The position numbers were made by a program, and so were the translations under genes. The notes under the pieces were generated by a model. The model made no database searches. It was not told where the DNA came from and worked only from the letters and a program-made list of their open reading frames with translations. Below are positions 1 through 54,893 of a stretch of 54,893 bases of DNA, piece after piece. This DNA comes from Oricola indica (GTDB lineage Bacteria > Pseudomonadota > Alphaproteobacteria > Rhizobiales > Rhizobiaceae). Positions within the stretch are counted from its first letter, which is position 1. Every line of letters begins with the position of its first letter. The stretch is from NCBI RefSeq assembly GCF_019966595.1, contig NZ_JAINFJ010000017.1, forward strand, positions 1-54,893, written 5' to 3'.

Positions 1-289
1 GGCGGATGTCGGCAGCCGGCACGTGGCCTTCGATCACGTAGCCATCGACGAGCGCGGTGTGACAAGAGACCATGCGCCGCGGCACGTCGTTATCGAGCTT
101 AAACTGCGCTAGAGAGCCCATGAACATGTCTTCGCTTGTTGGTGTGAAGCCATTCTCTTCGAGGTGTTCCATCCAAAAGAGACAGCAGCCACAGCCGTTC
201 GTCTTGTAGACCCCGATAGATGTTGTCTGTGCGTAGGCCTGCATCGCTGGAATTGCAGTGAGGGCCAGAACAGGGAGTAGCAATTTCAT
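1..289 (-). CDS. DUF411 metal-binding protein, runs off the window edge
   Basis: The first 96 residues of a secreted DUF411-family protein; the C-terminus lies outside the window. It starts with a short signal peptide (MKLLLPVLALTAIPAMQAYA) and then has the family's Cys cluster in 'YKTNGCGCCLFWMEHLEENG', followed by a conserved C-H pair in 'MVSCHTALVDGYVIEGHVPA'. DUF411 proteins are periplasmic, copper-associated proteins often found with copper-resistance and cytochrome-oxidase genes; the exact role is unsettled. It is the last visible gene of the minus-strand operon led by the SCO gene at 3168, with a 72-bp gap after the preceding SCO gene. Confidence 0.85.
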   Translation of the reverse strand, partial: MKLLLPVLALTAIPAMQAYAQTTSIGVYKTNGCGCCLFWMEHLEENGFTPTSEDMFMGSLAQFKLDNDVPRRMVSCHTALVDGYVIEGHVPAADIR

Positions 290-361
290 GGATTAGGACC
301 TTTCGGTTGTCGTTCAAGCAATCTCGCTGCGATTTCGGTCTGCGAGAGTATGTACGCAGTG

Positions 362-991
362 CTAGGACGTTTCAGGTTTTGCAATCTCCTTCAACGCCCG
401 CTTTATCTTTGGCACGGCGAATTCACGCGGCTCGTGATAGTCGATCGTGGTGACGAACCGCCCCACAGCGTCAAACAAGAATACGCTGGCGGTGTGGTTC
501 ATCGTGTAATTGCCACCCTCGGTCGGCACCCGCTCGTAGCTCGCGCGAAAGCTGCGCGCGGCCGCCTCGATTTCCTCATCTTCGCCGGTCCAGCCCCGGA
601 TCGCCGAATGGAAATGGCCGACATACTCCGCCATCGCTTCAACGGTGTCGCGCTCCGGGTCGACGGTGATGAAGACCACGTTCATAACCTCGGCCTCTTC
701 CCCTAGATCGTCCAGCCAGCCGGAGATGTCAGAAAGCGTGGTCGGGCAGACGTCGGGGCAGTAGGTGAAGCCGAAGAATACCATGGAGGGGCGCCCGACT
801 AGGGTTCCCGGCCCGACCTCCTTTCCTTCGTGATCCGTCAGGCTGAAATCCATGGCGGAGAGGGCAATAGGCATTTGGCCTGCCGGTTCGGGCGAACCAG
901 GTCCGTCTACCTGCCACCAGCCGATGAACAGCGCGAAGACAAGCACTCCGGCACCTGCGGCGCCGAATCCTAGAATCTTCCGTCGCCACAT
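362..991 (-). CDS. SCO1/SenC-family copper chaperone / thiol reductase
   Basis: A 209-residue, N-terminally anchored thioredoxin-fold protein. A membrane segment covers about residues 8-26. The copper-binding CxxxC is C78/C82 in 'FTYCPDVCPTT', and the third ligand is the His in 'YTMNHTAS'. SCO proteins deliver copper to the CuA centre of cytochrome oxidase or reduce its cysteines. The start overlaps the stop of the upstream PCuAC gene by one base (TGATG), so translation is probably coupled. This pairing fits the known PCuAC-to-SCO copper relay. It is one of three SCO paralogues in the window. Confidence 0.95.
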   Translation of the reverse strand: MWRRKILGFGAAGAGVLVFALFIGWWQVDGPGSPEPAGQMPIALSAMDFSLTDHEGKEVGPGTLVGRPSMVFFGFTYCPDVCPTTLSDISGWLDDLGEEAEVMNVVFITVDPERDTVEAMAEYVGHFHSAIRGWTGEDEEIEAAARSFRASYERVPTEGGNYTMNHTASVFLFDAVGRFVTTIDYHEPREFAVPKIKRALKEIAKPETS

Positions 992-1458
992 CAGTCGCCC
1001 GGACCGCGCGCGGCGATGCTGAGGATCGGCACTTCGACGGTCATCTCGCCTCCGTCGTCAAAAAGCAACGTCAGCGGAAAGGCCTGGCCTTCCATCATCG
1101 GCGTCTGCAACTGCATCAGCATCACGTGCAGACCGCCCGGTTCCAGCGCCACGCTCCCGCCCGGCGCGATGATGATCTCGCCGGCCGGGGTCATAGCAGT
1201 CACGCCCACGGCATTGGTGCTCGTCTCGTGGATCTCGGACATCATGGCGAGCGGCGTCGCGATACCGGTCAGCGCTACCGGCGCGTCGCCGGTGTTACGG
1301 ATCGTCATGTAGGCCGCACCCGGGCGGGTTGTGCCGATGGACGCGCGGGACCACGCGCCTTCGACGACCACATCCTCTGATCCAGCCAGCGCAGGCGTCG
1401 AAGCCGCCGCCAATGACAAAAGCGCTGTCAGGCCGCCGGTGACAATCAAGGCTCTCAT
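991..1458 (-). CDS. PCu(A)C periplasmic copper chaperone
   Basis: A 155-residue secreted protein with a signal peptide ending near 'PALAGSED'. It holds the Cu(I) motif of the family: His in 'SEIHETS', a Met 12 residues on, then 21 residues and an HxM ('GGLHVMLMQL'). It hands Cu(I) to SCO or directly to oxidase subunit II. The start at 1458 is chosen because AAAAGGT lies at a good distance upstream. An in-frame ATG at 1485 overlaps the dsbA-like stop as ATGA and would add nine charged residues; it cannot be excluded. The reading frame stays open upstream to 1740, but that part is antisense-like and not protein-like. Confidence 0.93.
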   Translation of the reverse strand: MRALIVTGGLTALLSLAAASTPALAGSEDVVVEGAWSRASIGTTRPGAAYMTIRNTGDAPVALTGIATPLAMMSEIHETSTNAVGVTAMTPAGEIIIAPGGSVALEPGGLHVMLMQLQTPMMEGQAFPLTLLFDDGGEMTVEVPILSIAARGPGD

Positions 1459-1481
1459 TCTGTTCTTACCTTTTTCTCGAT

Positions 1482-2141
1482 TCATCTCTGCGCCGCTGCG
1501 ACTTCCGCCGCCACCAGGCTCCGCAATTCGGACTCGCCGAACGGGTCGAGCGGCTTGCCATTCACGAAGAACGTCGGCGTGCGGCGAACGCCGACAGCCT
1601 CGACGTCGGCGCGGTCCTGATTCAGGATCGCCATTACTCCCGGCGCAAGCATCTGTGTGCGGGCTGCCTCCGCATCGAGGCCCGCTGTTGCTGCAATCTC
1701 CAGGATCAGGCCCGGCTCGGGTGCCCCGTGCGACGCCCATCTCGGTTGTTCCCGCAGGACAGCCTCTAGAACCGGCTCGAAGACGCCCTGCATGCGTGCG
1801 GCCTCGAGGACACGGATCGCTTCCTCCGACGCCTGGCCGTGGAAGGGCGTATAACGGATGATCACGCGAACGGCATCCCCATGCTCTGCCATGATGTCAT
1901 CCACGACCGGAAAGAAGGCACGGCAGGCCTCGCAGGCGGGGTCAAAGAACTCGACGATGGTGACGGCTGCATCCTCGGGGCCGAGAACGGGCGAGTAGGG
2001 CCGGATCAGCGCATCCGACTGTTCCGGGGAGACACGCGCGGCCTCCGCCTCTGGACCGGGGCGTGTCACATACCAGGTCGCGCCGCCGAAACCGGCGACG
2101 CCAAATGCAAGAACGGAGAGGATCAGGCCGCGTCGGTTCAT
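1482..2141 (-). CDS. DsbA-like periplasmic thiol oxidoreductase
   Basis: A 219-residue protein with an N-terminal anchor or signal (residues 5-25) and a DsbA-type thioredoxin fold. The active site is CEAC in 'EFFDPACEACRAFF'; the cis-proline region is 'RRTPTFFVNGKPL' near the C-terminus. It starts inside the dsbB gene with an ATGA overlap (2138-2141). DsbB, its likely electron acceptor, is translated just before it. Inside a SCO/PCuAC operon it may oxidise or isomerise the cysteines of copper proteins; that is inference. The paralogue at 24338-24994 shares the same motif and neighbours. Confidence 0.92.
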   Translation of the reverse strand: MNRRGLILSVLAFGVAGFGGATWYVTRPGPEAEAARVSPEQSDALIRPYSPVLGPEDAAVTIVEFFDPACEACRAFFPVVDDIMAEHGDAVRVIIRYTPFHGQASEEAIRVLEAARMQGVFEPVLEAVLREQPRWASHGAPEPGLILEIAATAGLDAEAARTQMLAPGVMAILNQDRADVEAVGVRRTPTFFVNGKPLDPFGESELRSLVAAEVAAAQR

Positions 2142-2560
2142 GAATGCATATCCTTCAGGGAGAGGGCCGAAAGCACGCCGATCAGGGTAAAGGCGGCGAG
2201 CGCCATCAGCGGGATCGGAATACCGAAGACCAACTGGTTGTCATTGGTGCAGGACGGACCGGTGGCCGCGCAGGGCTGGATGCGCTCGGGGATCAACCCT
2301 GCGTAGAGGCCCAGGTGCCAGAGCGCGACCGCGCCCCCGCCGAGCGCAAGCGCGATGCCATATCGCCCCACGCGACCGTCGTGCCACCAGAGGCCGAGCC
2401 CTAGGATGACGGGAAGCGGGAACATGAAGGCACGTTGGAACCAGCAGAGCATACAGGGTGTCTGCCCCAGCACCTCGCCGATGAAGAGCACGGTGAGCGA
2501 GGCCGTGAGAGCGATCACCCACGCCAGCCCGAGAGCCGTTTCTCCGGATATGCGGGTCAT
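2138..2560 (-). CDS. dsbB: DsbB-family disulfide bond formation membrane protein
   Basis: A 140-residue, four-helix inner-membrane protein. The first redox pair is C36/C39 in 'GQTPCMLCWFQRAF'; the second pair is in 'IQPCAATGPSCTND'. DsbB-type proteins pass electrons from a DsbA partner to quinone. The length matches the short BdbC-like branch. It lies 5 bp downstream of the SCO gene and overlaps the DsbA-like gene by ATGA, so it forms a dedicated oxidase pair with it. Confidence 0.93.
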   Translation of the reverse strand: MTRISGETALGLAWVIALTASLTVLFIGEVLGQTPCMLCWFQRAFMFPLPVILGLGLWWHDGRVGRYGIALALGGGAVALWHLGLYAGLIPERIQPCAATGPSCTNDNQLVFGIPIPLMALAAFTLIGVLSALSLKDMHS

Positions 2561-2565
2561 GTCGG

Positions 2566-3168
2566 TCAGATCCTTTCTCCCAGGTCGGCGAGGATCTCTT
2601 CTGCAGGCGTGCCGTACGCCCAGGAGTCGGCGAATCCTGCCTCGGTGTCGAAGAGGAACAGATGCGACGTGTGGCTCATTGTGTAGCCGTCGGGGGCCCC
2701 GGCCTCTTCAATGCGTTCGAAAAAGATCGGGAAGGTTTCTGAGGTCTTGGCGATTTGCTCAGGCGTGCCGGTCAACCCGATGATGCTGGCATCGAACAGA
2801 GGAACGTATTCTGCAAGAGCCTTCGGAGTGTCCCGTTCGGGATCAATCGAGATAAAGATCGGTTGGACTCTTTCGGCATCCTCGCCCAGGCCATCCATGA
2901 CGGCCGACACCTCCGCAAGTGTCATAGGGCAGACATCGGGACAGTTGGTAAAGCCGAAGAAAACTAGCATCCAGCGGCCCGCAAAATCGTCTTCCGTGCG
3001 TACAATACCCTGATGATCGGTCAGTTCGAACTCCGCGACGAACGCTGGATCGGTCTCTGTTTGCGCTCTGTCGGCGCGATAGTCGGACCAGAGCAGTAGC
3101 CATCCGAACACGAGAGCTGCAATGGCCACCAGGACCCAGAGAATTTTTCTTGCCGATGCGAGGGACAA
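2566..3168 (-). CDS. SCO1/SenC-family protein, first gene of the operon
   Basis: A 200-residue SCO protein with a membrane segment at about residues 9-27, CxxxC at C76/C80 ('FTNCPDVCPMT') and the His ligand in 'YTMSHTSH'. The most likely start is TTG at 3168, since no ATG or GTG in this frame precedes it; a weak AGG lies about 10 bases upstream. An ATG nearby at about 3184 is out of frame. It leads the minus-strand operon and is preceded by a MerR-type promoter at 3205-3235. Function as for the other SCO proteins: copper delivery or thiol reduction at CuA sites. Confidence 0.92.
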   Translation of the reverse strand: MSLASARKILWVLVAIAALVFGWLLLWSDYRADRAQTETDPAFVAEFELTDHQGIVRTEDDFAGRWMLVFFGFTNCPDVCPMTLAEVSAVMDGLGEDAERVQPIFISIDPERDTPKALAEYVPLFDASIIGLTGTPEQIAKTSETFPIFFERIEEAGAPDGYTMSHTSHLFLFDTEAGFADSWAYGTPAEEILADLGERI

Positions 3169-3204
3169 TTTGGTCTGCCTAACATTAATTCTCGATTGTT
3201 CCGG

Positions 3205-3235
3205 CGCTTACATCCTCTAGCTGCTGTAGATTCAA
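3205..3235 (-). promoter_or_regulatory. MerR-type promoter of the SCO/Dsb/PCuAC operon
   Basis: Read on the minus strand: -35 TTGAAT, a 19-base spacer CTACAGCAGCTAGAGGATG, then -10 TAAGCG. The over-long 19-bp spacer carrying a dyad is the hallmark of promoters activated by MerR-family proteins. The spacer core AGCAGCTAGAG matches the other candidate sites in the window. It lies 37 bp before the TTG start at 3168 and between that gene and a broken divergent merR, the usual arrangement for a regulator and its target. Confidence 0.75.
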
Positions 3236-3335
3236 GCTTGATTGTCGGGCTGCGGCAGGAGGTCACACGATCGTGACTACAATCCTTGTAATGCCGCGCC
3301 GTCAGTTCTACAGGGCTGTACGTTTCGGGGAGAGC

Positions 3336-3595
3336 AAATATCCTGCCGACCGAAAGTCTGGCGAAGACCGGCACGAAGATGCAAACAATCCGGTCTTGCT
3401 AGTAGATCGGGCTCACGCCGTAGCCGGACCTTATGGAGGGCGGGCAACGCCGCTCAGGGGATGGCCAACTTTACTGGCTGTCATTCATTCGCCATCGCGG
3501 CAACTTTCTCGCTCGATGCGATCCGAGAACTCCTAGATCTCCGCGACCATCCGGAACAGTCCCGCGACGAGGCCGATGCGATTGCCCGCCGTCGG
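3336..3595 (+). pseudogene. merR-family regulator remnant, divergent from the SCO operon
   Basis: Pieces of a MerR-type regulator can be read in two frames. They include 'SLAKTGTKMQTIR' (HTH), 'IGLTP' and 'EGGQRR' (wing), 'LSFIRHR' and 'SLDAIRELLDLRDHPEQS' (dimerisation helix). Stops follow 'QTIRSC' and 'IGLTP', and there is a frameshift near 3500. The metal-site Cys expected after 'HPEQS' reads as Arg. The frame runs into an IS630 fragment at about 3592, so the C-terminal metal loop is lost. Position and orientation make it the probable original regulator of the promoter at 3205-3235. Confidence 0.75.
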
Positions 3596-3760
3596 GGGAG
3601 ACGCTGCCCCGGCCACAGGGTTGGCGCCGTGCCTCGCGGCTTGATGCCCATAAAGCCTTCATCGTCGGGCTGATCGGTGAGCGCAAGGACATCACGCTGA
3701 AGGAGATGGTTGAGCGGCTATGGGTCGAGCGTTCGGTGCAGATCTGCCGCAGCGCCCTTG
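3592..3760 (+). mobile_element. IS630-family transposase fragment
   Basis: The plus frame reads 'GWRRASRLDAHKAFIVG' and 'ITLKEMVERLWVERSVQI', the N-terminal helix-turn-helix region of an IS630-family transposase. About 140 bases are nearly identical to the fragment at 8766-9044 on the other strand, so the two form a long inverted repeat. No catalytic domain or end repeat remains. It cuts off the 3' end of the merR remnant. The sequence from here to 4004 is unassigned debris; a short frame near 3880-3950 ('LYRRIIRHWMNRRVDRI') was not identified. Confidence 0.75.
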
Positions 3761-4019
3761 CACGAGCGCTGCGACGCTCCAGTGGACCGGGTGCGATACC
3801 TGCAATCAGAAGACCGGCATCGCCCGCGACTTCGGAACTTCTATGCGCCCGACGACTTCTAACTAAAGCATCTTGATGATTTCGAAATTCTGCACGACTG
3901 GCTCTATCGTCGCATCATCCGCCACTGGATGAACAGACGCGTCGACAGGATCTAGAACGGCCAATTGCCGCGCGTTCCGGGTCTCGCTCTAACGAAACGC
4001 AGTCATGGGGAAACAAACC

Positions 4020-4976
4020 ATGCCACATGATCACGGCCACGCCCATATCGACCCCGCATCCGGCGATCGACGCGTCTCGATCGCTATTTGGGCGAACGGG
4101 CTTCTGACCGTTGTGCAGATCGCAGGCGGCATCCTAGCAGGCAGTCTCGCCCTGATCGCCGACGCTCTGCACAATTTCTCGGACATGGCGTCGCTGGTCA
4201 TCGCCTTCGTCGCGCGCAAGATAGCAAGGCGGCCGCCGGATGAGCGCATGACTTTCGGCTACGGGCGGATCGAGATCGTTGCGGCACTGATCAATTACAC
4301 GACGCTGATCCTCGTAGGCGTCTACCTGATCTACGAGGGCGGCATGCGGATGATCGATCCTCCCGAAGTCCAGGGCTGGACCGTGGTGATCCTCGGTGGT
4401 GTGGCACTCCTCGTGGACACGTTGACCGCGCTCCTGACGTACTCGATGCAGAAAGGCAGCGTGAACATCCGTGCGCTCTTCTTACACAACTTGTCAGACG
4501 CGCTTGCCTCCGTCGCGGTCATCGTCGGCGGCTCGCTGATCATCCTCTACGACATGCGGTGGGTCGATCCTGCTATCACCATCGGCATTGCGCTCTACAT
4601 TCTCTACCTCGCCGTGACCGAGATCGGCGGACCAGCGCGAACCCTGATGCTGGGGAGCCCGCCAGACATCGACAACGCGGCCGTCATTGAGGCGATGCGA
4701 AGCGCCGAAGGGGTGTCCGACGTTCACCACGTGCATCTCTGGCAAATGCAGGAGCACGAAGCGGCGCTCGACTGCCACGTGGTCCTCACGGCCGACGGAT
4801 GGATGCAGATCGAAGCGGTCAAGAGCGCCATGAAGAAGCGGCTAGGAGATAGTTTCGGCATCGCCCATTCCAGCCTCGAATTCGAACGCGAGGATAACGC
4901 GCACCAGAATGCCGACCTTTACGGCCATGGCGGAGCGGCACAAAAGGAGGAAAGACATGTACACCGAGACACTTAA
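4020..4976 (+). CDS. CDF-family cation efflux transporter (CzcD/ZitB-like)
   Basis: A 318-residue six-helix cation diffusion facilitator that exports Zn(II)-type cations by proton antiport. The N-terminus is His-rich ('MPHDHGHAH'). Both site-A pairs are visible: H51/D55 in 'DALHNFSD' (TM2) and the HxxxD of 'LFLHNLSDALAS' (TM5). A C-terminal cytoplasmic domain with 'VHHVHLWQMQEHEAALD' follows, and the tail is His-containing. Start 4020 is preferred over the in-frame ATG at 4005 because GGGGA lies 8 bases before it. The 3' end overlaps the next gene by 20 bp. Confidence 0.95.
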   Translation: MPHDHGHAHIDPASGDRRVSIAIWANGLLTVVQIAGGILAGSLALIADALHNFSDMASLVIAFVARKIARRPPDERMTFGYGRIEIVAALINYTTLILVGVYLIYEGGMRMIDPPEVQGWTVVILGGVALLVDTLTALLTYSMQKGSVNIRALFLHNLSDALASVAVIVGGSLIILYDMRWVDPAITIGIALYILYLAVTEIGGPARTLMLGSPPDIDNAAVIEAMRSAEGVSDVHHVHLWQMQEHEAALDCHVVLTADGWMQIEAVKSAMKKRLGDSFGIAHSSLEFEREDNAHQNADLYGHGGAAQKEERHVHRDT

Positions 4977-5319
4977 GGATAATGACGACGTGATCGGCAT
5001 CGCATGCGACGGTAAGCTTACCGAAAGAGACATGAAGTGCATTCATGCGCTATTGCACGGACGCCTTGCCGAATCGGAGAGGCTTGGCCTCGTTGTTGAT
5101 CTAACGAATTTCGACGGTTATGCGGGGCTGTTCGCGGCGCTAGAGGATTTCCGAATGGACACGTCGCATAGAAATGATTTCTCCCGCATAGCCGTGATTG
5201 GTGATGAGGCGTGGATGGATTGGGGCACAAAGTTAGCTAGTACCTTAACCCGCTCCGAGATCCGCTGGTTTAGCGCCCGCGAACACGAAAATGCGGGCAA
5301 CTGGGCGCGCGGTGAATAA
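4957..5319 (+). CDS. SpoIIAA-like (STAS-fold) small cytoplasmic protein
   Basis: A 120-residue soluble protein resembling the SpoIIAA-like/DUF3478 group: 'IACDGKLTERDM' at the N-terminus, 'LVVDLTNFDGYAGLFAALEDF' in the middle and 'SRIAVIGDEAWMDWGTKLAS' near the end. Members commonly sit beside cation transporters, but their biochemical role is not known. The start at 4957 follows a strong AAGGAGG at 7 bases. It lies inside the 3' end of the CDF gene, so the two are co-translated. No metal-binding motif is seen. Confidence 0.8.
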   Translation: MYTETLKDNDDVIGIACDGKLTERDMKCIHALLHGRLAESERLGLVVDLTNFDGYAGLFAALEDFRMDTSHRNDFSRIAVIGDEAWMDWGTKLASTLTRSEIRWFSAREHENAGNWARGE

Positions 5320-5608
5320 TTTGCTGATGAACTGATTTCTTCTGACGGCTCCATTTCCCCCTAAATATGCTGCTGATTGTCGTCTTCCAAGTGGTGGCGC
5401 CGACATCAGCGGTAATAAAACGACTTCGGAGACCGTTGTGGAACAAGTGCCTCGCCAAAGGTATACTCTCTGATACCACCACAAAACGGGACGGCTAGGA
5501 TGAAATCAGCGGTGGGATGCACCGTAGCTGCAGCTTGGTGATTTGTTGCCGAAAGTCCTTAGAGGACCGCATTTGGTGGACCTATCGATCCTTGTCGAGC
5601 CAACGTTT
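5320..5608. other. Non-coding, AT-richer stretch
   Basis: No convincing gene or promoter was seen between the STAS-like gene and the convergent SleB gene. A short inverted repeat, GGTAT-N8-ATACC at about 5460-5477, could form a weak hairpin, but it has no T-run. Confidence 0.4.
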
Positions 5609-6670
5609 CTAGCTCCATCCGCCGCCGTAGGTTCGATAGAAACGATGGGCTCCGATGTTTGCTACATTCTCCATAGCATCGGCCCAGCTGGGTCTTACAT
5701 AATCCGCAAAATAGTGGGTTGCTGACGCGACGTCGGAAATGAATATTTTTCCGGCAGTGACCGCCATCGCGATTTGCTCGGCGAGTTCATACGCTGATCT
5801 ATTTGCAACTTGTTCAGGAAGTCCATCGCATGCGAACGAAAACTGGCAGCGGTTCAAGACCTCGGCGTTCTGATACACAACATCACAAACCGTGTTCGGA
5901 AAGGTGGGGTTTCGGACGCGGTTCAAGATGACTTGTGCGACCGCCGCTTGACCCTTTGGAGACTCTCCTCGCGCTTCGAAGTAGATTCCGTCGGTGAGAC
6001 ATTTTTGCTCATCCGCCGCGAACGTCTTGGCAGGGAGAGGTTTTTGAAGCCACTCATGATCCCCCTCGATTGCCGGCGGTATGAATCTGTCCTCCTTATT
6101 TTTTGTCTTGGCGAACAGACTGTCGAATGCCGAAAGAACATAATGTTCCGGCTCGGCAGGAGCGTAAGCGGTCGCCAAAGAATCAGCGCGATCATTGGTG
6201 ACCAAGTTCTTGAGGACATCCGGAACTCCGTCGTATCGATCGTGGTCGGGGGAATGAAATGCACGCGCGATTGCAATTTGGGGATCCGATGGCTCAGATT
6301 TTTCGAACTGTTGGAGCATTGGATCAGAGGGACGAAAGAAGTTCTGGTCCCGGGGTGCGAGATCGGTCAACGACCCTCTTAGTTGCAATCCGATGGGACT
6401 CGGACGTGACGTCTTTTCCATTCGGTTGATCCGCGACGCGGTGTCGGGAAACCTTCCTCCGGGTCGTAGGGGCGATGCGATTGATGCCAGGTTTAGTGCT
6501 GCGGTAGTGTGCAGAGGGCGAGCTGCCCGTGTGGGTATGGCGAGGGTCACCGTGCCCCCTATTAAAAGCAATACAGTTACATGCCCCGCGAGCTTTCGTG
6601 CCACGCTCGCTAACCGGCTCCTTGTATTGAACACGCTACCTCCGTGTGTTCGCGAGCCTCGACAATCCAT
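5609..6670 (-). CDS. Cell-wall hydrolase, SleB/Hydrolase_2 family
   Basis: A 353-residue secreted or anchored protein. A hydrophobic segment ('HVTVLLLIGGTVTLAIPTRA') lies near residue 30 and the SleB-type lytic domain forms the C-terminal third. Its signature is 'YFEARGESPKGQAAVAQ' and 'NRVRNPTFPNTVCD', with the catalytic Glu in EARGE, then 'CQFSFACDG' and a terminal 'YRTYGGGWS'. Such enzymes cleave the glycan strands of peptidoglycan. The start at 6670 was chosen because AAGG precedes it and the signal segment follows at the usual distance. The frame stays open to 6883 with non-protein-like sequence. A close paralogue is at 43876-45051. Confidence 0.88.
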   Translation of the reverse strand: MDCRGSRTHGGSVFNTRSRLASVARKLAGHVTVLLLIGGTVTLAIPTRAARPLHTTAALNLASIASPLRPGGRFPDTASRINRMEKTSRPSPIGLQLRGSLTDLAPRDQNFFRPSDPMLQQFEKSEPSDPQIAIARAFHSPDHDRYDGVPDVLKNLVTNDRADSLATAYAPAEPEHYVLSAFDSLFAKTKNKEDRFIPPAIEGDHEWLQKPLPAKTFAADEQKCLTDGIYFEARGESPKGQAAVAQVILNRVRNPTFPNTVCDVVYQNAEVLNRCQFSFACDGLPEQVANRSAYELAEQIAMAVTAGKIFISDVASATHYFADYVRPSWADAMENVANIGAHRFYRTYGGGWS

Positions 6671-6934
6671 CGTTAACCTTAACGAATCACTAAGAGAAGA
6701 GGCGTTCACCAGTGTGGAGTCGGTTGCAATGCCATTCCGGCAAATCCGTGACGACGATGCGGGACCTTTGGTCACTCCGCCGCAATGGAGCTGTTTCACG
6801 CTTGAGTGCGCCGTAGCGTTCAGCTGGTACATTCGTGATGAAGGAGACAACGGCAAGCTGGTGCTTCGTCGATCCATTGACACGCGAACTCACCGAAAAT
6901 TAATATTTCCTTAGTATGAGGAATCGGGTGAGGA

Positions 6935-7546
6935 ATGGACCTAAATTGTACACTACTAACTTCATTCGGAAACGTCCTGATTCTAGTGGCTGGACAAGCC
7001 GTGTCTCATGCGGCGGAATCGCAAGACTTTATGGAGGTCGGCGACCTCACGTCTCAGCCGATCGGACATTATGAACTCTGTAGGCGAATACCGGAAGAAT
7101 GCGCTGCTTAGCCCTCGCACGTCCTTCCAGCGAATCTTTCTCAATGGCTCATAGACAAGCTCACGGTCACAACCGTCGAGGTCAATTGGGCCGTGAAGCC
7201 GGTTAGTGATTTGGACAATTACGGTAGCGAGGAGGTCTGGGCCTATCCGGAGGGGAGCGGCGACTGCGAAGATTACGCCCTCGAGAAAAGGAAACGTCTG
7301 AGCGGTGCGGGCCTGCCCCCCGGGAATCTACTCCTCACAGTTGTTCGGAAGCCGGACGGTGAGGGACACGCCGTCCTCACGGTACGCACCGACAATGGAG
7401 ACTTCGTACTCGACAATCTGGACGACCGCGTGCGCCTGTGGCGATCTACAGATTACAAATACCTGAAGCGCCAAGACACGAAACACGCGGGACGATGGGT
7501 TACTATTCGCGTAGGACAGGAACCACTTGTAGGGGCGGTGGATTAA
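6935..7546 (+). pseudogene. BTLCP/LapG-type cysteine protease gene with an internal TAG
   Basis: The frame runs from an ATG at 6935 (signal segment 'NVLILVAGQAVSHAA') through 'TSQPIGHYELCRR' to a TAG at 7109-7111. It then continues in the same frame to 7546 with 'GSGDCEDYALEKRK', 'EGHAVLTVRTDNGDFVLDN' and 'YLKRQDTKHAGRWVTIR'. The catalytic Cys, His and Asp are all after the stop. Alignment with the intact copies at 27726 and 47548 needs no gap at the TAG, which sits where one has Arg. A single nonsense change is therefore the only visible lesion. It is divergent from the SleB gene at 6670. Confidence 0.85.
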
Positions 7547-7655
7547 CCTTTGCGGAAATTTCGAATTTAACCCGCGCTATAAGATCTCTCGAACTGGCCT
7601 GCTGCCGGTTTCGTGGACACCGAGATAAGGTGTTTGACGGAACTGGAGAGTTGGA

Positions 7656-7915
7656 ATGCAGAGAAGGAAGTTCAGCCACGAGTTCAAGCTTGAGGCGGTG
7701 AGGCTGGTGAAGGACCGGGCGTTGCGGTGGCGCAGGCGGCCCGCGACCTTGATGTCTACGAGAATGTGCTGCGCAAATGGGTGCGCGAGCTATCGGGCGA
7801 TCCGCAGCACGCCTATCCAGGCCATGGGCAGATGAAGCCGGACCAGCAAGAGATCGATCGGCTGCGCAAGGAAGTGGCGAAGCTGAAGGCGGAGCGCGAC
7901 ATCCTAAAAACGTCG
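7656..7915 (+). pseudogene. IS3-family orfA, frameshifted
   Basis: It starts 'MQRRKFSHEFKLEAVRLVKD' and then loses one base near 7717, where an expected run of G is one short. The product continues in the next frame as 'VAQAARDLDVYENVLRKWV' to 'KLKAERDILKT', the leucine-zipper end of OrfA. After about 7915 the sequence no longer matches the family, marking the deletion point. Confidence 0.85.
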
Positions 7916-8216
7916 CAGGGCCGTGGCCCGCCTGTGCGCGGTAGAAACACCTGCTACTCTTGGACGTGGAGGGGAGTTGCCGATGGCTTATTGGAGGCAT
8001 TCGACCCCGTTAAAAAACGTGGACATGGGCCGATGCGCACTTGAGAATGGTGACGCCGCTTCGACGGTGATCCCGGTTAGGAAGATGACGGACTTGCACG
8101 ACCCAGCCCCTCCTGGATGAACGGAGGAGATGCCATGATGAAGACTACCAGCGGTGACCAGCCAGCTTTGAAGATGGTCAATCCCCGGCGCTGCGGCAAT
8201 CTACATTGGTTCGACC

Positions 8217-8438
8217 ATGCATAGCCGGTCGGTCAACGTTTGGGACAATGCTGCGATGGAGAGCTTCTTCTGGTCACTGAAAACCGAGCGGACAGCCCGC
8301 AAGGTCTACAGGACGAGGGATGACGCCAGGGCCGACGTGTTCGATTACATCGAGCGCTTCTACAATCCCCGGCGACGGCACTCGACATTGGGCTATATGC
8401 CCCCCGTCGAGTTCGAGGAGAAAGCTATGTTAGCTTAA
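8217..8438 (+). pseudogene. IS3-family orfB, C-terminal remnant
   Basis: Reads 'SRSVNVWDNAAMESFFWSL' to 'FYNPRRRHSTLGYMPPVEF', the end of an IS3 integrase core. It includes the last catalytic Glu (AMESFF) but lacks the two upstream Asp residues. It belongs with the orfA fragment at 7656. Confidence 0.85.
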
Positions 8439-8479
8439 CTTGGTGTCCGAAAAACCGGCAGCAGGCCACTGTCGTTTCC

Positions 8480-8720
8480 GGTCTAAAGGATGTAGCAGTG
8501 ATGCTGCTTTGATGTCCTGAAGGCATCAGGAAGCTCGACAAAGGGGCGCCGTTGCGAACAGCACCCGGCCCGCGTTGAACGACGGCCAGATAATGCCGCC
8601 AGTAGTAAATGGTCTGTCCGGGCCGGGCATGAGAACGGTCGATGACGCGGCTGTGCTCGCAAATGATCTGACCTTCCGTGGCGACGACAATCCTCTCGGG
8701 GTAAACACGCAGGCTCACCG
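8480..8720 (-). mobile_element. IS21-family istA fragment
   Basis: The minus frame reads 'TNRPVSLRVYPERIVVATEG', 'DRSHARPGQTIYYWRHYLAV' and 'QRGPGAVRNGAPL', the C-terminal part of an IS21-family IstA transposase. No istB or end repeat is present. It is joined directly to an IS630 fragment on the same strand, giving a chimeric open frame of no likely function. Confidence 0.8.
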
Positions 8721-8765
8721 GCCGGTTGGTGAAGGATGCCGAAACGCTGTAGCGGCTGATCTGCA

Positions 8766-9044
8766 CCGAACGCTCGACCCAAAGCCGCTCAACCATCTCC
8801 TTCAGCGTGATGTCCTTGCGCTCACCGATCAGCCCGACGATGAAGGCTTCATGGGCATCAAGCCGCGAGGCACGGCGCCAACCCTGTGGCCGGGGCGTCG
8901 TCTCCCCGTTCTTTGCCCTGCGATCCAGCGGATCGCGCTCGATACGCCCACTCGGAACCGTGTCGCCGCCTGCCTCGTCGATATGCCGTTGGCCGAGGCC
9001 TTCGAGACCCACGACCGAAGATCCTCGCTGAGTGCTATTCCCAT
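8766..9044 (-). mobile_element. IS630-family transposase N-terminal fragment
   Basis: Starts 'MGIALSEDLRSWVSKASANG' at 9044, then shifts frame near 8930 and reads 'RRAKNGETTPRPQGWRRASR' and 'GERKDITLKEMVERLW'. This is the DNA-binding half of an IS630 transposase, lost after 'ERSVQISR' where istA sequence begins. About 140 bases match the plus-strand fragment at 3592-3760. Confidence 0.8.
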
Positions 9045-9241
9045 CGTACACCTCCGTTGAGATGGACCTTGAATCAGAACACAATGCAGCAGTCGCCTCA
9101 CAATCGATTCATCGATCGCGGCACGCGCTCTAGCCTTTTGAAGCGTGTCATTGCTTTCTGGGAACCGCAATGAATGCGGCAATTGTGCACATTGCAGAGA
9201 AAAGCCATGCGGCATATTATGTGAAGAAGCTGGAGTTAGAG

Positions 9242-9655
9242 ATGCTTACGATTGGACAACTTGCGCGTGCGGCAGGCGTCAAGATCCCGACAATTCGATA
9301 CTACGAGCAGATGGGCCTTATGGCTGTTGCCGAACGCTCGGCAGGCAACCAGAGGAGGTATGAATCGCATGATCGGGAACGCTTATCCTTCATCAAGCAC
9401 GCTCGCGATCTCGGGTTCACGATCGAGGCCATCCGGGAATTGTTGGAGTTGAGCGCGCACCCCAACCAGCCATGCGTTAGCGCCGATGCGATTGCCATTC
9501 GACAACTAGCGTCTGTTCGAGGCAAGCTTGCTAGGCTGCGTCTCTTGGAGACGGAACTGGATCGCATGACGTCGCGGAGTCATGATGACCAAGTCAAAGA
9601 TTGTTACGTTCTGCAGTCTCTGGCCAACCACGACCTGTGTGTGGGCGAACACTAA
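9242..9655 (+). CDS. MerR-family metal-responsive regulator (CadR/PbrR/ZntR-like)
   Basis: A 137-residue activator with a winged HTH ('MLTIGQLARAAGVKIPTIRY'), a long dimer helix ('SFIKHARDLGFTIEAIRELL') and three metal-site Cys candidates. One lies after the helix ('HPNQPCVSAD') and two in the C-terminal loop ('KDCYVLQSLANHDLCVGEH'). This three-Cys layout is that of divalent-metal sensors rather than CueR. The start at 9242 follows GGAG at 8 bases; an upstream in-frame ATG at 9170 is less likely. It is the only intact MerR gene in view and so the best candidate regulator for the eight 19-bp-spacer promoters. The gene stands alone among IS debris. Confidence 0.88.
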   Translation: MLTIGQLARAAGVKIPTIRYYEQMGLMAVAERSAGNQRRYESHDRERLSFIKHARDLGFTIEAIRELLELSAHPNQPCVSADAIAIRQLASVRGKLARLRLLETELDRMTSRSHDDQVKDCYVLQSLANHDLCVGEH

Positions 9656-9900
9656 CACATCCATCGACACCGAAGATGTTCCTCATCTAAATGGTTGTGC
9701 TATCTTCAAAGGTCGGCCACGAAGGCCTCCTGAAGAAAACATTCCTCGCGATGAATAGCGATTGGGTCGAAACTGTAAAAATTGAGTCCAAATATCACTT
9801 TCGACATCGCGCATGCTTAGCGGCTTCAGCGCCCAAAATGTCCTTTGTCCATCGGTCGGTTCACGTTCATTGAATGGCGCCGCCGCGCTGGCGCATTCAT

Positions 9901-10139
9901 TGATCTGCTCCCCTGAATCTACCCATTCATAGGCAAGCCTTGTTCACGTTGTGGTCCATTGCGGATCGGGTTGCAAACTCGTTCGGCGTGAGCCCGTCGA
10001 GGCTCGTGCGGGGCTGGTGCAGGTTGTTGTCGATCCTCCAGTCTTCGATGATCTCGCGAGCGAGGCGGTAGCTGCGGAGCAGATGCTCGTTCAAGCATTC
10101 GTCCCTCAGGCGCCTGTTGAAGCTTTCGACAAAGCAATT
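9901..10139 (-). mobile_element. IS3-family element A, orfB 3' half
   Basis: The left end TGATCTGCTCCCC at 9901 resembles ends of IS407-group IS3 elements. The minus frame 9927-10139 encodes the OrfB end: 'NCFVESFNRRLRDECLNEHL' to 'PRTSLDGLTPNEFATR', including the third catalytic Glu (FVES). The gene is split by the IS110 element at 10140-10837 exactly before the Asn codon of 'NCFVESFN'. 9656-9900 holds no convincing gene. Confidence 0.8.
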
Positions 10140-10383
10140 GTCCGGCATGTTGTTCTCGGTGCCAGCGTTTGTTCGGTCGCCGGGTCAGGTAGGCTTGGTA
10201 CATCCGGACCACGGGGCACCGGGAGCACGCAAGTGCGGGCAGGCCGTCGTATGCAGATGAACTGAGAGTTCGAGCACGTTATCTGGCCGCCCCTACGACT
10301 CGCCCGGATGCGCTGCGAGCGCGGATCCGTATTTGTCGTGTTGCCCGCTGGCTCCCTATTCGTGACCAACGATGAAGGGAACC
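10140..10383 (+). ncRNA. Candidate IS110 bridge-RNA region (copy A)
   Basis: The 244 bp between the left end and the transposase start are non-coding and conserved in the second copy (39884-40127). Differences are concentrated in the first 75 bases and identity is near complete afterwards. IS110 elements are known to carry a structured guide RNA in such a flank. Only position and conservation support the call here; no fold was computed. Confidence 0.45.
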
Positions 10384-10781
10384 ATGCGCTTTATCGGCAT
10401 GGACATACACCGCGTAGCCGCCGAAGTCGTGTCGTTGCTTGATGGCGAGATCATCAAGCTCGGTCGCGTTCAGATGCTGCGCAATAAACTTGAGGAGTTC
10501 GCCAGAAGGGAACTCACCCACGACGATCATGTTGTGATCGAGGCAACTGGGAATGCCGTGCCGTCGCCGAAGTGCTGTCGCCTTACGTCGATCGCATCGT
10601 GATCGCCAATCCCAAACAGGTGCACATGATCGCCCATACGAAGGTGAAGACCGACACGATCGACGCAACGGTCCTGGCCAAGCGCTATGCCTCGGGCTTC
10701 CTGCCGGAGGTCTGGGTCCCAGAAGGCCGAAGCGGCGTACGTCGATCTCACCTCGCGATGGCGAACTCGGCCGAAAAGTAA
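10384..10781 (+). pseudogene. IS110-family transposase, frameshifted and deleted
   Basis: Starts 'MRFIGMDIHRVAAEVVSLLD', the DEDD catalytic N-terminus with the first Asp, and frameshifts at about 10556, where the intact copy has one more base. The next frame reads 'KVKTDTIDATVLAKRY' to 'LPEVWVP' and then jumps to the last residues. The serine-bearing transposase_20 domain is absent. Confidence 0.85.
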
Positions 10782-10837
10782 AAAGGCGGCGGAAAAGCCC
10801 GTTCTGTGAACAGAAGGGACTATTCAACAACATCCGT

Positions 10838-11230
10838 CTGCATGGGCTTTCCGGGCGCGATGTAATGCTACTGAACGCTGCGGTTCTGTTGCCAGGCAAG
10901 CATGGCGTTTGACGTCAACTCCGTGCCATCGTCGCTGACCGCCATGCAGCTGTAGCCGCGCCGTTCGGCGATCGCGTCCAGTTCGCGAGTGACTCGTTCT
11001 CCCGAGATCGAGTTGTCGACCAACGCGTCCGACACTAAGTCGAGTGACCATCTCTGGTTTGGATCCTGCGGAATGGCCATCGGCGCTCTCGTGCCCAAAG
11101 CCCGTTTGCGCTCGCCACGTTTTCGGGCCGTCAGCCGCTCTTCCTTATGAATCCGGTAGAGCCTCTTCCAGTTCACCGTGACGCCCTCCCGCTTCAAAAG
11201 TAGATGCAGGCGGCGATGCCCGCCCTATGT
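10838..11230 (-). mobile_element. IS3-family element A, orfB 5' half
   Basis: The minus frame encodes 'VNWKRLYRIHKEERLTARKR', 'DPNQRWSLDLVSDAL' (first catalytic Asp), 'AVSDDGTELTSNAM' (second Asp) and ends 'YIAPGKPMQ' at the IS110 boundary. A frameshift lies near 10870. The upstream part of orfB and orfA are missing beyond about 11230, and no right end was found. It is the other half of the gene fragment at 9927-10139. Confidence 0.8.
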
Positions 11231-11361
11231 GTAGACTACTTTGTGATAGCGTATCGAGCATTCTGCAGCCGCAAGACGGTCGGGATGCATGAACGAATAG
11301 TCCCTCGTCCTCGCTCTTGCCAGTGAGTCAAACTAACGCGGCGACCTACGTCAGAACCCTC

Positions 11362-11392
11362 TTGAATCTCTAGCAGCTTGAGATTGTACGTT
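11362..11392 (+). promoter_or_regulatory. MerR-type promoter of the two-component system
   Basis: -35 TTGAAT, a 19-base spacer and -10 TACGTT. The dyad AATCTC-TAGCAGCTT-GAGATT is symmetrical apart from the central A/T positions, making it the cleanest operator in the window. It lies 86 bp before the response-regulator start at 11479. Confidence 0.75.
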
Positions 11393-11478
11393 AGGTTGGA
11401 GTGAGACTTATCGATCGGCTGAGACGGGTAGCCCGCAAACGTCGCTCACCCTGTGCTAGCGATCAGGGAGTGACCTGT

Positions 11479-12207
11479 GTGTCAGTGGATGTTTTGAACG
11501 GTCATATCCTAGTGGTTGATGACCATCAGGATATTCGAGATCTGGTCGCCGGGCTGCTCGCCAAAGAAGGATATCGCGTCAGCGCAGCAGCGGATGGACG
11601 ACAGATGCGTCGGCAGCTCATCGAAAGCAGCGTCGACCTTGTCGTTCTCGATCTCATGTTGCCAGGAGAGGACGGGCTCACCCTTTGTCGCGATCTCAGA
11701 GCCACGACTAATATACCAGTTGTCATGCTCACCGCGAAAGGCGACGAATTTGATCGTGTCCTCGGTCTCGAGATGGGCGCTGACGACTATCTGACAAAGC
11801 CTTTCGGCGGCAGGGAACTCGTGGCCCGAATCCGCGCGGTTCTTAGAAGGACGCGATCCGTTCACGCAGGAACGCGAAGCCAAACTGCGTGCGTGTGGCG
11901 GTTCGACCGATGGACATTCGACACAGCGACACGCTCTCTGAAGTCGACAGATGATGCGTTGCTTTCCTTGAGCACTGCCGAATTTAGCCTGCTGAAAGTA
12001 TTCGTTGAGCGGCCTCAGATTGTGCTCACGCGAGATCAACTCCTCGATTTGACCCGGGGCCGTGAGTCCGAATTCATTGATCGCAGCATCGACACCCGGA
12101 TCAGCAGGTTGCGGCGGAAGATCGAAGAGGATCCCCAAAACCCACAAATCCTCAAGACCGTGTGGGGCGACGGCTATGTATTTGCAGCCGACGTGTCGCG
12201 TGGATGA
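11479..12207 (+). CDS. OmpR-family response regulator
   Basis: A 242-residue two-domain regulator. The receiver domain has the acidic pair in 'ILVVDDHQDIR', phospho-acceptor D58 in 'LVVLDLMLPGEDG' and the conserved Lys in 'LTKPFGGRELVARI'. The winged HTH ends in 'SIDTRISRLRRKIEEDP' and 'ILKTVWGDGYVFA'. GTG at 11479 is chosen because AGGGAG lies 9 bases upstream; an open frame extends to 11401 but looks random. Its stop overlaps the kinase start by ATGA. The MerR-type promoter in front suggests metal-dependent expression of a second regulatory layer. Confidence 0.93.
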   Translation: MSVDVLNGHILVVDDHQDIRDLVAGLLAKEGYRVSAAADGRQMRRQLIESSVDLVVLDLMLPGEDGLTLCRDLRATTNIPVVMLTAKGDEFDRVLGLEMGADDYLTKPFGGRELVARIRAVLRRTRSVHAGTRSQTACVWRFDRWTFDTATRSLKSTDDALLSLSTAEFSLLKVFVERPQIVLTRDQLLDLTRGRESEFIDRSIDTRISRLRRKIEEDPQNPQILKTVWGDGYVFAADVSRG

Positions 12208-13661
12208 TCGTTCTGCTCCCGAAAAGCCTGAGCGGCCGGACAGTTGCCATTCTTGTGACGGGCCTTATTGCGACACATATCGTCACCCTGCTCGTACTGT
12301 CGGAAGATCGAGTTGAGTCGCTGACGCGCACAGAAGAGCAACACATCGCCCAGCATATTGCGTCTATTGCGAATATTGTTTCAGACGTTCCAAGCGAATG
12401 GAGGGATCGGATCGTTCGTTCCTCCGATGGCCACCTGTTCAACGTCCGAATAACACAGGACAACACCAGCGATAGGCTTCAACCTATTGGCACCAGGAAC
12501 AGCACGCTAGCCGACCTGTTGTTGCGACAGGTTCGACCGGGCACGGGCGAACCGATATCGGTGGACATAACCGACGCTAACCCCGGCAATACGCCGCTTG
12601 CGCCAGATGGCTGGCGCCGCTGGCTGGTTTCGCGGCTCAGTCGCCTCGCCTATGGACATGACCGCGACCAAGCTGTCCTGGTCTCGGTTCCGCTGTCAGA
12701 AGGGCAAAGGCTCAATTTCTCGACGTCGATGCCGCTGGCGTCGGCGCCTGGGTGGGAGCGACAGCTGGCGGTTACCGGTACCTTCTTGGTTATCGTACTG
12801 ACGCTTTCCCTGTGGGCCATCAGGAAGATGTCGAGCCCACTGGCACTGTTTGCACACGCCGCCACCGCTTTCGCTCGGAATGTCTATGCGCCGTCCTTGC
12901 CCGAGACAGGTCCGAGTGAAGTCCGGGAAGCCGCCCGGGCGTTCAACAACATGCAGAAGCGGGTCCTTCAGACGATCGAAGGGCGGGCCCAAATGCTCGG
13001 GGCCATCTCTCACGATTTGCGTACACCGCTGACGACAATTCGACTTCGGGCGGAGAGTTTGGGCGATTCCGAGGTCCGGCATCGGATCCTCGCGGCGATC
13101 GAGGAGATGGACGCGATGCTTGCCTCCACGCTGGCTTTTGCCAGGGAGGGCACCGCGCAGGAGGAACCGCAGGCAACGGATATCGGATCCCTATTGGAGG
13201 CGATCTGCAGCGATTTTTCGGACATCGGGCACGACGTCAGCTTTGTACCTTGCGGCACAATCGTCGCTGCATGCCGCCCACTGGCTTTGAAGCGAGCGTT
13301 GTCCAATCTCATCGACAACGCGGTCAAATATGGGGAGCGCGCTCATGTGGTTGCCAAGGCCAAGGAAGGGATGATCGACATCAGCATCACCGATCAAGGT
13401 CCCGGAGTCCCGGATGAAGAGTTGGAGCGCATATTCCAACCGTTCTACCGCATTGAAAGCTCAAGGAACCGCAACACCGGCGGCGCGGGCCTTGGACTGG
13501 CCATCGCCCAGATGGCTCTGGACATGCACGGCGGATCTATCCAACTGGAAAACCGCGGCGAAGCTGGCGGTCTTTGCGTACGGGTCCTGATGCCAGTAGG
13601 GACCAACGTCGCCAATCGCGGGGCCGCCCCAAGGCATCGATCTCGCCAGCCACGCAAGTAG
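12204..13661 (+). CDS. Membrane sensor histidine kinase
   Basis: A 485-residue kinase. TM1 covers about residues 11-33 and TM2 about 189-208, enclosing a periplasmic sensor of about 155 residues. A HAMP linker follows, then a HisKA domain with phospho-acceptor H270 ('GAISHDLRTPLTTIR') and a HATPase domain with N-box 'NLIDNAVKYG', 'DQGPGVP' and 'GGAGLGLAIA'. The sensor region has no Cys pair or His cluster that would point to a ligand. It is paired with the response regulator by an ATGA overlap. The target genes are not shown by the sequence; the SPFH operon starting 330 bp downstream is a natural candidate. Confidence 0.93.
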   Translation: MIVLLPKSLSGRTVAILVTGLIATHIVTLLVLSEDRVESLTRTEEQHIAQHIASIANIVSDVPSEWRDRIVRSSDGHLFNVRITQDNTSDRLQPIGTRNSTLADLLLRQVRPGTGEPISVDITDANPGNTPLAPDGWRRWLVSRLSRLAYGHDRDQAVLVSVPLSEGQRLNFSTSMPLASAPGWERQLAVTGTFLVIVLTLSLWAIRKMSSPLALFAHAATAFARNVYAPSLPETGPSEVREAARAFNNMQKRVLQTIEGRAQMLGAISHDLRTPLTTIRLRAESLGDSEVRHRILAAIEEMDAMLASTLAFAREGTAQEEPQATDIGSLLEAICSDFSDIGHDVSFVPCGTIVAACRPLALKRALSNLIDNAVKYGERAHVVAKAKEGMIDISITDQGPGVPDEELERIFQPFYRIESSRNRNTGGAGLGLAIAQMALDMHGGSIQLENRGEAGGLCVRVLMPVGTNVANRGAAPRHRSRQPRK

Positions 13662-13990
13662 CCGGCTTCAATGCGCCGGTGACTGACGGATTGGAATGAT
13701 CGCTTCCGCGTCAGCTGAGGGGCGACGCTTTAGAAAAGTGTTGCAGAATGTGTCAGAAGTCCTGTGCTGACAAAATCCGCCATGTCCGGGCCAGGTTGCG
13801 ACGAACTCCTGTAAATTCTGTCGTGTATGTGCAGGGCAGCACCGTGGCTCTCCGTTCGGTTGTGAACAAAGGGAGATGTCGTCAGCCGTTCTCCGACGCT
13901 GTTGACCCAGCCCCCCTTTGTCTCGCCCTTTCCCCCGAAGGAGCGTCGTGGCCGCCGAAGCTGGTTCCATTTCGCGAGAGTCGACAGACG
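13662..13990 (+). other. Upstream region of the SPFH operon
   Basis: 329 bp with no convincing gene. The next gene's frame is open from 13748, but the translation before 13991 has no domain character. No MerR-type promoter was found here, unlike at the other operons, so control by the adjacent two-component system or read-through from it is possible. Confidence 0.4.
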
Positions 13991-15538
13991 ATGGATCGTA
14001 AAGAGCGCACCGTATTCGTTACGATTCTCATCAACGGACTTCTGATCCTTTTCAAGTTCTGGTTATCAGCAGCTTCCGGAAGCCTGGCCCTCCGGTCCAG
14101 CGCCATCCATTCCCTCGCGGATCTCGCGATCGGCGTATTCGTTCTGATAGGTCTGTTCCTGAGCCGTACGAAGCTGGCGGCAGCCGCGCAAAACGGGGCT
14201 CGTGCCGTGGAAAATTGGGTGGCGCTCCTTGTTTCGGCGGCGATCTTCTATGTCGGGCTGGACATTGTCGGGGAGGTCCTTGCAGGCGAACCTCCCGACT
14301 TGAGGAACCTTGGGCCTATCACCCTCGCCTCTCTCGTTACCGTCGTGGTCGCCTACGTCATAGCCCGGTACAAGCTCTATGTGGGCCGCCAGACAGATTC
14401 CCCGGCATTGATTGCCAGCGGCTACCACTCTCGAGTAGACATTTATGCGTCGATTGTCGTTGTCGCAGGCTTGGGAGGTGCCGCTCTCGGCCTGGAGAAC
14501 CTGGACACGGCTGCAGCGGCCATCGTCGTCGTCATGATTTTTCTCTCTGGATTTGAGATCGCCGCTGCTGCGATCACTGCGCTGCGGCATCGTGAGCAGC
14601 TGCAAGTGGAAGCCGAGGACGCACACGGTCACCTCCCTAGCCGCGGCTGGTTTCGCATTTATGTTCCTATCGCATCGCTCGCCTTGATAGCTCTCTATTT
14701 CTTGACCGGCATCTACACGATCCAGCCTGGGGAAGTAGCGGTGGTGAGGCGCTTCGGAAAGGTGATCGAAGAGGCGGGGCCTGGAATGCACTATCGCTGG
14801 CCAAGCCCGATCGAGACCGTCGACGTGGTTGCGCTCGATCTGGTGAGACGAATCGAGACCGGCCCTCTGCAGATGCTGACGGGCGACGAGAACCTCATCT
14901 CTGTCCGGGCGAGCATTCAGTTCTCAGTCGGCGACGCTTCGGCATTCGTTCTCAGTGTATCCGCGCCGGACGACCTCGTCCTCCAGGCCGGCGTGGGAGC
15001 CCTGCGTCAGAGCGTTGGTGAGGACGCGGTTGACGCTATCCTCACGGTCGACAAGACCGCCATACAGGAAAAAGCCGTGAAGGCTGCCCAGGCGTCGCTC
15101 GACCGGAGTGCTGCGGGGATCCGGATCGTCGGCGTGCAATTGCTCGAGAGCGCGCCGCCTCCCGAAGTGGCTGATGCATTTCGCGACGTCGCGAGCGCGC
15201 GGGAAGATCGCAACACCTTCGTCAACGAGGCGCTCGCCTACCGTAACGAGGTTTTTCCGACCGCGCGCGGCGACGCCGACACTGCGCGGCAAGCTGCGCG
15301 AGCCTATGCCGCTGAAAAGCTCGCCTCATCCGCTGGAGATGCCGCGAATTTCGAATCCCGGCGACAAGCCTACGCGGCGGCGCCGGATATCACCCGCCAG
15401 CGCCTCTACCTCGAGGCCGTGGAGAAATCGCTGGCTGGCGCCAAGAAATTCGTGATGGACCCGACGATCATACCGCAATCGACGGATCTTTGGATAACAC
15501 AACCGGATAAGGCTCAACTGCTGCCCCCAATGCAATAG
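13991..15538 (+). CDS. CDF-transporter / HflK-like SPFH fusion protein
   Basis: A 515-residue fusion. Residues 1-200 form a CDF-type membrane domain of about six helices. They retain both metal-site pairs, H40/D44 ('SSAIHSLADL') and H146/D150 ('SGYHSRVDIY'). The cytoplasmic CDF domain is replaced by another helix (about 225-241) and an SPFH/Band-7 domain of HflK type: 'YTIQPGEVAVVRRFGKVIEE', 'GPGMHYRWPSPIETVDVV'. The Ala/Glu-rich C-terminal helix is typical of SPFH oligomers. The start at 13991 places the first helix at the N-terminus. It leads four tightly spaced genes. Whether it transports metal is not known; the residues needed are present. Confidence 0.88.
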   Translation: MDRKERTVFVTILINGLLILFKFWLSAASGSLALRSSAIHSLADLAIGVFVLIGLFLSRTKLAAAAQNGARAVENWVALLVSAAIFYVGLDIVGEVLAGEPPDLRNLGPITLASLVTVVVAYVIARYKLYVGRQTDSPALIASGYHSRVDIYASIVVVAGLGGAALGLENLDTAAAAIVVVMIFLSGFEIAAAAITALRHREQLQVEAEDAHGHLPSRGWFRIYVPIASLALIALYFLTGIYTIQPGEVAVVRRFGKVIEEAGPGMHYRWPSPIETVDVVALDLVRRIETGPLQMLTGDENLISVRASIQFSVGDASAFVLSVSAPDDLVLQAGVGALRQSVGEDAVDAILTVDKTAIQEKAVKAAQASLDRSAAGIRIVGVQLLESAPPPEVADAFRDVASAREDRNTFVNEALAYRNEVFPTARGDADTARQAARAYAAEKLASSAGDAANFESRRQAYAAAPDITRQRLYLEAVEKSLAGAKKFVMDPTIIPQSTDLWITQPDKAQLLPPMQ

Positions 15539-15561
15539 GGACGGGCGAGGACGATTACGAC

Positions 15562-16512
15562 ATGAAACCAGTTCGAATTGCCGCTCTTGGCGTCTTGGGC
15601 CTTGCCTTCCTGGGAGCAACATTGACCCTCTATCAGGTCGACACCACCGAGTACGCGATCGTGACGCAGTTTGGGCGGCCCGTCCGCGTGCTCGGTGACC
15701 CTGGTCTCTACATCAAAGCGCCCGACCCCATTCAAAGTGTTCTCAAAATCAGCAAGCAAATTCAAGTCTACAACCTACCGAAAACGGAATTCCTGAGTAG
15801 TGACAAGAAGAACATCATGGTGGAGGCCTATGCCACCTGGCAAGTAACGGACGCGCTGGCGTTTCTGAAGAACGTCAACAGCCTGCGCGGCGCCAGCACA
15901 CAGCTCAACGATATTATCAAAGCTGAGCTCGGAGCGGCATTGGGACAGGTCGAGCTCGGAAATCTCGTCACAGTCGATACCTCACAGGCGAGCCTTCCAG
16001 ACACCTTGAATGCCGTGAAGGAGAGGGCTGCAGCCCGCACGGGTGCTTATGGCTTCACGGTCACAGATATCCAGCTCAAGGAGCTCACGTTCCCGGAGGC
16101 CAACCTCACAAGTGTCTTCCAGCGCATGCGCTCGGAGCGCGAGGCGATCGCGCGCCAGTTTCGCTCGGAAGGCGCAGAAGAAGCAGCCCGCATACGAGCG
16201 GAAGCCGATACAGAGAAGGCGAAGATTCTCGCCGCCGCAAGCCGCGAATCCGCCGAGATCCGTGGGGCAGCCGATGCGGAAGCGATTGCGATCTATGCGG
16301 GCTCCTTCGGCAGGGACAAGGATTTTTACCGCTTCTCCAGAACGCTCGAAGCCTACGACAAGTTCATTGATGAAGGCACGACGTTGATTTTGCCTGCCGA
16401 TTCCGAACTCCTTCAGTATTTGGATCCACGAAACGCTCTGAAACTTCCTCAATCGTCGACCACGACTGCCGGATCGCCCAAGGTGACCGCGGATTCGGAG
16501 CGCGACAGATGA
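15562..16512 (+). CDS. hflC: HflC-like SPFH-family protein
   Basis: A 316-residue membrane-anchored SPFH protein: one helix (about residues 7-23), the SPFH domain from 'DTTEYAIVTQFGRPVRVLGD' onward and 'GLYIKAPDPIQSVLKI'. A long charged coiled region follows ('RMRSEREAIARQFRSEGAEE') and ends 'LILPADSELLQYLD', as in HflC. HflC and HflK form cage-like membrane assemblies that modulate FtsH; no ftsH is present here. It starts 23 bp after the fusion gene and overlaps the next gene by ATGA. Confidence 0.93.
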   Translation: MKPVRIAALGVLGLAFLGATLTLYQVDTTEYAIVTQFGRPVRVLGDPGLYIKAPDPIQSVLKISKQIQVYNLPKTEFLSSDKKNIMVEAYATWQVTDALAFLKNVNSLRGASTQLNDIIKAELGAALGQVELGNLVTVDTSQASLPDTLNAVKERAAARTGAYGFTVTDIQLKELTFPEANLTSVFQRMRSEREAIARQFRSEGAEEAARIRAEADTEKAKILAAASRESAEIRGAADAEAIAIYAGSFGRDKDFYRFSRTLEAYDKFIDEGTTLILPADSELLQYLDPRNALKLPQSSTTTAGSPKVTADSERDR

Positions 16513-17636
16513 CGGACGAGGATGTGGCAGAATCACCAAAGTCCCCTCCGGCGGCGGACGATGACAGCGGAAAAAATGTCCGCGACGTCGCGATCAAATC
16601 GAAGCTCCTTGTTCGCGCCATTGCGGAGGGTGGGCGGTTCGCATTTGCAGACTTCAAGGTCGCTCTTGGCCACCTAAGGCCCGGCCCTCTGCTTGCGGGT
16701 GCGGTGATGCTGATAGCTATCGGCTATGCTTTGACCGGCGTCTATTCGGTCGCGCCTGGAGAAGCTGCGGTTGTGCGCCGCTTTGGTGCGATTGTCCAAC
16801 CCAGTGTTGAACCGGGACTCCACTATCGGCTACCGTGGCCGATCGATCGCGTGGATATCGTCGATGTTACCAGTGTCCGACGTGAGCAAGTAGGCATAAG
16901 CGCTCCCGAGGAAGAGCACATACATCCTGAACCTCCGGCGAAACTTCAGGCGCTCTCCGGCGATACCAATGTTGTCGATGTAGAAGTCATCGTGCAGTAT
17001 CAGGTGCGCGAGCCAGCCAACTACATACTGAGCGTCGAATACGCTCCGTATCGCATCGTCCGAGACGCACTCCGGGCATCAGTCACCAGGCTGGTAACGC
17101 GTCTGCCGGTTGATGCATTGCTAACCAGCGGACGGCAGTCCTTGCAACAAGCCATCCGCGAGGAGACGCAATCGCGTCTGGATCAGTATCGGACCGGCCT
17201 CGTTATCGTCGGCGTTGATCTGCAGAAAGCGTTCCCTCCTGCCAACGTCGCGGATGCCTTCACAGCCGTCAATACCGCGCGCGAGGAAAAGGCCCGTCTG
17301 ATCAATGAGGCACGAGGATATGCGAACAGCCTCGTCCCAGAGGCCAGAGGCCAGGCACAGCAGCTGAAGGCACAGGCTGCCGCTTACCGATCCGCCGTTC
17401 TGGCGCAGGCAAGCGGAACGGCACGCGCTTTCGATCTTCTTTGGGACGAGTATCGAAAGAACGCAGAAGCATACGGCGAAGATGTGACCCGATATCGGAT
17501 GTATCTTGAGACCATCGAGAAGATCATGCCTCGAGTGCAGGTTTATGCTCTGGATACCGCGAAAGGCGGCAGCTTCAACCTGAGACTTTATGGCGCTCAG
17601 AATGGCGCACCAACAAACGGTGAGGCAGCGCGCTAG
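16509..17636 (+). CDS. HflK-like SPFH-family protein (second HflK)
   Basis: A 375-residue protein with a 55-residue cytoplasmic N-terminus, a helix at about 60-78 and an SPFH domain opening 'YSVAPGEAAVVRRFGAIVQP' with 'GLHYRLPWPIDRVDIV'. The coiled C-terminal part has 'EARGQAQQLKAQAAAYR'. It is the classical HflK counterpart, without a transporter domain. The set therefore holds two HflK-type and one HflC-type subunits. ATGA overlap with hflC and a 2-bp gap to the isomerase gene imply one transcript. Confidence 0.92.
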   Translation: MTDEDVAESPKSPPAADDDSGKNVRDVAIKSKLLVRAIAEGGRFAFADFKVALGHLRPGPLLAGAVMLIAIGYALTGVYSVAPGEAAVVRRFGAIVQPSVEPGLHYRLPWPIDRVDIVDVTSVRREQVGISAPEEEHIHPEPPAKLQALSGDTNVVDVEVIVQYQVREPANYILSVEYAPYRIVRDALRASVTRLVTRLPVDALLTSGRQSLQQAIREETQSRLDQYRTGLVIVGVDLQKAFPPANVADAFTAVNTAREEKARLINEARGYANSLVPEARGQAQQLKAQAAAYRSAVLAQASGTARAFDLLWDEYRKNAEAYGEDVTRYRMYLETIEKIMPRVQVYALDTAKGGSFNLRLYGAQNGAPTNGEAAR

Positions 17637-17638
17637 CC

Positions 17639-19810
17639 ATGGCGGATGGTTGGCGTCAGATTTGGTCCGATTTTCGCGATAGCCTCAGAGGAAAGCCATC
17701 GAAACCGGACAGCGATCGCACGGTCGAACCTCCAGAATCGGCTGACAGCCGGGCTACGATCGCACCCGGTCCACCAATTGCCACTGCCTCGCCAAAACCT
17801 CCTGCGTCCGATCCGGCCGCAGCGAATTCGAGTCCCGATGACTCGGAGCAGCTCACCCGCCAATTGACGGAAAGCGCACCGTCGGAGACAGAATCGACGG
17901 CAGACTCAGATCAGGCTCAGCCGGCGCCAGCACGGCGACCGACACTGGGTCAGTATGTGGCGAGCATTTTCGCGATCACGACCATTCCCGCCGCGCTCGT
18001 CTTCTTCTCGTCGGACTATTTCGCCGACATGACACTCCCATCTCCTCCGGCCCCCAACGTCGTCGCGACATTCGAGGGGGGGCAGATAACCCTTGAAGAC
18101 ATCGAAGCTCACCTGAATGTGCTCTCGTCGTCCACCAGCAGCCCTGGTCCCATGTCGCAGGAGGCGGTTCTTGAGACGGTTGAAGATCTCGTATCCGATC
18201 AACTTATTCTCCGATGGGCAGCTAGTCGAAAGCCGGAAGCCGACGAGAGCTTCCAACATGCGATCAAACACATAAATGAAAATCTCAATCTCGAATCCTT
18301 CGCGGACCAGCTTCATACCGAGCGCATCTCAATCTCCGAGAGCAGCATCCGCGAATATTACGATAAGAACAAAGCGCGCTATGAAGGACGTAGCTTTACC
18401 GAGGTGCGCGATGAGATACGGCGGACCCTGGTTGCCGAGCAGGAACCCGCTTTTGTCGAAGACTATTTAGAGAAGCTGCGAACGAACGCATCGATCACTC
18501 GCAGTTTCGATCTCCTGGATGTACCAGCTCCGAGCCAGGAGGAGCTTGAGACCTACTACCGACAGAACATCGACCAATTCAAATTGCCACGCCGCGCCAT
18601 CGTTGATGAACTGGAGTTTAGTGCATCACAATTCGGCCCGAAGGCCCAACAAGAGGCGGCCAGCGCCTTACTGGGCATCCAAGGCGGTGCAACATTCCAG
18701 GCGACAGCAGGGCGATTCTCGACGGCGCGTTTTTCATCCCGGGCGGAGGTGCCCGAAGGCAGCAAGAACCCCGATTGGGACAAAAACGTCTTCGCACTGG
18801 TTCCCGGGGAACTGGCGAGCGTGTTTCAGGCAGGCGGATCGTATTACGTCGTCCGCCTTCAGGAGGTCATGCCTGCAGGCGCAAAGAGCTTCGCCGAAGT
18901 CCGTCCGACAATCATGACAACCGTGCGCACGCAAAAGGAACAGCAATGGTTCGCGGACAACGGCGAAAAGACGCTCTTCACGATCAAGGGACAGCGCTAC
19001 AGCCTTCGCGATTTCTACAAGGAATACGAGGAAGCCTCACTTCGCGACCAGTTCGAAGGGGCAGAGGGCCTCAAACGTTTGGCAAACGCGCTGATTGATC
19101 GCATGCTCCTGGTATCGGACACCTATGACAGGTTGCTCGACGTCGCAAACAAACCCCTTGCCGACGAAACGCGACTCCGTCTGCTGCGGCAAATGATGGA
19201 GCAGGAGGAGGTGGACGACCGGATCGAAGTCAGCGACGAGCAAATTCAAGCATTCTACTCCGACAATCGCGATCGCCTTGTGAGTCCTCCGAAGTCGAGA
19301 ATCCGTTATGTCCGTATCGGTCTTGGCTCAAGCGAGGCGGACGTGAGTCGTGCACGCGAACGTTCAGACGAAGCCTATATGAAGCTGACCGGAGCTGTCC
19401 CGGGGCCGGACTTCGCCTCGGTGGCGCAAGAGTATTCCGAGGATGTCGAAACAGCTTCAAAGGGTGGCGAGTTCCCTGGTTGGATCGGCGAAAGCGGGGA
19501 TCCCCTAAGCGAACTGATGAGCCACCCATTCCATGAAGCGATTCAAGACATGGAGCCGGGAAAAGTAGGCAAACCATTCGAGTTGGGAGGCAGCATCTAC
19601 ATCGTGGAAGTGACGGAACGAACTTCGCCGCAGCAGTTAACACTTGACGAGGCAAAGCCCTTTATCGAGGAGTACCTGACCAACCAACAGCATCGCTCTA
19701 TGGCCGAGGAATTGCAGAGGCGGCAACTCCAAGAAGGCAAGGTGCAATTGTATCCGCAGGTTCTGGAAGAATATCTCACGCGCGCGGCCTCTCGGGACCA
19801 ACCGACATAG
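17639..19810 (+). CDS. Membrane-anchored SurA/PpiD-like prolyl isomerase with two PpiC-type domains
   Basis: A 723-residue protein with an acidic, Pro/Ser-rich cytoplasmic N-terminus of 100 residues, one helix (about 106-124) and a periplasmic part. A SurA-N-like helical region ('LVSDQLILRWA') is followed by two parvulin-like domains, about 315-410 and 545-660. The second is more canonical ('GPDFASVAQEYSEDVETASK', 'GGEFPGWIG'); the first is divergent. PpiD-type proteins act as periplasmic chaperones at the membrane. Its place directly after three SPFH genes suggests a joint membrane quality-control assembly, which is inference. Confidence 0.88.
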   Translation: MADGWRQIWSDFRDSLRGKPSKPDSDRTVEPPESADSRATIAPGPPIATASPKPPASDPAAANSSPDDSEQLTRQLTESAPSETESTADSDQAQPAPARRPTLGQYVASIFAITTIPAALVFFSSDYFADMTLPSPPAPNVVATFEGGQITLEDIEAHLNVLSSSTSSPGPMSQEAVLETVEDLVSDQLILRWAASRKPEADESFQHAIKHINENLNLESFADQLHTERISISESSIREYYDKNKARYEGRSFTEVRDEIRRTLVAEQEPAFVEDYLEKLRTNASITRSFDLLDVPAPSQEELETYYRQNIDQFKLPRRAIVDELEFSASQFGPKAQQEAASALLGIQGGATFQATAGRFSTARFSSRAEVPEGSKNPDWDKNVFALVPGELASVFQAGGSYYVVRLQEVMPAGAKSFAEVRPTIMTTVRTQKEQQWFADNGEKTLFTIKGQRYSLRDFYKEYEEASLRDQFEGAEGLKRLANALIDRMLLVSDTYDRLLDVANKPLADETRLRLLRQMMEQEEVDDRIEVSDEQIQAFYSDNRDRLVSPPKSRIRYVRIGLGSSEADVSRARERSDEAYMKLTGAVPGPDFASVAQEYSEDVETASKGGEFPGWIGESGDPLSELMSHPFHEAIQDMEPGKVGKPFELGGSIYIVEVTERTSPQQLTLDEAKPFIEEYLTNQQHRSMAEELQRRQLQEGKVQLYPQVLEEYLTRAASRDQPT

Positions 19811-19837
19811 CAGTAGCGAAGAATCTCTCAAAGCCGC

Positions 19838-19868
19838 TTGACCCTCTAGCTGCTATAGGTCCTATGAC
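19838..19868 (+). promoter_or_regulatory. MerR-type promoter of the P1B ATPase
   Basis: -35 TTGACC, a 19-base spacer CTCTAGCTGCTATAGGTCC and -10 TATGAC. The sequence resembles Zn/Cd/Pb-responsive (CadR/PbrR) operators. It lies 30 bp before the ATPase start and therefore separates the ATPase unit from the SPFH operon upstream. Confidence 0.8.
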
Positions 19869-19897
19869 TTAGTCCCTGCGAGACAGGAGACATCGAG

Positions 19898-22675
19898 ATG
19901 ACCGCTGCAGCACGCCGCACCCGCTTTCGGGTTGAAGGCATGGATTGCGCAAGTTGCGCCGCCAAGATCGACAAAGCGGTCCGACGAATACCGGATGTCA
20001 CAGATGTGAACGTATCGGTTGTTGCTGGCACCATGAGCGTTGAACACGGAGACAAGCTCGATCTCGACACACTGGCCCAAAAGGTCAACCGGCTAGGCTA
20101 TAAGGCCACACGCCTTGGTGCGGTGAAGAAGTCGAAGGCTGCGGAGCCCGCCCAAGGTCAAGACCGAATGTCCGACCATTCGGACCATGACCACGACCAC
20201 GCCGATCACGATCATTCGGACCATGACCATGCCGGCCATGCGCACGGGCCGGACGGCAAGCACGATCATGCCGACCATGACCACGATCACGCCGGACACG
20301 ACCATTCCGGCCATGACCATGCAGGACATGTTCACGGGACGGATTACAAGCACGATCATGCTGATCGCGATCACGCGGGGCACAGTCATTCAGGCCAAGA
20401 TCGCGCCGCGCCTGGTTACATCGAGGAGACTGCGTCGGCAGGCGCGCATCAGACCCGCTTTCGCGTCGCCGGCATGGATTGCGCGAGCTGTGCGGCAAAG
20501 ATCGACACGGCAGTGCGCCGTATGCCGGATGTCACTGATGTGAAGGTATCAGTTGTTGCTGGCACCATGACCGTCACGCACGGGAGCAAGGCTGACCTCG
20601 ACGAACTTGCCCGCAAGGTCACCAGCCTTGGCTACAAAGCCGCGCCGATAGGCCCTGCGGGACAAAAGCCGGCCACCGCCCCCTCAAACCATGTCCATGG
20701 GCCGGATGGTAGGCATGACCAGACACTGACAGGAAGCGGGATCACTACCGAGGCGCCTGATGCCCTGGAAGGCATGCACGGCCACGATCACGGGCCGCAG
20801 GACGGACCCTGGTGGAAAACATCTAAAGCGCAATTGACGATCATCTGCGGCATCGCGCTGGCCGTCGCCTTTGGGCTTTCGCAGGTTCTTCCGCAGACCC
20901 AGCCGTGGGGCTTCATCGTTGCAATGGCCGTCGGGCTCATACCAATTGCGCGACGCGCCTTGCTCGGTGCTGCAAACGGCAGCCCGTTCACAATCGAGAC
21001 GTTGATGACGGTCGCGGCTGTGGGAGCCGTCATCATCAATGCGGCCGAAGAGGCCGCCGTCGTCGTCTTCCTGTTTCTTGTCGGTGAACTCCTTGAAGGG
21101 ATAGCGACAGGCCGGGCTCGTGCGTCGATACGGGCGCTCGCAACACTGATGCCCAAGACTGCGCTCCTCGAGCGCGACGGTGCCACGCAGACGGTTCCCG
21201 CTGAAAGCCTGACGGTAGATGCTGTGGTGCTCGTTCGGCCCGGCGACCGTGTGCCCGCCGACGGCGTCGTGCTCTCCGGCGAAAGCGCGGTCGACGAGGC
21301 GCCGGTGACCGGCGAGTCGGTACCGAAGCGCAAGGAGCAGGGCGACAATGTCTTCGCCGGCACTGTGAACCAGGAAGGCGTGCTCAGGGTGCGTGTAACG
21401 GCAGCAGCGGCCGACAACACCATTTCCCGCATCATCGCATTGGTCGAGGAGGCCCAGGAGTCCAAGGCGCCGACCGAACGTTTTATCGATCGCTTCTCGA
21501 AATATTATACCCCGGGCGTAATGGTGGTGGCTGCACTGATAGCGATTTTGCCGCCGCTGCTGGCCGGCGCGGAATGGAACACCTGGATCTATCGTGGACT
21601 CGCAGTTCTCCTGATCGGATGCCCCTGCGCGCTGGTCATCTCCACGCCTGCGGCGATCGCCGCGGCGCTATCCGCCGGCGCGCGCCGTGGTCTCCTGATG
21701 AAGGGCGGAGCGGTGCTGGAGAATCTGGGCAAAGTCAACTATGTCGCGCTCGACAAAACGGGGACGCTTACCGAAGGCAAGCCGAAGGTCACCGACATCA
21801 TCGGTGTGGCACGCGACGAGCGCGAGGTATTGAGGCTCGCAGCGGCCCTTGAGGCCGGATCGAGCCATCCGCTGGCGGTGGCCATCCTGGCAAGGGCGGA
21901 GGCTGACAAGGTTCCTGTCGTCGCCGCCACCGATGCCGGCGCTGTTGGCGGCAAGGGTGTGGTAGGGACAGTGGATGCGGTTAAGCTCTTTCTCGCTTCA
22001 CCGCGCGCCGCGGCCGAAAAGGTCAAATTGGACCAAGGGCTGCTATCGCAAATCGCCGCGCTGAACGACGAAGGCAAGACTGTTTCGGTGCTGCTTGCCG
22101 GAACGGAGGTGGCGGGCCTCTTCGCAATACGCGACGAACCGCGAGAGGACGCCAAGACCGGTATAGCCGCATTACACGATCTTGGAGCCGAAACCGTCAT
22201 GCTGACGGGCGACAATGAGCGGACGGCGAAAGCCATAGCCTCGTCGCTCGGCATGGAAGCACGCGCAGAACTGATGCCGCAGGACAAACAGAAGATCGTC
22301 GGCGAGATGCGCGCGAAGGGCAAGTTCGTGGCCAAGGTCGGTGACGGGATCAATGACGCTCCGGCGCTCGCAGCTGCTGACATTGGCATTGCCATGGGCA
22401 GCGGCACGGACGTTGCTCTGGAAACAGCCGATGCGGCCGTCTTGCATGGCCGTGTCAAGGACGTCGCCAATATGGTGGTGTTGTCGCGCCTCACCATGCG
22501 TAACATCCTCCAGAATATCACTCTCTCGCTTGGCCTGAAGGCCGTGTTCCTCGTAACCACGGTTCTCGGCGTGACCGGGCTGTGGCCCGCCATTCTTGCC
22601 GATACCGGCGCGACGGTATTGGTCACCGCCAATGCCATGCGCCTGCTCGCCTGGAAGGGGCTTCGTGAAACATGA
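19898..22675 (+). CDS. P1B-type heavy-metal ATPase (Zn/Cd/Pb class) with two HMA domains and His-rich linkers
   Basis: A 925-residue exporter. HMA1 (about 8-72) and HMA2 (about 185-250) both carry 'GMDCASCAAKID'. Between them is a linker of DHDH/HDHAGH repeats, and a shorter His stretch follows HMA2. The core has 'IGCPCALVIS' (C575-P-C577), phosphorylated D619 in DKTGT and an Asp in the last helix ('ILADTGAT', D902). CPC with that Asp is the P1B-2 pattern for Zn(II)/Cd(II)/Pb(II). GGAG stands before the ATG. A 90-bp gap to the PCuAC gene allows co-transcription. Confidence 0.95.
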   Translation: MTAAARRTRFRVEGMDCASCAAKIDKAVRRIPDVTDVNVSVVAGTMSVEHGDKLDLDTLAQKVNRLGYKATRLGAVKKSKAAEPAQGQDRMSDHSDHDHDHADHDHSDHDHAGHAHGPDGKHDHADHDHDHAGHDHSGHDHAGHVHGTDYKHDHADRDHAGHSHSGQDRAAPGYIEETASAGAHQTRFRVAGMDCASCAAKIDTAVRRMPDVTDVKVSVVAGTMTVTHGSKADLDELARKVTSLGYKAAPIGPAGQKPATAPSNHVHGPDGRHDQTLTGSGITTEAPDALEGMHGHDHGPQDGPWWKTSKAQLTIICGIALAVAFGLSQVLPQTQPWGFIVAMAVGLIPIARRALLGAANGSPFTIETLMTVAAVGAVIINAAEEAAVVVFLFLVGELLEGIATGRARASIRALATLMPKTALLERDGATQTVPAESLTVDAVVLVRPGDRVPADGVVLSGESAVDEAPVTGESVPKRKEQGDNVFAGTVNQEGVLRVRVTAAAADNTISRIIALVEEAQESKAPTERFIDRFSKYYTPGVMVVAALIAILPPLLAGAEWNTWIYRGLAVLLIGCPCALVISTPAAIAAALSAGARRGLLMKGGAVLENLGKVNYVALDKTGTLTEGKPKVTDIIGVARDEREVLRLAAALEAGSSHPLAVAILARAEADKVPVVAATDAGAVGGKGVVGTVDAVKLFLASPRAAAEKVKLDQGLLSQIAALNDEGKTVSVLLAGTEVAGLFAIRDEPREDAKTGIAALHDLGAETVMLTGDNERTAKAIASSLGMEARAELMPQDKQKIVGEMRAKGKFVAKVGDGINDAPALAAADIGIAMGSGTDVALETADAAVLHGRVKDVANMVVLSRLTMRNILQNITLSLGLKAVFLVTTVLGVTGLWPAILADTGATVLVTANAMRLLAWKGLRET
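20176..20395 (+). repeat. Degenerate tandem repeat encoding the His/Asp-rich ATPase linker
   Basis: Imperfect repeats of GACCAT/GACCAC-type codons, with longer units around 'CATGCCGGCCATG' and 'AAGCACGATCATGC', encode about 30 His residues. It is inside the coding frame and not an intergenic array. Such linkers bind several metal ions and expand or contract by slippage. Confidence 0.8.
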
Positions 22676-22764
22676 TGGCAGGCCTATGCGGCGAAGTGCG
22701 TAGTGGTCCCTATGACACGAAAGGGCGATAAAGCCGCGAAAGAAAAATAGTTGGAGGAAACCCA

Positions 22765-23271
22765 TTGTCTTCCGGGTTCAAACTGACAGTGAAGCTCATT
22801 TGCATGTTGGCCGCGATGCTGCTTTCTACATCAGCTTTTGCACACCAATTCTCGCAAGGTGATATCAAGATTGGCCATCCGTGGTCACGGGTCACGCCGT
22901 CCGCTGCCCCGGTCGCCGGAGCCTATCTGACGGTGACAAATTCAGGGTCACAGCCCGACAGACTGACCGGCGGTTCGACTCCGATAGCTGATCGGATCGA
23001 AGTCCATCAGATGACCATGGATGACGGCATAGCCCGCATGCGTCCACTTCCCGATGGAGTCGAGATCGCTGCAGGAGCCTCGGTCGAGTTGGCGCCAGGC
23101 GGCATCCACCTTATGCTCATCAAACCCAACCAGCAGCTGATCGAAGGGAGCAGCTTCAAGGCGACATTGGAGTTCGCCCGGGCCGGGACCGTAGAGATCG
23201 AGTTTGTCGTGCAGAGAAACCCCACGGTGGAAACGGGCAGCGGCAATGAGCACGGCGGTCATACGCCGTGA
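22765..23271 (+). CDS. PCu(A)C periplasmic copper chaperone, second copy
   Basis: A 168-residue secreted protein starting with TTG at 22765 behind a strong GGAGG at 8 bases. The signal peptide ends 'STSAFAHQF'. Ligands: His in 'IEVHQMTMDD', Met in 'IARMRPL', then HxM in 'GGIHLMLIKP', plus a His-containing tail ('NEHGGHTP'). It opens the second PCuAC-SCO-DsbB-DsbA module and overlaps the SCO start as GTGA. Confidence 0.93.
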   Translation: MSSGFKLTVKLICMLAAMLLSTSAFAHQFSQGDIKIGHPWSRVTPSAAPVAGAYLTVTNSGSQPDRLTGGSTPIADRIEVHQMTMDDGIARMRPLPDGVEIAAGASVELAPGGIHLMLIKPNQQLIEGSSFKATLEFARAGTVEIEFVVQRNPTVETGSGNEHGGHTP

Positions 23272-23888
23272 GCGGACTGCGGGCCTTCCGGCTCATGGTG
23301 TGGGCCGCCATCGTGGTGCTCGGCATGTTCGTGATCGTGTCGACGCAACTATCCGGTGGCAGTCCGACCGGCGAGACTTCAAGTGGCACCGCGAAAGTCG
23401 GTGGGCCTTTCTCCTTGGTGTCGCATACCGGCGAACGCGTCGACAATCAGGCGCTGGCCGGTCGACCCTATCTGGTCTTCTTCGGATTCACCTACTGTCC
23501 CGACATTTGTCCGACGACGCTGTTCGAGCTAACGGACCTGATGACGGAGCTGGGACCTGTAGCCGACGGTTTCGAGGTTCTATTCATCACGGTCGATCCG
23601 GAGCGCGATACCCAAGAAGCCCTGGCAAGTTACATGACATCGTTCGACAGCCGGATCCTGGCGCTTCGCGGTACGGCTGCCGAGACAGATTCCGCGCTCA
23701 AGGCTTTTTCCGCCTACGCGAAAAAGGTCCCTTTGGAGGCCGGCGAGTACACGATGGATCACACCGCCGGCGTGTTCCTCATGAAATCTGATGGCAGCTT
23801 TGGCGGTATGATGGATATGCACGAGCCACGCGAGACGCGGTTGGAAAAGCTTCGTCGCATAGCAAGAGATCAAGTCACGGGTTCTTGA
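23268..23888 (+). CDS. SCO1/SenC-family protein, second module
   Basis: 206 residues, GTG start overlapping the PCuAC stop. Membrane segment about 8-27, CxxxC at C77/C81 ('FTYCPDICPTT'), His in 'YTMDHTAG'. The closing 'DMHEPRETRLEKLRR' resembles the tail of the SCO at 362-991 ('DYHEPREF'), so these two are the closer pair. Only 3 bp separate it from dsbB. Confidence 0.94.
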   Translation: MSGLRAFRLMVWAAIVVLGMFVIVSTQLSGGSPTGETSSGTAKVGGPFSLVSHTGERVDNQALAGRPYLVFFGFTYCPDICPTTLFELTDLMTELGPVADGFEVLFITVDPERDTQEALASYMTSFDSRILALRGTAAETDSALKAFSAYAKKVPLEAGEYTMDHTAGVFLMKSDGSFGGMMDMHEPRETRLEKLRRIARDQVTGS

Positions 23889-23891
23889 TGG

Positions 23892-24341
23892 ATGTTGAAC
23901 AAATTGTCCAACGACGTGGTGGAGGAGCGCAATGGCTTATGGCTATTGTTCGCTTGGATGATCGCGGTAGCAGCAACGCTCACCGCCTTGTTCATTGGAG
24001 AGATCGTTGGGCAGACACCATGCAATCTCTGCTGGTTCCAGAGGATATTTATGTTTCCTCTCGCGATTATCTTGGGAATCGCGGCATTTCGGTCTGATTC
24101 CAGCATCAAATTCTATGCATTGCCACTCGTTGGATTGGGCGCGGCGATCGCATTTTTTCACACATTGATTTACTTCGGCCTTATAGAAGAAGCGATAATC
24201 CCGTGCACGCGCGCCGGACCATCTTGCGCTGGAGAAGCTATGACCATTCTCGGCAGCGTGCCCTTGCCGCTCGCTTCGTTGATTGCCTTTGCGGCAATCG
24301 GCGGGCTCCTTTTCCTGTGCCGCCCCGGAGTTTATCGATGA
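23892..24341 (+). CDS. dsbB: DsbB-family disulfide bond formation protein, second module
   Basis: 149 residues, four helices, redox pairs in 'GQTPCNLCWFQRIF' and 'IIPCTRAGPSCAGE'. Clearly homologous along its length to the copy at 2138-2560. The stop overlaps the DsbA-like start by ATGA, as in the first module. Confidence 0.93.
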   Translation: MLNKLSNDVVEERNGLWLLFAWMIAVAATLTALFIGEIVGQTPCNLCWFQRIFMFPLAIILGIAAFRSDSSIKFYALPLVGLGAAIAFFHTLIYFGLIEEAIIPCTRAGPSCAGEAMTILGSVPLPLASLIAFAAIGGLLFLCRPGVYR

Positions 24342-24994
24342 ACCGTCGCCAGGTGATCGTCGTCTCCGCTGCCGTCGCCTCCACCATCCTCTTCGCGGGA
24401 TCTGTGTTCTACTATGACCGTGTCGGTGGAAGTAGTGTCGAGGCGATCTCCGACGATGCCGGCCTCATCAGAGACTACTCGCCAGTCATCGGACCGGCCA
24501 GCGCCCCTGTCACCATCGTGGAGTTCTTCGATCCGTCATGCGAAGCCTGCCGCGCCTTCCATCCCATCGTAAAGAGCATCCTTGCACAATATCCTCAGGA
24601 TGTCCGACTCGTCCTACGATACGCCGCATTCCACGATGGGTCGGACCAGGCATTAGGAATCCTTGAAGCCGCACGAAAGCAAAATCTCTTCGAACCAGTC
24701 TTGGAAGCTCTCCTGGCCGCACAGTCGGAATGGGCGCCCCATAGCGGGCCAGTCATTGACCAGGCATGGCAGGCTGCGGCCGCCGCCGGGTTGAACCTTG
24801 AACACGCGCGGCAAAAAGCCTCCTCGGACGAGGTCACCGCGGTGCTCATTCAGGAATCGAAGGACATCGATACGTGGCGCGTTGACCAGCCCCCAACGTT
24901 CTTCGTCAACGGCAGGGGCATGCAAACCTTCGGGTCACAGCAGCTCGTCGATCTTTTCGAGGGTGAAGTCAAGCTCGCTCAAGGGGCTCAATGA
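24338..24994 (+). CDS. DsbA-like periplasmic thiol oxidoreductase, second module
   Basis: 218 residues: N-terminal anchor (about 6-25), 'DYSPVIGPASAPVTIVEFF' leading to CEAC ('DPSCEACRAFH') and the cis-Pro region 'QPPTFFVNGRGM'. It parallels the protein at 1482-2141 closely, including start overlap and length. Likely partner of the DsbB translated just before it. Confidence 0.93.
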   Translation: MNRRQVIVVSAAVASTILFAGSVFYYDRVGGSSVEAISDDAGLIRDYSPVIGPASAPVTIVEFFDPSCEACRAFHPIVKSILAQYPQDVRLVLRYAAFHDGSDQALGILEAARKQNLFEPVLEALLAAQSEWAPHSGPVIDQAWQAAAAAGLNLEHARQKASSDEVTAVLIQESKDIDTWRVDQPPTFFVNGRGMQTFGSQQLVDLFEGEVKLAQGAQ

Positions 24995-25061
24995 CTCGCA
25001 CGGTCCGGAGCGCCGCGTGCGAGGGTCTGCAAATCCACGGCGCACAAGAGAGGCAAAGACA

Positions 25062-25796
25062 TTGACCCACGGCCGGCGCGTTGTAGCGATTGACGTCGCA
25101 CGAGGACTGGCCATCGCAGGCGTCGTCCTGTTTCATATTGTGTGGGATCTGGAATTCACCGGCATCATCAGCGGTGTAGCACGACATCCCATCTGGCTTA
25201 CTTTCGGACGAAGTCTTGCCGGAACATTCATGTTTCTTGTGGGTGTGAGTCTCGTGCTCGCACATCGCGATTCCTTTCACGTGAGAGCGTTTTACCGCCG
25301 TCTTTTCATCATCACCGCTTACGCGGTGGTCATCACGCTGGTCACCTGGTTGATTTTCCCGGAGAGCTTCATCTTTTTCGGGATTCTCCACGCAATCGCA
25401 GCCGCCACTGTTCTGGGCGTGCCGTTTCTACGCGCTAGCGTTTCGGCTTGTTTGGGCGCGGCCGGATTTGTACTGATTCTGCCGTTCGTTATGGATGCGC
25501 CGGCATTCAACACGCGGTGGCTGGCTTGGATCGGATTTGCAGAACGCTCTCCACCCAGCAACGATTTCGTCCCCATTTTCCCATGGGTCGGCGTCACGCT
25601 TCTGGGTATGGCAAGTGCAAAGCTGTTCGCAACTCGAACAAATCGAAGTTCTTTAGTCTACCACACGACGCAAGGATGGCTTACAAGGATTTTCGTCTGG
25701 ATGGGGAATCGGAGCTTATTGATCTATATTATACATCAGCCGATACTACTTGGGGCAATCATCCTGCTCTCCTGGGCACTCTCTACTCAACACTGA
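25062..25796 (+). CDS. HGSNAT/DUF1624-like polytopic membrane protein
   Basis: A 244-residue membrane protein with about seven helices. It opens 'RVVAIDVARGLAIAGVVLFH', the signature of the heparan-alpha-glucosaminide N-acetyltransferase catalytic (DUF1624) family, and keeps 'FPWVGVTLLGMA' and 'SLLIYIIHQP' near the end. Members are predicted to pass acyl groups across the membrane; substrates in bacteria are mostly unknown. TTG at 25062 is preferred, with AGAGAGG about 8 bases upstream. It follows the DsbA-like gene by 67 bp and may be the last gene of that transcript. Confidence 0.82.
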   Translation: MTHGRRVVAIDVARGLAIAGVVLFHIVWDLEFTGIISGVARHPIWLTFGRSLAGTFMFLVGVSLVLAHRDSFHVRAFYRRLFIITAYAVVITLVTWLIFPESFIFFGILHAIAAATVLGVPFLRASVSACLGAAGFVLILPFVMDAPAFNTRWLAWIGFAERSPPSNDFVPIFPWVGVTLLGMASAKLFATRTNRSSLVYHTTQGWLTRIFVWMGNRSLLIYIIHQPILLGAIILLSWALSTQH

Positions 25797-26483
25797 GTGC
25801 ATGATCTGTTTTGGCTAGAGGTTAGCCATCATAGGCCTAGGCTGACTTTCGGCGGTGTCGCTTTACGCTTAACCGTCAGAATGCGCTCTTTTCGGTGTCG
25901 CTTTCCATTTAATCATGAGAATTTGCTTGATAGGATTCTCAAATAAGGTGCCTTTGCGAGGCGTACCGATGTCTGCCGGCCTGTGCGGTGAGCTTCTCGG
26001 CTGCTTCGGTGAAACGGGTTATGTTGCCGCCAATCGTGTGACGGCGAAGCATGCGGAACATCCCGGGTCCGGCACTTCTACCATGGCGATGCCCGCGAGA
26101 GAGGCGCTCTCAGGCGGAGTGGCAGGATTGGTCGTGCAGGCGTGGGGAGATTCGTTCGATCCGCGACGAGGACGCGATCGAGATCGGGATTGATGGCGCC
26201 AAGGACGCGGAAGAGATAGAGCTCCTACTCGGGCGAAACGGGGGAGAATATCCGCCGCATGAGCACAAGACGGGCAATCTCGATCGATGAAGTCCAACGT
26301 AGGACACCGTGCTCGATCTCATTGTCGAGCAGCTTCTCGCCCCGAATGACCGCGCTGTGATACTGCCGGATAGGGGAGGGGACTGAGCGCCCCTCCCTGT
26401 CTTGAAGGAAGTTCCCGCAGCGAAAGCTTCTGATCCGCCAACCCATCAGTTGGTTTCGCAGCACGGGCAGGGCGCGGCTTAGC
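25797..26483. other. Unassigned debris with an imperfect direct repeat
   Basis: No credible gene. Two copies of a roughly 33-base repeat containing CGGTGTCGCTTT lie at about 25846-25881 and 25889-25921 and may be an IS end. The remainder up to the IS66 fragment has only short open frames without recognisable domains. Confidence 0.4.
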
Positions 26484-27281
26484 CGACGCTGGCGCCCGGA
26501 TCGGGCAAGGTGAAGACCGCCTCGCTGTGGGCCTATGCCCGCTACGATACCCCTTCGGCGGCAGCGCGCCGCCAATGGTCACCTACAGGTTCGAGGACAG
26601 CCGGGGTGGCGACTGCTTCGCACGACATCTGGCAGGCTATTGCGGCATCCTACAGGCGGATGGCTATACCGCCTACAATCGGCTCGCCAAGGCCGAGAAC
26701 GCCACTGACGCCGTCATACCCGCGGGTTGCTGGGGTCATGTCAGCAGGAAATTCTTCGAGCTTCATGTCGATGAGAGTTCGCCCTTCGCCACGCGCACGG
26801 TAGAGGCCATGGCGCCGCTCTGGCAGATCGAGGAGCATATCCGCGGACAAGGGCTCGACCAGCGCCACACGGTGCGCCAGGAGCGTTCGGTCGCTATCGT
26901 CCATGAATCTCTTTGAAGCCTGGGAACGCGAACTGCCGTGCCTGTCGGGCAAGTCGAAGCTCGCCGAGGCAATCCGCTATGTCATCAGCCGGCGAACGGC
27001 GCTGAAGCGCTTCCTCGCCGATGGTCGTATCGAGATCGACTCCAACATCGTCGAACGAACCATCCGACCGCATTCCATCACCAGAAAGAATGCGCTTTTC
27101 GCTGGCTCCGACGGAGGCGGCAGAACCTAGGCTACCATCACGACACTGCTGACAACAGCGAAGCTCAACGTCGTCGACCCTCATGCCTAGCTGAAGCTCA
27201 CACTCGAACGTCTCGCCGCCGGCTGGCCCAATCGCAAACTTGACGCCCTCATGCCATGGAACTACGCGGCCACCCGCTGAA
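26484..27281 (+). pseudogene. IS66-family tnpC transposase remnant
   Basis: Readable in three frames: 'LAPGSGKVKTASLWAYARYD', then 'PFGGSAPPMVTYRFEDSRGG' and 'GILQADGYTAYNRL', then from 26903 'AIRYVISRRTALKRFLADGR' and 'VERTIRPHSITRKNALF'. The C-terminal frame has two internal TAG codons (27128-27130 and 27188-27190), both where the family has Trp, before the natural end 'DALMPWNYA'. The N-terminus, tnpA and tnpB are absent. Confidence 0.82.
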
Positions 27282-27284
27282 CGG

Positions 27285-27612
27285 CCCGGGCTTCGCGCTT
27301 ACCCTGTTCAGGGTGAACTGCTCGAACCGACGGGCAAGCTGGACGACGTCGTTGAGCACCTAACTCGCCTCGTTGACGCCGAAGCAGATATCCGCCCATA
27401 GTGGCCAGCACTACCGAACCGGTCGCTCGATAGCGCTGGCGGCATTCGACGACTGATGAAACGGTTAAGGCGATCGCTGGCCTCGACTCTCGATCCGTTG
27501 GCCCATCCCGCCGCGAAGCTGCCGCAGCGCGAGGCCACCGAGCGTGTCGACTCCCGCAAAAAACCGCCGCAACTACGCGGTCCCGAAGGCAATTGGGCAA
27601 GGCTTTGTCATG
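27285..27612 (-). mobile_element. IS630-family transposase N-terminal fragment, frameshifted
   Basis: Minus-strand pieces in two frames: 'LRDRVVAAV', 'RESTRSVASRCG' and 'SVVECRQRYRATGSVV' with 'ATMGGY'. This matches the HTH end of an IS630-type transposase of another subgroup than the fragment at 8766-9044. 27613-27725 holds nothing recognisable. Confidence 0.65.
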
Positions 27613-27725
27613 CTCGCCGGCCTCCGTCCGGCCAGCCGCTTGAACTAAATCGGGTATGCAATAGGAATAGTAATCGTTCCCGATAGCAGAGGAATGCTCA
27701 AGCCTCTTATCCCAATAGTGACAAC

Positions 27726-28388
27726 CTATTTTCTGAGTTTCCTGGCCGCGATCGAGTTCGCTTGGTTGGAGGCGTAGCTGCCGAAATCGCGAGCTCTGCC
27801 CTCGCGTATGAGGCTGACCCAGACATTTGGATCTGTTGATGACTGGCGTTTCAGAAACTGGATTTCAGCCTCCTGCCACGGAAGGACTCTTGGTTCGACA
27901 TTGTCAAGGATGAAGTCCCCCATGTCGGTAATCACGGTGAGCACGGCATGCCCCCCACCGTTTGCATCTCTTCCAACTGTCATTGAAAGAGCGCCGAGCG
28001 GAATGCCAGCTTGTTCGTTGAGGATCTTCCGCTTAAGCAGGGCGTAGTCTTCGCAGTCGCCCACGCCGTCAGGATATACCCACCGTTCTTCTACGCCAAA
28101 TATCTCGGGATCGGTTCTTGGGATTATTGATGTGTTGACTTCTGAATTGACACTGACGAGCTGCTTCCAGCGATTTGGCGTCAGATTGACGCTGCTACCT
28201 TGCGCGGTTCTCTCACACCGTTCCGCATATCGTTGACAGTACTCATAGTAGCCTATCGGAATCGTCGTCGATCCGAATGTAGCCATACTCGTGGTTGCCC
28301 GTTGATCCGGATTCAGGTGAAACGCATTTGCATTAGCGGACATCGCCGAGACGCCAAGCATAAAAACAACGACTGAGAACTTCAACAT
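27726..28388 (-). CDS. BTLCP/LapG-type periplasmic cysteine protease
   Basis: A 220-residue secreted protein: signal peptide to about residue 22, conserved 'IPIGYYEYCQRYAERC', then the transglutaminase-like catalytic residues Cys ('GVGDCEDYALLKRK'), His ('GGGHAVLTV') and Asp ('FILDNVEPRV'). The family includes LapG, which cleaves surface adhesins; substrates of the small rhizobial members are not known. Start ATG at 28388. Flanked on both sides by IS630 debris. Paralogues are at 47548 (intact) and 6935 (broken). Confidence 0.9.
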   Translation of the reverse strand: MLKFSVVVFMLGVSAMSANANAFHLNPDQRATTSMATFGSTTIPIGYYEYCQRYAERCERTAQGSSVNLTPNRWKQLVSVNSEVNTSIIPRTDPEIFGVEERWVYPDGVGDCEDYALLKRKILNEQAGIPLGALSMTVGRDANGGGHAVLTVITDMGDFILDNVEPRVLPWQEAEIQFLKRQSSTDPNVWVSLIREGRARDFGSYASNQANSIAARKLRK

Positions 28389-28496
28389 AGACCATCTCCC
28401 CGTGGTTTTGGTACACGAGTAGCCTAGGAAAATTCTTCCAAGATACGTCCAATTTTCGAATGTGCATTTGAACCAAAAGCTTCATTTCGCGTAGAT

Positions 28497-28957
28497 GAAA
28501 TGTAAACTGCTTTCAGCCAAAGGTCAGCGCTTCGACTTCCATGCGCCGTTCGGCTCACGGAAAACACAGACCTTCATCGCCGGCTTGCGCAGTCACGGCC
28601 GAACCGCGCCATGGATCGTGAACGTGCCGATGAACGGCCTCATCTTCGAGACCTAGGTCGACACCCAACTGGCTCCGACGCTATCGCCAGGCGACATCGT
28701 CATTCTCGATAATGTCAGCTTTCACAAAAGCAAGAAAGCCGAGCAAATGGTCAGGTAGAAGATTCCTGGATCCTCCTCCTGCCGCCCTATAGCTCCGACC
28801 TCAAGCCCATCGAGATGGTCTTTTCCAAGCTGAAGGCGCTGCTGCGAAAGCACGCAGCCTCGATGCCATCAGCAAGGCTCTCGGAGAAATCGTGAATTTC
28901 TTCTCCGCCACCGAATGCCGAAACTTCTTCAAGGCCGCAGGCTATGAGGCCCAATAA
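28497..28957 (+). pseudogene. IS630-family transposase C-terminal remnant
   Basis: Reads 'FDFHAPFGSRKTQTFIAGLR', '[20 protein letters not shown]' and, after frameshifts, '[14 protein letters not shown]' and 'FFKAAGYEAQ'. An internal TAG in 'IFET*VDTQL' (about 28653) stands where the family has Tyr. It contains the second and third catalytic acids but lacks the N-terminal half. Confidence 0.8.
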
Positions 28958-28964
28958 ATGGGAC

Positions 28965-28985
28965 ACGCTTCAGTATCTGAAGCGT
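28965..28985. terminator. Hairpin at the 3' end of a small minus-strand gene
   Basis: A perfect 9-bp stem with a 3-base loop (ACGCTTCAG TAT CTGAAGCGT) directly after the stop of the gene at 28985-29233. No T-run follows on either strand, so it is a weak terminator candidate. It could instead belong to the adjoining IS630 end. Confidence 0.35.
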
Positions 28986-29233
28986 CAGTCTTGAGAAGAT
29001 CTGAATCGATGGGTAAGCCTCGTGAATGTGGGCGACGAACTTCTGATGTCCTCCGCCAGGAAACACGCGCCCTCCACGGCGGACGCCAGCGTAAGCAGAT
29101 AGATCGCGGTGCCGCCGTAAAGCATCTCAAGGTTGTTATGACCAAGCCCGAGGCACACCAATCGAAACGCCGACGACAACGCCAGGTAGGCAATCGGTAC
29201 GATCAAAATAAAGTACGTCAGGCGCAAGATCAT
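28985..29233 (-). CDS. Small two-helix membrane protein, unknown
   Basis: 82 residues with two hydrophobic stretches ('LTYFILIVPIAYLAL' and 'GGTAIYLLTLASAVEGACFL') and a basic/Ser-rich tail. No family recognised. It lies 62 bp downstream of the CoxF-like gene on the same strand. The start has no clear ribosome site, so the call is tentative. Confidence 0.45.
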   Translation of the reverse strand: MILRLTYFILIVPIAYLALSSAFRLVCLGLGHNNLEMLYGGTAIYLLTLASAVEGACFLAEDIRSSSPTFTRLTHRFRSSQD

Positions 29234-29295
29234 AGAAAACGGGCTAGTCCAATCAGGGTCGCCTCATCATCCCACTGCCGCGCACAAGACGCCAC

Positions 29296-29499
29296 TCAAG
29301 AGTGAGTGATTGGGTGGTGATCAATGTCGACGGAAGTTACGGACTGGTTAGCTTCTGTGCGAACATGCCTGAAACTTATCCAGTAGACGGTAACAACGAA
29401 GGTTACCAGAACACCACATATCACCCAGTTCCTACAACGTCTACTTCGGGAAAGGATCTGGGATTCTTGGGGGGTAAGGCATTCCGATGCTTCAGGCAT
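29296..29499 (-). CDS. CoxF-like small single-helix protein
   Basis: 67 residues: Arg-rich stretch 'SRSRRCRNW', one helix ('VICGVLVTFVVTVYWISF') and a short periplasmic tail. This layout is that of the short CoxF/hypothetical protein encoded beside cox11 in alphaproteobacterial cytochrome-oxidase operons. Here it is divergent from cox11 (29724) rather than upstream on the same strand. Identification rests on topology and context. Confidence 0.55.
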   Translation of the reverse strand: MPEASECLTPQESQILSRSRRCRNWVICGVLVTFVVTVYWISFRHVRTEANQSVTSVDIDHHPITHS

Positions 29500-29537
29500 G
29501 GCGATGGCAAAAAACTTTCCCTGTGAACGAATTAAGT

Positions 29538-29575
29538 CTCCCCGATGCCTAGAAAATATTCAATAGGCCGGGGAG
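29538..29575. other. Inverted repeat between divergent coxF-like and cox11 genes
   Basis: CTCCCCGATGCCTA pairs with TAGGCCGGGGAG across a 12-base A/T-rich loop, a stem of about 12 pairs with one bulge. There is no T-run, so it is more likely an operator or mRNA structure than a terminator. Confidence 0.35.
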
Positions 29576-29723
29576 CTTCGGTGGCTGCGGTTGTTTGACG
29601 CTTAGCGATGCCAATATAGCCGGAACCACTGCGTCAAGAGTCCGCGCGGCTCGATGTCGCGTTGCCAGATCGTTAGTCATCAAACAACCTCCTTGGTCGA
29701 GACGATCAGAGGAGCTCATTACC

Positions 29724-30374
29724 ATGAGACATCGCTCGCAAAAAGTTTGGCCTGTGATCGCCAGTGCTGGGATATTAGTTGCTATGACAGGACTCGTAGC
29801 GTATTCACCTACTCTATACCGAATGTTTTGCGACCTGACAGGTTATGGCGGGACGGTTCAACGATCGGTCGATGGATCGATGCCGACCGCGACAAGCAAC
29901 GAGACGGTCCAAGTGTTTTTCGATGCAAATGTCGCGCCGGACCTTCCCTGGGAGTTTCGCCCTGAGCAACGAAGCGTAGAGACAAAATTCGGTGTACCCA
30001 CCAAGGTCTATTATTACGCAAAAAACGTTTCTAACGAGACTGTCGTCGCACGGGCGACGTTTAACGTCACACCGTATCAGACAGCTCCTTTTTTCTTCAA
30101 GATCGAATGCTTCTGTTTTACGGAAGAGAAGTTGGGGCCCGGTCAGAGTGCACGGATGCCTCTGGTTCTGTATCTCGATGAGCAGATGCTGAAAGATGAA
30201 GACGCGCGTATTTTCCGTGAAGTGACGCTGTCTTACACCTTCTTTCGACAGAAGAATCTGTCATATCAGGAAATCGAAGCGGCACGGGATCTTTCGAAAG
30301 GGTCTGACGAGACGGACCAGCGCCTGACGACGTCATCAACTCAGGAGTTTGATAATGATGCACCGAGAAGATAG
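29724..30374 (+). CDS. ctaG: Cytochrome c oxidase assembly protein CtaG/Cox11
   Basis: A 216-residue Cox11 protein that inserts copper into the CuB site of cytochrome oxidase subunit I. It has an N-terminal helix ('KVWPVIASAGILVAMTGLVA'), 'YSPTLYRMFCDLTGYGGTVQ' and the copper-binding 'KIECFCFTEEKLGPGQ'. The start at 29724 follows GAGGAG at 9 bases. No oxidase subunit genes are in the window, so it is an accessory copy. Its 3' end overlaps the PCuAC-like gene. Confidence 0.94.
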   Translation: MRHRSQKVWPVIASAGILVAMTGLVAYSPTLYRMFCDLTGYGGTVQRSVDGSMPTATSNETVQVFFDANVAPDLPWEFRPEQRSVETKFGVPTKVYYYAKNVSNETVVARATFNVTPYQTAPFFFKIECFCFTEEKLGPGQSARMPLVLYLDEQMLKDEDARIFREVTLSYTFFRQKNLSYQEIEAARDLSKGSDETDQRLTTSSTQEFDNDAPRR

Positions 30375-30891
30375 CCCGATGAGCATACGGCAATCGCAAT
30401 ACTGGAACGGAGTTCGGTCGGATGCGACATCGGCATTCAAAACCTGGTCATGGTTCAGTCGGTCGCTATTCTTGGGCATCCTTCTGGCAGTTCTTGTCGC
30501 AGGCGGCGCGTCTGCTCACAGCTACAAACTGGGCCAAATCTCAATCGGCCACGTTTGGTCACCGCCGCCGTTGGGAGGAGTTGTCAGCATACCGGTATAT
30601 GGAGCCATTCTAAATCAAGGGACGGAAAAAGCACATTTGATAGGGGCGGAAACATCCGTCGCCGAGACTGTGAGGTTCCGTGTCGATGCAGGCGGCACGG
30701 AACTTTGGCCCACCCGTATCACGCTCAGCCCAGGCAAGCCGCTGGGACTTGCCGCGTGGCGCGAGCATATCTGGATTTCAGGACTGAGGAAGCCGCTAAA
30801 GCCTGGCGACACATTTGATCTGACGCTCGATTTCGGAGAAAAGGGCAAAGTTAATACGATGGTTATCGTCGAAGAGGAGGCTGGTCACTAG
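30355..30891 (+). CDS. PCuAC-family protein lacking the copper ligands
   Basis: 178 residues, signal or anchor region at about 30-50, mature part beginning 'AHSYKLGQISIGHVWSPPP', as in PCuAC proteins. The fold pattern is kept up to 'EHIWISGLRKPLKPGDTF'. The first His and Met of the Cu(I) motif are replaced ('VRFRVDAGG', 'LWPTRIT') and HxM reads H-I-W. It therefore cannot bind Cu(I) in the usual way. ATG 30355 is chosen because CAGGAG lies 7 bases upstream. It overlaps cox11 and probably acts with it. Confidence 0.82.
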   Translation: MMHREDSPMSIRQSQYWNGVRSDATSAFKTWSWFSRSLFLGILLAVLVAGGASAHSYKLGQISIGHVWSPPPLGGVVSIPVYGAILNQGTEKAHLIGAETSVAETVRFRVDAGGTELWPTRITLSPGKPLGLAAWREHIWISGLRKPLKPGDTFDLTLDFGEKGKVNTMVIVEEEAGH

Positions 30892-31106
30892 ACTAGTTGA
30901 CGAGTTGGGTATGGCCAACTGGCGGCCCTATCGCGATTAGCATTTAGTGCGACATTCAGTAATGTTCTGTCTCTTGCAGGCAACCTCTCATTTCTGTGCT
31001 TCTTTGCTGCGAGGAAATTCGTTGGCGGAAACTTTTTTTTAACTATGATGGTTGGACTCTGCCAAGCGTTGCCGAAAAGGGCCCGCGTAGATAAATATGG
31101 TTGTCG
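30892..31106 (+). other. Intergenic region upstream of the periplasmic operon
   Basis: 215 bp, nothing recognisable as a gene. No 19-bp-spacer promoter was found. A stretch of T/A (about 31027-31042) precedes the first gene. Confidence 0.35.
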
Positions 31107-32114
31107 ATGATGTTCACCGCTGTCAGAATAGGGGGAGTCACGCTGGTTGCGCTCCTTTTGAGCGCGTGCGTTTCGACTGTCCTCGATGTTGACGGTAAGG
31201 CAGCCCGTGCAATCCCCGCAATGCTCGTGGCAGAAATGTCGCGCAAATCCATGTCGCCTTCCGCGCCGATCCTCGTACGGATTTTCAAGCAGGAGAGCGA
31301 ACTTGAGATATGGAAACGGGATCGCAGCGGCAGATACGCCCTTCTCAAGACCTACCCGATGTGTCGCTGGTCCGGAAAGCTCGGCCCGAAAAAGCGGGAC
31401 GGGGACCGCCAGGCTCCTGAAGGGTTCTATGATGTGGCCGCGGGAATGCTGAACCCGAACTCCCAGTACTATCTGTCGTTCAATCTTGGTTATCCGAACA
31501 GGCTCGAAGCAGCACTCGGCTATACAGGGGAATCGCTTATGGTGCACGGAGCGTGTTCTTCATCGGGGTGTTATGCGCTCACCGACGAAGGGGTTGCCGA
31601 AATCTACGCGGTTGCTCGTGAGGCGCTGAAAGGTGGCCAAGGGTCGTTCCAAGTCCAAGCGTTTCCGTTTCGGATGACGCCGCAGAACATGGCCAAACAT
31701 AAGAACGATTCGAACTTTCCGTTCTGGACCAACCTGAAGCAAGGCTACGACATATTTGAGGTAACACGCCGGCAACCTAAGGTTTTCTATTGCGAAGGAC
31801 GCTACGTCTTCGACAGGGAGCTCGAAGGTGGAGATCCACAGGACCCTTTGGCGTCATGTCCGCCAGCACTGATCGCTGCTGATCCGTTGGTCGCTGGACG
31901 GCAGCAATCCGATCGCATCGCTATGGACGATCTTCTTTCGACTGGCAATGTGCTTTCCGCACATGCCTATGCCGACGGAGGCATGCATCCGAGCTTTCGC
32001 AAAATGCTGGAACGCGGCGGGCAGTCCGCTCTCGCCAAGCGAACCTCGCTGACATCAGTGCCGATCAGCCGTCCCGATGCTGCATTGGCCGACCCTCACT
32101 CGCCGGATGAGTGA
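31107..32114 (+). CDS. YafK-like L,D-transpeptidase-fold lipoprotein
   Basis: A 335-residue lipoprotein ('VALLLSACVSTV', lipobox Cys) with a YkuD-type catalytic motif 'MVHGACSSSGCYALTDEGV' (catalytic Cys in SSSGC). 'LGYPNRLEAALGYTGESL' is the YafK/DpaA branch, whose E. coli member releases Lpp from peptidoglycan. The C-terminal 100 residues are an unrecognised extension. ATG 31107 is taken; TTG 31101 and ATG 31110 are alternatives and none has a good ribosome site. First gene of the operon to 36523. Confidence 0.88.
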   Translation: MMFTAVRIGGVTLVALLLSACVSTVLDVDGKAARAIPAMLVAEMSRKSMSPSAPILVRIFKQESELEIWKRDRSGRYALLKTYPMCRWSGKLGPKKRDGDRQAPEGFYDVAAGMLNPNSQYYLSFNLGYPNRLEAALGYTGESLMVHGACSSSGCYALTDEGVAEIYAVAREALKGGQGSFQVQAFPFRMTPQNMAKHKNDSNFPFWTNLKQGYDIFEVTRRQPKVFYCEGRYVFDRELEGGDPQDPLASCPPALIAADPLVAGRQQSDRIAMDDLLSTGNVLSAHAYADGGMHPSFRKMLERGGQSALAKRTSLTSVPISRPDAALADPHSPDE

Positions 32115-32427
32115 TGCGATGGGACGGACACTACTCGCCTTCCTGATGCTTTGTTTCGTCGGTCTCCACGTGGCGCTGCCGACGGCTACGACCAGCGAGC
32201 AGTCCGTCACGATCGTGTCGCTAGTCGCGGGGGATGCGGTGGGCGGCAGCAATGACAACGCCGCACCTGTTTCACCCGACGCGGCAGCGAAGTGCCATGA
32301 CGGGTGCAACTGGCTTGCGGAATGGCATGTACCTGACGTCGGTGGAGTACCTCGATCGCTTCCCGAGAGGCTTACGCGAGCGATCCGTCCCGGCCTCATT
32401 TCTCTGGATTTCCCACCGCCCCGATAA
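32107..32427 (+). CDS. Small secreted protein, unknown
   Basis: 106 residues with a signal peptide ('LLAFLMLCFVGLHVALP') and a short mature part with 'AAKCHDGCNWLAEWHVPD', a C-x3-C with nearby His. No family recognised. The start overlaps the previous stop; an ATG at 32119 is also possible. It is probably part of the same transcript. 32428-32565 is a gene-free gap. Confidence 0.55.
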   Translation: MSDAMGRTLLAFLMLCFVGLHVALPTATTSEQSVTIVSLVAGDAVGGSNDNAAPVSPDAAAKCHDGCNWLAEWHVPDVGGVPRSLPERLTRAIRPGLISLDFPPPR

Positions 32428-32565
32428 TTTCTCGAAGCGAGAGCGCGCGAGCGTTGCGCCGATCTGGCCACGCGCCGGATCCCGCAGCGTGATGCGTGTT
32501 CCTTCCTTTCGGCTTCGCTTGCCCGGCAAGCACCGGACTTTCGATGATTTATTGCGAGTGGAACA

Positions 32566-33282
32566 GTGACCTCAAAAGACTTTCGTACGACTCCTTCCCG
32601 CCGACAATTTCTAGGCTTGGCTGCGGCGGCCGCTGGCGGACTGACCTTGCCCGCTTGCTCGACCACGGGAGGCTCTGGCGGGGCGCCGGCGCCCGAGAAA
32701 CCCGCCATCGACCCATCCCATGTCTCCATGTATCGCGCCATGCCGGAAGAGGATTTCCCGATCCCAGCCGTTGACCTGTCAAAGCTCAAAAAGCGCTTCT
32801 ACAGGCAGTTGGTCGACGACCCGACCGGTGAGCGCCCCGGTACGATCGTCGTGGATACAAGAAATTTCTTTCTCTATCTCGTCCGGCCCGGTGGCAAGGC
32901 CATGCGTTACGGCGTCGGTCTTGGCCGGCAGGGGTTCGAATGGTCGGGTGAAGGCGTGATCCAGTGGAAGCAGCGGTGGCCGAAATGGACGCCTCCAGCC
33001 GAGATGATCGCACGCCAGCCGGAGCTGGAAAAGTGGAGCGCGGAAAACGGCGGCCAGCCGCCTGGCCTCAAAAATCCGCTTGGCGCGCGAGCGCTGTACA
33101 TATTCCAAAATGGCGAAGACACACTTTATCGTCTTCACGGGACACCCGAATTTTGGACCATTGGCAAGGCGGTTTCGAGCGGCTGCGTCCGGTTGGTGAA
33201 TCAGGACATCATCGACTTGTACGACCGCGTCGCAACGCCGACCCCCATCATCGTTCGAACCGGAACAAATGCACTTTTCTAG
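32566..33282 (+). CDS. L,D-transpeptidase (YkuD), Tat-type lipoprotein
   Basis: 238 residues. The N-terminus has a twin-arginine motif 'SRRQFLGL' and then a lipobox 'LTLPACSTT', so a Tat-exported lipoprotein is likely. The catalytic region is 'LHGTPEFWTIGKAVSSGCVR' with the Cys nucleophile in SSGC. Such enzymes make 3-3 cross-links or attach proteins to peptidoglycan. GTG start at 32566. The two lipoprotein transpeptidases here would need LspA and Lnt processing, both encoded in this window. Confidence 0.93.
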   Translation: MTSKDFRTTPSRRQFLGLAAAAAGGLTLPACSTTGGSGGAPAPEKPAIDPSHVSMYRAMPEEDFPIPAVDLSKLKKRFYRQLVDDPTGERPGTIVVDTRNFFLYLVRPGGKAMRYGVGLGRQGFEWSGEGVIQWKQRWPKWTPPAEMIARQPELEKWSAENGGQPPGLKNPLGARALYIFQNGEDTLYRLHGTPEFWTIGKAVSSGCVRLVNQDIIDLYDRVATPTPIIVRTGTNALF

Positions 33283-33286
33283 CGAG

Positions 33287-33310
33287 AGGCCCCTTGCATC
33301 TCAAGGGGCT
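33287..33310 (+). other. Hairpin between the transpeptidase and dsbA genes
   Basis: CCCCTTG-CATCT-CAAGGGG with flanking AG/CT pairs forms a stem of 8-9 bp 4 bases after the stop codon, without a T-run. It could stabilise the upstream mRNA or attenuate transcription within the operon. Confidence 0.4.
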
Positions 33311-33348
33311 AGAGCTTGCACAAGATCGTCCTCAGGAAAGGATCTAAA

Positions 33349-33999
33349 ATGAAACGCCGCAATCTGATTTTTGGCATGGCTGCGACCGGGATGGTCGCGA
33401 CTTATCCCACCCACCTGTTGGCGCAACCGTCAACCGACGCGCTGCTGGCCCCGGGGCCGCTGCCGGAAAAGAGCTTCGGGCCTGAGGACGCGCCGGTTAA
33501 GATCATCGAATACGCGTCTCTGACCTGCCCCCATTGCCGCACCTTTCATGTAAATGTGTGGCCCGAGCTCAAGAAAAAATATGTCGATACGGGTCAGGTC
33601 CGCTTCATCATGCGGGAGTTTCCGTTCGATCCGCGGTCTTCGGCCGGATTCATGCTGGCGCGGTGCATGGGCGATGACAAGTGGTATCCCACCATCGATC
33701 TGCTTTACCGCACGCAGGACAATTGGGCGCGAGTTGCCGACGGGACCGAGGCGCTCAAGTCAGTGATGGGCATGACGGGGATGAGCTCCGCCGATTTCGA
33801 GAAATGCCTCACAGACCAAGAGTTGCTGGATCAGGTCTCTGCCGTTGCCGAGGCAGGCAAGTCGTTTGGAGTGGACTCGACGCCGACCTTCTTCATCAAT
33901 GGCCAGATGCAAAAAGGCACACTGAGCATCGAGCGGTTCAGTGAGATTATCGATCCGCTCGTCACCGCCGCGAAACAGCAAGGAGGCGCCGATGAATAG
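33349..33999 (+). CDS. DsbA-family periplasmic thiol oxidoreductase
   Basis: 216 residues, signal region with 'MKRRNLIFGMAATGMVA' (Tat-like), active site CPHC in 'YASLTCPHCRTFHVN' and cis-Pro 'DSTPTFFINGQMQKG'. This is the alphaproteobacterial DsbA-like group often encoded beside cell-wall enzymes. AAAGGA precedes the start. The next gene begins inside its last codons. It lies between two Cys-dependent L,D-transpeptidases, so it may act on their thiols, or on isomerase clients; that is inference. Confidence 0.93.
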   Translation: MKRRNLIFGMAATGMVATYPTHLLAQPSTDALLAPGPLPEKSFGPEDAPVKIIEYASLTCPHCRTFHVNVWPELKKKYVDTGQVRFIMREFPFDPRSSAGFMLARCMGDDKWYPTIDLLYRTQDNWARVADGTEALKSVMGMTGMSSADFEKCLTDQELLDQVSAVAEAGKSFGVDSTPTFFINGQMQKGTLSIERFSEIIDPLVTAAKQQGGADE

Positions 34000-34870
34000 T
34001 ACGATCGGGAACCGGAGACGGAAGAATGCCGGCCTTCTTGTCCGCGCGATGATCCTGACCCTGTCCTTTCCGCTTGGATCTGCGGCTTTGGCTCAGGACA
34101 CGAATATCGTCGGCCGTGTGAATGGCCAGGATATCACGGCGGACGATCTTGCCCTCGCCGAGCAGATGTACGGGCCGCAGCTCGCCCAGATGCCGCCTGA
34201 TGCGAGGCGTTCCATCCTGGTCGACGCACTGATCGACATGAAGATCGTCTCAGCCGCTGCCCGTGCGGCAAACGTTACCGGGCAGGACGCCTACAAGAGG
34301 CAGCTGGCGTTTCTTGAAGATCAGACGCTGCGCGCCCTTTTCCTGGAGCAACGGGTTGAAAGAGCGGTGACCGACAGCATCGTCAGGGCTACCTATGACG
34401 AACAGGCGGCAAGGATTCCGCCGGTGACCGAGCGTCGGCTTCGCCATATCTTGCTTGACAGCGAGGGCGATGCCGTTGAGGTCATTGAGGCGCTGAAGGA
34501 GGGAAAGGCGTTCGTGGAGCTGGCGCGGGAGCACTCAGCCGACGAAGTCTCCAGGGTCAAGGGCGGAGACCTCGGCTTTGTGGCGGAAGGCCAGGTCTTG
34601 CCGGAGATCGATGCGGCGGCCGCCAATCTACAGCCTGGTGAATACACGCAGACGCCGGTTGCAAGCGCCTTCGGATTTCACGTCGTTCTGCTCGAGGAAA
34701 CCCGAAATCGTCCTGCCCCGTCGTTTGAGTCCGTGGCGCCGCAGATACGACAAGCTCTGAAAGCCGCCGAGGAGAGGCGCATCATTGCTGAACTCAAGGA
34801 AGGTGCGAAGATAGAAAAGCTCGTTCCCGACGTCGCTCCTCCCCAGGGTGAGGACGGTCATGAACACTGA
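33992..34870 (+). CDS. Secreted PpiC-type peptidyl-prolyl isomerase (PrsA/SurA-like)
   Basis: 292 residues: signal peptide ('LTLSFPLGSAALAQ'), N-terminal chaperone helices and one parvulin domain ('RLRHILLDSEGDAVEVI', 'FVELAREHSADEVSRVKGGD', 'LGFVAEGQVLPEIDAAA'). The C-terminus is His-containing ('GEDGHEH'). AGGAGG precedes ATG 33992, overlapping the dsbA stop by 8 bp. Likely folding helper for secreted enzymes of the same operon. Confidence 0.93.
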   Translation: MNSTIGNRRRKNAGLLVRAMILTLSFPLGSAALAQDTNIVGRVNGQDITADDLALAEQMYGPQLAQMPPDARRSILVDALIDMKIVSAAARAANVTGQDAYKRQLAFLEDQTLRALFLEQRVERAVTDSIVRATYDEQAARIPPVTERRLRHILLDSEGDAVEVIEALKEGKAFVELAREHSADEVSRVKGGDLGFVAEGQVLPEIDAAAANLQPGEYTQTPVASAFGFHVVLLEETRNRPAPSFESVAPQIRQALKAAEERRIIAELKEGAKIEKLVPDVAPPQGEDGHEH

Positions 34871-35465
34871 GCCGAAAAGAATTGATAATGGTTCCTTGGG
34901 ACGGATCGACAGGCGAATGCTCGTCCTCGGAATGTTCGTGCTGCTCGCGGTGCCCGGTCAGGCCCTTGCACACACCGCAAGGCGCAAGTTCGTGCTGGAA
35001 GAACGCTTCCTGCCACAGAACGTAAGATCGCCATATGACTACCCGGCAGGAACGATCGTGGTGGTTCCACGCGAGAAGTACCTGTACCTTGTCGGTGGTG
35101 CAGGCTCTGCCCGACGATACGGGATCGGTGTCGGCAAGGCGGGACTTGCCTTTACCGGCTCCGCCGTGATCGGCAGGAAGGCAAAATGGCCGTCCTGGCG
35201 CCCGACGGACAACATGATCCGCCGCGATCCGGGGAAATATGCCCGCTATGCCGGCGGCGTGCCAGGGGGCCCTAACAACCCATTGGGATCACGGGCTCTC
35301 TACCTTTATCGTAACGGCCGCGATACGCTCTACCGAATTCACGGAACGACCGAGCCTTGGACCATCGGCAAGGCTGTTTCCAACGGCTGCATCAGGATGG
35401 TGAACGAGCATGTTGAGGATCTTTACGAGCGTGTGCCCGTAGGAGCCCAAGTCGTCGTTGTCTGA
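34860..35465 (+). CDS. L,D-transpeptidase (YkuD family)
   Basis: 201 residues with a signal peptide ('MLVLGMFVLLAVPGQALA') and the full catalytic motif 'RIHGTTEPWTIGKAVSNGCI' (Cys in SNGC). Closest in design to the enzyme at 32566 but without a lipobox. ATG 34860 has GAGGA 5 bases upstream and overlaps the isomerase stop. Its stop shares one base with the next start (TGATG). Confidence 0.93.
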   Translation: MNTEPKRIDNGSLGRIDRRMLVLGMFVLLAVPGQALAHTARRKFVLEERFLPQNVRSPYDYPAGTIVVVPREKYLYLVGGAGSARRYGIGVGKAGLAFTGSAVIGRKAKWPSWRPTDNMIRRDPGKYARYAGGVPGGPNNPLGSRALYLYRNGRDTLYRIHGTTEPWTIGKAVSNGCIRMVNEHVEDLYERVPVGAQVVVV

Positions 35466-36523
35466 TGGAAAGACCTGTCTTAGTGATCGGAGCCGGACAG
35501 GCGGGGCTCGCTGCCGGGTATCACCTGAAGAATGCCCGCGTGCCGTTTGTCATCGTCGACGGTCATCGTAGGGTCGGGGATAGCTGGCGGGAGCGATATG
35601 ACTCGCTGTCGTTGTTCACATCACGCCAGTTCAGCGCCCTACCGGGACTGGACCTGGCGGGCAACCGGGAACTTTATGCGAGCCGCGACGAGTTCGCCGA
35701 CTATCTTGAAGCATACGTGACACGTTTCCGACTGCCGATCCAGCTTGGTCGACGTCTGATCCGCCTCTCGAAGGCTGGAGACGGTGGATTTGAAGCTGCG
35801 TTTGACGATGGATCGCGTATCAGTGCCAGCGAGGTGATCGTCGCGACCGGAGCGTTCCAGGTCGCGCTTGTGCCAAAGGTCGCGGCGCAGTTCGGACACG
35901 AGGCGCTCCAGCTGACCACCGAAACCTACCGCAATCCGAACCAGTTGCCCGACGGTCCGGTCTTGGTGGTCGGTGATGGAGCAAGCGGGCGGGATATCGC
36001 TGTGGAAGTGCGACAAAGGCAGCCCGTCCTGCTGGCGATGGGCAAGCCTCGCAAGCTCTTTCCCGAGCGAGTGCTTGGCAAGTCCATCTGGTGGTGGCTC
36101 AACCTGTTTGGCTTGCTAAGAGCCCCCGCGGAGTCGCGGATTGGCAGAAAGCTCAGACAATCCGATGCGTTCCCTGACCGTGACCGGAGCATTGAGAGCC
36201 TAGCGAAGCGAGGCATCCGGGTGCTGCCACGTCTCATTGAAGCAAGCGGTCACGCGGCCCGGTTTGCCGACGGCACGTCGGCGGTCATCCGGACTGTCAT
36301 ATGGGCAGTCGGCTATCGGGACGACGCAACCTGGCTCGATATCGAAGACGCGAAAGGGCCTGACGGAGCACTCCTGCACGAAGCCGGTATCTCACCGGTG
36401 AAAGGCATCTACTTTGTTGGCCGGCCATGGCAACGCAACCGAGCATCGGCGCTGATCATGGGAGCAGGGCCGGACGGCGAGACTATTGTCGAACGATTGT
36501 TGTCGGACAGAGCGAAGCCATAG
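35465..36523 (+). CDS. FAD/NAD(P)-dependent flavin monooxygenase-like oxidoreductase
   Basis: 352 residues, cytoplasmic. FAD-binding 'VLVIGAGQAGLAAGYHLK' at the N-terminus, 'WRERYDSLSLFTSRQFSALP', a second dinucleotide fold 'VLVVGDGASGRDIAVEV' and the closing 'VIWAVGYRDDATWLD'. It resembles the flavin-containing monooxygenase / CzcO-like group. CzcO-type enzymes are reported near metal-resistance genes, but the reaction is unknown. It is the only clearly cytoplasmic product of this operon and is coupled to the preceding gene by TGATG. Confidence 0.88.
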   Translation: MERPVLVIGAGQAGLAAGYHLKNARVPFVIVDGHRRVGDSWRERYDSLSLFTSRQFSALPGLDLAGNRELYASRDEFADYLEAYVTRFRLPIQLGRRLIRLSKAGDGGFEAAFDDGSRISASEVIVATGAFQVALVPKVAAQFGHEALQLTTETYRNPNQLPDGPVLVVGDGASGRDIAVEVRQRQPVLLAMGKPRKLFPERVLGKSIWWWLNLFGLLRAPAESRIGRKLRQSDAFPDRDRSIESLAKRGIRVLPRLIEASGHAARFADGTSAVIRTVIWAVGYRDDATWLDIEDAKGPDGALLHEAGISPVKGIYFVGRPWQRNRASALIMGAGPDGETIVERLLSDRAKP

Positions 36524-36653
36524 TCGTCAAGCATCGAAACATCGTCTTGAAGGTGTTACGACGCTTTTCTTCCCGTAGATGGTAGCAGTGCAATTCGTTA
36601 CCGGATGATCTTCTGCTTCCATCTACGGTTGCTTGGCGCCCACTCGGAATGGA

Positions 36654-37109
36654 TCAAGCTGCGGGAATTTCAGCAAACAGCTCGTCGAACAGCTTTTCTG
36701 CTTTGGCGGATGCTCAACCGTCCTGGCTTCATCCAGGTTGCTTGGCGCGCCTACGGCGATAAGCATGACCGTCCCTATTCCGTAGTGCGGGACACATTTT
36801 ACGCAATAGACGCCTTCTTTCTCGATGGTGATGGTGCTCTGTTCATTCAGCTTGCCTTTGATCGGGAGCGCGTTTTCGGGCAGCATCCCATTTATGCTCT
36901 CGGCATTGTGGGACTTGTCAGTTGGAATGAAGGTTATGGTATCACCGGGTGAAGCAGCTACGAAGTCCGGCTCGTACACCATTGCGCCCTTCTTCCCCCT
37001 AGTTTAGCATCTGGACCTCATGATTGACACCAGTCTGTGCTCGCGCAGGTAGTGCCGCCAAGGCTGTAAAAGCCGTTGTGCCGGCCAGCATCTCGCGTAT
37101 CGTGAACAT
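36654..37109 (-). pseudogene. Pseudoazurin gene with nonsense and frameshift lesions
   Basis: The frame begins 'MFTIREMLAGTTAFTALAAL' (signal peptide) and 'GVNHEVQMLN', stops at TAG (36999-37001) where Lys is expected, gains a base in the following G-run, then reads 'MVYEPDFVAASPGDTITFIP' and 'SHNAESINGMLPENALP'. The copper ligands His, Cys, His and Met are still readable ('KSHNAE', 'VKCVPHYGIGTVM'). A missing A near 36700 shifts the C-terminus. Three independent lesions make a functional product unlikely. Pseudoazurins donate electrons to nitrite or nitrous-oxide reductases. Confidence 0.9.
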
Positions 37110-37128
37110 ATTGAGCTCCTTTATCTTT

Positions 37129-37851
37129 CTATTGACGTGAAATCCGTTCCCCTTCCCAACACATCGCGGTCGGGTTTTGCTTAGGTATGAGAGATGTATG
37201 GGCGTCTGCCGCCACATTCGGTTCGGAAGTCGATGTCACCTTCGGATCAACCCGAGTATGTGAAATCCGATAGACCGACGCCGGGGGCAGGTTCCACATG
37301 ACGGTCCCGAGCAAACTCGCCTCCAAGCCCAGCCTCTGAAGTATGGCGTGCGCAATCGGGCACCGAGCGCCATAGGTGAATTGATAGAGATTGCCGCTCG
37401 GCCCGAGCCTGCGCGCCACGCCCTCGACGATGCGAAATATCGTACGGGTGGGCATCGAAAGGAGTGGCAACCCGCTGATAGCCGCACTGTATGTGCATCT
37501 CTCCCGACGCCCGCCGCGGACAAGCGCGCCGCATCGCCCTGGACGATGCGAGCGCCAGGAAATCGGCGTGAGAGCAAGTTGGCAAAAACTCGCGTCCAGT
37601 CCGACCAGCGTCAGTTGTTCCGGCACCAAACCACGTTTGAGGAGAGCCTCGGTGAAGACGCCGGTGCCGGGTCCGAGTTCGAGAACTGACCTCGTGTTCT
37701 GGTCGATTGCCTGTGTCATCAAGCGGGCCTGAGACGTCCCTGAAGGGAGCACCGCCCCTACCATCAGGGGGTTGGCGAGCCACTGGCGCAGGAATGTCAA
37801 ACGCTGCGGTATCTGATGCATCCAGCGCCAACCTTTCTTGCCAAGCGACAT
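37129..37851 (-). pseudogene. Phospholipid N-methyltransferase-like gene with a shifted middle segment
   Basis: The outer parts read well: 'LTFLRQWLANPLMVGAVLPS', SAM site 'VLELGPGTGVFTEALLKRG', then 'SGLPLLSMPTRTIFRIVEG' and 'FTYGARCPIAHAIL'. Between about 37480 and 37580 the correct sequence ('LSRRFPGARIVQGDAARLSA') lies in another frame, so two compensating indels replaced about 33 residues. The frame is open end to end, but motif residues are lost. It is either a decaying PmtA-like gene or a sequencing artefact. 37852-37986 has no gene. Confidence 0.7.
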
Positions 37852-37986
37852 GGCATGGTGTGTCGGTTGCTGCTGATCGTCGGGTGAGACAGTGAGGCCG
37901 CGTTTGCGAGGTGCCTCAATCCACGGTACCGAAATTGTATAGCAGGGTTGACGCCAAAATAGGCAGAGGATTGGTCTTCAGAGACC

Positions 37987-38730
37987 TCATTTCTGGCGGA
38001 CCGCTTCGATCGCACCGGCTAGCGGTTCCTTACCGACGGCTCCCTCGATGATCTGATCTCCTACGACGAACGAAGGCGTCCCTGTCAGGCCGAGCCGCTG
38101 AGCCAGCGCGAGGTTTGTCGCAATGATAGCCTCGATCGCTGGTGTAGCCATTTCTTCAGACAGCTTCTTGCGATCGAGTCCCATCTCTTCGGTCAGGTCC
38201 AAGGCCCGGCTAGCGTTTATCTGTCCTTGCATTTCCATCAATCTGACATGGAAATCACGCGCGGCGGCGTCCCCAGCAACGCGCTTCACGGACAAGGCCA
38301 CTTTCGCGGCCTCCACCGAGCCCGGCCCAAGAATGGGAAACTCCTTCAAGACGATCCGCAGCTTGGGATCCTCGGCGACAAGGGCCTTGACGTCAGGTGC
38401 CGCCCGCTTGCAATAGCCGCAGTTGAAGTCGAAGAATTCGACGAGTGTAGCATCCCCGTCTGGATTTCCCAGGATCACATCGTCGCTCGATCGGAACAGT
38501 GCATCAGTCTGGGCCACTATCGCTTGTGACCTGGCCTCGGCCTCAGCTGCTTGAGTCCGCTTCTCAAGCTCCGTAAGTGCTTCCTCGATGATCTCCGGGT
38601 TCTGGATGATGTATTCGCGGACGATCTTCTCGACCTCTGCTCGCTCAATCGATTGGGCATAAACCGGCGAGGCCGTTGTAAACACGGCAATGGCGTACCA
38701 CCCTAGCTGACCAATGCGCGCAGCCTTCAT
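37987..38730 (-). CDS. ScsC/Com1-like DsbA-family thiol protein
   Basis: 247 residues: signal peptide to 'SPVYAQ', an N-terminal helical stalk ('VREYIIQNPEIIEEALTELE') as in trimeric ScsC-type isomerases, CGYC in 'EFFDFNCGYCKRAAPD', 'KEFPILGPGSVEAAKVAL' and cis-Pro 'TGTPSFVVGDQIIEG'. ScsC proteins belong to copper-tolerance systems and are kept reduced by ScsB or a CcdA-type partner; a CcdA is encoded at 45230. It is 21 bp downstream of the zinc-ribbon gene on the same strand. Confidence 0.92.
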   Translation of the reverse strand: MKAARIGQLGWYAIAVFTTASPVYAQSIERAEVEKIVREYIIQNPEIIEEALTELEKRTQAAEAEARSQAIVAQTDALFRSSDDVILGNPDGDATLVEFFDFNCGYCKRAAPDVKALVAEDPKLRIVLKEFPILGPGSVEAAKVALSVKRVAGDAAARDFHVRLMEMQGQINASRALDLTEEMGLDRKKLSEEMATPAIEAIIATNLALAQRLGLTGTPSFVVGDQIIEGAVGKEPLAGAIEAVRQK

Positions 38731-38751
38731 GATTCCGTTCCTGATGGGGTG

Positions 38752-39111
38752 TCAGTCGAATAGTCGGCCGAGGAACGAACCGTGCCTTCGACCATGGTGT
38801 CCGCCATGACGATCGTGGTCGCTATAGTCGCGGCGGTGATCTCCGCGGCAGTCATTCGATGTATTGCGTGAGGAAGCCTGCGCACGGCCGCGACCTGCTT
38901 GCCCCTGGGCGTACTGGGCCTCTTCCGCCGCGCTCCGTTCGATTATCTTGTCGAGTTCGCCTCGGTCCAGCCACACGCCGCGGCATTTCGGGCAGTAGTC
39001 GATTTCGATACCCTGACGCTCGCTCATAACGAGGTCGACCCTGCAATGTGGACAAAGAGCCCCGGCAGCTTTGTCGGCTGGCCCATGCGAGTTAAGTAGC
39101 GTTCCTGACAT
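38752..39111 (-). CDS. TFIIB-type zinc-ribbon protein
   Basis: 119 residues with two CxxC knuckles, 'ALCPHCRVDLVMSERQG' and 'IDYCPKCRGVWLDRGELD' (zf-TFIIB family). Then a helix rich in Glu/Gln, and a His/Arg-rich tail ('DRHGGHHGRRHGSFLGRLFD'). Function unknown; the tail could bind metal or nucleic acid. ATG 39111 has AGGTGG about 10 bases upstream; GTG 39123 is an alternative. A MerR-type promoter lies 47 bp upstream, so it and scsC appear to be in the metal regulon. Confidence 0.85.
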   Translation of the reverse strand: MSGTLLNSHGPADKAAGALCPHCRVDLVMSERQGIEIDYCPKCRGVWLDRGELDKIIERSAAEEAQYAQGQAGRGRAQASSRNTSNDCRGDHRRDYSDHDRHGGHHGRRHGSFLGRLFD

Positions 39112-39157
39112 CCTAATATCCACCTATTCGAGTGCACCACTGCACCCCACTAGTGGA

Positions 39158-39188
39158 AAGGTAGGACCTCGAGCGGGTTGAGGTTCAA
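39158..39188 (-). promoter_or_regulatory. MerR-type promoter of the zinc-ribbon/scsC unit
   Basis: On the minus strand: -35 TTGAAC, a 19-base spacer CTCAACCCGCTCGAGGTCC and -10 TACCTT. The dyad is ACCTC/GAGGT. The spacing and the CTC/GAG halves match the other sites. Confidence 0.7.
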
Positions 39189-39264
39189 GTGTTCAAATGT
39201 CGCAGCTGGTTGTTGGAAGGCGACGCCGCTAAACTGTTGCACGGTCACGATTTCACGTGTCTTT

Positions 39265-39628
39265 TTACATCGGCGATAGGTGTTCGAACAAGATCATCGT
39301 CCCCAAACCGAAAAGTGCAAGACCTGCAATAAGTTCGGCTAACCTGCCGAGGCGATTGCCAATCAGCCTCCCGACAAGCATGCCTCCCGAGGACATCGCG
39401 AAGGTGGCAAGCCCAATTGCTATCGCGACGATGACGATGTTGACCTGAAGGAGCGCGAGAGAGATACCCACCGCCATGGCGTCGATGCTGGTTCCGACCG
39501 CCGTCGCCATCAGGGCGGCGAGCGATCTTCCCTTGGGTGGGTTGTCCGTTGAACCCCATATTGCCGCGTAGAGCATATGAATGCCGACGCACGCGAAGAG
39601 GGCGAAGGCGATCCAATGATCGATGACG
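39265..39628 (-). pseudogene. mntP: mntP manganese exporter, 5' end removed by IS3
   Basis: The remaining 120 residues read '[20 protein letters not shown]', '[20 protein letters not shown]' (family Asp) and '[16 protein letters not shown]'. This covers the last two thirds of MntP, an Mn(II) exporter of about 190 residues. The frame enters the IS3 end at 39629, so no native start remains. The lost N-terminus contains the first helices and a key Asp. Confidence 0.85.
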
Positions 39629-39682
39629 TGAGACCCGAGTTCCCTCCAGTTTTCGGGAGAGTATTGGGTTTCTAATCTGGCC

Positions 39683-39883
39683 TCATGCGGCCTGTTTTTC
39701 CATAGCCATCTTCATTGCGAACTCGTTGGGCGTGATGTTGCCTAGCGATGAGTGGGGTCTGTTGCGGTTGTAGTCCTCCTTCCATGCGTTGATTGCATCC
39801 CGTGCTTGGAGAAGCGACGAGAACAGGGTTTCGTTGAGGCACTCGTCACGGAAACTGCCGTTGAAACTTTCGACGAAGCCATT
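39683..39883 (-). pseudogene. IS3 element B orfB, 3' part
   Basis: Encodes 'NGFVESFNGSFRDECLNETL' to '[20 protein letters not shown]', containing the third catalytic Glu. The IS110 left end at 39884 follows directly before the Asn codon. The other half is at 42708-43320. Confidence 0.85.
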
Positions 39884-40127
39884 ATCCGGCATGTTGTCCT
39901 TGGTGCCCGCGTTTGTTCGGTCGCCATGTCGGTTAGACTTGGCGCATCCGGGCCATGGGGCACCGGGAGCACGCAAGTGCGGGCAGGCCGTCGTATGCAG
40001 ATGAACTGAGAGTTCGAGCACGTTATCTAGCCGCCCCTACGACTCGCCCGGATGCGCTGCGAGCGCGGATCCGTATTTGTCGTGTTGCCCGCTGGCTCCC
40101 TGTTCGTGACCAACGATGGAGGGAACC
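39884..40127 (+). ncRNA. Candidate IS110 bridge-RNA region (copy B)
   Basis: A non-coding left flank of 244 bp, nearly identical to 10140-10383 except in the first 75 bases. The position (between element end and transposase start) and length are those of the guide RNA of IS110-group elements. The fold was not computed. Confidence 0.45.
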
Positions 40128-40362
40128 ATGCGTATTATCGGCATGGATATACACCGCGTAGCCGCCGAGGTCGTGTCGTTGCTTGATGGCGAGATCGTCA
40201 AGCTCGGCCGTGTTCAGATGTTGCGCAACAAGCTGGAGGAGTTCGCTAGAAGGGAGCTCACCCATGACGATCATGTTGTGATCGAGGCAACTGGGAATGC
40301 CGCGGCCGTTGCGGAAGTGCTGTCACCCTACGTCAATCGTATCGTGATCGCCAATCCGAAGC
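40128..40362 (+). pseudogene. IS110 transposase 5' part (copy B)
   Basis: Reads 'MRIIGMDIHRVAAEVVSLLD' to 'YVNRIVIANPK', the DEDD domain start. It is cut by the IS256 left end at 40363; the 9-bp target duplicate ATCCGAAGC is at 40354-40362. Confidence 0.88.
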
Positions 40363-41681
40363 GGGAGTGTCAGGAATTTCGTGTTTGGGCGGCCATAATG
40401 GATCCGATGGAGGTTCCTCATGGCACGACGCAAAACACCCCGCATTCCTGACGCGTTGCTGGATCAGTTGCTGGCCGGCGCCGATCCCAAGACGGCTTTC
40501 GATTCCGACGGATTGCTCGACGATCTGAAGAAGGCGCTTGCCGAGCGGGCGCTGAACGCGGAGATGGATCATCACCTGGCGGATGACGAGGCCGGCAACA
40601 GCCGCAACGGCTACGGCCGCAAAACGGTGACGACTGAGACCGGCCGAATTGAGCTGGATATCCCGCGCGACCGCCAGGCAACGTTCGATCCGCAGCTGAT
40701 CGCCAAGTACCAGCGTCGCTTTCCCGGCTTCGATGAGAAGATCGTTTCGATGTACGCCCGCGGCATGAGCGCCCGCGAGATCGTCGGGCATCTTCGTGAT
40801 CTCTACGGCATCGACGTCTCGCCCGATCTCGTCAGCGCTGTCACCGACGCGGTGCTGGAAGAGATCGCCGCCTGGCAGGCGCGGCCGCTCGAGCCGGTCT
40901 ATCCGCTGGTGTTCTTCGATGCCTTGCGCGTGAAGGTCCGCGACGAGGGCATCGTCCGCAACAAGGCGGTCCACATTGCGCTGGGGGTTCGCGCCGACGG
41001 CGCCAAGGAGATTCTCGGCCTTTGGCTGGAGCAGAACGAAGGCGCCAAGTTCTGGCTGCGCGTCATGAACGAACTGAAGAACCGTGGAGTCGAGGATGTT
41101 CTGCTCGCCGTCGTCGATGGACTGAAAGGCTTTCCCGACGCGATCCGCGCCGTCTTTCCGGAGGCCGTGGTTCAAACCTGCATTGTCCATTTGCTGCGCC
41201 ACAGCCTGGACTTCGTCTCATACAAGGACCGTAAGCCAGTCGCGGCCGCGCTGAAGGGCATCTATCGCGCCGTCGACGCTGCCGCCGGCGAGGCTGTCCT
41301 CAACGCCTTTGAAGAAGGCATCTGGGGCCGTCGATACCCGGCCATCGGCCAGAGTTGGCGGCGCGCCTGGAGCGAGGTCGTGCCGTTCTATGCCTTTCAT
41401 TTCGACGTTCGCCGCATCTTGTACACGACCAACGCCATCGAGGCCCTCAACGCCAAGCTGCGGCGCGCCGTCCGCGCCAGAGGTCACTTTCCGACCGACG
41501 ACGCCGCGATGAAGCTCCTTTTTCTGGTCTTGAACAGATCCGAGAAGGAGTGGAAAATGGCCCCTCGTGAATGGGTCATGGCAAAGGCTCAATTCGCCGT
41601 CTTATTCGGCGAGCGCTTCACAAAGGCCATGGCGGCCTGATGTTCAAACCGCCGCCCAAACACGAAATTCCTGACACTCCC
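40363..41681 (+). mobile_element. IS256-family insertion sequence, complete
   Basis: A 1319-bp element with perfect 31-bp inverted repeats (left starts GGGAGTGTCAGGAATTTCGT at 40363, right at 41651-41681). It is flanked by a 9-bp direct target duplication ATCCGAAGC (40354-40362 and 41682-41690). This is the most recent insertion of the nest and the only intact IS in the window. Confidence 0.95.
40420..41640 (+). CDS. IS256-family (mutator-type) transposase
   Basis: 406 residues, full length for the family. DDE-type catalytic core with 'YPLVFFDALRVKVRDEG' (first Asp), 'LLAVVDGLKGFPDAIRAVFP' (second Asp) and the Glu in 'YTTNAIEALNAKLRR', plus 'VQTCIVHLLRHSLDFVS' between them. No lesion seen, so the element is potentially active. 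Confidence 0.95.
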   Translation: MARRKTPRIPDALLDQLLAGADPKTAFDSDGLLDDLKKALAERALNAEMDHHLADDEAGNSRNGYGRKTVTTETGRIELDIPRDRQATFDPQLIAKYQRRFPGFDEKIVSMYARGMSAREIVGHLRDLYGIDVSPDLVSAVTDAVLEEIAAWQARPLEPVYPLVFFDALRVKVRDEGIVRNKAVHIALGVRADGAKEILGLWLEQNEGAKFWLRVMNELKNRGVEDVLLAVVDGLKGFPDAIRAVFPEAVVQTCIVHLLRHSLDFVSYKDRKPVAAALKGIYRAVDAAAGEAVLNAFEEGIWGRRYPAIGQSWRRAWSEVVPFYAFHFDVRRILYTTNAIEALNAKLRRAVRARGHFPTDDAAMKLLFLVLNRSEKEWKMAPREWVMAKAQFAVLFGERFTKAMAA

Positions 41682-41690
41682 ATCCGAAGC

Positions 41691-42679
41691 AGGTGCACAT
41701 GATAGCCCATGCGAAGGTGAAGACCGACACGATCGACGCATCCGTCCTGGCCAAGCTCTATGCCTCGGGCTTCCTGCCGGAGGTCTGGGTCCCTGACCCG
41801 GAGACACTCGCTCTGCGAAGACAAGTCACGCGACGGACACAACTGGTGCGGCAACGGTCCCGGCTGAAGAATCTGATCCAGTCCATACTTCATGCACACC
41901 TGATCCCGCCATGTCCGCACGGCAATCTCGTGGGTATCAGTGGGCGCAAATGGCTCGCCAAGCAAACACTGCCTGAAGACGAGAGGGTCGCCATTGATCG
42001 CCACCTGGCTCTGATTGGCCAGATCACCGAGGCATTGACTGTCGTCGAGGCGGATATCGCCGCGCAGGCCCTTCACGACCCCACAATCCGTCGCCTGATG
42101 ACGTTGCCCGGCATCGACGTCACCGTCGCCGCAAGCGTTGCCGCAGCAATCGGCGACATCCGGCGGTTCAGCGATCCGCAGAAGCTCGTGGCCTATCTGG
42201 GCCTCAACCCGAGCGTGAGGCAGTCTGGTGAGGGGCCCGCTTATCATGGCCGCATCACAAAGCAGGGTCGTGGCCATACGCGGGGGATGCTAGTCGAAGC
42301 GGCATGGGCGGCGGCGCGCTCGCCGGGACCACTGCGCGCCTTTTACAGGCGGATCGCATCGCGTCGCGGGAAGTACATCGCGGCAGTCGCTACCGCGCGC
42401 AAGCTCGCTATGATTATCTGGCACATGCTGAGCAAGGATGCCGATTACATCTGGGCCCGGCCGGCCTTGCTCGCCCGCAAGTTCAGGACGGCCGAGCTGC
42501 GCGCCGGCCTGCCGACGAGGCACGCACGTCGAGGCACGGCTTACGACTACAACATCCCCGCCAAGCGAGCCGAGGAGAGATCCAGGGTGGAGAGGGCCGA
42601 AGCAGCGTACACCGACCTCACCTCGCGATGGCGACCCCGACCGAAGGGGAGAAAGGCGGTGGAAAAGCCCGCTCCGTGA
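41691..42679 (+). pseudogene. IS110 transposase 3' part (copy B)
   Basis: Continues the frame from 40362: 'KVKTDTIDASVLAKLYASGF', then the transposase_20 domain 'LMTLPGIDVTVAASVAAAIG' and 'KLVAYLGLNPSVRQSGEG', with the Ser-containing 'GHTRGMLVEAAWAAARSPG'. No frameshift was seen in this part. Only IS256 interrupts the gene. Confidence 0.88.
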
Positions 42680-42707
42680 GCAGAAGGGGCTATTCAACAA
42701 CATCCGT

Positions 42708-43320
42708 TTGCATCGGCTTGCCGGGGGCGATGTAGTGCCATTCGACTTGAGTTTCCTGGCACCATTTGAGGATGGCCATACTGGTCATCTCCGTGCCGTT
42801 GTCCGAGACAGTTGTCCTCGGCTTCCCCCGTTTGGTGATGAGGCTTTCCTGCTCGCGGGCAAGCCTTGCGCCTGACAGGGATGTGTCTGCGACCAGGCAA
42901 AGGCATTCACGGGTGAAGTCGTCGACGACAGCCAGCACCCGAAAGCGGCGGCCATCGGTGAAGGCATCGCTGACGAAGTCTAGGCTCCAGCGCTCGTTAG
43001 GACGCGACGGCAGAGCCAGAGGGCGTCTCGTCCCCAAGGCTCGTTTGCGGCCGCTCCGCTTGCGAACCGTCAACTCTCCTCCCGATAGAGACGTCGTAGC
43101 TTCTTCAGGTTCATGACGATCCCCTGCCGGCCGAACATGACGTGGATGCGGCGATAGCCGAAACGGCGGCGCTCGGAAGCCAGCTTCTTCATCGCCTCCC
43201 GAATGGCCGCACGCTGCGATATCGCATGCTCGACCGGTCCACCGACAGAACCTCGCCCGCCCGACGCTGGCTCACCCCGTGCTGTGCACAGACATGAGTC
43301 ACCGCATCCCGCTTCACATC
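42708..43320 (-). pseudogene. IS3 element B orfB, 5' part, frameshifted
   Basis: 'EAMKKLASERRRFGYRRIHV' and 'MNLKKLRRLYREE', then loss of one base at about 43075 and continuation as 'TVRKRSGRKRALGTRRPLAL', 'RWSLDFVSDAF', 'TTVSDNGTEMTSMAILKWC' and 'YIAPGKPMQ' at the IS110 edge. First two catalytic Asp residues present. Confidence 0.85.
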
Positions 43321-43645
43321 GGGCGTCACCATTTTTTTGAAGCGACATCCTTCAGGATCGCATTGTCCAGCATGCTCTCGGCGAGAAGCTTCTTGAGTTT
43401 TGCGTTCTCATCTTCCAGGGCCTTCGGCTTGCGCGCGTCGGACACCTCCATGCCGCCATACTTTGCCTTGTATTTGTAGAAGGCTGCATCCGAGATGCCG
43501 TGCTTGCGGCAGACATCGGCTGTCTTCGCGCCCGCCTCCTGCTCCTTCAATATCCCGATAATCTGTTCTTCCGTGAACGCTTAATTCGTCCGCCTCCGTG
43601 TCGTGGCAGACTCTACCAAAATCTGGAGGAAGTTTGGGGGGCTCA

Positions 43646-43895
43646 GGTCAAGATCTTTCCGACCTCCAATATATAGAGTGCACCAGAGCCTTCCGAGAAC
43701 GGCAGCAAACACTAGGAAGAATCCGAGAAACTCGATCAGGCTGTAGCCCAGCGTTTCAAAGCCTTCCGGCTGCGTTGCGATAAGTATCGTCAGCCAGGCT
43801 GGTGCCAACAGCCACATTACAAAAGTTCTCTTACGCTCGACTGGGGATTTCGTACCAATAGTCCCTAACAATGATCTAACTCCACCCCCCGCCAA
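43646..43895 (-). pseudogene. Isoprenylcysteine methyltransferase-like (CzcN-type) gene, 3' truncated
   Basis: The first 80 residues read 'KSPVERKRTFVMWLLAPAWL', 'ETLGYSLIEFLGFFLVFAAV' and 'LGRLWCTLYIGGRK', the N-terminal helices and first motif of ICMT-family membrane methyltransferases. The catalytic half is replaced by the IS3 end at 43645. The possible TTG start at 43895 overlaps the SleB stop. ICMT-like CzcN proteins occur in zinc/cobalt/cadmium loci. Confidence 0.75.
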
Positions 43896-45051
43896 ATGTG
43901 CGTAAAAAAATATGAGAACCGATTTGGGTCATGCGCTCCATGGAGCGAGCCCAACGCGGGCTGACGTAGGTGGCGTAGTAATGGGTCGATGACGCCACCT
44001 CGGGTAAGAATATCTTCCCGCCCGTGACTGCCATGGCCACGTCCTTAGCTAGACGATACGCCCGTCGATCTGTAATGACATCCGGAATGCCGTCGCAGGC
44101 AAAGGAAAACTGGCATTTGTTGATCCAGCTGTCATTTTGATAAACTACGTCGCAGGCGCTTGCTGGATATGCAGGGTTGCGCACCCGATTGAGAATGACT
44201 TGCGCGACAGCGGCCTGCCCCCTCACCTCTTCGCCCCGAGCCTCGAAAAAAATTGCGGTGGCAAGGCACTTTTGCTCGGCTGTCGAGAAGACGGATTCCG
44301 GTAAAGGCTGCTTCATCCAATCGTGGTCACCTTCCATAGTGGGCGGAACGAAGCGACCGGCTGTCTCGTCGGTGCCGAGTAAAGCCGCGAAGGCATTGGA
44401 AGACGCATGGAATTCATCCTTTGGGGCGTAGGCCGTGGCCAGGATGTCGGCGCCATCGTTGTTGACCAGGTCGGCGAGCGCCGCCGGCACACCGGCCAGA
44501 CGGTCGTCTGCTGGGCTATGAAACGTAGACAGGCCCGCCACCATTTCGGGATCTGCCTGTTTTGAAAAGCCCCGCAGAAAGTATGACGCGTCGGTCCCCG
44601 ACGAAAGTAGCCGCGAAGCCAACGCCTGTTCTCCAACGGCGGTCTCCAGGTTTTTCCGATACGCTACGCTGACCAGACGTGGTTTCTTCGCTTCTTCAAC
44701 CACCCGCTGGGACGTGGAAGAAACCTCTCGATCCGCCCGCAAATTGACCCGTTGACCGCCGAGCACCAGATCCAGGTTTTCGTCATCGCCAGGAATAGCG
44801 GCACTGGGCAGCCGGAGATCCTTCACATGAGAGCAGGTGTCGGCCTGCTCGACATATACCGCCCAGCGATCCGGCATGGGAGCGATTCCCAACTCGGATT
44901 TGGTGCCCTGGATCCCCGTGGGCGATGCGAAGCCGAACACGAACCAACTTGCGCCGAGAATCGCGAGCACACGCCGATGGCCGTTCGATGATCGTCGCTC
45001 GAAAGCGGCTTTCGGTTTGGACCGCAATATCTCATTCTCCGGATGCCCCAC
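43876..45051 (-). CDS. Cell-wall hydrolase, SleB/Hydrolase_2 family
   Basis: 391 residues: one N-terminal hydrophobic segment ('VLAILGASWFVFGFASPTG'), a long linker with a 'FSKQADPEMVAGLSTFHSPA' block shared with the paralogue at 5609, and the SleB domain ('FFEARGEEVRGQAAVAQVIL', 'CQFSFACDGIPDVI', 'LRTFGGGWS') with catalytic Glu in EARGE. GTG start at 45051; no good ribosome site is seen. The linker similarity shows a true gene duplication rather than domain sharing. Confidence 0.9.
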   Translation of the reverse strand: MGHPENEILRSKPKAAFERRSSNGHRRVLAILGASWFVFGFASPTGIQGTKSELGIAPMPDRWAVYVEQADTCSHVKDLRLPSAAIPGDDENLDLVLGGQRVNLRADREVSSTSQRVVEEAKKPRLVSVAYRKNLETAVGEQALASRLLSSGTDASYFLRGFSKQADPEMVAGLSTFHSPADDRLAGVPAALADLVNNDGADILATAYAPKDEFHASSNAFAALLGTDETAGRFVPPTMEGDHDWMKQPLPESVFSTAEQKCLATAIFFEARGEEVRGQAAVAQVILNRVRNPAYPASACDVVYQNDSWINKCQFSFACDGIPDVITDRRAYRLAKDVAMAVTGGKIFLPEVASSTHYYATYVSPRWARSMERMTQIGSHIFLRTFGGGWS

Positions 45052-45143
45052 GCAGAAGGAGAATCGATTGTTAACCTTGATGTAAAGTTAACTCTACTGC
45101 GACTGCGCGTCGCAATGTCACGGCAGGCTTATCCAGGCTCCCA

Positions 45144-45174
45144 TTGAACCTCATGTCGCTTGAGCATTTATACC
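45144..45174 (+). promoter_or_regulatory. MerR-type promoter of ccdA-lnt
   Basis: -35 TTGAAC, a 19-base spacer CTCATGTCGCTTGAGCATT and -10 TATACC. Dyad CTCA-N8-TGAG. It is 56 bp before the ccdA start. Confidence 0.7.
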
Positions 45175-45229
45175 GACACACAAATGGGGTGAATCGGGGA
45201 TTGCAGTCGACAGAGGAAGGACGACAGCC

Positions 45230-45958
45230 TTGGCGATCGATGTCTCAGCCGTCGGACTTCTCACGGCCATTTTGGCGGGTGCCATATCATTCGTTTCACC
45301 ATGCGTTCTCCCGCTCGTGCCGGGCTATCTTTCGTTCGTATCCAGCGGCGTCGATCCTGCGTCCAAGCGGCTCGCCGATCGCATCAAGGTTGTCTGGTCA
45401 GCGCTATTTTTCATAGCCGGGTTCTCCACCGTCTTCGTGATGCTTGGGCTTGGCGCACAGGCGTTCGGCGGCATTCTCCTGCGGTATAGTGTCGAGGCAA
45501 ATCTCCTTGGTGGGGCGCTGCTCATCTGTTTCGGCCTTGTGATGACAGGACTGATCAAGATACCGGCGCTCCTTAGAGATTTCAGACTGCCGGGGCCGCA
45601 GACGATATCGGGCCCAGTCGGGGCCTATACGCTTGGACTTACATTCGCGTTTGGATGGACGCCGTGCATTGGCCCGGTGCTCGGCTCGATCCTTACCCTT
45701 GCGGCGGTATCTGCCGGAAGCGGTGCAGTTCTCCTCGCAGCCTATAGCGTCGGGCTAGGAATCCCCTTTTTGATAGTTGCGGTCGCCTTCAGCAGCGTCG
45801 CGGCCGGGTTCAAGCGCATGCGATATGCCGGCCATATCCTCAACGTGCTTGCCGGCGGCATCATGATCGCTATGGGAATATTGATGATGACAGGCCGTCT
45901 CTCGCTGATCGCATTCTGGCTGCTCGAGCGCTTTCCGGGCCTGGGCTACATCGGTTAG
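45230..45958 (+). CDS. ccdA: CcdA-type thiol-reductant transporter
   Basis: 242 residues, six helices, two conserved Cys in 'ISFVSPCVLPLVPGYLSFVS' and 'FGWTPCIGPVLGSILTLA'. CcdA moves reducing equivalents from cytoplasmic thioredoxin to periplasmic thiol proteins (cytochrome c maturation, ScsC/TlpA-type partners). TTG start with GAGGAAGG about 9 bases upstream. It is 4 bp before lnt. The neighbouring SCO, PCuAC and ScsC-like proteins are plausible electron acceptors. Confidence 0.93.
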   Translation: MAIDVSAVGLLTAILAGAISFVSPCVLPLVPGYLSFVSSGVDPASKRLADRIKVVWSALFFIAGFSTVFVMLGLGAQAFGGILLRYSVEANLLGGALLICFGLVMTGLIKIPALLRDFRLPGPQTISGPVGAYTLGLTFAFGWTPCIGPVLGSILTLAAVSAGSGAVLLAAYSVGLGIPFLIVAVAFSSVAAGFKRMRYAGHILNVLAGGIMIAMGILMMTGRLSLIAFWLLERFPGLGYIG

Positions 45959-45962
45959 CCCG

Positions 45963-47564
45963 GTGCGGCACCATCCACGACGAACTGGAACCGATCCGAT
46001 TTCGCGGATCAAGTGGCGCTATCGTTACTGCGTCACCATTGCAGTCACGATGGGCGGCCTGAGCGGTCTGGGGTTCGCACCCTATTTCGTCTTTCCTCTC
46101 GCATATTTGGGTCTTGCCGCGTTCGCCTTTCTGACACGCCACAGCCCAAGCGTCCTGGCTGCATTCGTCGCAGGATGGGCCTTCGGCCTGTGTCAATTCA
46201 TCGTTGGCCTGAGCTGGATCACCGAGAGCTTCGCGGTCGAAGCCGAACAATTTGGAATGCTGGCCTGGCCCGCGGTGACAGCTCTTTCGGCGTTGCTGGC
46301 TTTGTTTCCGGCATCCGCGGCTATGACTGCTCGCTATCTCGGCGGATCGGGACCAGGTACATTCTTTGTCCTCCCGGCCACGTGGTCCATCGCGGAGATG
46401 GCCCGCGGCGCCATACTGACGGGGTTCCCCTGGAATCTCATTGGATACGCATGGGGATTCAGCGATGAAGTTCTTCAGGCCATTTCGGTCACGGGCATCT
46501 ATGGCCTCGGGCTTCTGACAGTTCTCCTGGCGGTCTTGCCACTCCTGATCACCGAGAAGTGCAAGCTGGGCCGTCGGTCCGCGGCACTCCTTCTGATCCT
46601 GGTGCCAACGATCGCTTTCGCCGCTCTATGGACTGGCGGGGCGATGCGCCTGGCCGCGGCCGACATCGGGGAAAATGGACAACGCCTTCGGATCGTCCAG
46701 CCGAACATCCCGCAAAACCAGAAATGGGAGGCTGGCCAAGCGAACGCAATCCTCGACAAACTTCTGGCGCTCAGTACGTCCGGTGAAAGCGATCGGCCAC
46801 GCTACGTAGTCTGGCCCGAAACGGCGTATCCTGTCCTGTTTGAAGCTGGTCGCAACATCCATCCAGCCCTCACCGCCAGCGTACCGACCGGGGGCCTGCT
46901 TCTCTTCGGGGCGGTCAGGGAAGCTCCTGCGCGTCGCGCTGATGATCCTGCCCTGCTGAACAGCGTTCTCGCACTCGATGAGATGGGGGGCGTCGTTGCA
47001 GCCTACGACAAGAGGCGATTGGTGCCCTTCGGTGAATTCACCCCTTTCAAGAGGGTTCTCGGCGCCATGAAAATGACTGTCGGCGATATCGACTACATTC
47101 CGGGTGAGAGCAGCGCACCGATCCAGCTTGTCGGATTGCCCGCCGCGAGGGTCTTGATCTGCTATGAGGCAATATTTCCACGTTCGGGCGACGACCGAGC
47201 AGGGTGGATCCTGAACATCACGAATGACGCGTGGTTTGGCATGTCCGCGGGACCCTACCAGCATTTCCTTGCCGCGCGAGCGAGGACGCTTGAGGCGGGT
47301 CTGCCGCTCATCCGGGTGGCCAACAGCGGTGTCAGCGCGATCGTCGACAGCTATGGTCGGGTGAGGGAGATGCTTCCCCTGAACGTCAGCGGGGTTATTA
47401 ATGGTCCATTACCCGCACCAGCGCCTACTGAGACACTATTCCGCCGCGCCGGAAACATTCCGGTCGTAGTGTCCATAGCGCTGCTCATTGCCGTTGGCGC
47501 GGTCACCCGACGACGATCACGGCAAACCGCAGGAGTTGCTGTGGCCCCTAGTGAACGGAGCTGA
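45963..47564 (+). CDS. lnt: Apolipoprotein N-acyltransferase
   Basis: 533 residues, N-terminal helices then a nitrilase-type domain. The catalytic triad is visible: Glu in 'VVWPETAYPVLF', Lys in 'YDKRRLVPFGEFTPF', Cys in 'VLICYEAIFPRSGDDR'. 'NITNDAWFGMSAGPYQH' is also conserved. Lnt adds the third acyl chain to lipoproteins. GTG start at 45963, 4 bp after ccdA. As an accessory copy it is unusual; it could process the lipoprotein transpeptidases and other imported lipoproteins. Confidence 0.95.
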   Translation: MRHHPRRTGTDPISRIKWRYRYCVTIAVTMGGLSGLGFAPYFVFPLAYLGLAAFAFLTRHSPSVLAAFVAGWAFGLCQFIVGLSWITESFAVEAEQFGMLAWPAVTALSALLALFPASAAMTARYLGGSGPGTFFVLPATWSIAEMARGAILTGFPWNLIGYAWGFSDEVLQAISVTGIYGLGLLTVLLAVLPLLITEKCKLGRRSAALLLILVPTIAFAALWTGGAMRLAAADIGENGQRLRIVQPNIPQNQKWEAGQANAILDKLLALSTSGESDRPRYVVWPETAYPVLFEAGRNIHPALTASVPTGGLLLFGAVREAPARRADDPALLNSVLALDEMGGVVAAYDKRRLVPFGEFTPFKRVLGAMKMTVGDIDYIPGESSAPIQLVGLPAARVLICYEAIFPRSGDDRAGWILNITNDAWFGMSAGPYQHFLAARARTLEAGLPLIRVANSGVSAIVDSYGRVREMLPLNVSGVINGPLPAPAPTETLFRRAGNIPVVVSIALLIAVGAVTRRRSRQTAGVAVAPSERS

Positions 47565-48150
47565 CCAGCGGCGTGTCCCCGTCTCGTATCGAAACCCATC
47601 GACCGGTATGATCGATCGCTTGTCGCTTCAGGTAGGTGTATCCGGTTTCATCCCAGTTCAAAACCGTGTCAGTGAGATTGTCGAGAACAATGTCTCCCCC
47701 GTCGGTTCGAACGGTCAGCACCGCATGCCCATCGCCGTTCGGGCGTCGCAGCACAGTCAGGAGCAGGTTGGATGCTGAGATGCCGTCTTCCATCAGGACG
47801 CGGCGCTTCGCTAGCGCATAGTCCTCGCAGTCCCCCGCATCTACGGGATAGGTCCAGTATTCTTCCTTGCCATACAGCTCGAGGTCGCTTTTCGGCTTAA
47901 TGGCCTGATTCATGGTGACCGTGAGCTTCTTCAGACGCCCGAGGAGCTCCGTCGACATCTTCAGCGGCGTCACGTCGCGGGTGCGAATTGAGCATTCTGA
48001 AGCGTTGCGCTTGCAGAACTCATAGTGTCCGATCGGTTGCGATGTGAGGCTTCCTGTCATCATCGCGGACGGGTGGGCCCATGCACTGCCGGCGCTAAAC
48101 GTCCAAGCGGCCACCGCACATAAAGCAGCGATCGACTTTCGAGTGGTCAC
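47548..48150 (-). CDS. BTLCP/LapG-type periplasmic cysteine protease
   Basis: 200 residues, GTG start, signal peptide to 'GSAWAH', then 'TSQPIGHYEFCKRNASECSI', catalytic Cys 'DAGDCEDYALAKRR', His 'GDGHAVLTVRTDGGD' and Asp 'IVLDN'. This is the closest relative of the broken gene at 6935. Convergent with lnt, overlapping its last 17 bp. Confidence 0.9.
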   Translation of the reverse strand: MTTRKSIAALCAVAAWTFSAGSAWAHPSAMMTGSLTSQPIGHYEFCKRNASECSIRTRDVTPLKMSTELLGRLKKLTVTMNQAIKPKSDLELYGKEEYWTYPVDAGDCEDYALAKRRVLMEDGISASNLLLTVLRRPNGDGHAVLTVRTDGGDIVLDNLTDTVLNWDETGYTYLKRQAIDHTGRWVSIRDGDTPLVSSVH

Positions 48151-48292
48151 TCCCCGATCCCCCGTCCGATTTTAACCGATATTACCGAACCCTTAACGGC
48201 TCGTGCGGCCCGCGTCCATTATGGGCGGGCCACGACTTCGTGAAGTGTCGATCCATGCCCCTAGCTTTCCACAGGAAGCTGCCGGCCGGAAA

Positions 48293-48323
48293 TTGAAGCT
48301 CAAGCAGCTAGAGCGACGAAGCT
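48293..48323 (+). promoter_or_regulatory. MerR-type promoter of lspA
   Basis: -35 TTGAAG, a 19-base spacer CTCAAGCAGCTAGAGCGAC and a poor -10 (GAAGCT). The dyad GCTC-AAGCAGCTA-GAGC is symmetrical apart from central A/T bases and contains the same AGCAGCTAGAG core as the site at 3205. It is 29 bp before lspA. Confidence 0.68.
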
Positions 48324-48352
48324 CTCATTCCCTAACGTGACGGAGGATGACC

Positions 48353-48850
48353 GTGAAGCGATCCGCAAATTCAACTCGAGTGCTCCTCGGTCTCGCTTGC
48401 GTGGCGTTCGCGTTCTCGATCGATCAACTGTCCAAGCTTGCAGTCGTCGAGATTATCATGCAACCGCCAAGAGATATTTATATAACTGCATTTCTCAATA
48501 TTGTGCTTTCTTACAATACGGGGATCAGCTTCGGAATCCTGTCCGGTTATTTTTCCAGCTCTCCCTCTTCGCTGTCATTCCTGACATCGCTCGTAGTCGG
48601 GTTTCTATTTGTTTGGATGCTTTATGCAAAGACCAACGGCCATACCATGGCGCTGGGACTAATAACGGGAGGTGCGAGCGGGAATATCTACGACCGAATG
48701 CGGCAAGGCGCTGTTACTGATTTCATCGATCTTCATTTAGGTGCCTGGCATTGGCCGACATTCAATACTGCTGATATCGCGATTGTCGTTGGAGCGGCAA
48801 TTTTGATTGCTGATTCTTTCCGCTCCGCACCCGGGCGACCTGCGGGATGA
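48353..48850 (+). CDS. lspA: Lipoprotein signal peptidase (signal peptidase II)
   Basis: 165 residues, four helices. Motifs: 'SIDQLSKLAVVE', 'LSYNTGISFGIL', 'GGASGNIYDRMRQGAVTDF' and 'FNTADIAIVVGA', with the catalytic Asp pair in NIYDR and NTADI. GTG at 48353 is preferred because GGAGG (48342-48346) lies 6 bases before it. The ATG at 48347 directly abuts that GGAGG. LspA-type genes occur in lead/cadmium/zinc resistance units (PbrC in the pbr operon), which fits the MerR-type promoter here. Confidence 0.94.
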   Translation: MKRSANSTRVLLGLACVAFAFSIDQLSKLAVVEIIMQPPRDIYITAFLNIVLSYNTGISFGILSGYFSSSPSSLSFLTSLVVGFLFVWMLYAKTNGHTMALGLITGGASGNIYDRMRQGAVTDFIDLHLGAWHWPTFNTADIAIVVGAAILIADSFRSAPGRPAG

Positions 48851-48942
48851 GGCTGTTGCGCACTACGATTGGGGTCGAACGCTTGTGCGACAGCTCACGC
48901 CGCCCTGATGGTCAGTGATGAGATGCAAACCTGAATCCAAAG

Positions 48943-49749
48943 TCAGTGCGCTATGAACCAGCAGATTTCGTTGCTCTTCAGCATTTCTGTGGTTACGCCC
49001 CCAAAGACGCGTTCGGCGAGTGAGTTGCGTCCGAAAACGCCAGTCACAATCAGGTCGGATCCCTCCCTACCGGCCTGATCAAGCAAGCTTGAGCACGCGT
49101 CTCCTGCGGTGTTGGAAACGTGCAAATATTGCGCCTTTGCGCCATGGGAACGCAGGTGCGTCGCAACAGCATCGAGCCGTTCGCTCGAAACCTCATCGCC
49201 GACCCCGACGACGGAAACACTTTCGGCGCGGACAAGCAGAGGGAGGGCATCATGAGCCGCGCGTCGGGCTTGCGCGGTGTCCTTCCAAGCGACCAGAATG
49301 CGGGGGAAGCGAGCGTTCGCAACCGAGCGCCCCAGGCGCAGCACGGGCACGCCGGAACCAAGGGCGACGTGAGCCGGGTTCGGCAACACGCTTTCGTCTT
49401 CATCGGATGAATCCGTGATCAGTAAGTCTGCGGTCAGGAGGTGCGCTTTCATTGCAGCGGTAGGTTCGCCAATTCCCGAACACCAGTGGACCTGCTCAGA
49501 TTCGGCGCCTAACACCTTGTCGACGATGTTCCGACTGGTTACCAACATGCGTTCCATCAATCTGGTCTGCTCTTCGGCCTAGAATACGTTCGGAGCCAAG
49601 ACATCCTTCATCGACGTTTTCGGCCATGCGTAGGAAGCGACGAAAACTCTGGCGTCGAATGCCTTGGCCATCTCGCGTACGAATTTGAGTGTCCTGGTTA
49701 GGTTGCTCCGCGGACATGCATCGACAACGATTTCGCGGAAGTCCGTCAC
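48943..49749 (-). pseudogene. Tandem universal-stress-protein gene with an internal TAG
   Basis: The frame starts at GTG 49749 with AGGAG 8 bases upstream: 'TDFREIVVDACPRS', 'VREMAKAFDARVFVASYAWP' and 'KDVLAPNVF', then TAG at 49579-49581, then 'AEEQTRLMERMLVTS' in the same frame to 48943. The C-terminal Usp domain is complete ('SDLIVTGVFGRNSLAERVFG' and 'GVTTEMLKSNEICWFIAH'). Internal restart at 49560 could still make the second domain. The gene follows cytochrome b by 34 bp and is probably co-transcribed. Confidence 0.85.
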
Positions 49750-49783
49750 GGTAGAGCTCCTATGGCCTGTTCACCAAACATGC

Positions 49784-51088
49784 TCATTGGTCTGCTGGCT
49801 TGCGTTCCCCACCCTGTCTAGAAGCGCCGCCAGGTTTCCGCGCAGTTGCGGACAGCACCGCTTCGGTGATCGAGTTGGGCAACCTTCGAGGTGTCTCGAT
49901 TAACCCCAGCACCGGCATCGCCACCAAAAAAAAGCCGAAATAGATGCCCGTCGATAGCTGCATCAACACGACATATATGCCATCTGCCGGTTTGGCTCCG
50001 AGCCATCCCAAAAAAAGGGCATTCGCAGCAAACATCCACAGAGATACCTTATACCATGGGCGATACACTGCGGATCGAACTTTCGATGTGTCAAGCCATG
50101 GCACGAAGAAGAGCACCGCGATTGCTCCAAACATTGCCAGGACACCCCCCAGCTTAGAGTCGATCGGTCCGATGTTGAACGTCACGGCGCGGAGGATCGC
50201 ATAGAATGGAAGAAAGTACCATTCCGGGACGATCTTCGCCGGCGTCTTGAGAGAGTCGGCCTCAACGTAGTTGTCTGGGTGCCCTAAGTAGTTTGGTATG
50301 TAAAAGACGAAATACGCGAACACTATTAGAAACACTATGGCTCCAAATGCATCCTTCACGGTTGCGTATGGCGTAAATGGCAGGGTATCTGTCTCGTGCT
50401 TGACTTCGATGCCTGTCGGATTGGTTTGACCCGTAACGTGCAACGCCCAGACATGGAGCACCACAACACCTGCAATCATGAACGGAAGCAGATAATGCAG
50501 TGCGAAAAATCGGTTCAGTGTGGGATTATCGACAGCGAAACCGCCGAGAAGCAGTTGCTGTATCCACTCTCCCACAAGGGGTATCGCCGTGAAGAAGCCG
50601 GTGATGACGGTAGCGCCCCAGAAACTCATCTGGCCCCACGGAAGCACGTACCCCATGAACGCCGCCGCCATCATCAGCAGGTATATGATGCAGCCCAATA
50701 TCCAGAGAAGCTCGCGAGGTGCTTTGTATGACCCGTAGTATAGCCCTCGGAATATGTGGATGTAGACTGCGATAAAGAAGAACGATGCGCCATTTGAATG
50801 GAGATACCGGAGCAGCCACCCCGAATTGACGTCGCGCATGATATTCTCAACGGAGTTGAATGCGGTCGCCGTGTTCGCGCTGTAGTGCATGGCGAGGACA
50901 ACACCCGTGAGGATCTGAAGGCCGAGCATCAGAGTCAGTATACCACCAAGCGTGTAAAGATAATTGAGATTGCGAGGGACTGGATAGGAGATAAAGGAGC
51001 CGTGGATCAACCGGGGAAGCGGCATTCGCGCATCGATCCATCGCCCAAGCCCTGTTTTAGGGATATACACTGATGGCGCTCGCGGCAT
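49784..51088 (-). CDS. petB: Cytochrome b of the bc1 complex, orphan
   Basis: 434 residues, eight helices. '[20 protein letters not shown]' and '[20 protein letters not shown]' carry the first pair of haem His; '[20 protein letters not shown]' carries the second. '[19 protein letters not shown]' contains the PEWY motif of the quinol site. It looks functional, but no Rieske or cytochrome c1 gene is present, so it must use chromosomal partners or serve another complex. Start ATG 51088 gives '[20 protein letters not shown]' in frame. An ATG at 51119 has a strong GGAGG but opens only a 20-codon frame. Confidence 0.93.
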
Positions 51089-51127
51089 CTACTTCGCTCT
51101 CGGCTGTCGATTGAATCATAGTGCTCC

Positions 51128-51158
51128 TCCATAACATCTCAGGTTGATTGAGGTTCAA
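51128..51158 (-). promoter_or_regulatory. MerR-type promoter of the cytochrome b gene
   Basis: Minus strand: -35 TTGAAC, a 19-base spacer CTCAATCAACCTGAGATGT and -10 TATGGA. Dyad CTCA-N7-TGAG. Transcription would begin near 51120, so the GGAGG just upstream of ATG 51119 would lie in the promoter and not in the mRNA. Confidence 0.65.
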
Positions 51159-51351
51159 CCTCGGTTGCCGCCGTTTACATGCGACAAAATGGCTGCCTGA
51201 TGACAGATATCCGGGAGTCGCAGTATCGCGCGACCGCAACTATCAAAGGAACCTAGCCGGATTACTAGCGCGGCAGATCGCTAGGCCACACACTCATGAA
51301 CGGGTAGCGATGCGCGGCGAAGAGTGATCCAAGCTTCGAGAGGAGTTAGCG

Positions 51352-51540
51352 ATGTCTCAATGCCGCTACGAGCTGACCAATTTCGAATGGTCGATCATTG
51401 AACCGTTGCTTCCAGACAATCCCCGTGGCCGCGGGTCGATGATCGTAAAATGCTGAACGGCATTTACTGGCGGTTGCGGACAGGCTCGCCCTTGGCCGAT
51501 ATCCCCGAGCGCTGCAATCCGCCTATGGATCGGAAATGAT
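51352..51540 (+). mobile_element. IS5-family transposase N-terminal fragment
   Basis: 'MSQCRYELTNFEWSIIEPLL' and 'PDNPRGRG', then a frameshift and 'DDRKMLNGIYWRLRTGSP' with 'LADIPERC', the opening of an IS5-family (IS427-like) transposase. The sequence ends abruptly after this. 51160-51351 holds no gene. Confidence 0.8.
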
Positions 51541-51593
51541 GAGTCTGCGTCATGGACAAATGGGGCGATTCCGAGGTTTTTCCCCGGTAGCTA

Positions 51594-51624
51594 TTGACCC
51601 TCTAGGAGCCTCAGGTTTCAGATT
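51594..51624 (+). promoter_or_regulatory. MerR-type promoter candidate before a small ORF
   Basis: -35 TTGACC, a 19-base spacer CTCTAGGAGCCTCAGGTTT and a weak -10 (CAGATT). The left half CCCTCTAG equals that of the ATPase promoter. 31 bp further is a good ribosome site and a 46-codon frame. Confidence 0.5.
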
Positions 51625-51654
51625 GGGCACCATCGTCGTGCAGAGGAATTATTG

Positions 51655-51795
51655 ATGGGTATGGCTAGCATTCTTGAGTTCAGGATCAAGGGAAGAAATA
51701 ACGCCCTTTGCGCCGGTACAATCAAGAGGGTGTTGCGGATGCTGCGCAGCGTTGAGCGAGTAAAGGGCTCCTTAGTGGACAACACCGCTCACTGA
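51655..51795 (+). CDS. Possible small basic protein, 46 residues
   Basis: AGAGGAA stands about 8 bases before ATG 51655. The product begins 'MGMASILEFRIKGRNNALC', like the opening of short rhizobial proteins of unknown function, and ends in a basic helix ('IKRVLRMLRSVERVKGSL'). No domain. It is listed because it follows a candidate metal promoter and may be a truncated gene. Confidence 0.35.
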   Translation: MGMASILEFRIKGRNNALCAGTIKRVLRMLRSVERVKGSLVDNTAH

Positions 51796-52229
51796 AAGTC
51801 GACATAAAGCGATGAGCCCGGCAGTATCTGTCGACGGAATTGGTCGTTTCGCCGGGGAGCGCGATCTGCGCGCCCGGGCCATAGCTTCGTCAAGCACCTA
51901 AGGAGCGAACCGGATGATGATATCGTGCTTCGCCTGTGGCCTGTCGATTGATTGCAGCTCTGGTTATGCAAACAGCACCGCGAATACAACGTCGAGGTCA
52001 AGATGGTGTTTTTCGCTGGCCTTTTTGCTTGCCGTTATACAGCAAGCTGGTGCGTAGTTCGGCGATTCCGGATAAAGAGTTGTCGCAACTGCTGGCAATG
52101 GCGTCATTTGCAGGTCTAATAACGCCTAAGTTCCGTCGGGCCTCTCGGTGTCGAACGGTAGGTAGAACCCACCCTCCAAAAATTGATGCTTTCAAGATCA
52201 CGGGCTTATGAAGAAATCACGAACGGACG
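51796..52229 (+). other. Gene-free stretch upstream of the M23 peptidase
   Basis: 434 bp without a convincing gene, promoter or repeat. Short open frames on both strands have no domain character. Confidence 0.4.
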
Positions 52230-54362
52230 ATGCTAATGAGGGTCTCGATTCTCACTTTCATTGGCAAGTTGATCGCTTTGTTTAGCAGTAATCCACCTGC
52301 GACGCTGCGGTCGAACGTGCCTTCGGTGAATGTGATAACTCAGTATGATCTACGACCGATCGTGGAAGACCGGTTCCGACCAGTGAGCGATGAATTTTCT
52401 AAAGGGCAGTCTACTGAATGTATTATCGCGCAGATCGGAAACGAACCGCCTCTGTTGGTTGGGGCCAGATCTAAAACTATTGATCGGCGCGACGTATCAG
52501 CTCGATGGTTGAGTGGTACATTCCTTACAGGTATTACCTCCAGCATGTTGATGGGAACGGCCTTGTTCGCTGCTTTCGACAACCGCGAACTAGTGGTGGC
52601 GGCGCCCGAACTCCTCGGTTCAGAACGATCTGCGACGAATTCCGATGGACCGGTTGCCAAAAAGACAAATCGGCTGAACCCTACACGTGCCCGGAAGAAT
52701 TCATCGGAGAGGCGCCGGATTGATGTGTCGACGATCACAAAGTTTGGCGATGTCGATGTGATCGCGATGAAGCCTTTCGTGCAGATGAAAATGTCCCTAG
52801 CCACAGGCCACGCCGCTGATAACACTTACCCTCCTTTTGATCCTTTGATGATATTTGCCGAGGAGGAGCCAGCGAAGAACACTTCGTTCGGCGGTGCCAT
52901 TTATGGTGCGAATGTCGATAGCGTTGTCCGGCTGAGAACAGTAGATTTTCCGCTCGAACCCGCTGATTTTGATACTACAAGCGCACCTTCTTCCGAGGAC
53001 GTCGAAATCGTGGTGCGCGGGCTCTCCAACTCTATCAGTCTCGGCAACGTGGAAATTGCGCCCCTCCACTACACCAGTCCCGAGCGCGTTGTCGTCGGCG
53101 GCGACTCGGCAGCCTTCGATGCGAGTGCCAGTGTCCGGATCGTGGAACAGAACGTGTCGATCGCCAAGCAAACTATTAGGGTAGCTCAAAAATCGAGCTA
53201 TTCGGAAGATATTCTTACTGTTCAGTCAGTCCGCGGAATAGCTGAAGTATTTGAAGAGGGAGGCTATGTCGGGCTTGTCTCAGAAGACTTAATTGAAGCG
53301 CTTGTCGAAACGCTCGGCACCGCGACTCTGCAAGCGGGCGATCTCATGAGATTGGGAATCGAGTCGCGGGGCCGGACCGGCCAAGCTGTTCGCGCCAGCG
53401 TGTACAGAGGAGGTAAACACGTGGGGACGGTAGCACTTGATGACAGGAGGCAATATGTCCGCGGCTATGAGCCCGAGCCCAACTCCGCCTTGTCTGAGGT
53501 ATTTCAGGGCCGCAGCAGGCATCTGGCAAAAACGCCGGTTCAGGCGCCAACCCTATATGACGGAATCTACAGCGCCAGCCTCTCCCATGGGTTGACGGAT
53601 CCGATCACGCGTCAACTTGTACAACTGCTTTCCCCCAATGTCGATTTTCGAGCACCTACCGATCTGGGTGACCAGATTGAAGTCTTATACTCCCAGCCTG
53701 ATGAGAACGACAGGGCTACGAGCAATTCTCGGCTGTTATATGTCGAAGCGAGGATTGGCGGTAACACTCACCGTTTCTATCGTTTTCAGATGGCTGATGG
53801 TACCGTTGAATATTTCGATGAAAAAGGACGCGCTACCCGTCAATTTTTGCTAAGAAATCCTATTCCCTCCGGCCGGTTCACATCAGGTTTCGGCAACCGA
53901 CGCCATCCTATACTCGGATATGTACGTCCACATACTGGAGTCGACTGGGCTGCACCGAGAGGCACACCAATTATTGCGCCTGGAGACGGAACTGTTGATC
54001 GTGCCGGATGGAATGGCGGTTACGGGCGCCAAACCGTTATCCGCCACGCCAATGGCTACCAGACCACTTTCAACCACCAAAGCAAATTTGCAGACGGTGT
54101 GGTTCCCGGAGCACGCGTTTACCAAGGTCAGATTATCGGATATGCAGGATCAACCGGTCAATCGACTGGAAATCACCTTCACTATGAACTTATCATAAAC
54201 GGAAAGAAAGTTGACCCGATGCGCGTCCGCCTTCCATCGCGAAGAGGGCTCACAGGGTCCGAATTGACGGCATTCCTTGTCGAGAGAAGGCGAATTGACA
54301 GCTTGCTGGAAGACGAGAAATCGCTCAGCCCCTACACAACGATCGACAGTCAAAATCTCTAG
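52230..54362 (+). CDS. Large M23-family (LytM) peptidoglycan endopeptidase
   Basis: 710 residues. One membrane segment near residues 94-115 ('LSGTFLTGITSSMLMGTALF'), a long periplasmic region with a LysM/OapA-like part ('ALSEVFQGRSRHLAKTPVQA'), and a C-terminal M23 domain. Zinc ligands are in 'RPHTGVDWAAPRGTPI' (HxxxD) and 'GNHLHYELIINGKK' (HxH). These enzymes cut peptide cross-links in peptidoglycan. Start 52230 or ATG 52236; neither has a strong ribosome site. A full-length relative of the chromosomal rhizobial M23 proteins, here as an accessory copy. Confidence 0.9.
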   Translation: MLMRVSILTFIGKLIALFSSNPPATLRSNVPSVNVITQYDLRPIVEDRFRPVSDEFSKGQSTECIIAQIGNEPPLLVGARSKTIDRRDVSARWLSGTFLTGITSSMLMGTALFAAFDNRELVVAAPELLGSERSATNSDGPVAKKTNRLNPTRARKNSSERRRIDVSTITKFGDVDVIAMKPFVQMKMSLATGHAADNTYPPFDPLMIFAEEEPAKNTSFGGAIYGANVDSVVRLRTVDFPLEPADFDTTSAPSSEDVEIVVRGLSNSISLGNVEIAPLHYTSPERVVVGGDSAAFDASASVRIVEQNVSIAKQTIRVAQKSSYSEDILTVQSVRGIAEVFEEGGYVGLVSEDLIEALVETLGTATLQAGDLMRLGIESRGRTGQAVRASVYRGGKHVGTVALDDRRQYVRGYEPEPNSALSEVFQGRSRHLAKTPVQAPTLYDGIYSASLSHGLTDPITRQLVQLLSPNVDFRAPTDLGDQIEVLYSQPDENDRATSNSRLLYVEARIGGNTHRFYRFQMADGTVEYFDEKGRATRQFLLRNPIPSGRFTSGFGNRRHPILGYVRPHTGVDWAAPRGTPIIAPGDGTVDRAGWNGGYGRQTVIRHANGYQTTFNHQSKFADGVVPGARVYQGQIIGYAGSTGQSTGNHLHYELIINGKKVDPMRVRLPSRRGLTGSELTAFLVERRRIDSLLEDEKSLSPYTTIDSQNL

Positions 54363-54429
54363 GCTGTAGTGACACTTTGAGCTTTGGGGATTCCCGGAGA
54401 TCGCCAAATCAGACTCAACAGTGGCTTTT

Positions 54430-54700
54430 GGTTGTCAGCGATGGATGGCGAGGTTCTTCGCGACGATCAATGGGAAAAGATCAATCTGTTGTCAGGTGGC
54501 GGGCGCGGTCGGTTGCGCGCTGGCGTGATTTGCCTGAGGAGCGGTTCAGTCCCTATCAAATGGCCAAACAGCTTTATTACAGGTGGCTTGAGCAGGGCGT
54601 GCTCGATCAATTATTCGAGGCAATTGAATCCGATCCCAATCTGGAATGGCGGGTAATTGATGCCACCGTCACGAAGCCCAGGCTCTGGGCCGCTCGCGGG
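54430..54700 (+). mobile_element. IS5-family transposase fragment, frameshifted
   Basis: 'MDGEVLRDDQWEKINLLSGG' in one frame, then 'WRDLPEERFSPYQMAKQLYY' and 'EQGVLDQLFEAIESDPNLEW' with 'RVIDATVTK' (first catalytic Asp) in another. It is distinct from the IS5 fragment at 51352 and lacks the catalytic core beyond the first Asp. Confidence 0.75.
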
Positions 54701-54707
54701 GCGGTTT

Positions 54708-54830
54708 ACCGTCGCTCCGGTATCGGCGAGGATCGCGATCCAGAGACCGGTGACGCCAATCACAGAAGTGATGAGGAACACTGCCTTGAGCCCGAGGGCT
54801 GTGGTAATGTTCTGACTAGAGCGTTTTCCG
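54708..54830 (-). pseudogene. P1B ATPase C-terminal fragment
   Basis: The minus frame reads 'QNITTALGLKAVFLITSVIG' and 'VTGLWIAILADTGAT', the last two helices of a P1B-2 ATPase including the metal-site Asp. It resembles but differs from the ATPase at 19898-22675 ('SLGLKAVFLVTTVLG'), so it came from another paralogue. It is joined to IS5 sequence; nothing upstream of the helices is recognisable to the window end. Confidence 0.75.
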
Positions 54831-54893
54831 ATCATTCTGGGTCATATCCGCACGATCTGAAGTAGTTGTCGCATTCGTCAGGCTGGAAGATGT

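Follow-up and report, generated by a model that had tools for sequence, protein, structure and literature searches.

CDF proteins are cation/proton antiporters, not channels; the SPFH domain of stomatin is cytoplasmic; and E. coli PpiD combines an N-terminal membrane anchor with a periplasmic parvulin-type domain. Why SPFH proteins form cages in membranes is an open question, to which the stomatin work suggests an answer, namely the enclosing and regulating of transporters, stomatin cages being reported to enclose AQP1 and UT-B (PMC12407830, preprint). In HflK/HflC cages FtsH is described as contacted by HflK only, and R185 of E. coli HflK as one of three residues jointly mutated to weaken FtsH binding (PMC13220708). 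Metal efflux platforms of the PacL1/CtpC type have been described in mycobacteria (PMC9374683), and Zn and Cd binding has been reported for a CDF protein that has no cytoplasmic domain (Russell and Soulimane 2012, cited in PMC4995437).

Here we analyse an operon of Oricola indica in which a CDF transmembrane domain and an HflK SPFH domain are encoded in a single chain. With moderate confidence, we read it as specifying an accessory SPFH cage of the HflK/C type, into the wall of which a zinc-type antiporter is incorporated and which is probably controlled by a two-component system of its own. No description of the fusion or of the operon was found in the literature searched. A natural fusion of a transporter domain to a cage subunit, kept by purifying selection in two bacterial orders, makes the enclosure idea directly testable; in it the transporter cannot diffuse away, the stoichiometry is genetically set, and the ligands and a candidate metal loop are known residues. 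The features discussed below lie in a stretch of 54,893 nucleotides (NZ_JAINFJ010000017.1, positions 1 to 54,893), referred to as the window.

4005-4976: ordinary CDF protein with PF16916
11449..12207, + strand: OmpR-type response regulator (Response_reg and Trans_reg_C), start codon uncertain (relatives start about 10 codons further in)
12162..13661, + strand: EnvZ-like membrane histidine kinase (HAMP, HisKA, HATPase_c; hydrophobic stretches at about 15-46 and 202-220)
13747..13827, + strand: conserved upstream blocks, candidate control region (alignment of upstream regions; AATGTGTC at 13747, GCGACGAACTCC at 13798, TGTCGTGTA at 13819)
13991..15538, + strand: CDF-HflK fusion P0001, 515 aa (profile matches, alignment, hydropathy, model)
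14108..14122, + strand: first half of the CDF transport site, codons 40-44 with H40 and D44 (FieF alignment; invariant in 10 of 10)
14426..14440, + strand: second half of the CDF transport site, codons 146-150 with H146 and D150 (FieF alignment; invariant in 10 of 10)
15562..16512, + strand: HflC (P0002), 316 aa (TIGR01932 174.1 bits, cut-off 134.4)
16509..17636, + strand: second HflK, HflK2 (P0003), 375 aa (TIGR01933 220.4 bits, cut-off 159.4)
16908..16937, + strand: EEEHIHPEPP insert, HflK2 residues 134-143, candidate periplasmic metal-binding loop (alignment columns, position)
17639..19810, + strand: membrane-anchored double-parvulin PpiD/SurA-like chaperone (P0004), 723 aa (profile matches, hydropathy)
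19898..22675, + strand: heavy-metal P-type ATPase, N-terminus His-rich, two HMA domains (profile matches)

The CDF-HflK fusion protein

The original prediction, made from the letters alone, described a CDF membrane domain with both HxxxD pairs kept and the cytoplasmic CDF domain missing, fused to an HflK-type SPFH domain, and each of these elements was recovered by profiles and by alignment with FieF. The chain consists of a CDF transmembrane domain (residues 1-200), a linker, a further helix (TM7, about 223-241), and an HflK SPFH domain with a long helix (243-490). PF01545 matches residues 8-198 (E 3.5e-26, 92.7 bits, model positions 1-197 of 198) and PF01145 residues 243-414 (E 1.9e-20), and the protein passes the cut-offs of both family models, with 90.5 bits against TIGR01297 for CDF (cut-off 82.35) and 212.9 bits against TIGR01933 for HflK (cut-off 159.4). 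The cytoplasmic domain PF16916 (ZT_dimer), a usual but non-universal CDF feature, was not found in the fusion with the same profile library that detects it in the CDF protein of ordinary type encoded at 4005-4976. In place of the HflK-type cytoplasmic N-terminus and single membrane helix stands the six-helix CDF domain, giving seven helices in total, and hydropathy and charge are compatible with six CDF helices in an N-in/C-in arrangement, followed by TM7 and a periplasmic SPFH domain.

This predicted fold and topology can be compared with an AlphaFold model of the fusion, whose best structural match is E. coli HflK (7vhq_E, E 2.6e-19), and another stretch of which matches human ZnT1 (8xma_A/B, E 2-3e-6, rmsd 2.9-3.1 over 206-210 columns). 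Confidence in the model is moderate (mean pLDDT 64.6, pTM 0.36), and it tells little of how the two halves sit; one built from a shallower alignment reached a pLDDT of 34.7. A fold search against viral structures returned only SPFH- and CDF-type proteins as top matches.

In the alignment, H40/D44 and H146/D150 correspond to the D/D and H/D of the E. coli FieF transport site on TM2 and TM5, and the FieF loop-site residues have no match in the fusion. The invariance of the four ligands is weak evidence on its own, as 142 of the 200 CDF columns are invariant in the same 10 sequences. The best separate CDF among the matches listed in 61 genomes reaches only 42 bits (30% identity), so this comparison yielded no donor from which the substrate could be read. 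A cation channel, one of the two options that the original prediction named for the CDF part, does not agree with the antiport mechanism of the family.

A longer in-frame reading frame from 13748 (596 aa) was rejected as the fusion gene; that start is probably wrong because the open frame in the relatives L101, L103 and L105 begins at the ATG of MDRKERT, a peptide whose invariance is partly by construction, since one of the two search patterns contained it. That the fused HflK is a recent copy of HflK2 was unsupported: the two share 38% identity and fall in two separate clades, which the tree unites as sisters (support 94, with a long-branch warning).

Partner genes and genomic neighbourhood

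The coordinates, frames and gaps predicted for the four genes (23, -4 and 2 bp between fusion, HflC, HflK2 and chaperone) were reproduced, the HflC and plain HflK said to follow the fusion both score above their model cut-offs, and the HflC/HflK2 overlap of -4 recurs in 10 of 10 loci measured. The two HflKs differ in the region that corresponds to the E. coli FtsH contact. At the column of E. coli R185, HflK2 has Arg in 11 of 11 sequences and the fusion Leu or Met in 11 of 11; other HflKs have Arg or Lys in 60 of 72, and 12 of 72 likewise have neither. The equivalence of E. coli R141/E142 is ambiguous by one column (MAFFT versus phmmer) and was not counted. Shortly after the VRRE segment that aligns with those two residues, beside the HflK-FtsH contact region, HflK2 carries its insert, whose HxH is present in 11 of 11 HflK2 rows, 0 of 11 fusion rows and 0 of 72 other HflK rows of the alignment columns. 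As judged from aligned residues, the missing basic FtsH-contact residue of the fusion and the conserved HxH insert of HflK2 are new here. FtsH itself (PF01434) has one match in the genome, on another contig.

The fourth gene had been called a double prolyl isomerase. Two parvulin domains are indeed found by profile (Rotamase_2 at 298-423, Rotamase/Rotamase_3 at about 554-661), but the second reads 'iryv' against 'akhi' of a solved parvulin, with Tyr in place of a His that we take to be catalytic, and is probably non-catalytic. Among relatives, RYVRI is present in L107 and L108 and was not located in L105 and L106 by the pattern used. One hydrophobic stretch (about 107-128) follows a long cytoplasmic N-terminus; the protein fails the NCBIfam PpiD model (70.4 bits, cut-off 493) and matches PRK10788 at E 1.3e-19.

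A two-component system adjoins the operon in 13 of 13 loci. Its regulator fits the OmpR model best among NCBIfam models (282 bits, under the 331 cut-off) and its kinase EnvZ (211 bits, under 415), and neither reaches the metal-type models (cztR_silR_copR, TIGR01387, 146 of 279.2 bits; cztS_silS_copS, TIGR01386, 130.4 of 292.55 bits); the system itself therefore shows no metal link. The alignment of upstream regions established conserved blocks only, and no response-regulator binding motif.

The P-type ATPase is scored higher by Zn/Cd-family than by Cu-family models, although both pass (TIGR01512, Cd, 522 of 313.5; TIGR01511, Cu, 414 of 397). It directly follows the operon in all nine Rhizobiales loci with DNA extending to that point, and lies about 4.7 kb away, outside the operon, in the two Rhodobacterales loci covering that stretch. 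Genes for SCO, PCuAC, Cox11 or Caa3_CtaG, DsbA/DsbB-like, ScsC-like and DsbD-like proteins, Lnt and cytochrome b are found in the window and/or near the Rhodobacterales copies. Both lineages have metal and envelope neighbours, which concern copper, redox and the envelope at least as much as zinc. Of the neighbours from which a link to metal stress was originally drawn, the ATPase is confirmed as lying nearby in both lineages and the two-component system as constantly present; the type of that system does not show such a link.

Distribution, selection and possible roles

The fusion occurs in 13 genomes or plasmids of two alphaproteobacterial orders, Rhizobiales and Rhodobacterales, at 65% to 100% identity; the further copies include 10 genome loci (L109 being cut by a contig end) and one complete plasmid record. 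The four-gene order is kept in 11 of the 11 loci with enough unbroken DNA, one of which (Aquibium) has a frame-shifted chaperone gene; loci L120-L123 were left aside. That the fusion might be unique to this sequence or an assembly artefact was rejected on the strength of these loci and the plasmid record, and the relatives equally refute the idea that homologues always occur as separate CDF and hflK genes without the isomerase. The gene set has been laterally transferred, an instance of HflK/C-type genes moving as accessory cargo in the company of genes for metal handling and the envelope.

The fusion is rare (1 of 397 genomes of the order sampled). The large genome collection was scanned with two exact N-terminal peptides only, and fusions with another N-terminus would therefore be missed; in the incomplete samples searched there were no independent or more distant CDF-SPFH fusions. 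Of 20 stretches examined in total, 3 belong to G003 and G036; the other 17, around better-scoring plain HflKs or long frames, held ordinary hflK-hflC pairs that lacked both a CDF part and a third SPFH gene, and no chaperone match among them was convincing (one weak 28.6% match, overlapping frame of L090). The viral contigs searched gave no matches, and identity as a defence system was rejected, 0 of the 4 operon proteins matching PADLOC anti-phage models at E 0.001.

Ratios of dN/dS in four comparisons (L105-L108) were 0.03-0.09 for the CDF part, 0.05-0.11 for the HflK part and 0.16-1.05 for the linker, with dS high throughout and saturated for L107 and L108; they indicate that both domains are under strong purifying selection.

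Under our preferred reading, the CDF part would act as a zinc-type cation/proton antiporter module without a cytoplasmic regulatory domain, the chain continuing through one more helix into the periplasmic HflK SPFH domain. As both stand in one chain, any cage taking up fusion subunits would have CDF modules fixed in or around it. HflC would alternate with both HflKs in a mixed cage; HflK2 would do what an ordinary HflK does, most likely that of contacting the single chromosomal FtsH, and would add a periplasmic His-rich loop; and the PpiD-like protein would serve the assembly as its periplasmic chaperone. The envelope-type two-component system would probably switch the operon on, possibly in response to metal, and the likely job would be to keep the export of metal in the same place as the quality control of membrane or periplasmic proteins under metal or envelope stress. 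A more specific version, which we consider unlikely, is a mobile metal platform, with transporters covalently part of the cage wall, in which CDF-HflK (at most one per HflK position) moves Zn-type ions from the cytoplasm to the space beneath the dome, and the HxHPEPP loop of HflK2 binds metal beside the FtsH contact and gates FtsH, with a dedicated chaperone and sensor kinase.

It is also a rather doubtful proposition that the CDF part serves as a metal sensor or membrane anchor, metal at the four-residue site altering the packing of the fusion and tuning FtsH access. The absence of both the cytoplasmic CDF domain and the FieF loop site would suit such a role, as would the lack of the basic FtsH-contact residue, through which the fusion could dilute FtsH-binding HflK positions in a mixed cage. 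However, all six helices persist with an intact transport site at a dN/dS of 0.03-0.09, beyond an anchor's need, and the metal binding reported for a CDF protein lacking the cytoplasmic domain (Russell and Soulimane 2012, in PMC4995437) also speaks against it.

Somewhat less probable again is a site at which metalloproteins of the periplasm and of respiration (cytochrome oxidase and further proteins with copper or disulfides) undergo quality control or assembly; there the CDF part would supply or remove metal locally, and metal resistance would not be the point. The surrounding genes, from SCO to cytochrome b, favour this, and aerobic respiration in bacteria is said to suffer when hflK and hflC are deleted (PMC13220708, PMC12005517), yet none of those genes belongs to the conserved operon, and in the Rhizobiales loci the heavy-metal P-type ATPase accompanies the operon more constantly. 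Finally, despite its rarity, the Aquibium frame-shift and a Nitratireductor rhodophyticola plasmid (L099) in which a deletion took out the fusion, HflC and HflK2 together with the greater part of the kinase gene and the beginning of the chaperone gene, it is extremely improbable that the fusion is a functionless accident, assembly error or decaying gene, given 13 genomes or plasmids at 65% to 100% identity, purifying selection on both domains and the same architecture in two orders.

Comparison with known systems

Linkage of accessory hflK-hflC to a cation antiporter gene is shared with plasmid-borne pairs in Vibrio (nhaA) and Methylophaga (cation:proton antiporter), but there the genes are separate, HflK is of ordinary length, and no chaperone or two-component gene is annotated. 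E. coli PpiD and P0004 have an anchor and a parvulin-type domain in common; P0004 has two parvulin-type regions, a long cytoplasmic N-terminus and a score far under the cut-off. Three SPFH genes per operon also occur in PaFlo5-6-7 of Pseudomonas aeruginosa, which the describing paper does not class as HflK/C and whose main text does not contain the words 'fusion' or 'cation' (PMC13086221). In PacL1/CtpC, too, exporters of metal are clustered in the membrane by a scaffold, with the involvement of a heavy-metal P-type ATPase, but PacL1, according to its description a small transmembrane protein that has Glu/Ala repeats, is not SPFH and forms foci independently of flotillin, and no CDF takes part (PMC9374683). 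The stomatin cages around AQP1 and UT-B share the association of an SPFH cage with a membrane transporter; they are human and non-covalent, whereas in the present operon the subunit itself would include the transporter, and its SPFH domain would lie in the periplasm.

MmCDF3 of Maricaulis maris and other CDF members that lack the cytoplasmic domain are described with the same Cation_efflux domain and HxxxD/HxxxD site and likewise do not keep the FieF loop site (PMC4995437); unlike the CDF family including MmCDF3, the domain here continues, by way of one additional helix, into an SPFH domain on the periplasmic side. With the E. coli HflK/HflC-FtsH complex (7vhq, 7wi3, 9cz2) the operon shares HflK and HflC profiles above cut-off and the periplasmic SPFH topology. 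It differs in that a six-helix CDF domain replaces the N-terminal cytoplasmic region of one HflK, in having three SPFH genes, arranged as fusion, then HflC, then HflK2, with their own chaperone and two-component system and no FtsH of their own, and in the pairing of a fusion without the basic FtsH-contact residue with an HflK2 that carries the HxH insert.

A four-gene operon headed by a CDF-HflK fusion

The forward strand of the window carries an operon of four closely spaced genes, separated by 23, -4 and 2 bp, the first of which joins a CDF transporter to an HflK-type SPFH domain. This agrees with the original prediction: the fusion protein passes the curated NCBIfam cut-offs for both the CDF superfamily and HflK, and its PF01545 match spans model positions 1-197 of 198.

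Features of the window
13747-13827, conserved blocks AATGTGTC and GCGACGAACTCC-GTAAATT-TGTCGTGTA, upstream of the fusion gene
13991-15538, + strand, CDF-HflK fusion, 515 aa (PF01545 and PF01145)
15562-16512, + strand, HflC
16509-17636, + strand, HflK2, a second HflK
16908-16937, EEEHIHPEPP insert in HflK2, candidate periplasmic metal loop beside the FtsH contact region
17639-19810, + strand, chaperone with parvulin-type domains, 723 aa
19898-22675, heavy-metal P-type ATPase; long His/Asp-rich stretches lie between and after its two HMA domains

The predicted topology of the fusion leads from six CDF helices through a short linker to a seventh helix and the SPFH domain, with the N-terminus inside and the SPFH domain periplasmic according to the charge pattern. 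Its predicted fold comes from a moderate AlphaFold model built from 19 sequences (mean pLDDT 64.6, pTM 0.36), of which the top Foldseek match is E. coli HflK, and which matches human ZnT1 over ~206-210 columns (ranks 39 and 42, E 2-3e-6).

Residues H40/D44 and H146/D150 align by phmmer with the FieF transport-site residues, in an HxxxD/HxxxD layout similar to that of Zn-type CDFs. They are unchanged in 10/10 aligned fusions, an invariance that is weak on its own because 142/200 CDF columns are invariant in those proteins. The FieF loop-site residues have no counterpart in the alignment of the fusion with FieF, and the cytoplasmic CDF dimerisation domain is missing by both profile search and FieF alignment. 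Russell and Soulimane are said to have reported in 2012 that a CDF without the cytoplasmic domain binds Zn and Cd. The loop site is likewise not conserved in MmCDF3, according to PMC4995437.

The HflK2 insert lies a short way past the stretch that aligns with R141/E142 of E. coli HflK; in L107 and L108 it reads EEDHSHPEPP. HxH occupies these columns in 11/11 HflK2 rows, 0/11 fusions and 0/72 other HflK rows. In E. coli, joint mutation of R141, E142 and R185 weakens FtsH binding (PMC13220708). The R185 column holds Arg in every HflK2 row (11/11), Leu or Met in all 11/11 fusions, and Arg or Lys in 60/72 other HflKs, a pattern which suggests that HflK2, not the fusion, may be the FtsH-binding HflK. 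The single FtsH match in the genome lies on a different contig from the window. In the second parvulin domain of the chaperone, Tyr ('iryv' versus 'akhi') stands at the usual position of the catalytic His.

Distribution, constraint and lateral transfer

A scan of 84,980 species genomes returned 10 fusion loci, in an Ahrensia MAG, Nitratireductor indicus, two Rhizobiaceae, Chelativorans, Aminobacter, Tianweitania, a Hyphomicrobiales MAG, Carideicomes alvinocaridis and Allosediminivita pacifica, the last two at 65% identity; this list is a lower bound because the query consisted of two exact N-terminal peptides only. Together with the window genome, an Aquibium oceanicum plasmid (whose record labels the protein just HflK) and genome G1372, at least 13 genomes or plasmids carry the fusion, locus L100 being taken as genome G003 and L102 as G036. 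The four-gene order is kept wherever the unbroken DNA suffices to judge it, in 11/11 loci (window, L035, L101-L108, L116); neither fusion nor operon is peculiar to the sequence in which they were first proposed. In G003 the order is divided over two contig ends (L079/L080), and the contig end of L109 falls within the fusion. The chaperone frame is open in 10 of the 11 loci, the exception being the Aquibium plasmid (L035, 17649-19831), where it is shifted near codon 150 and the annotated start lies further in. Among overlapping samples, the full fusion was found in 3/61 relatives, 1/385 class, 1/398 phylum and 1/397 order genomes and 3/295 of the Allosediminivita family (own or centre genome counted), and in 1/63 matching plasmid records.

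Against Aminobacter and Tianweitania (dS ~1) and Carideicomes and Allosediminivita (dS saturated), dN/dS was 0.03-0.09 for the CDF part, 0.05-0.11 for the HflK part, 0.16-1.05 for the linker and 0.23-0.94 for TM7; against the near-identical L101 it was noisy (CDF 0.014, HflK 0.30).

Fusion DNA is 100% identical between genomes G000 and G003 and 96.4% identical between G000 and G036, far above the corresponding chromosomal hflK values (83% and 71.5%), and the gene has therefore been laterally transferred. The G1372 copy has a phage integrase gene ~12 kb away, transposase genes are present within the window, and the Aquibium copy sits on a plasmid typed as conjugative. On a Nitratireductor rhodophyticola plasmid (L099, 9948-11546), a deletion has joined the beginning of the adjoining histidine kinase gene to a later section of the chaperone gene, removing fusion, HflC and HflK2 but leaving the regulator and P-type ATPase in place. 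A quick tree built from 91 HflK domains separates fusions (99) and HflK2s (100) into two clades, each with both orders, and places them as sisters at 94 with a long-branch warning; the arrangement is most simply explained by one old event.

Metal and envelope surroundings

A two-component system adjoins the fusion in 13/13 loci, sharing its orientation in Rhizobiales (at a distance of 1.5 kb in L035) and diverging from it in the three Rhodobacterales. The upstream blocks are mostly kept in aligned Rhizobiales loci, and ATGTGTCA recurs in the divergent upstream region of L107 and L108. The heavy-metal P-type ATPase is the next gene in the nine Rhizobiales loci reaching that far (window, L035, L080, L101-L106), and in the two Rhodobacterales loci that cover the stretch (L118, L119) a heavy-metal P-type ATPase (51-53% identical) lies ~4.7 kb downstream. 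The window enzyme scores above the Cd-family cut-off and narrowly above the Cu-family one. The link to metal originally drawn from these neighbours holds in part: two-component system and ATPase are present beside or near the operon in both orders, but kinase and regulator score best with EnvZ/OmpR models and do not reach metal-type cut-offs, so they are no sign of metal by themselves.

Also encoded in the window are SCO, PCuAC, Cox11/CtaG, cytochrome b, DsbA-, DsbB-, DsbD- and ScsC-like proteins, Lnt, an M23 peptidase, an L,D-transpeptidase, cell-wall hydrolases, a further parvulin and an ordinary CDF. Near the Rhodobacterales copies are genes for SCO, Caa3_CtaG, Zip, DsbA/DsbB-like proteins, Lnt, M23 and P-type ATPases. 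The setting combines metal with envelope functions, and copper/redox weighs no less in it than zinc. The entire contig (362-54865) resembles a portable envelope kit.

Possible function and related systems

The fusion architecture is real, conserved, rare and mobile, and undescribed in the sources searched: the literature covered, with most subscription papers outside its scope, held no description of a CDF-SPFH/HflK fusion, and the words 'cation' and 'transporter' are absent from the accessible part of a survey of prokaryotic SPFH proteins (PMC2636767). Judged from sequence, a metal function of this HflK/C-like system is plausible. The CDF part would transport Zn-type ions, the fusion would join an HflK/C-type cage, HflK2 would couple to FtsH, and metal would have a modulating effect on this.

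Stomatin with AQP1/UT-B offers a precedent for an SPFH cage that holds a transporter (PMC12407830), and PacL1/CtpC one for clustered metal exporters (PMC9374683). Plasmids of Roseovarius, Roseibium and Paracoccus (L125, L126, L039) have in common accessory hflK-hflC, transglutaminase-family genes and Crp/Fnr regulators, with NhaA also in 2/3 over the stretch covered. A looser pairing than the fusion occurs on Vibrio and Methylophaga plasmids, among the few such loci inspected, where accessory hflK-hflC lie beside cation antiporter genes: nhaA follows directly in Vibrio alginolyticus (L124, 4874-8257), and a cation:proton antiporter gene in Methylophaga (L036, 7929-11113). Accessory HflKC and cation antiporters may be paired more widely.
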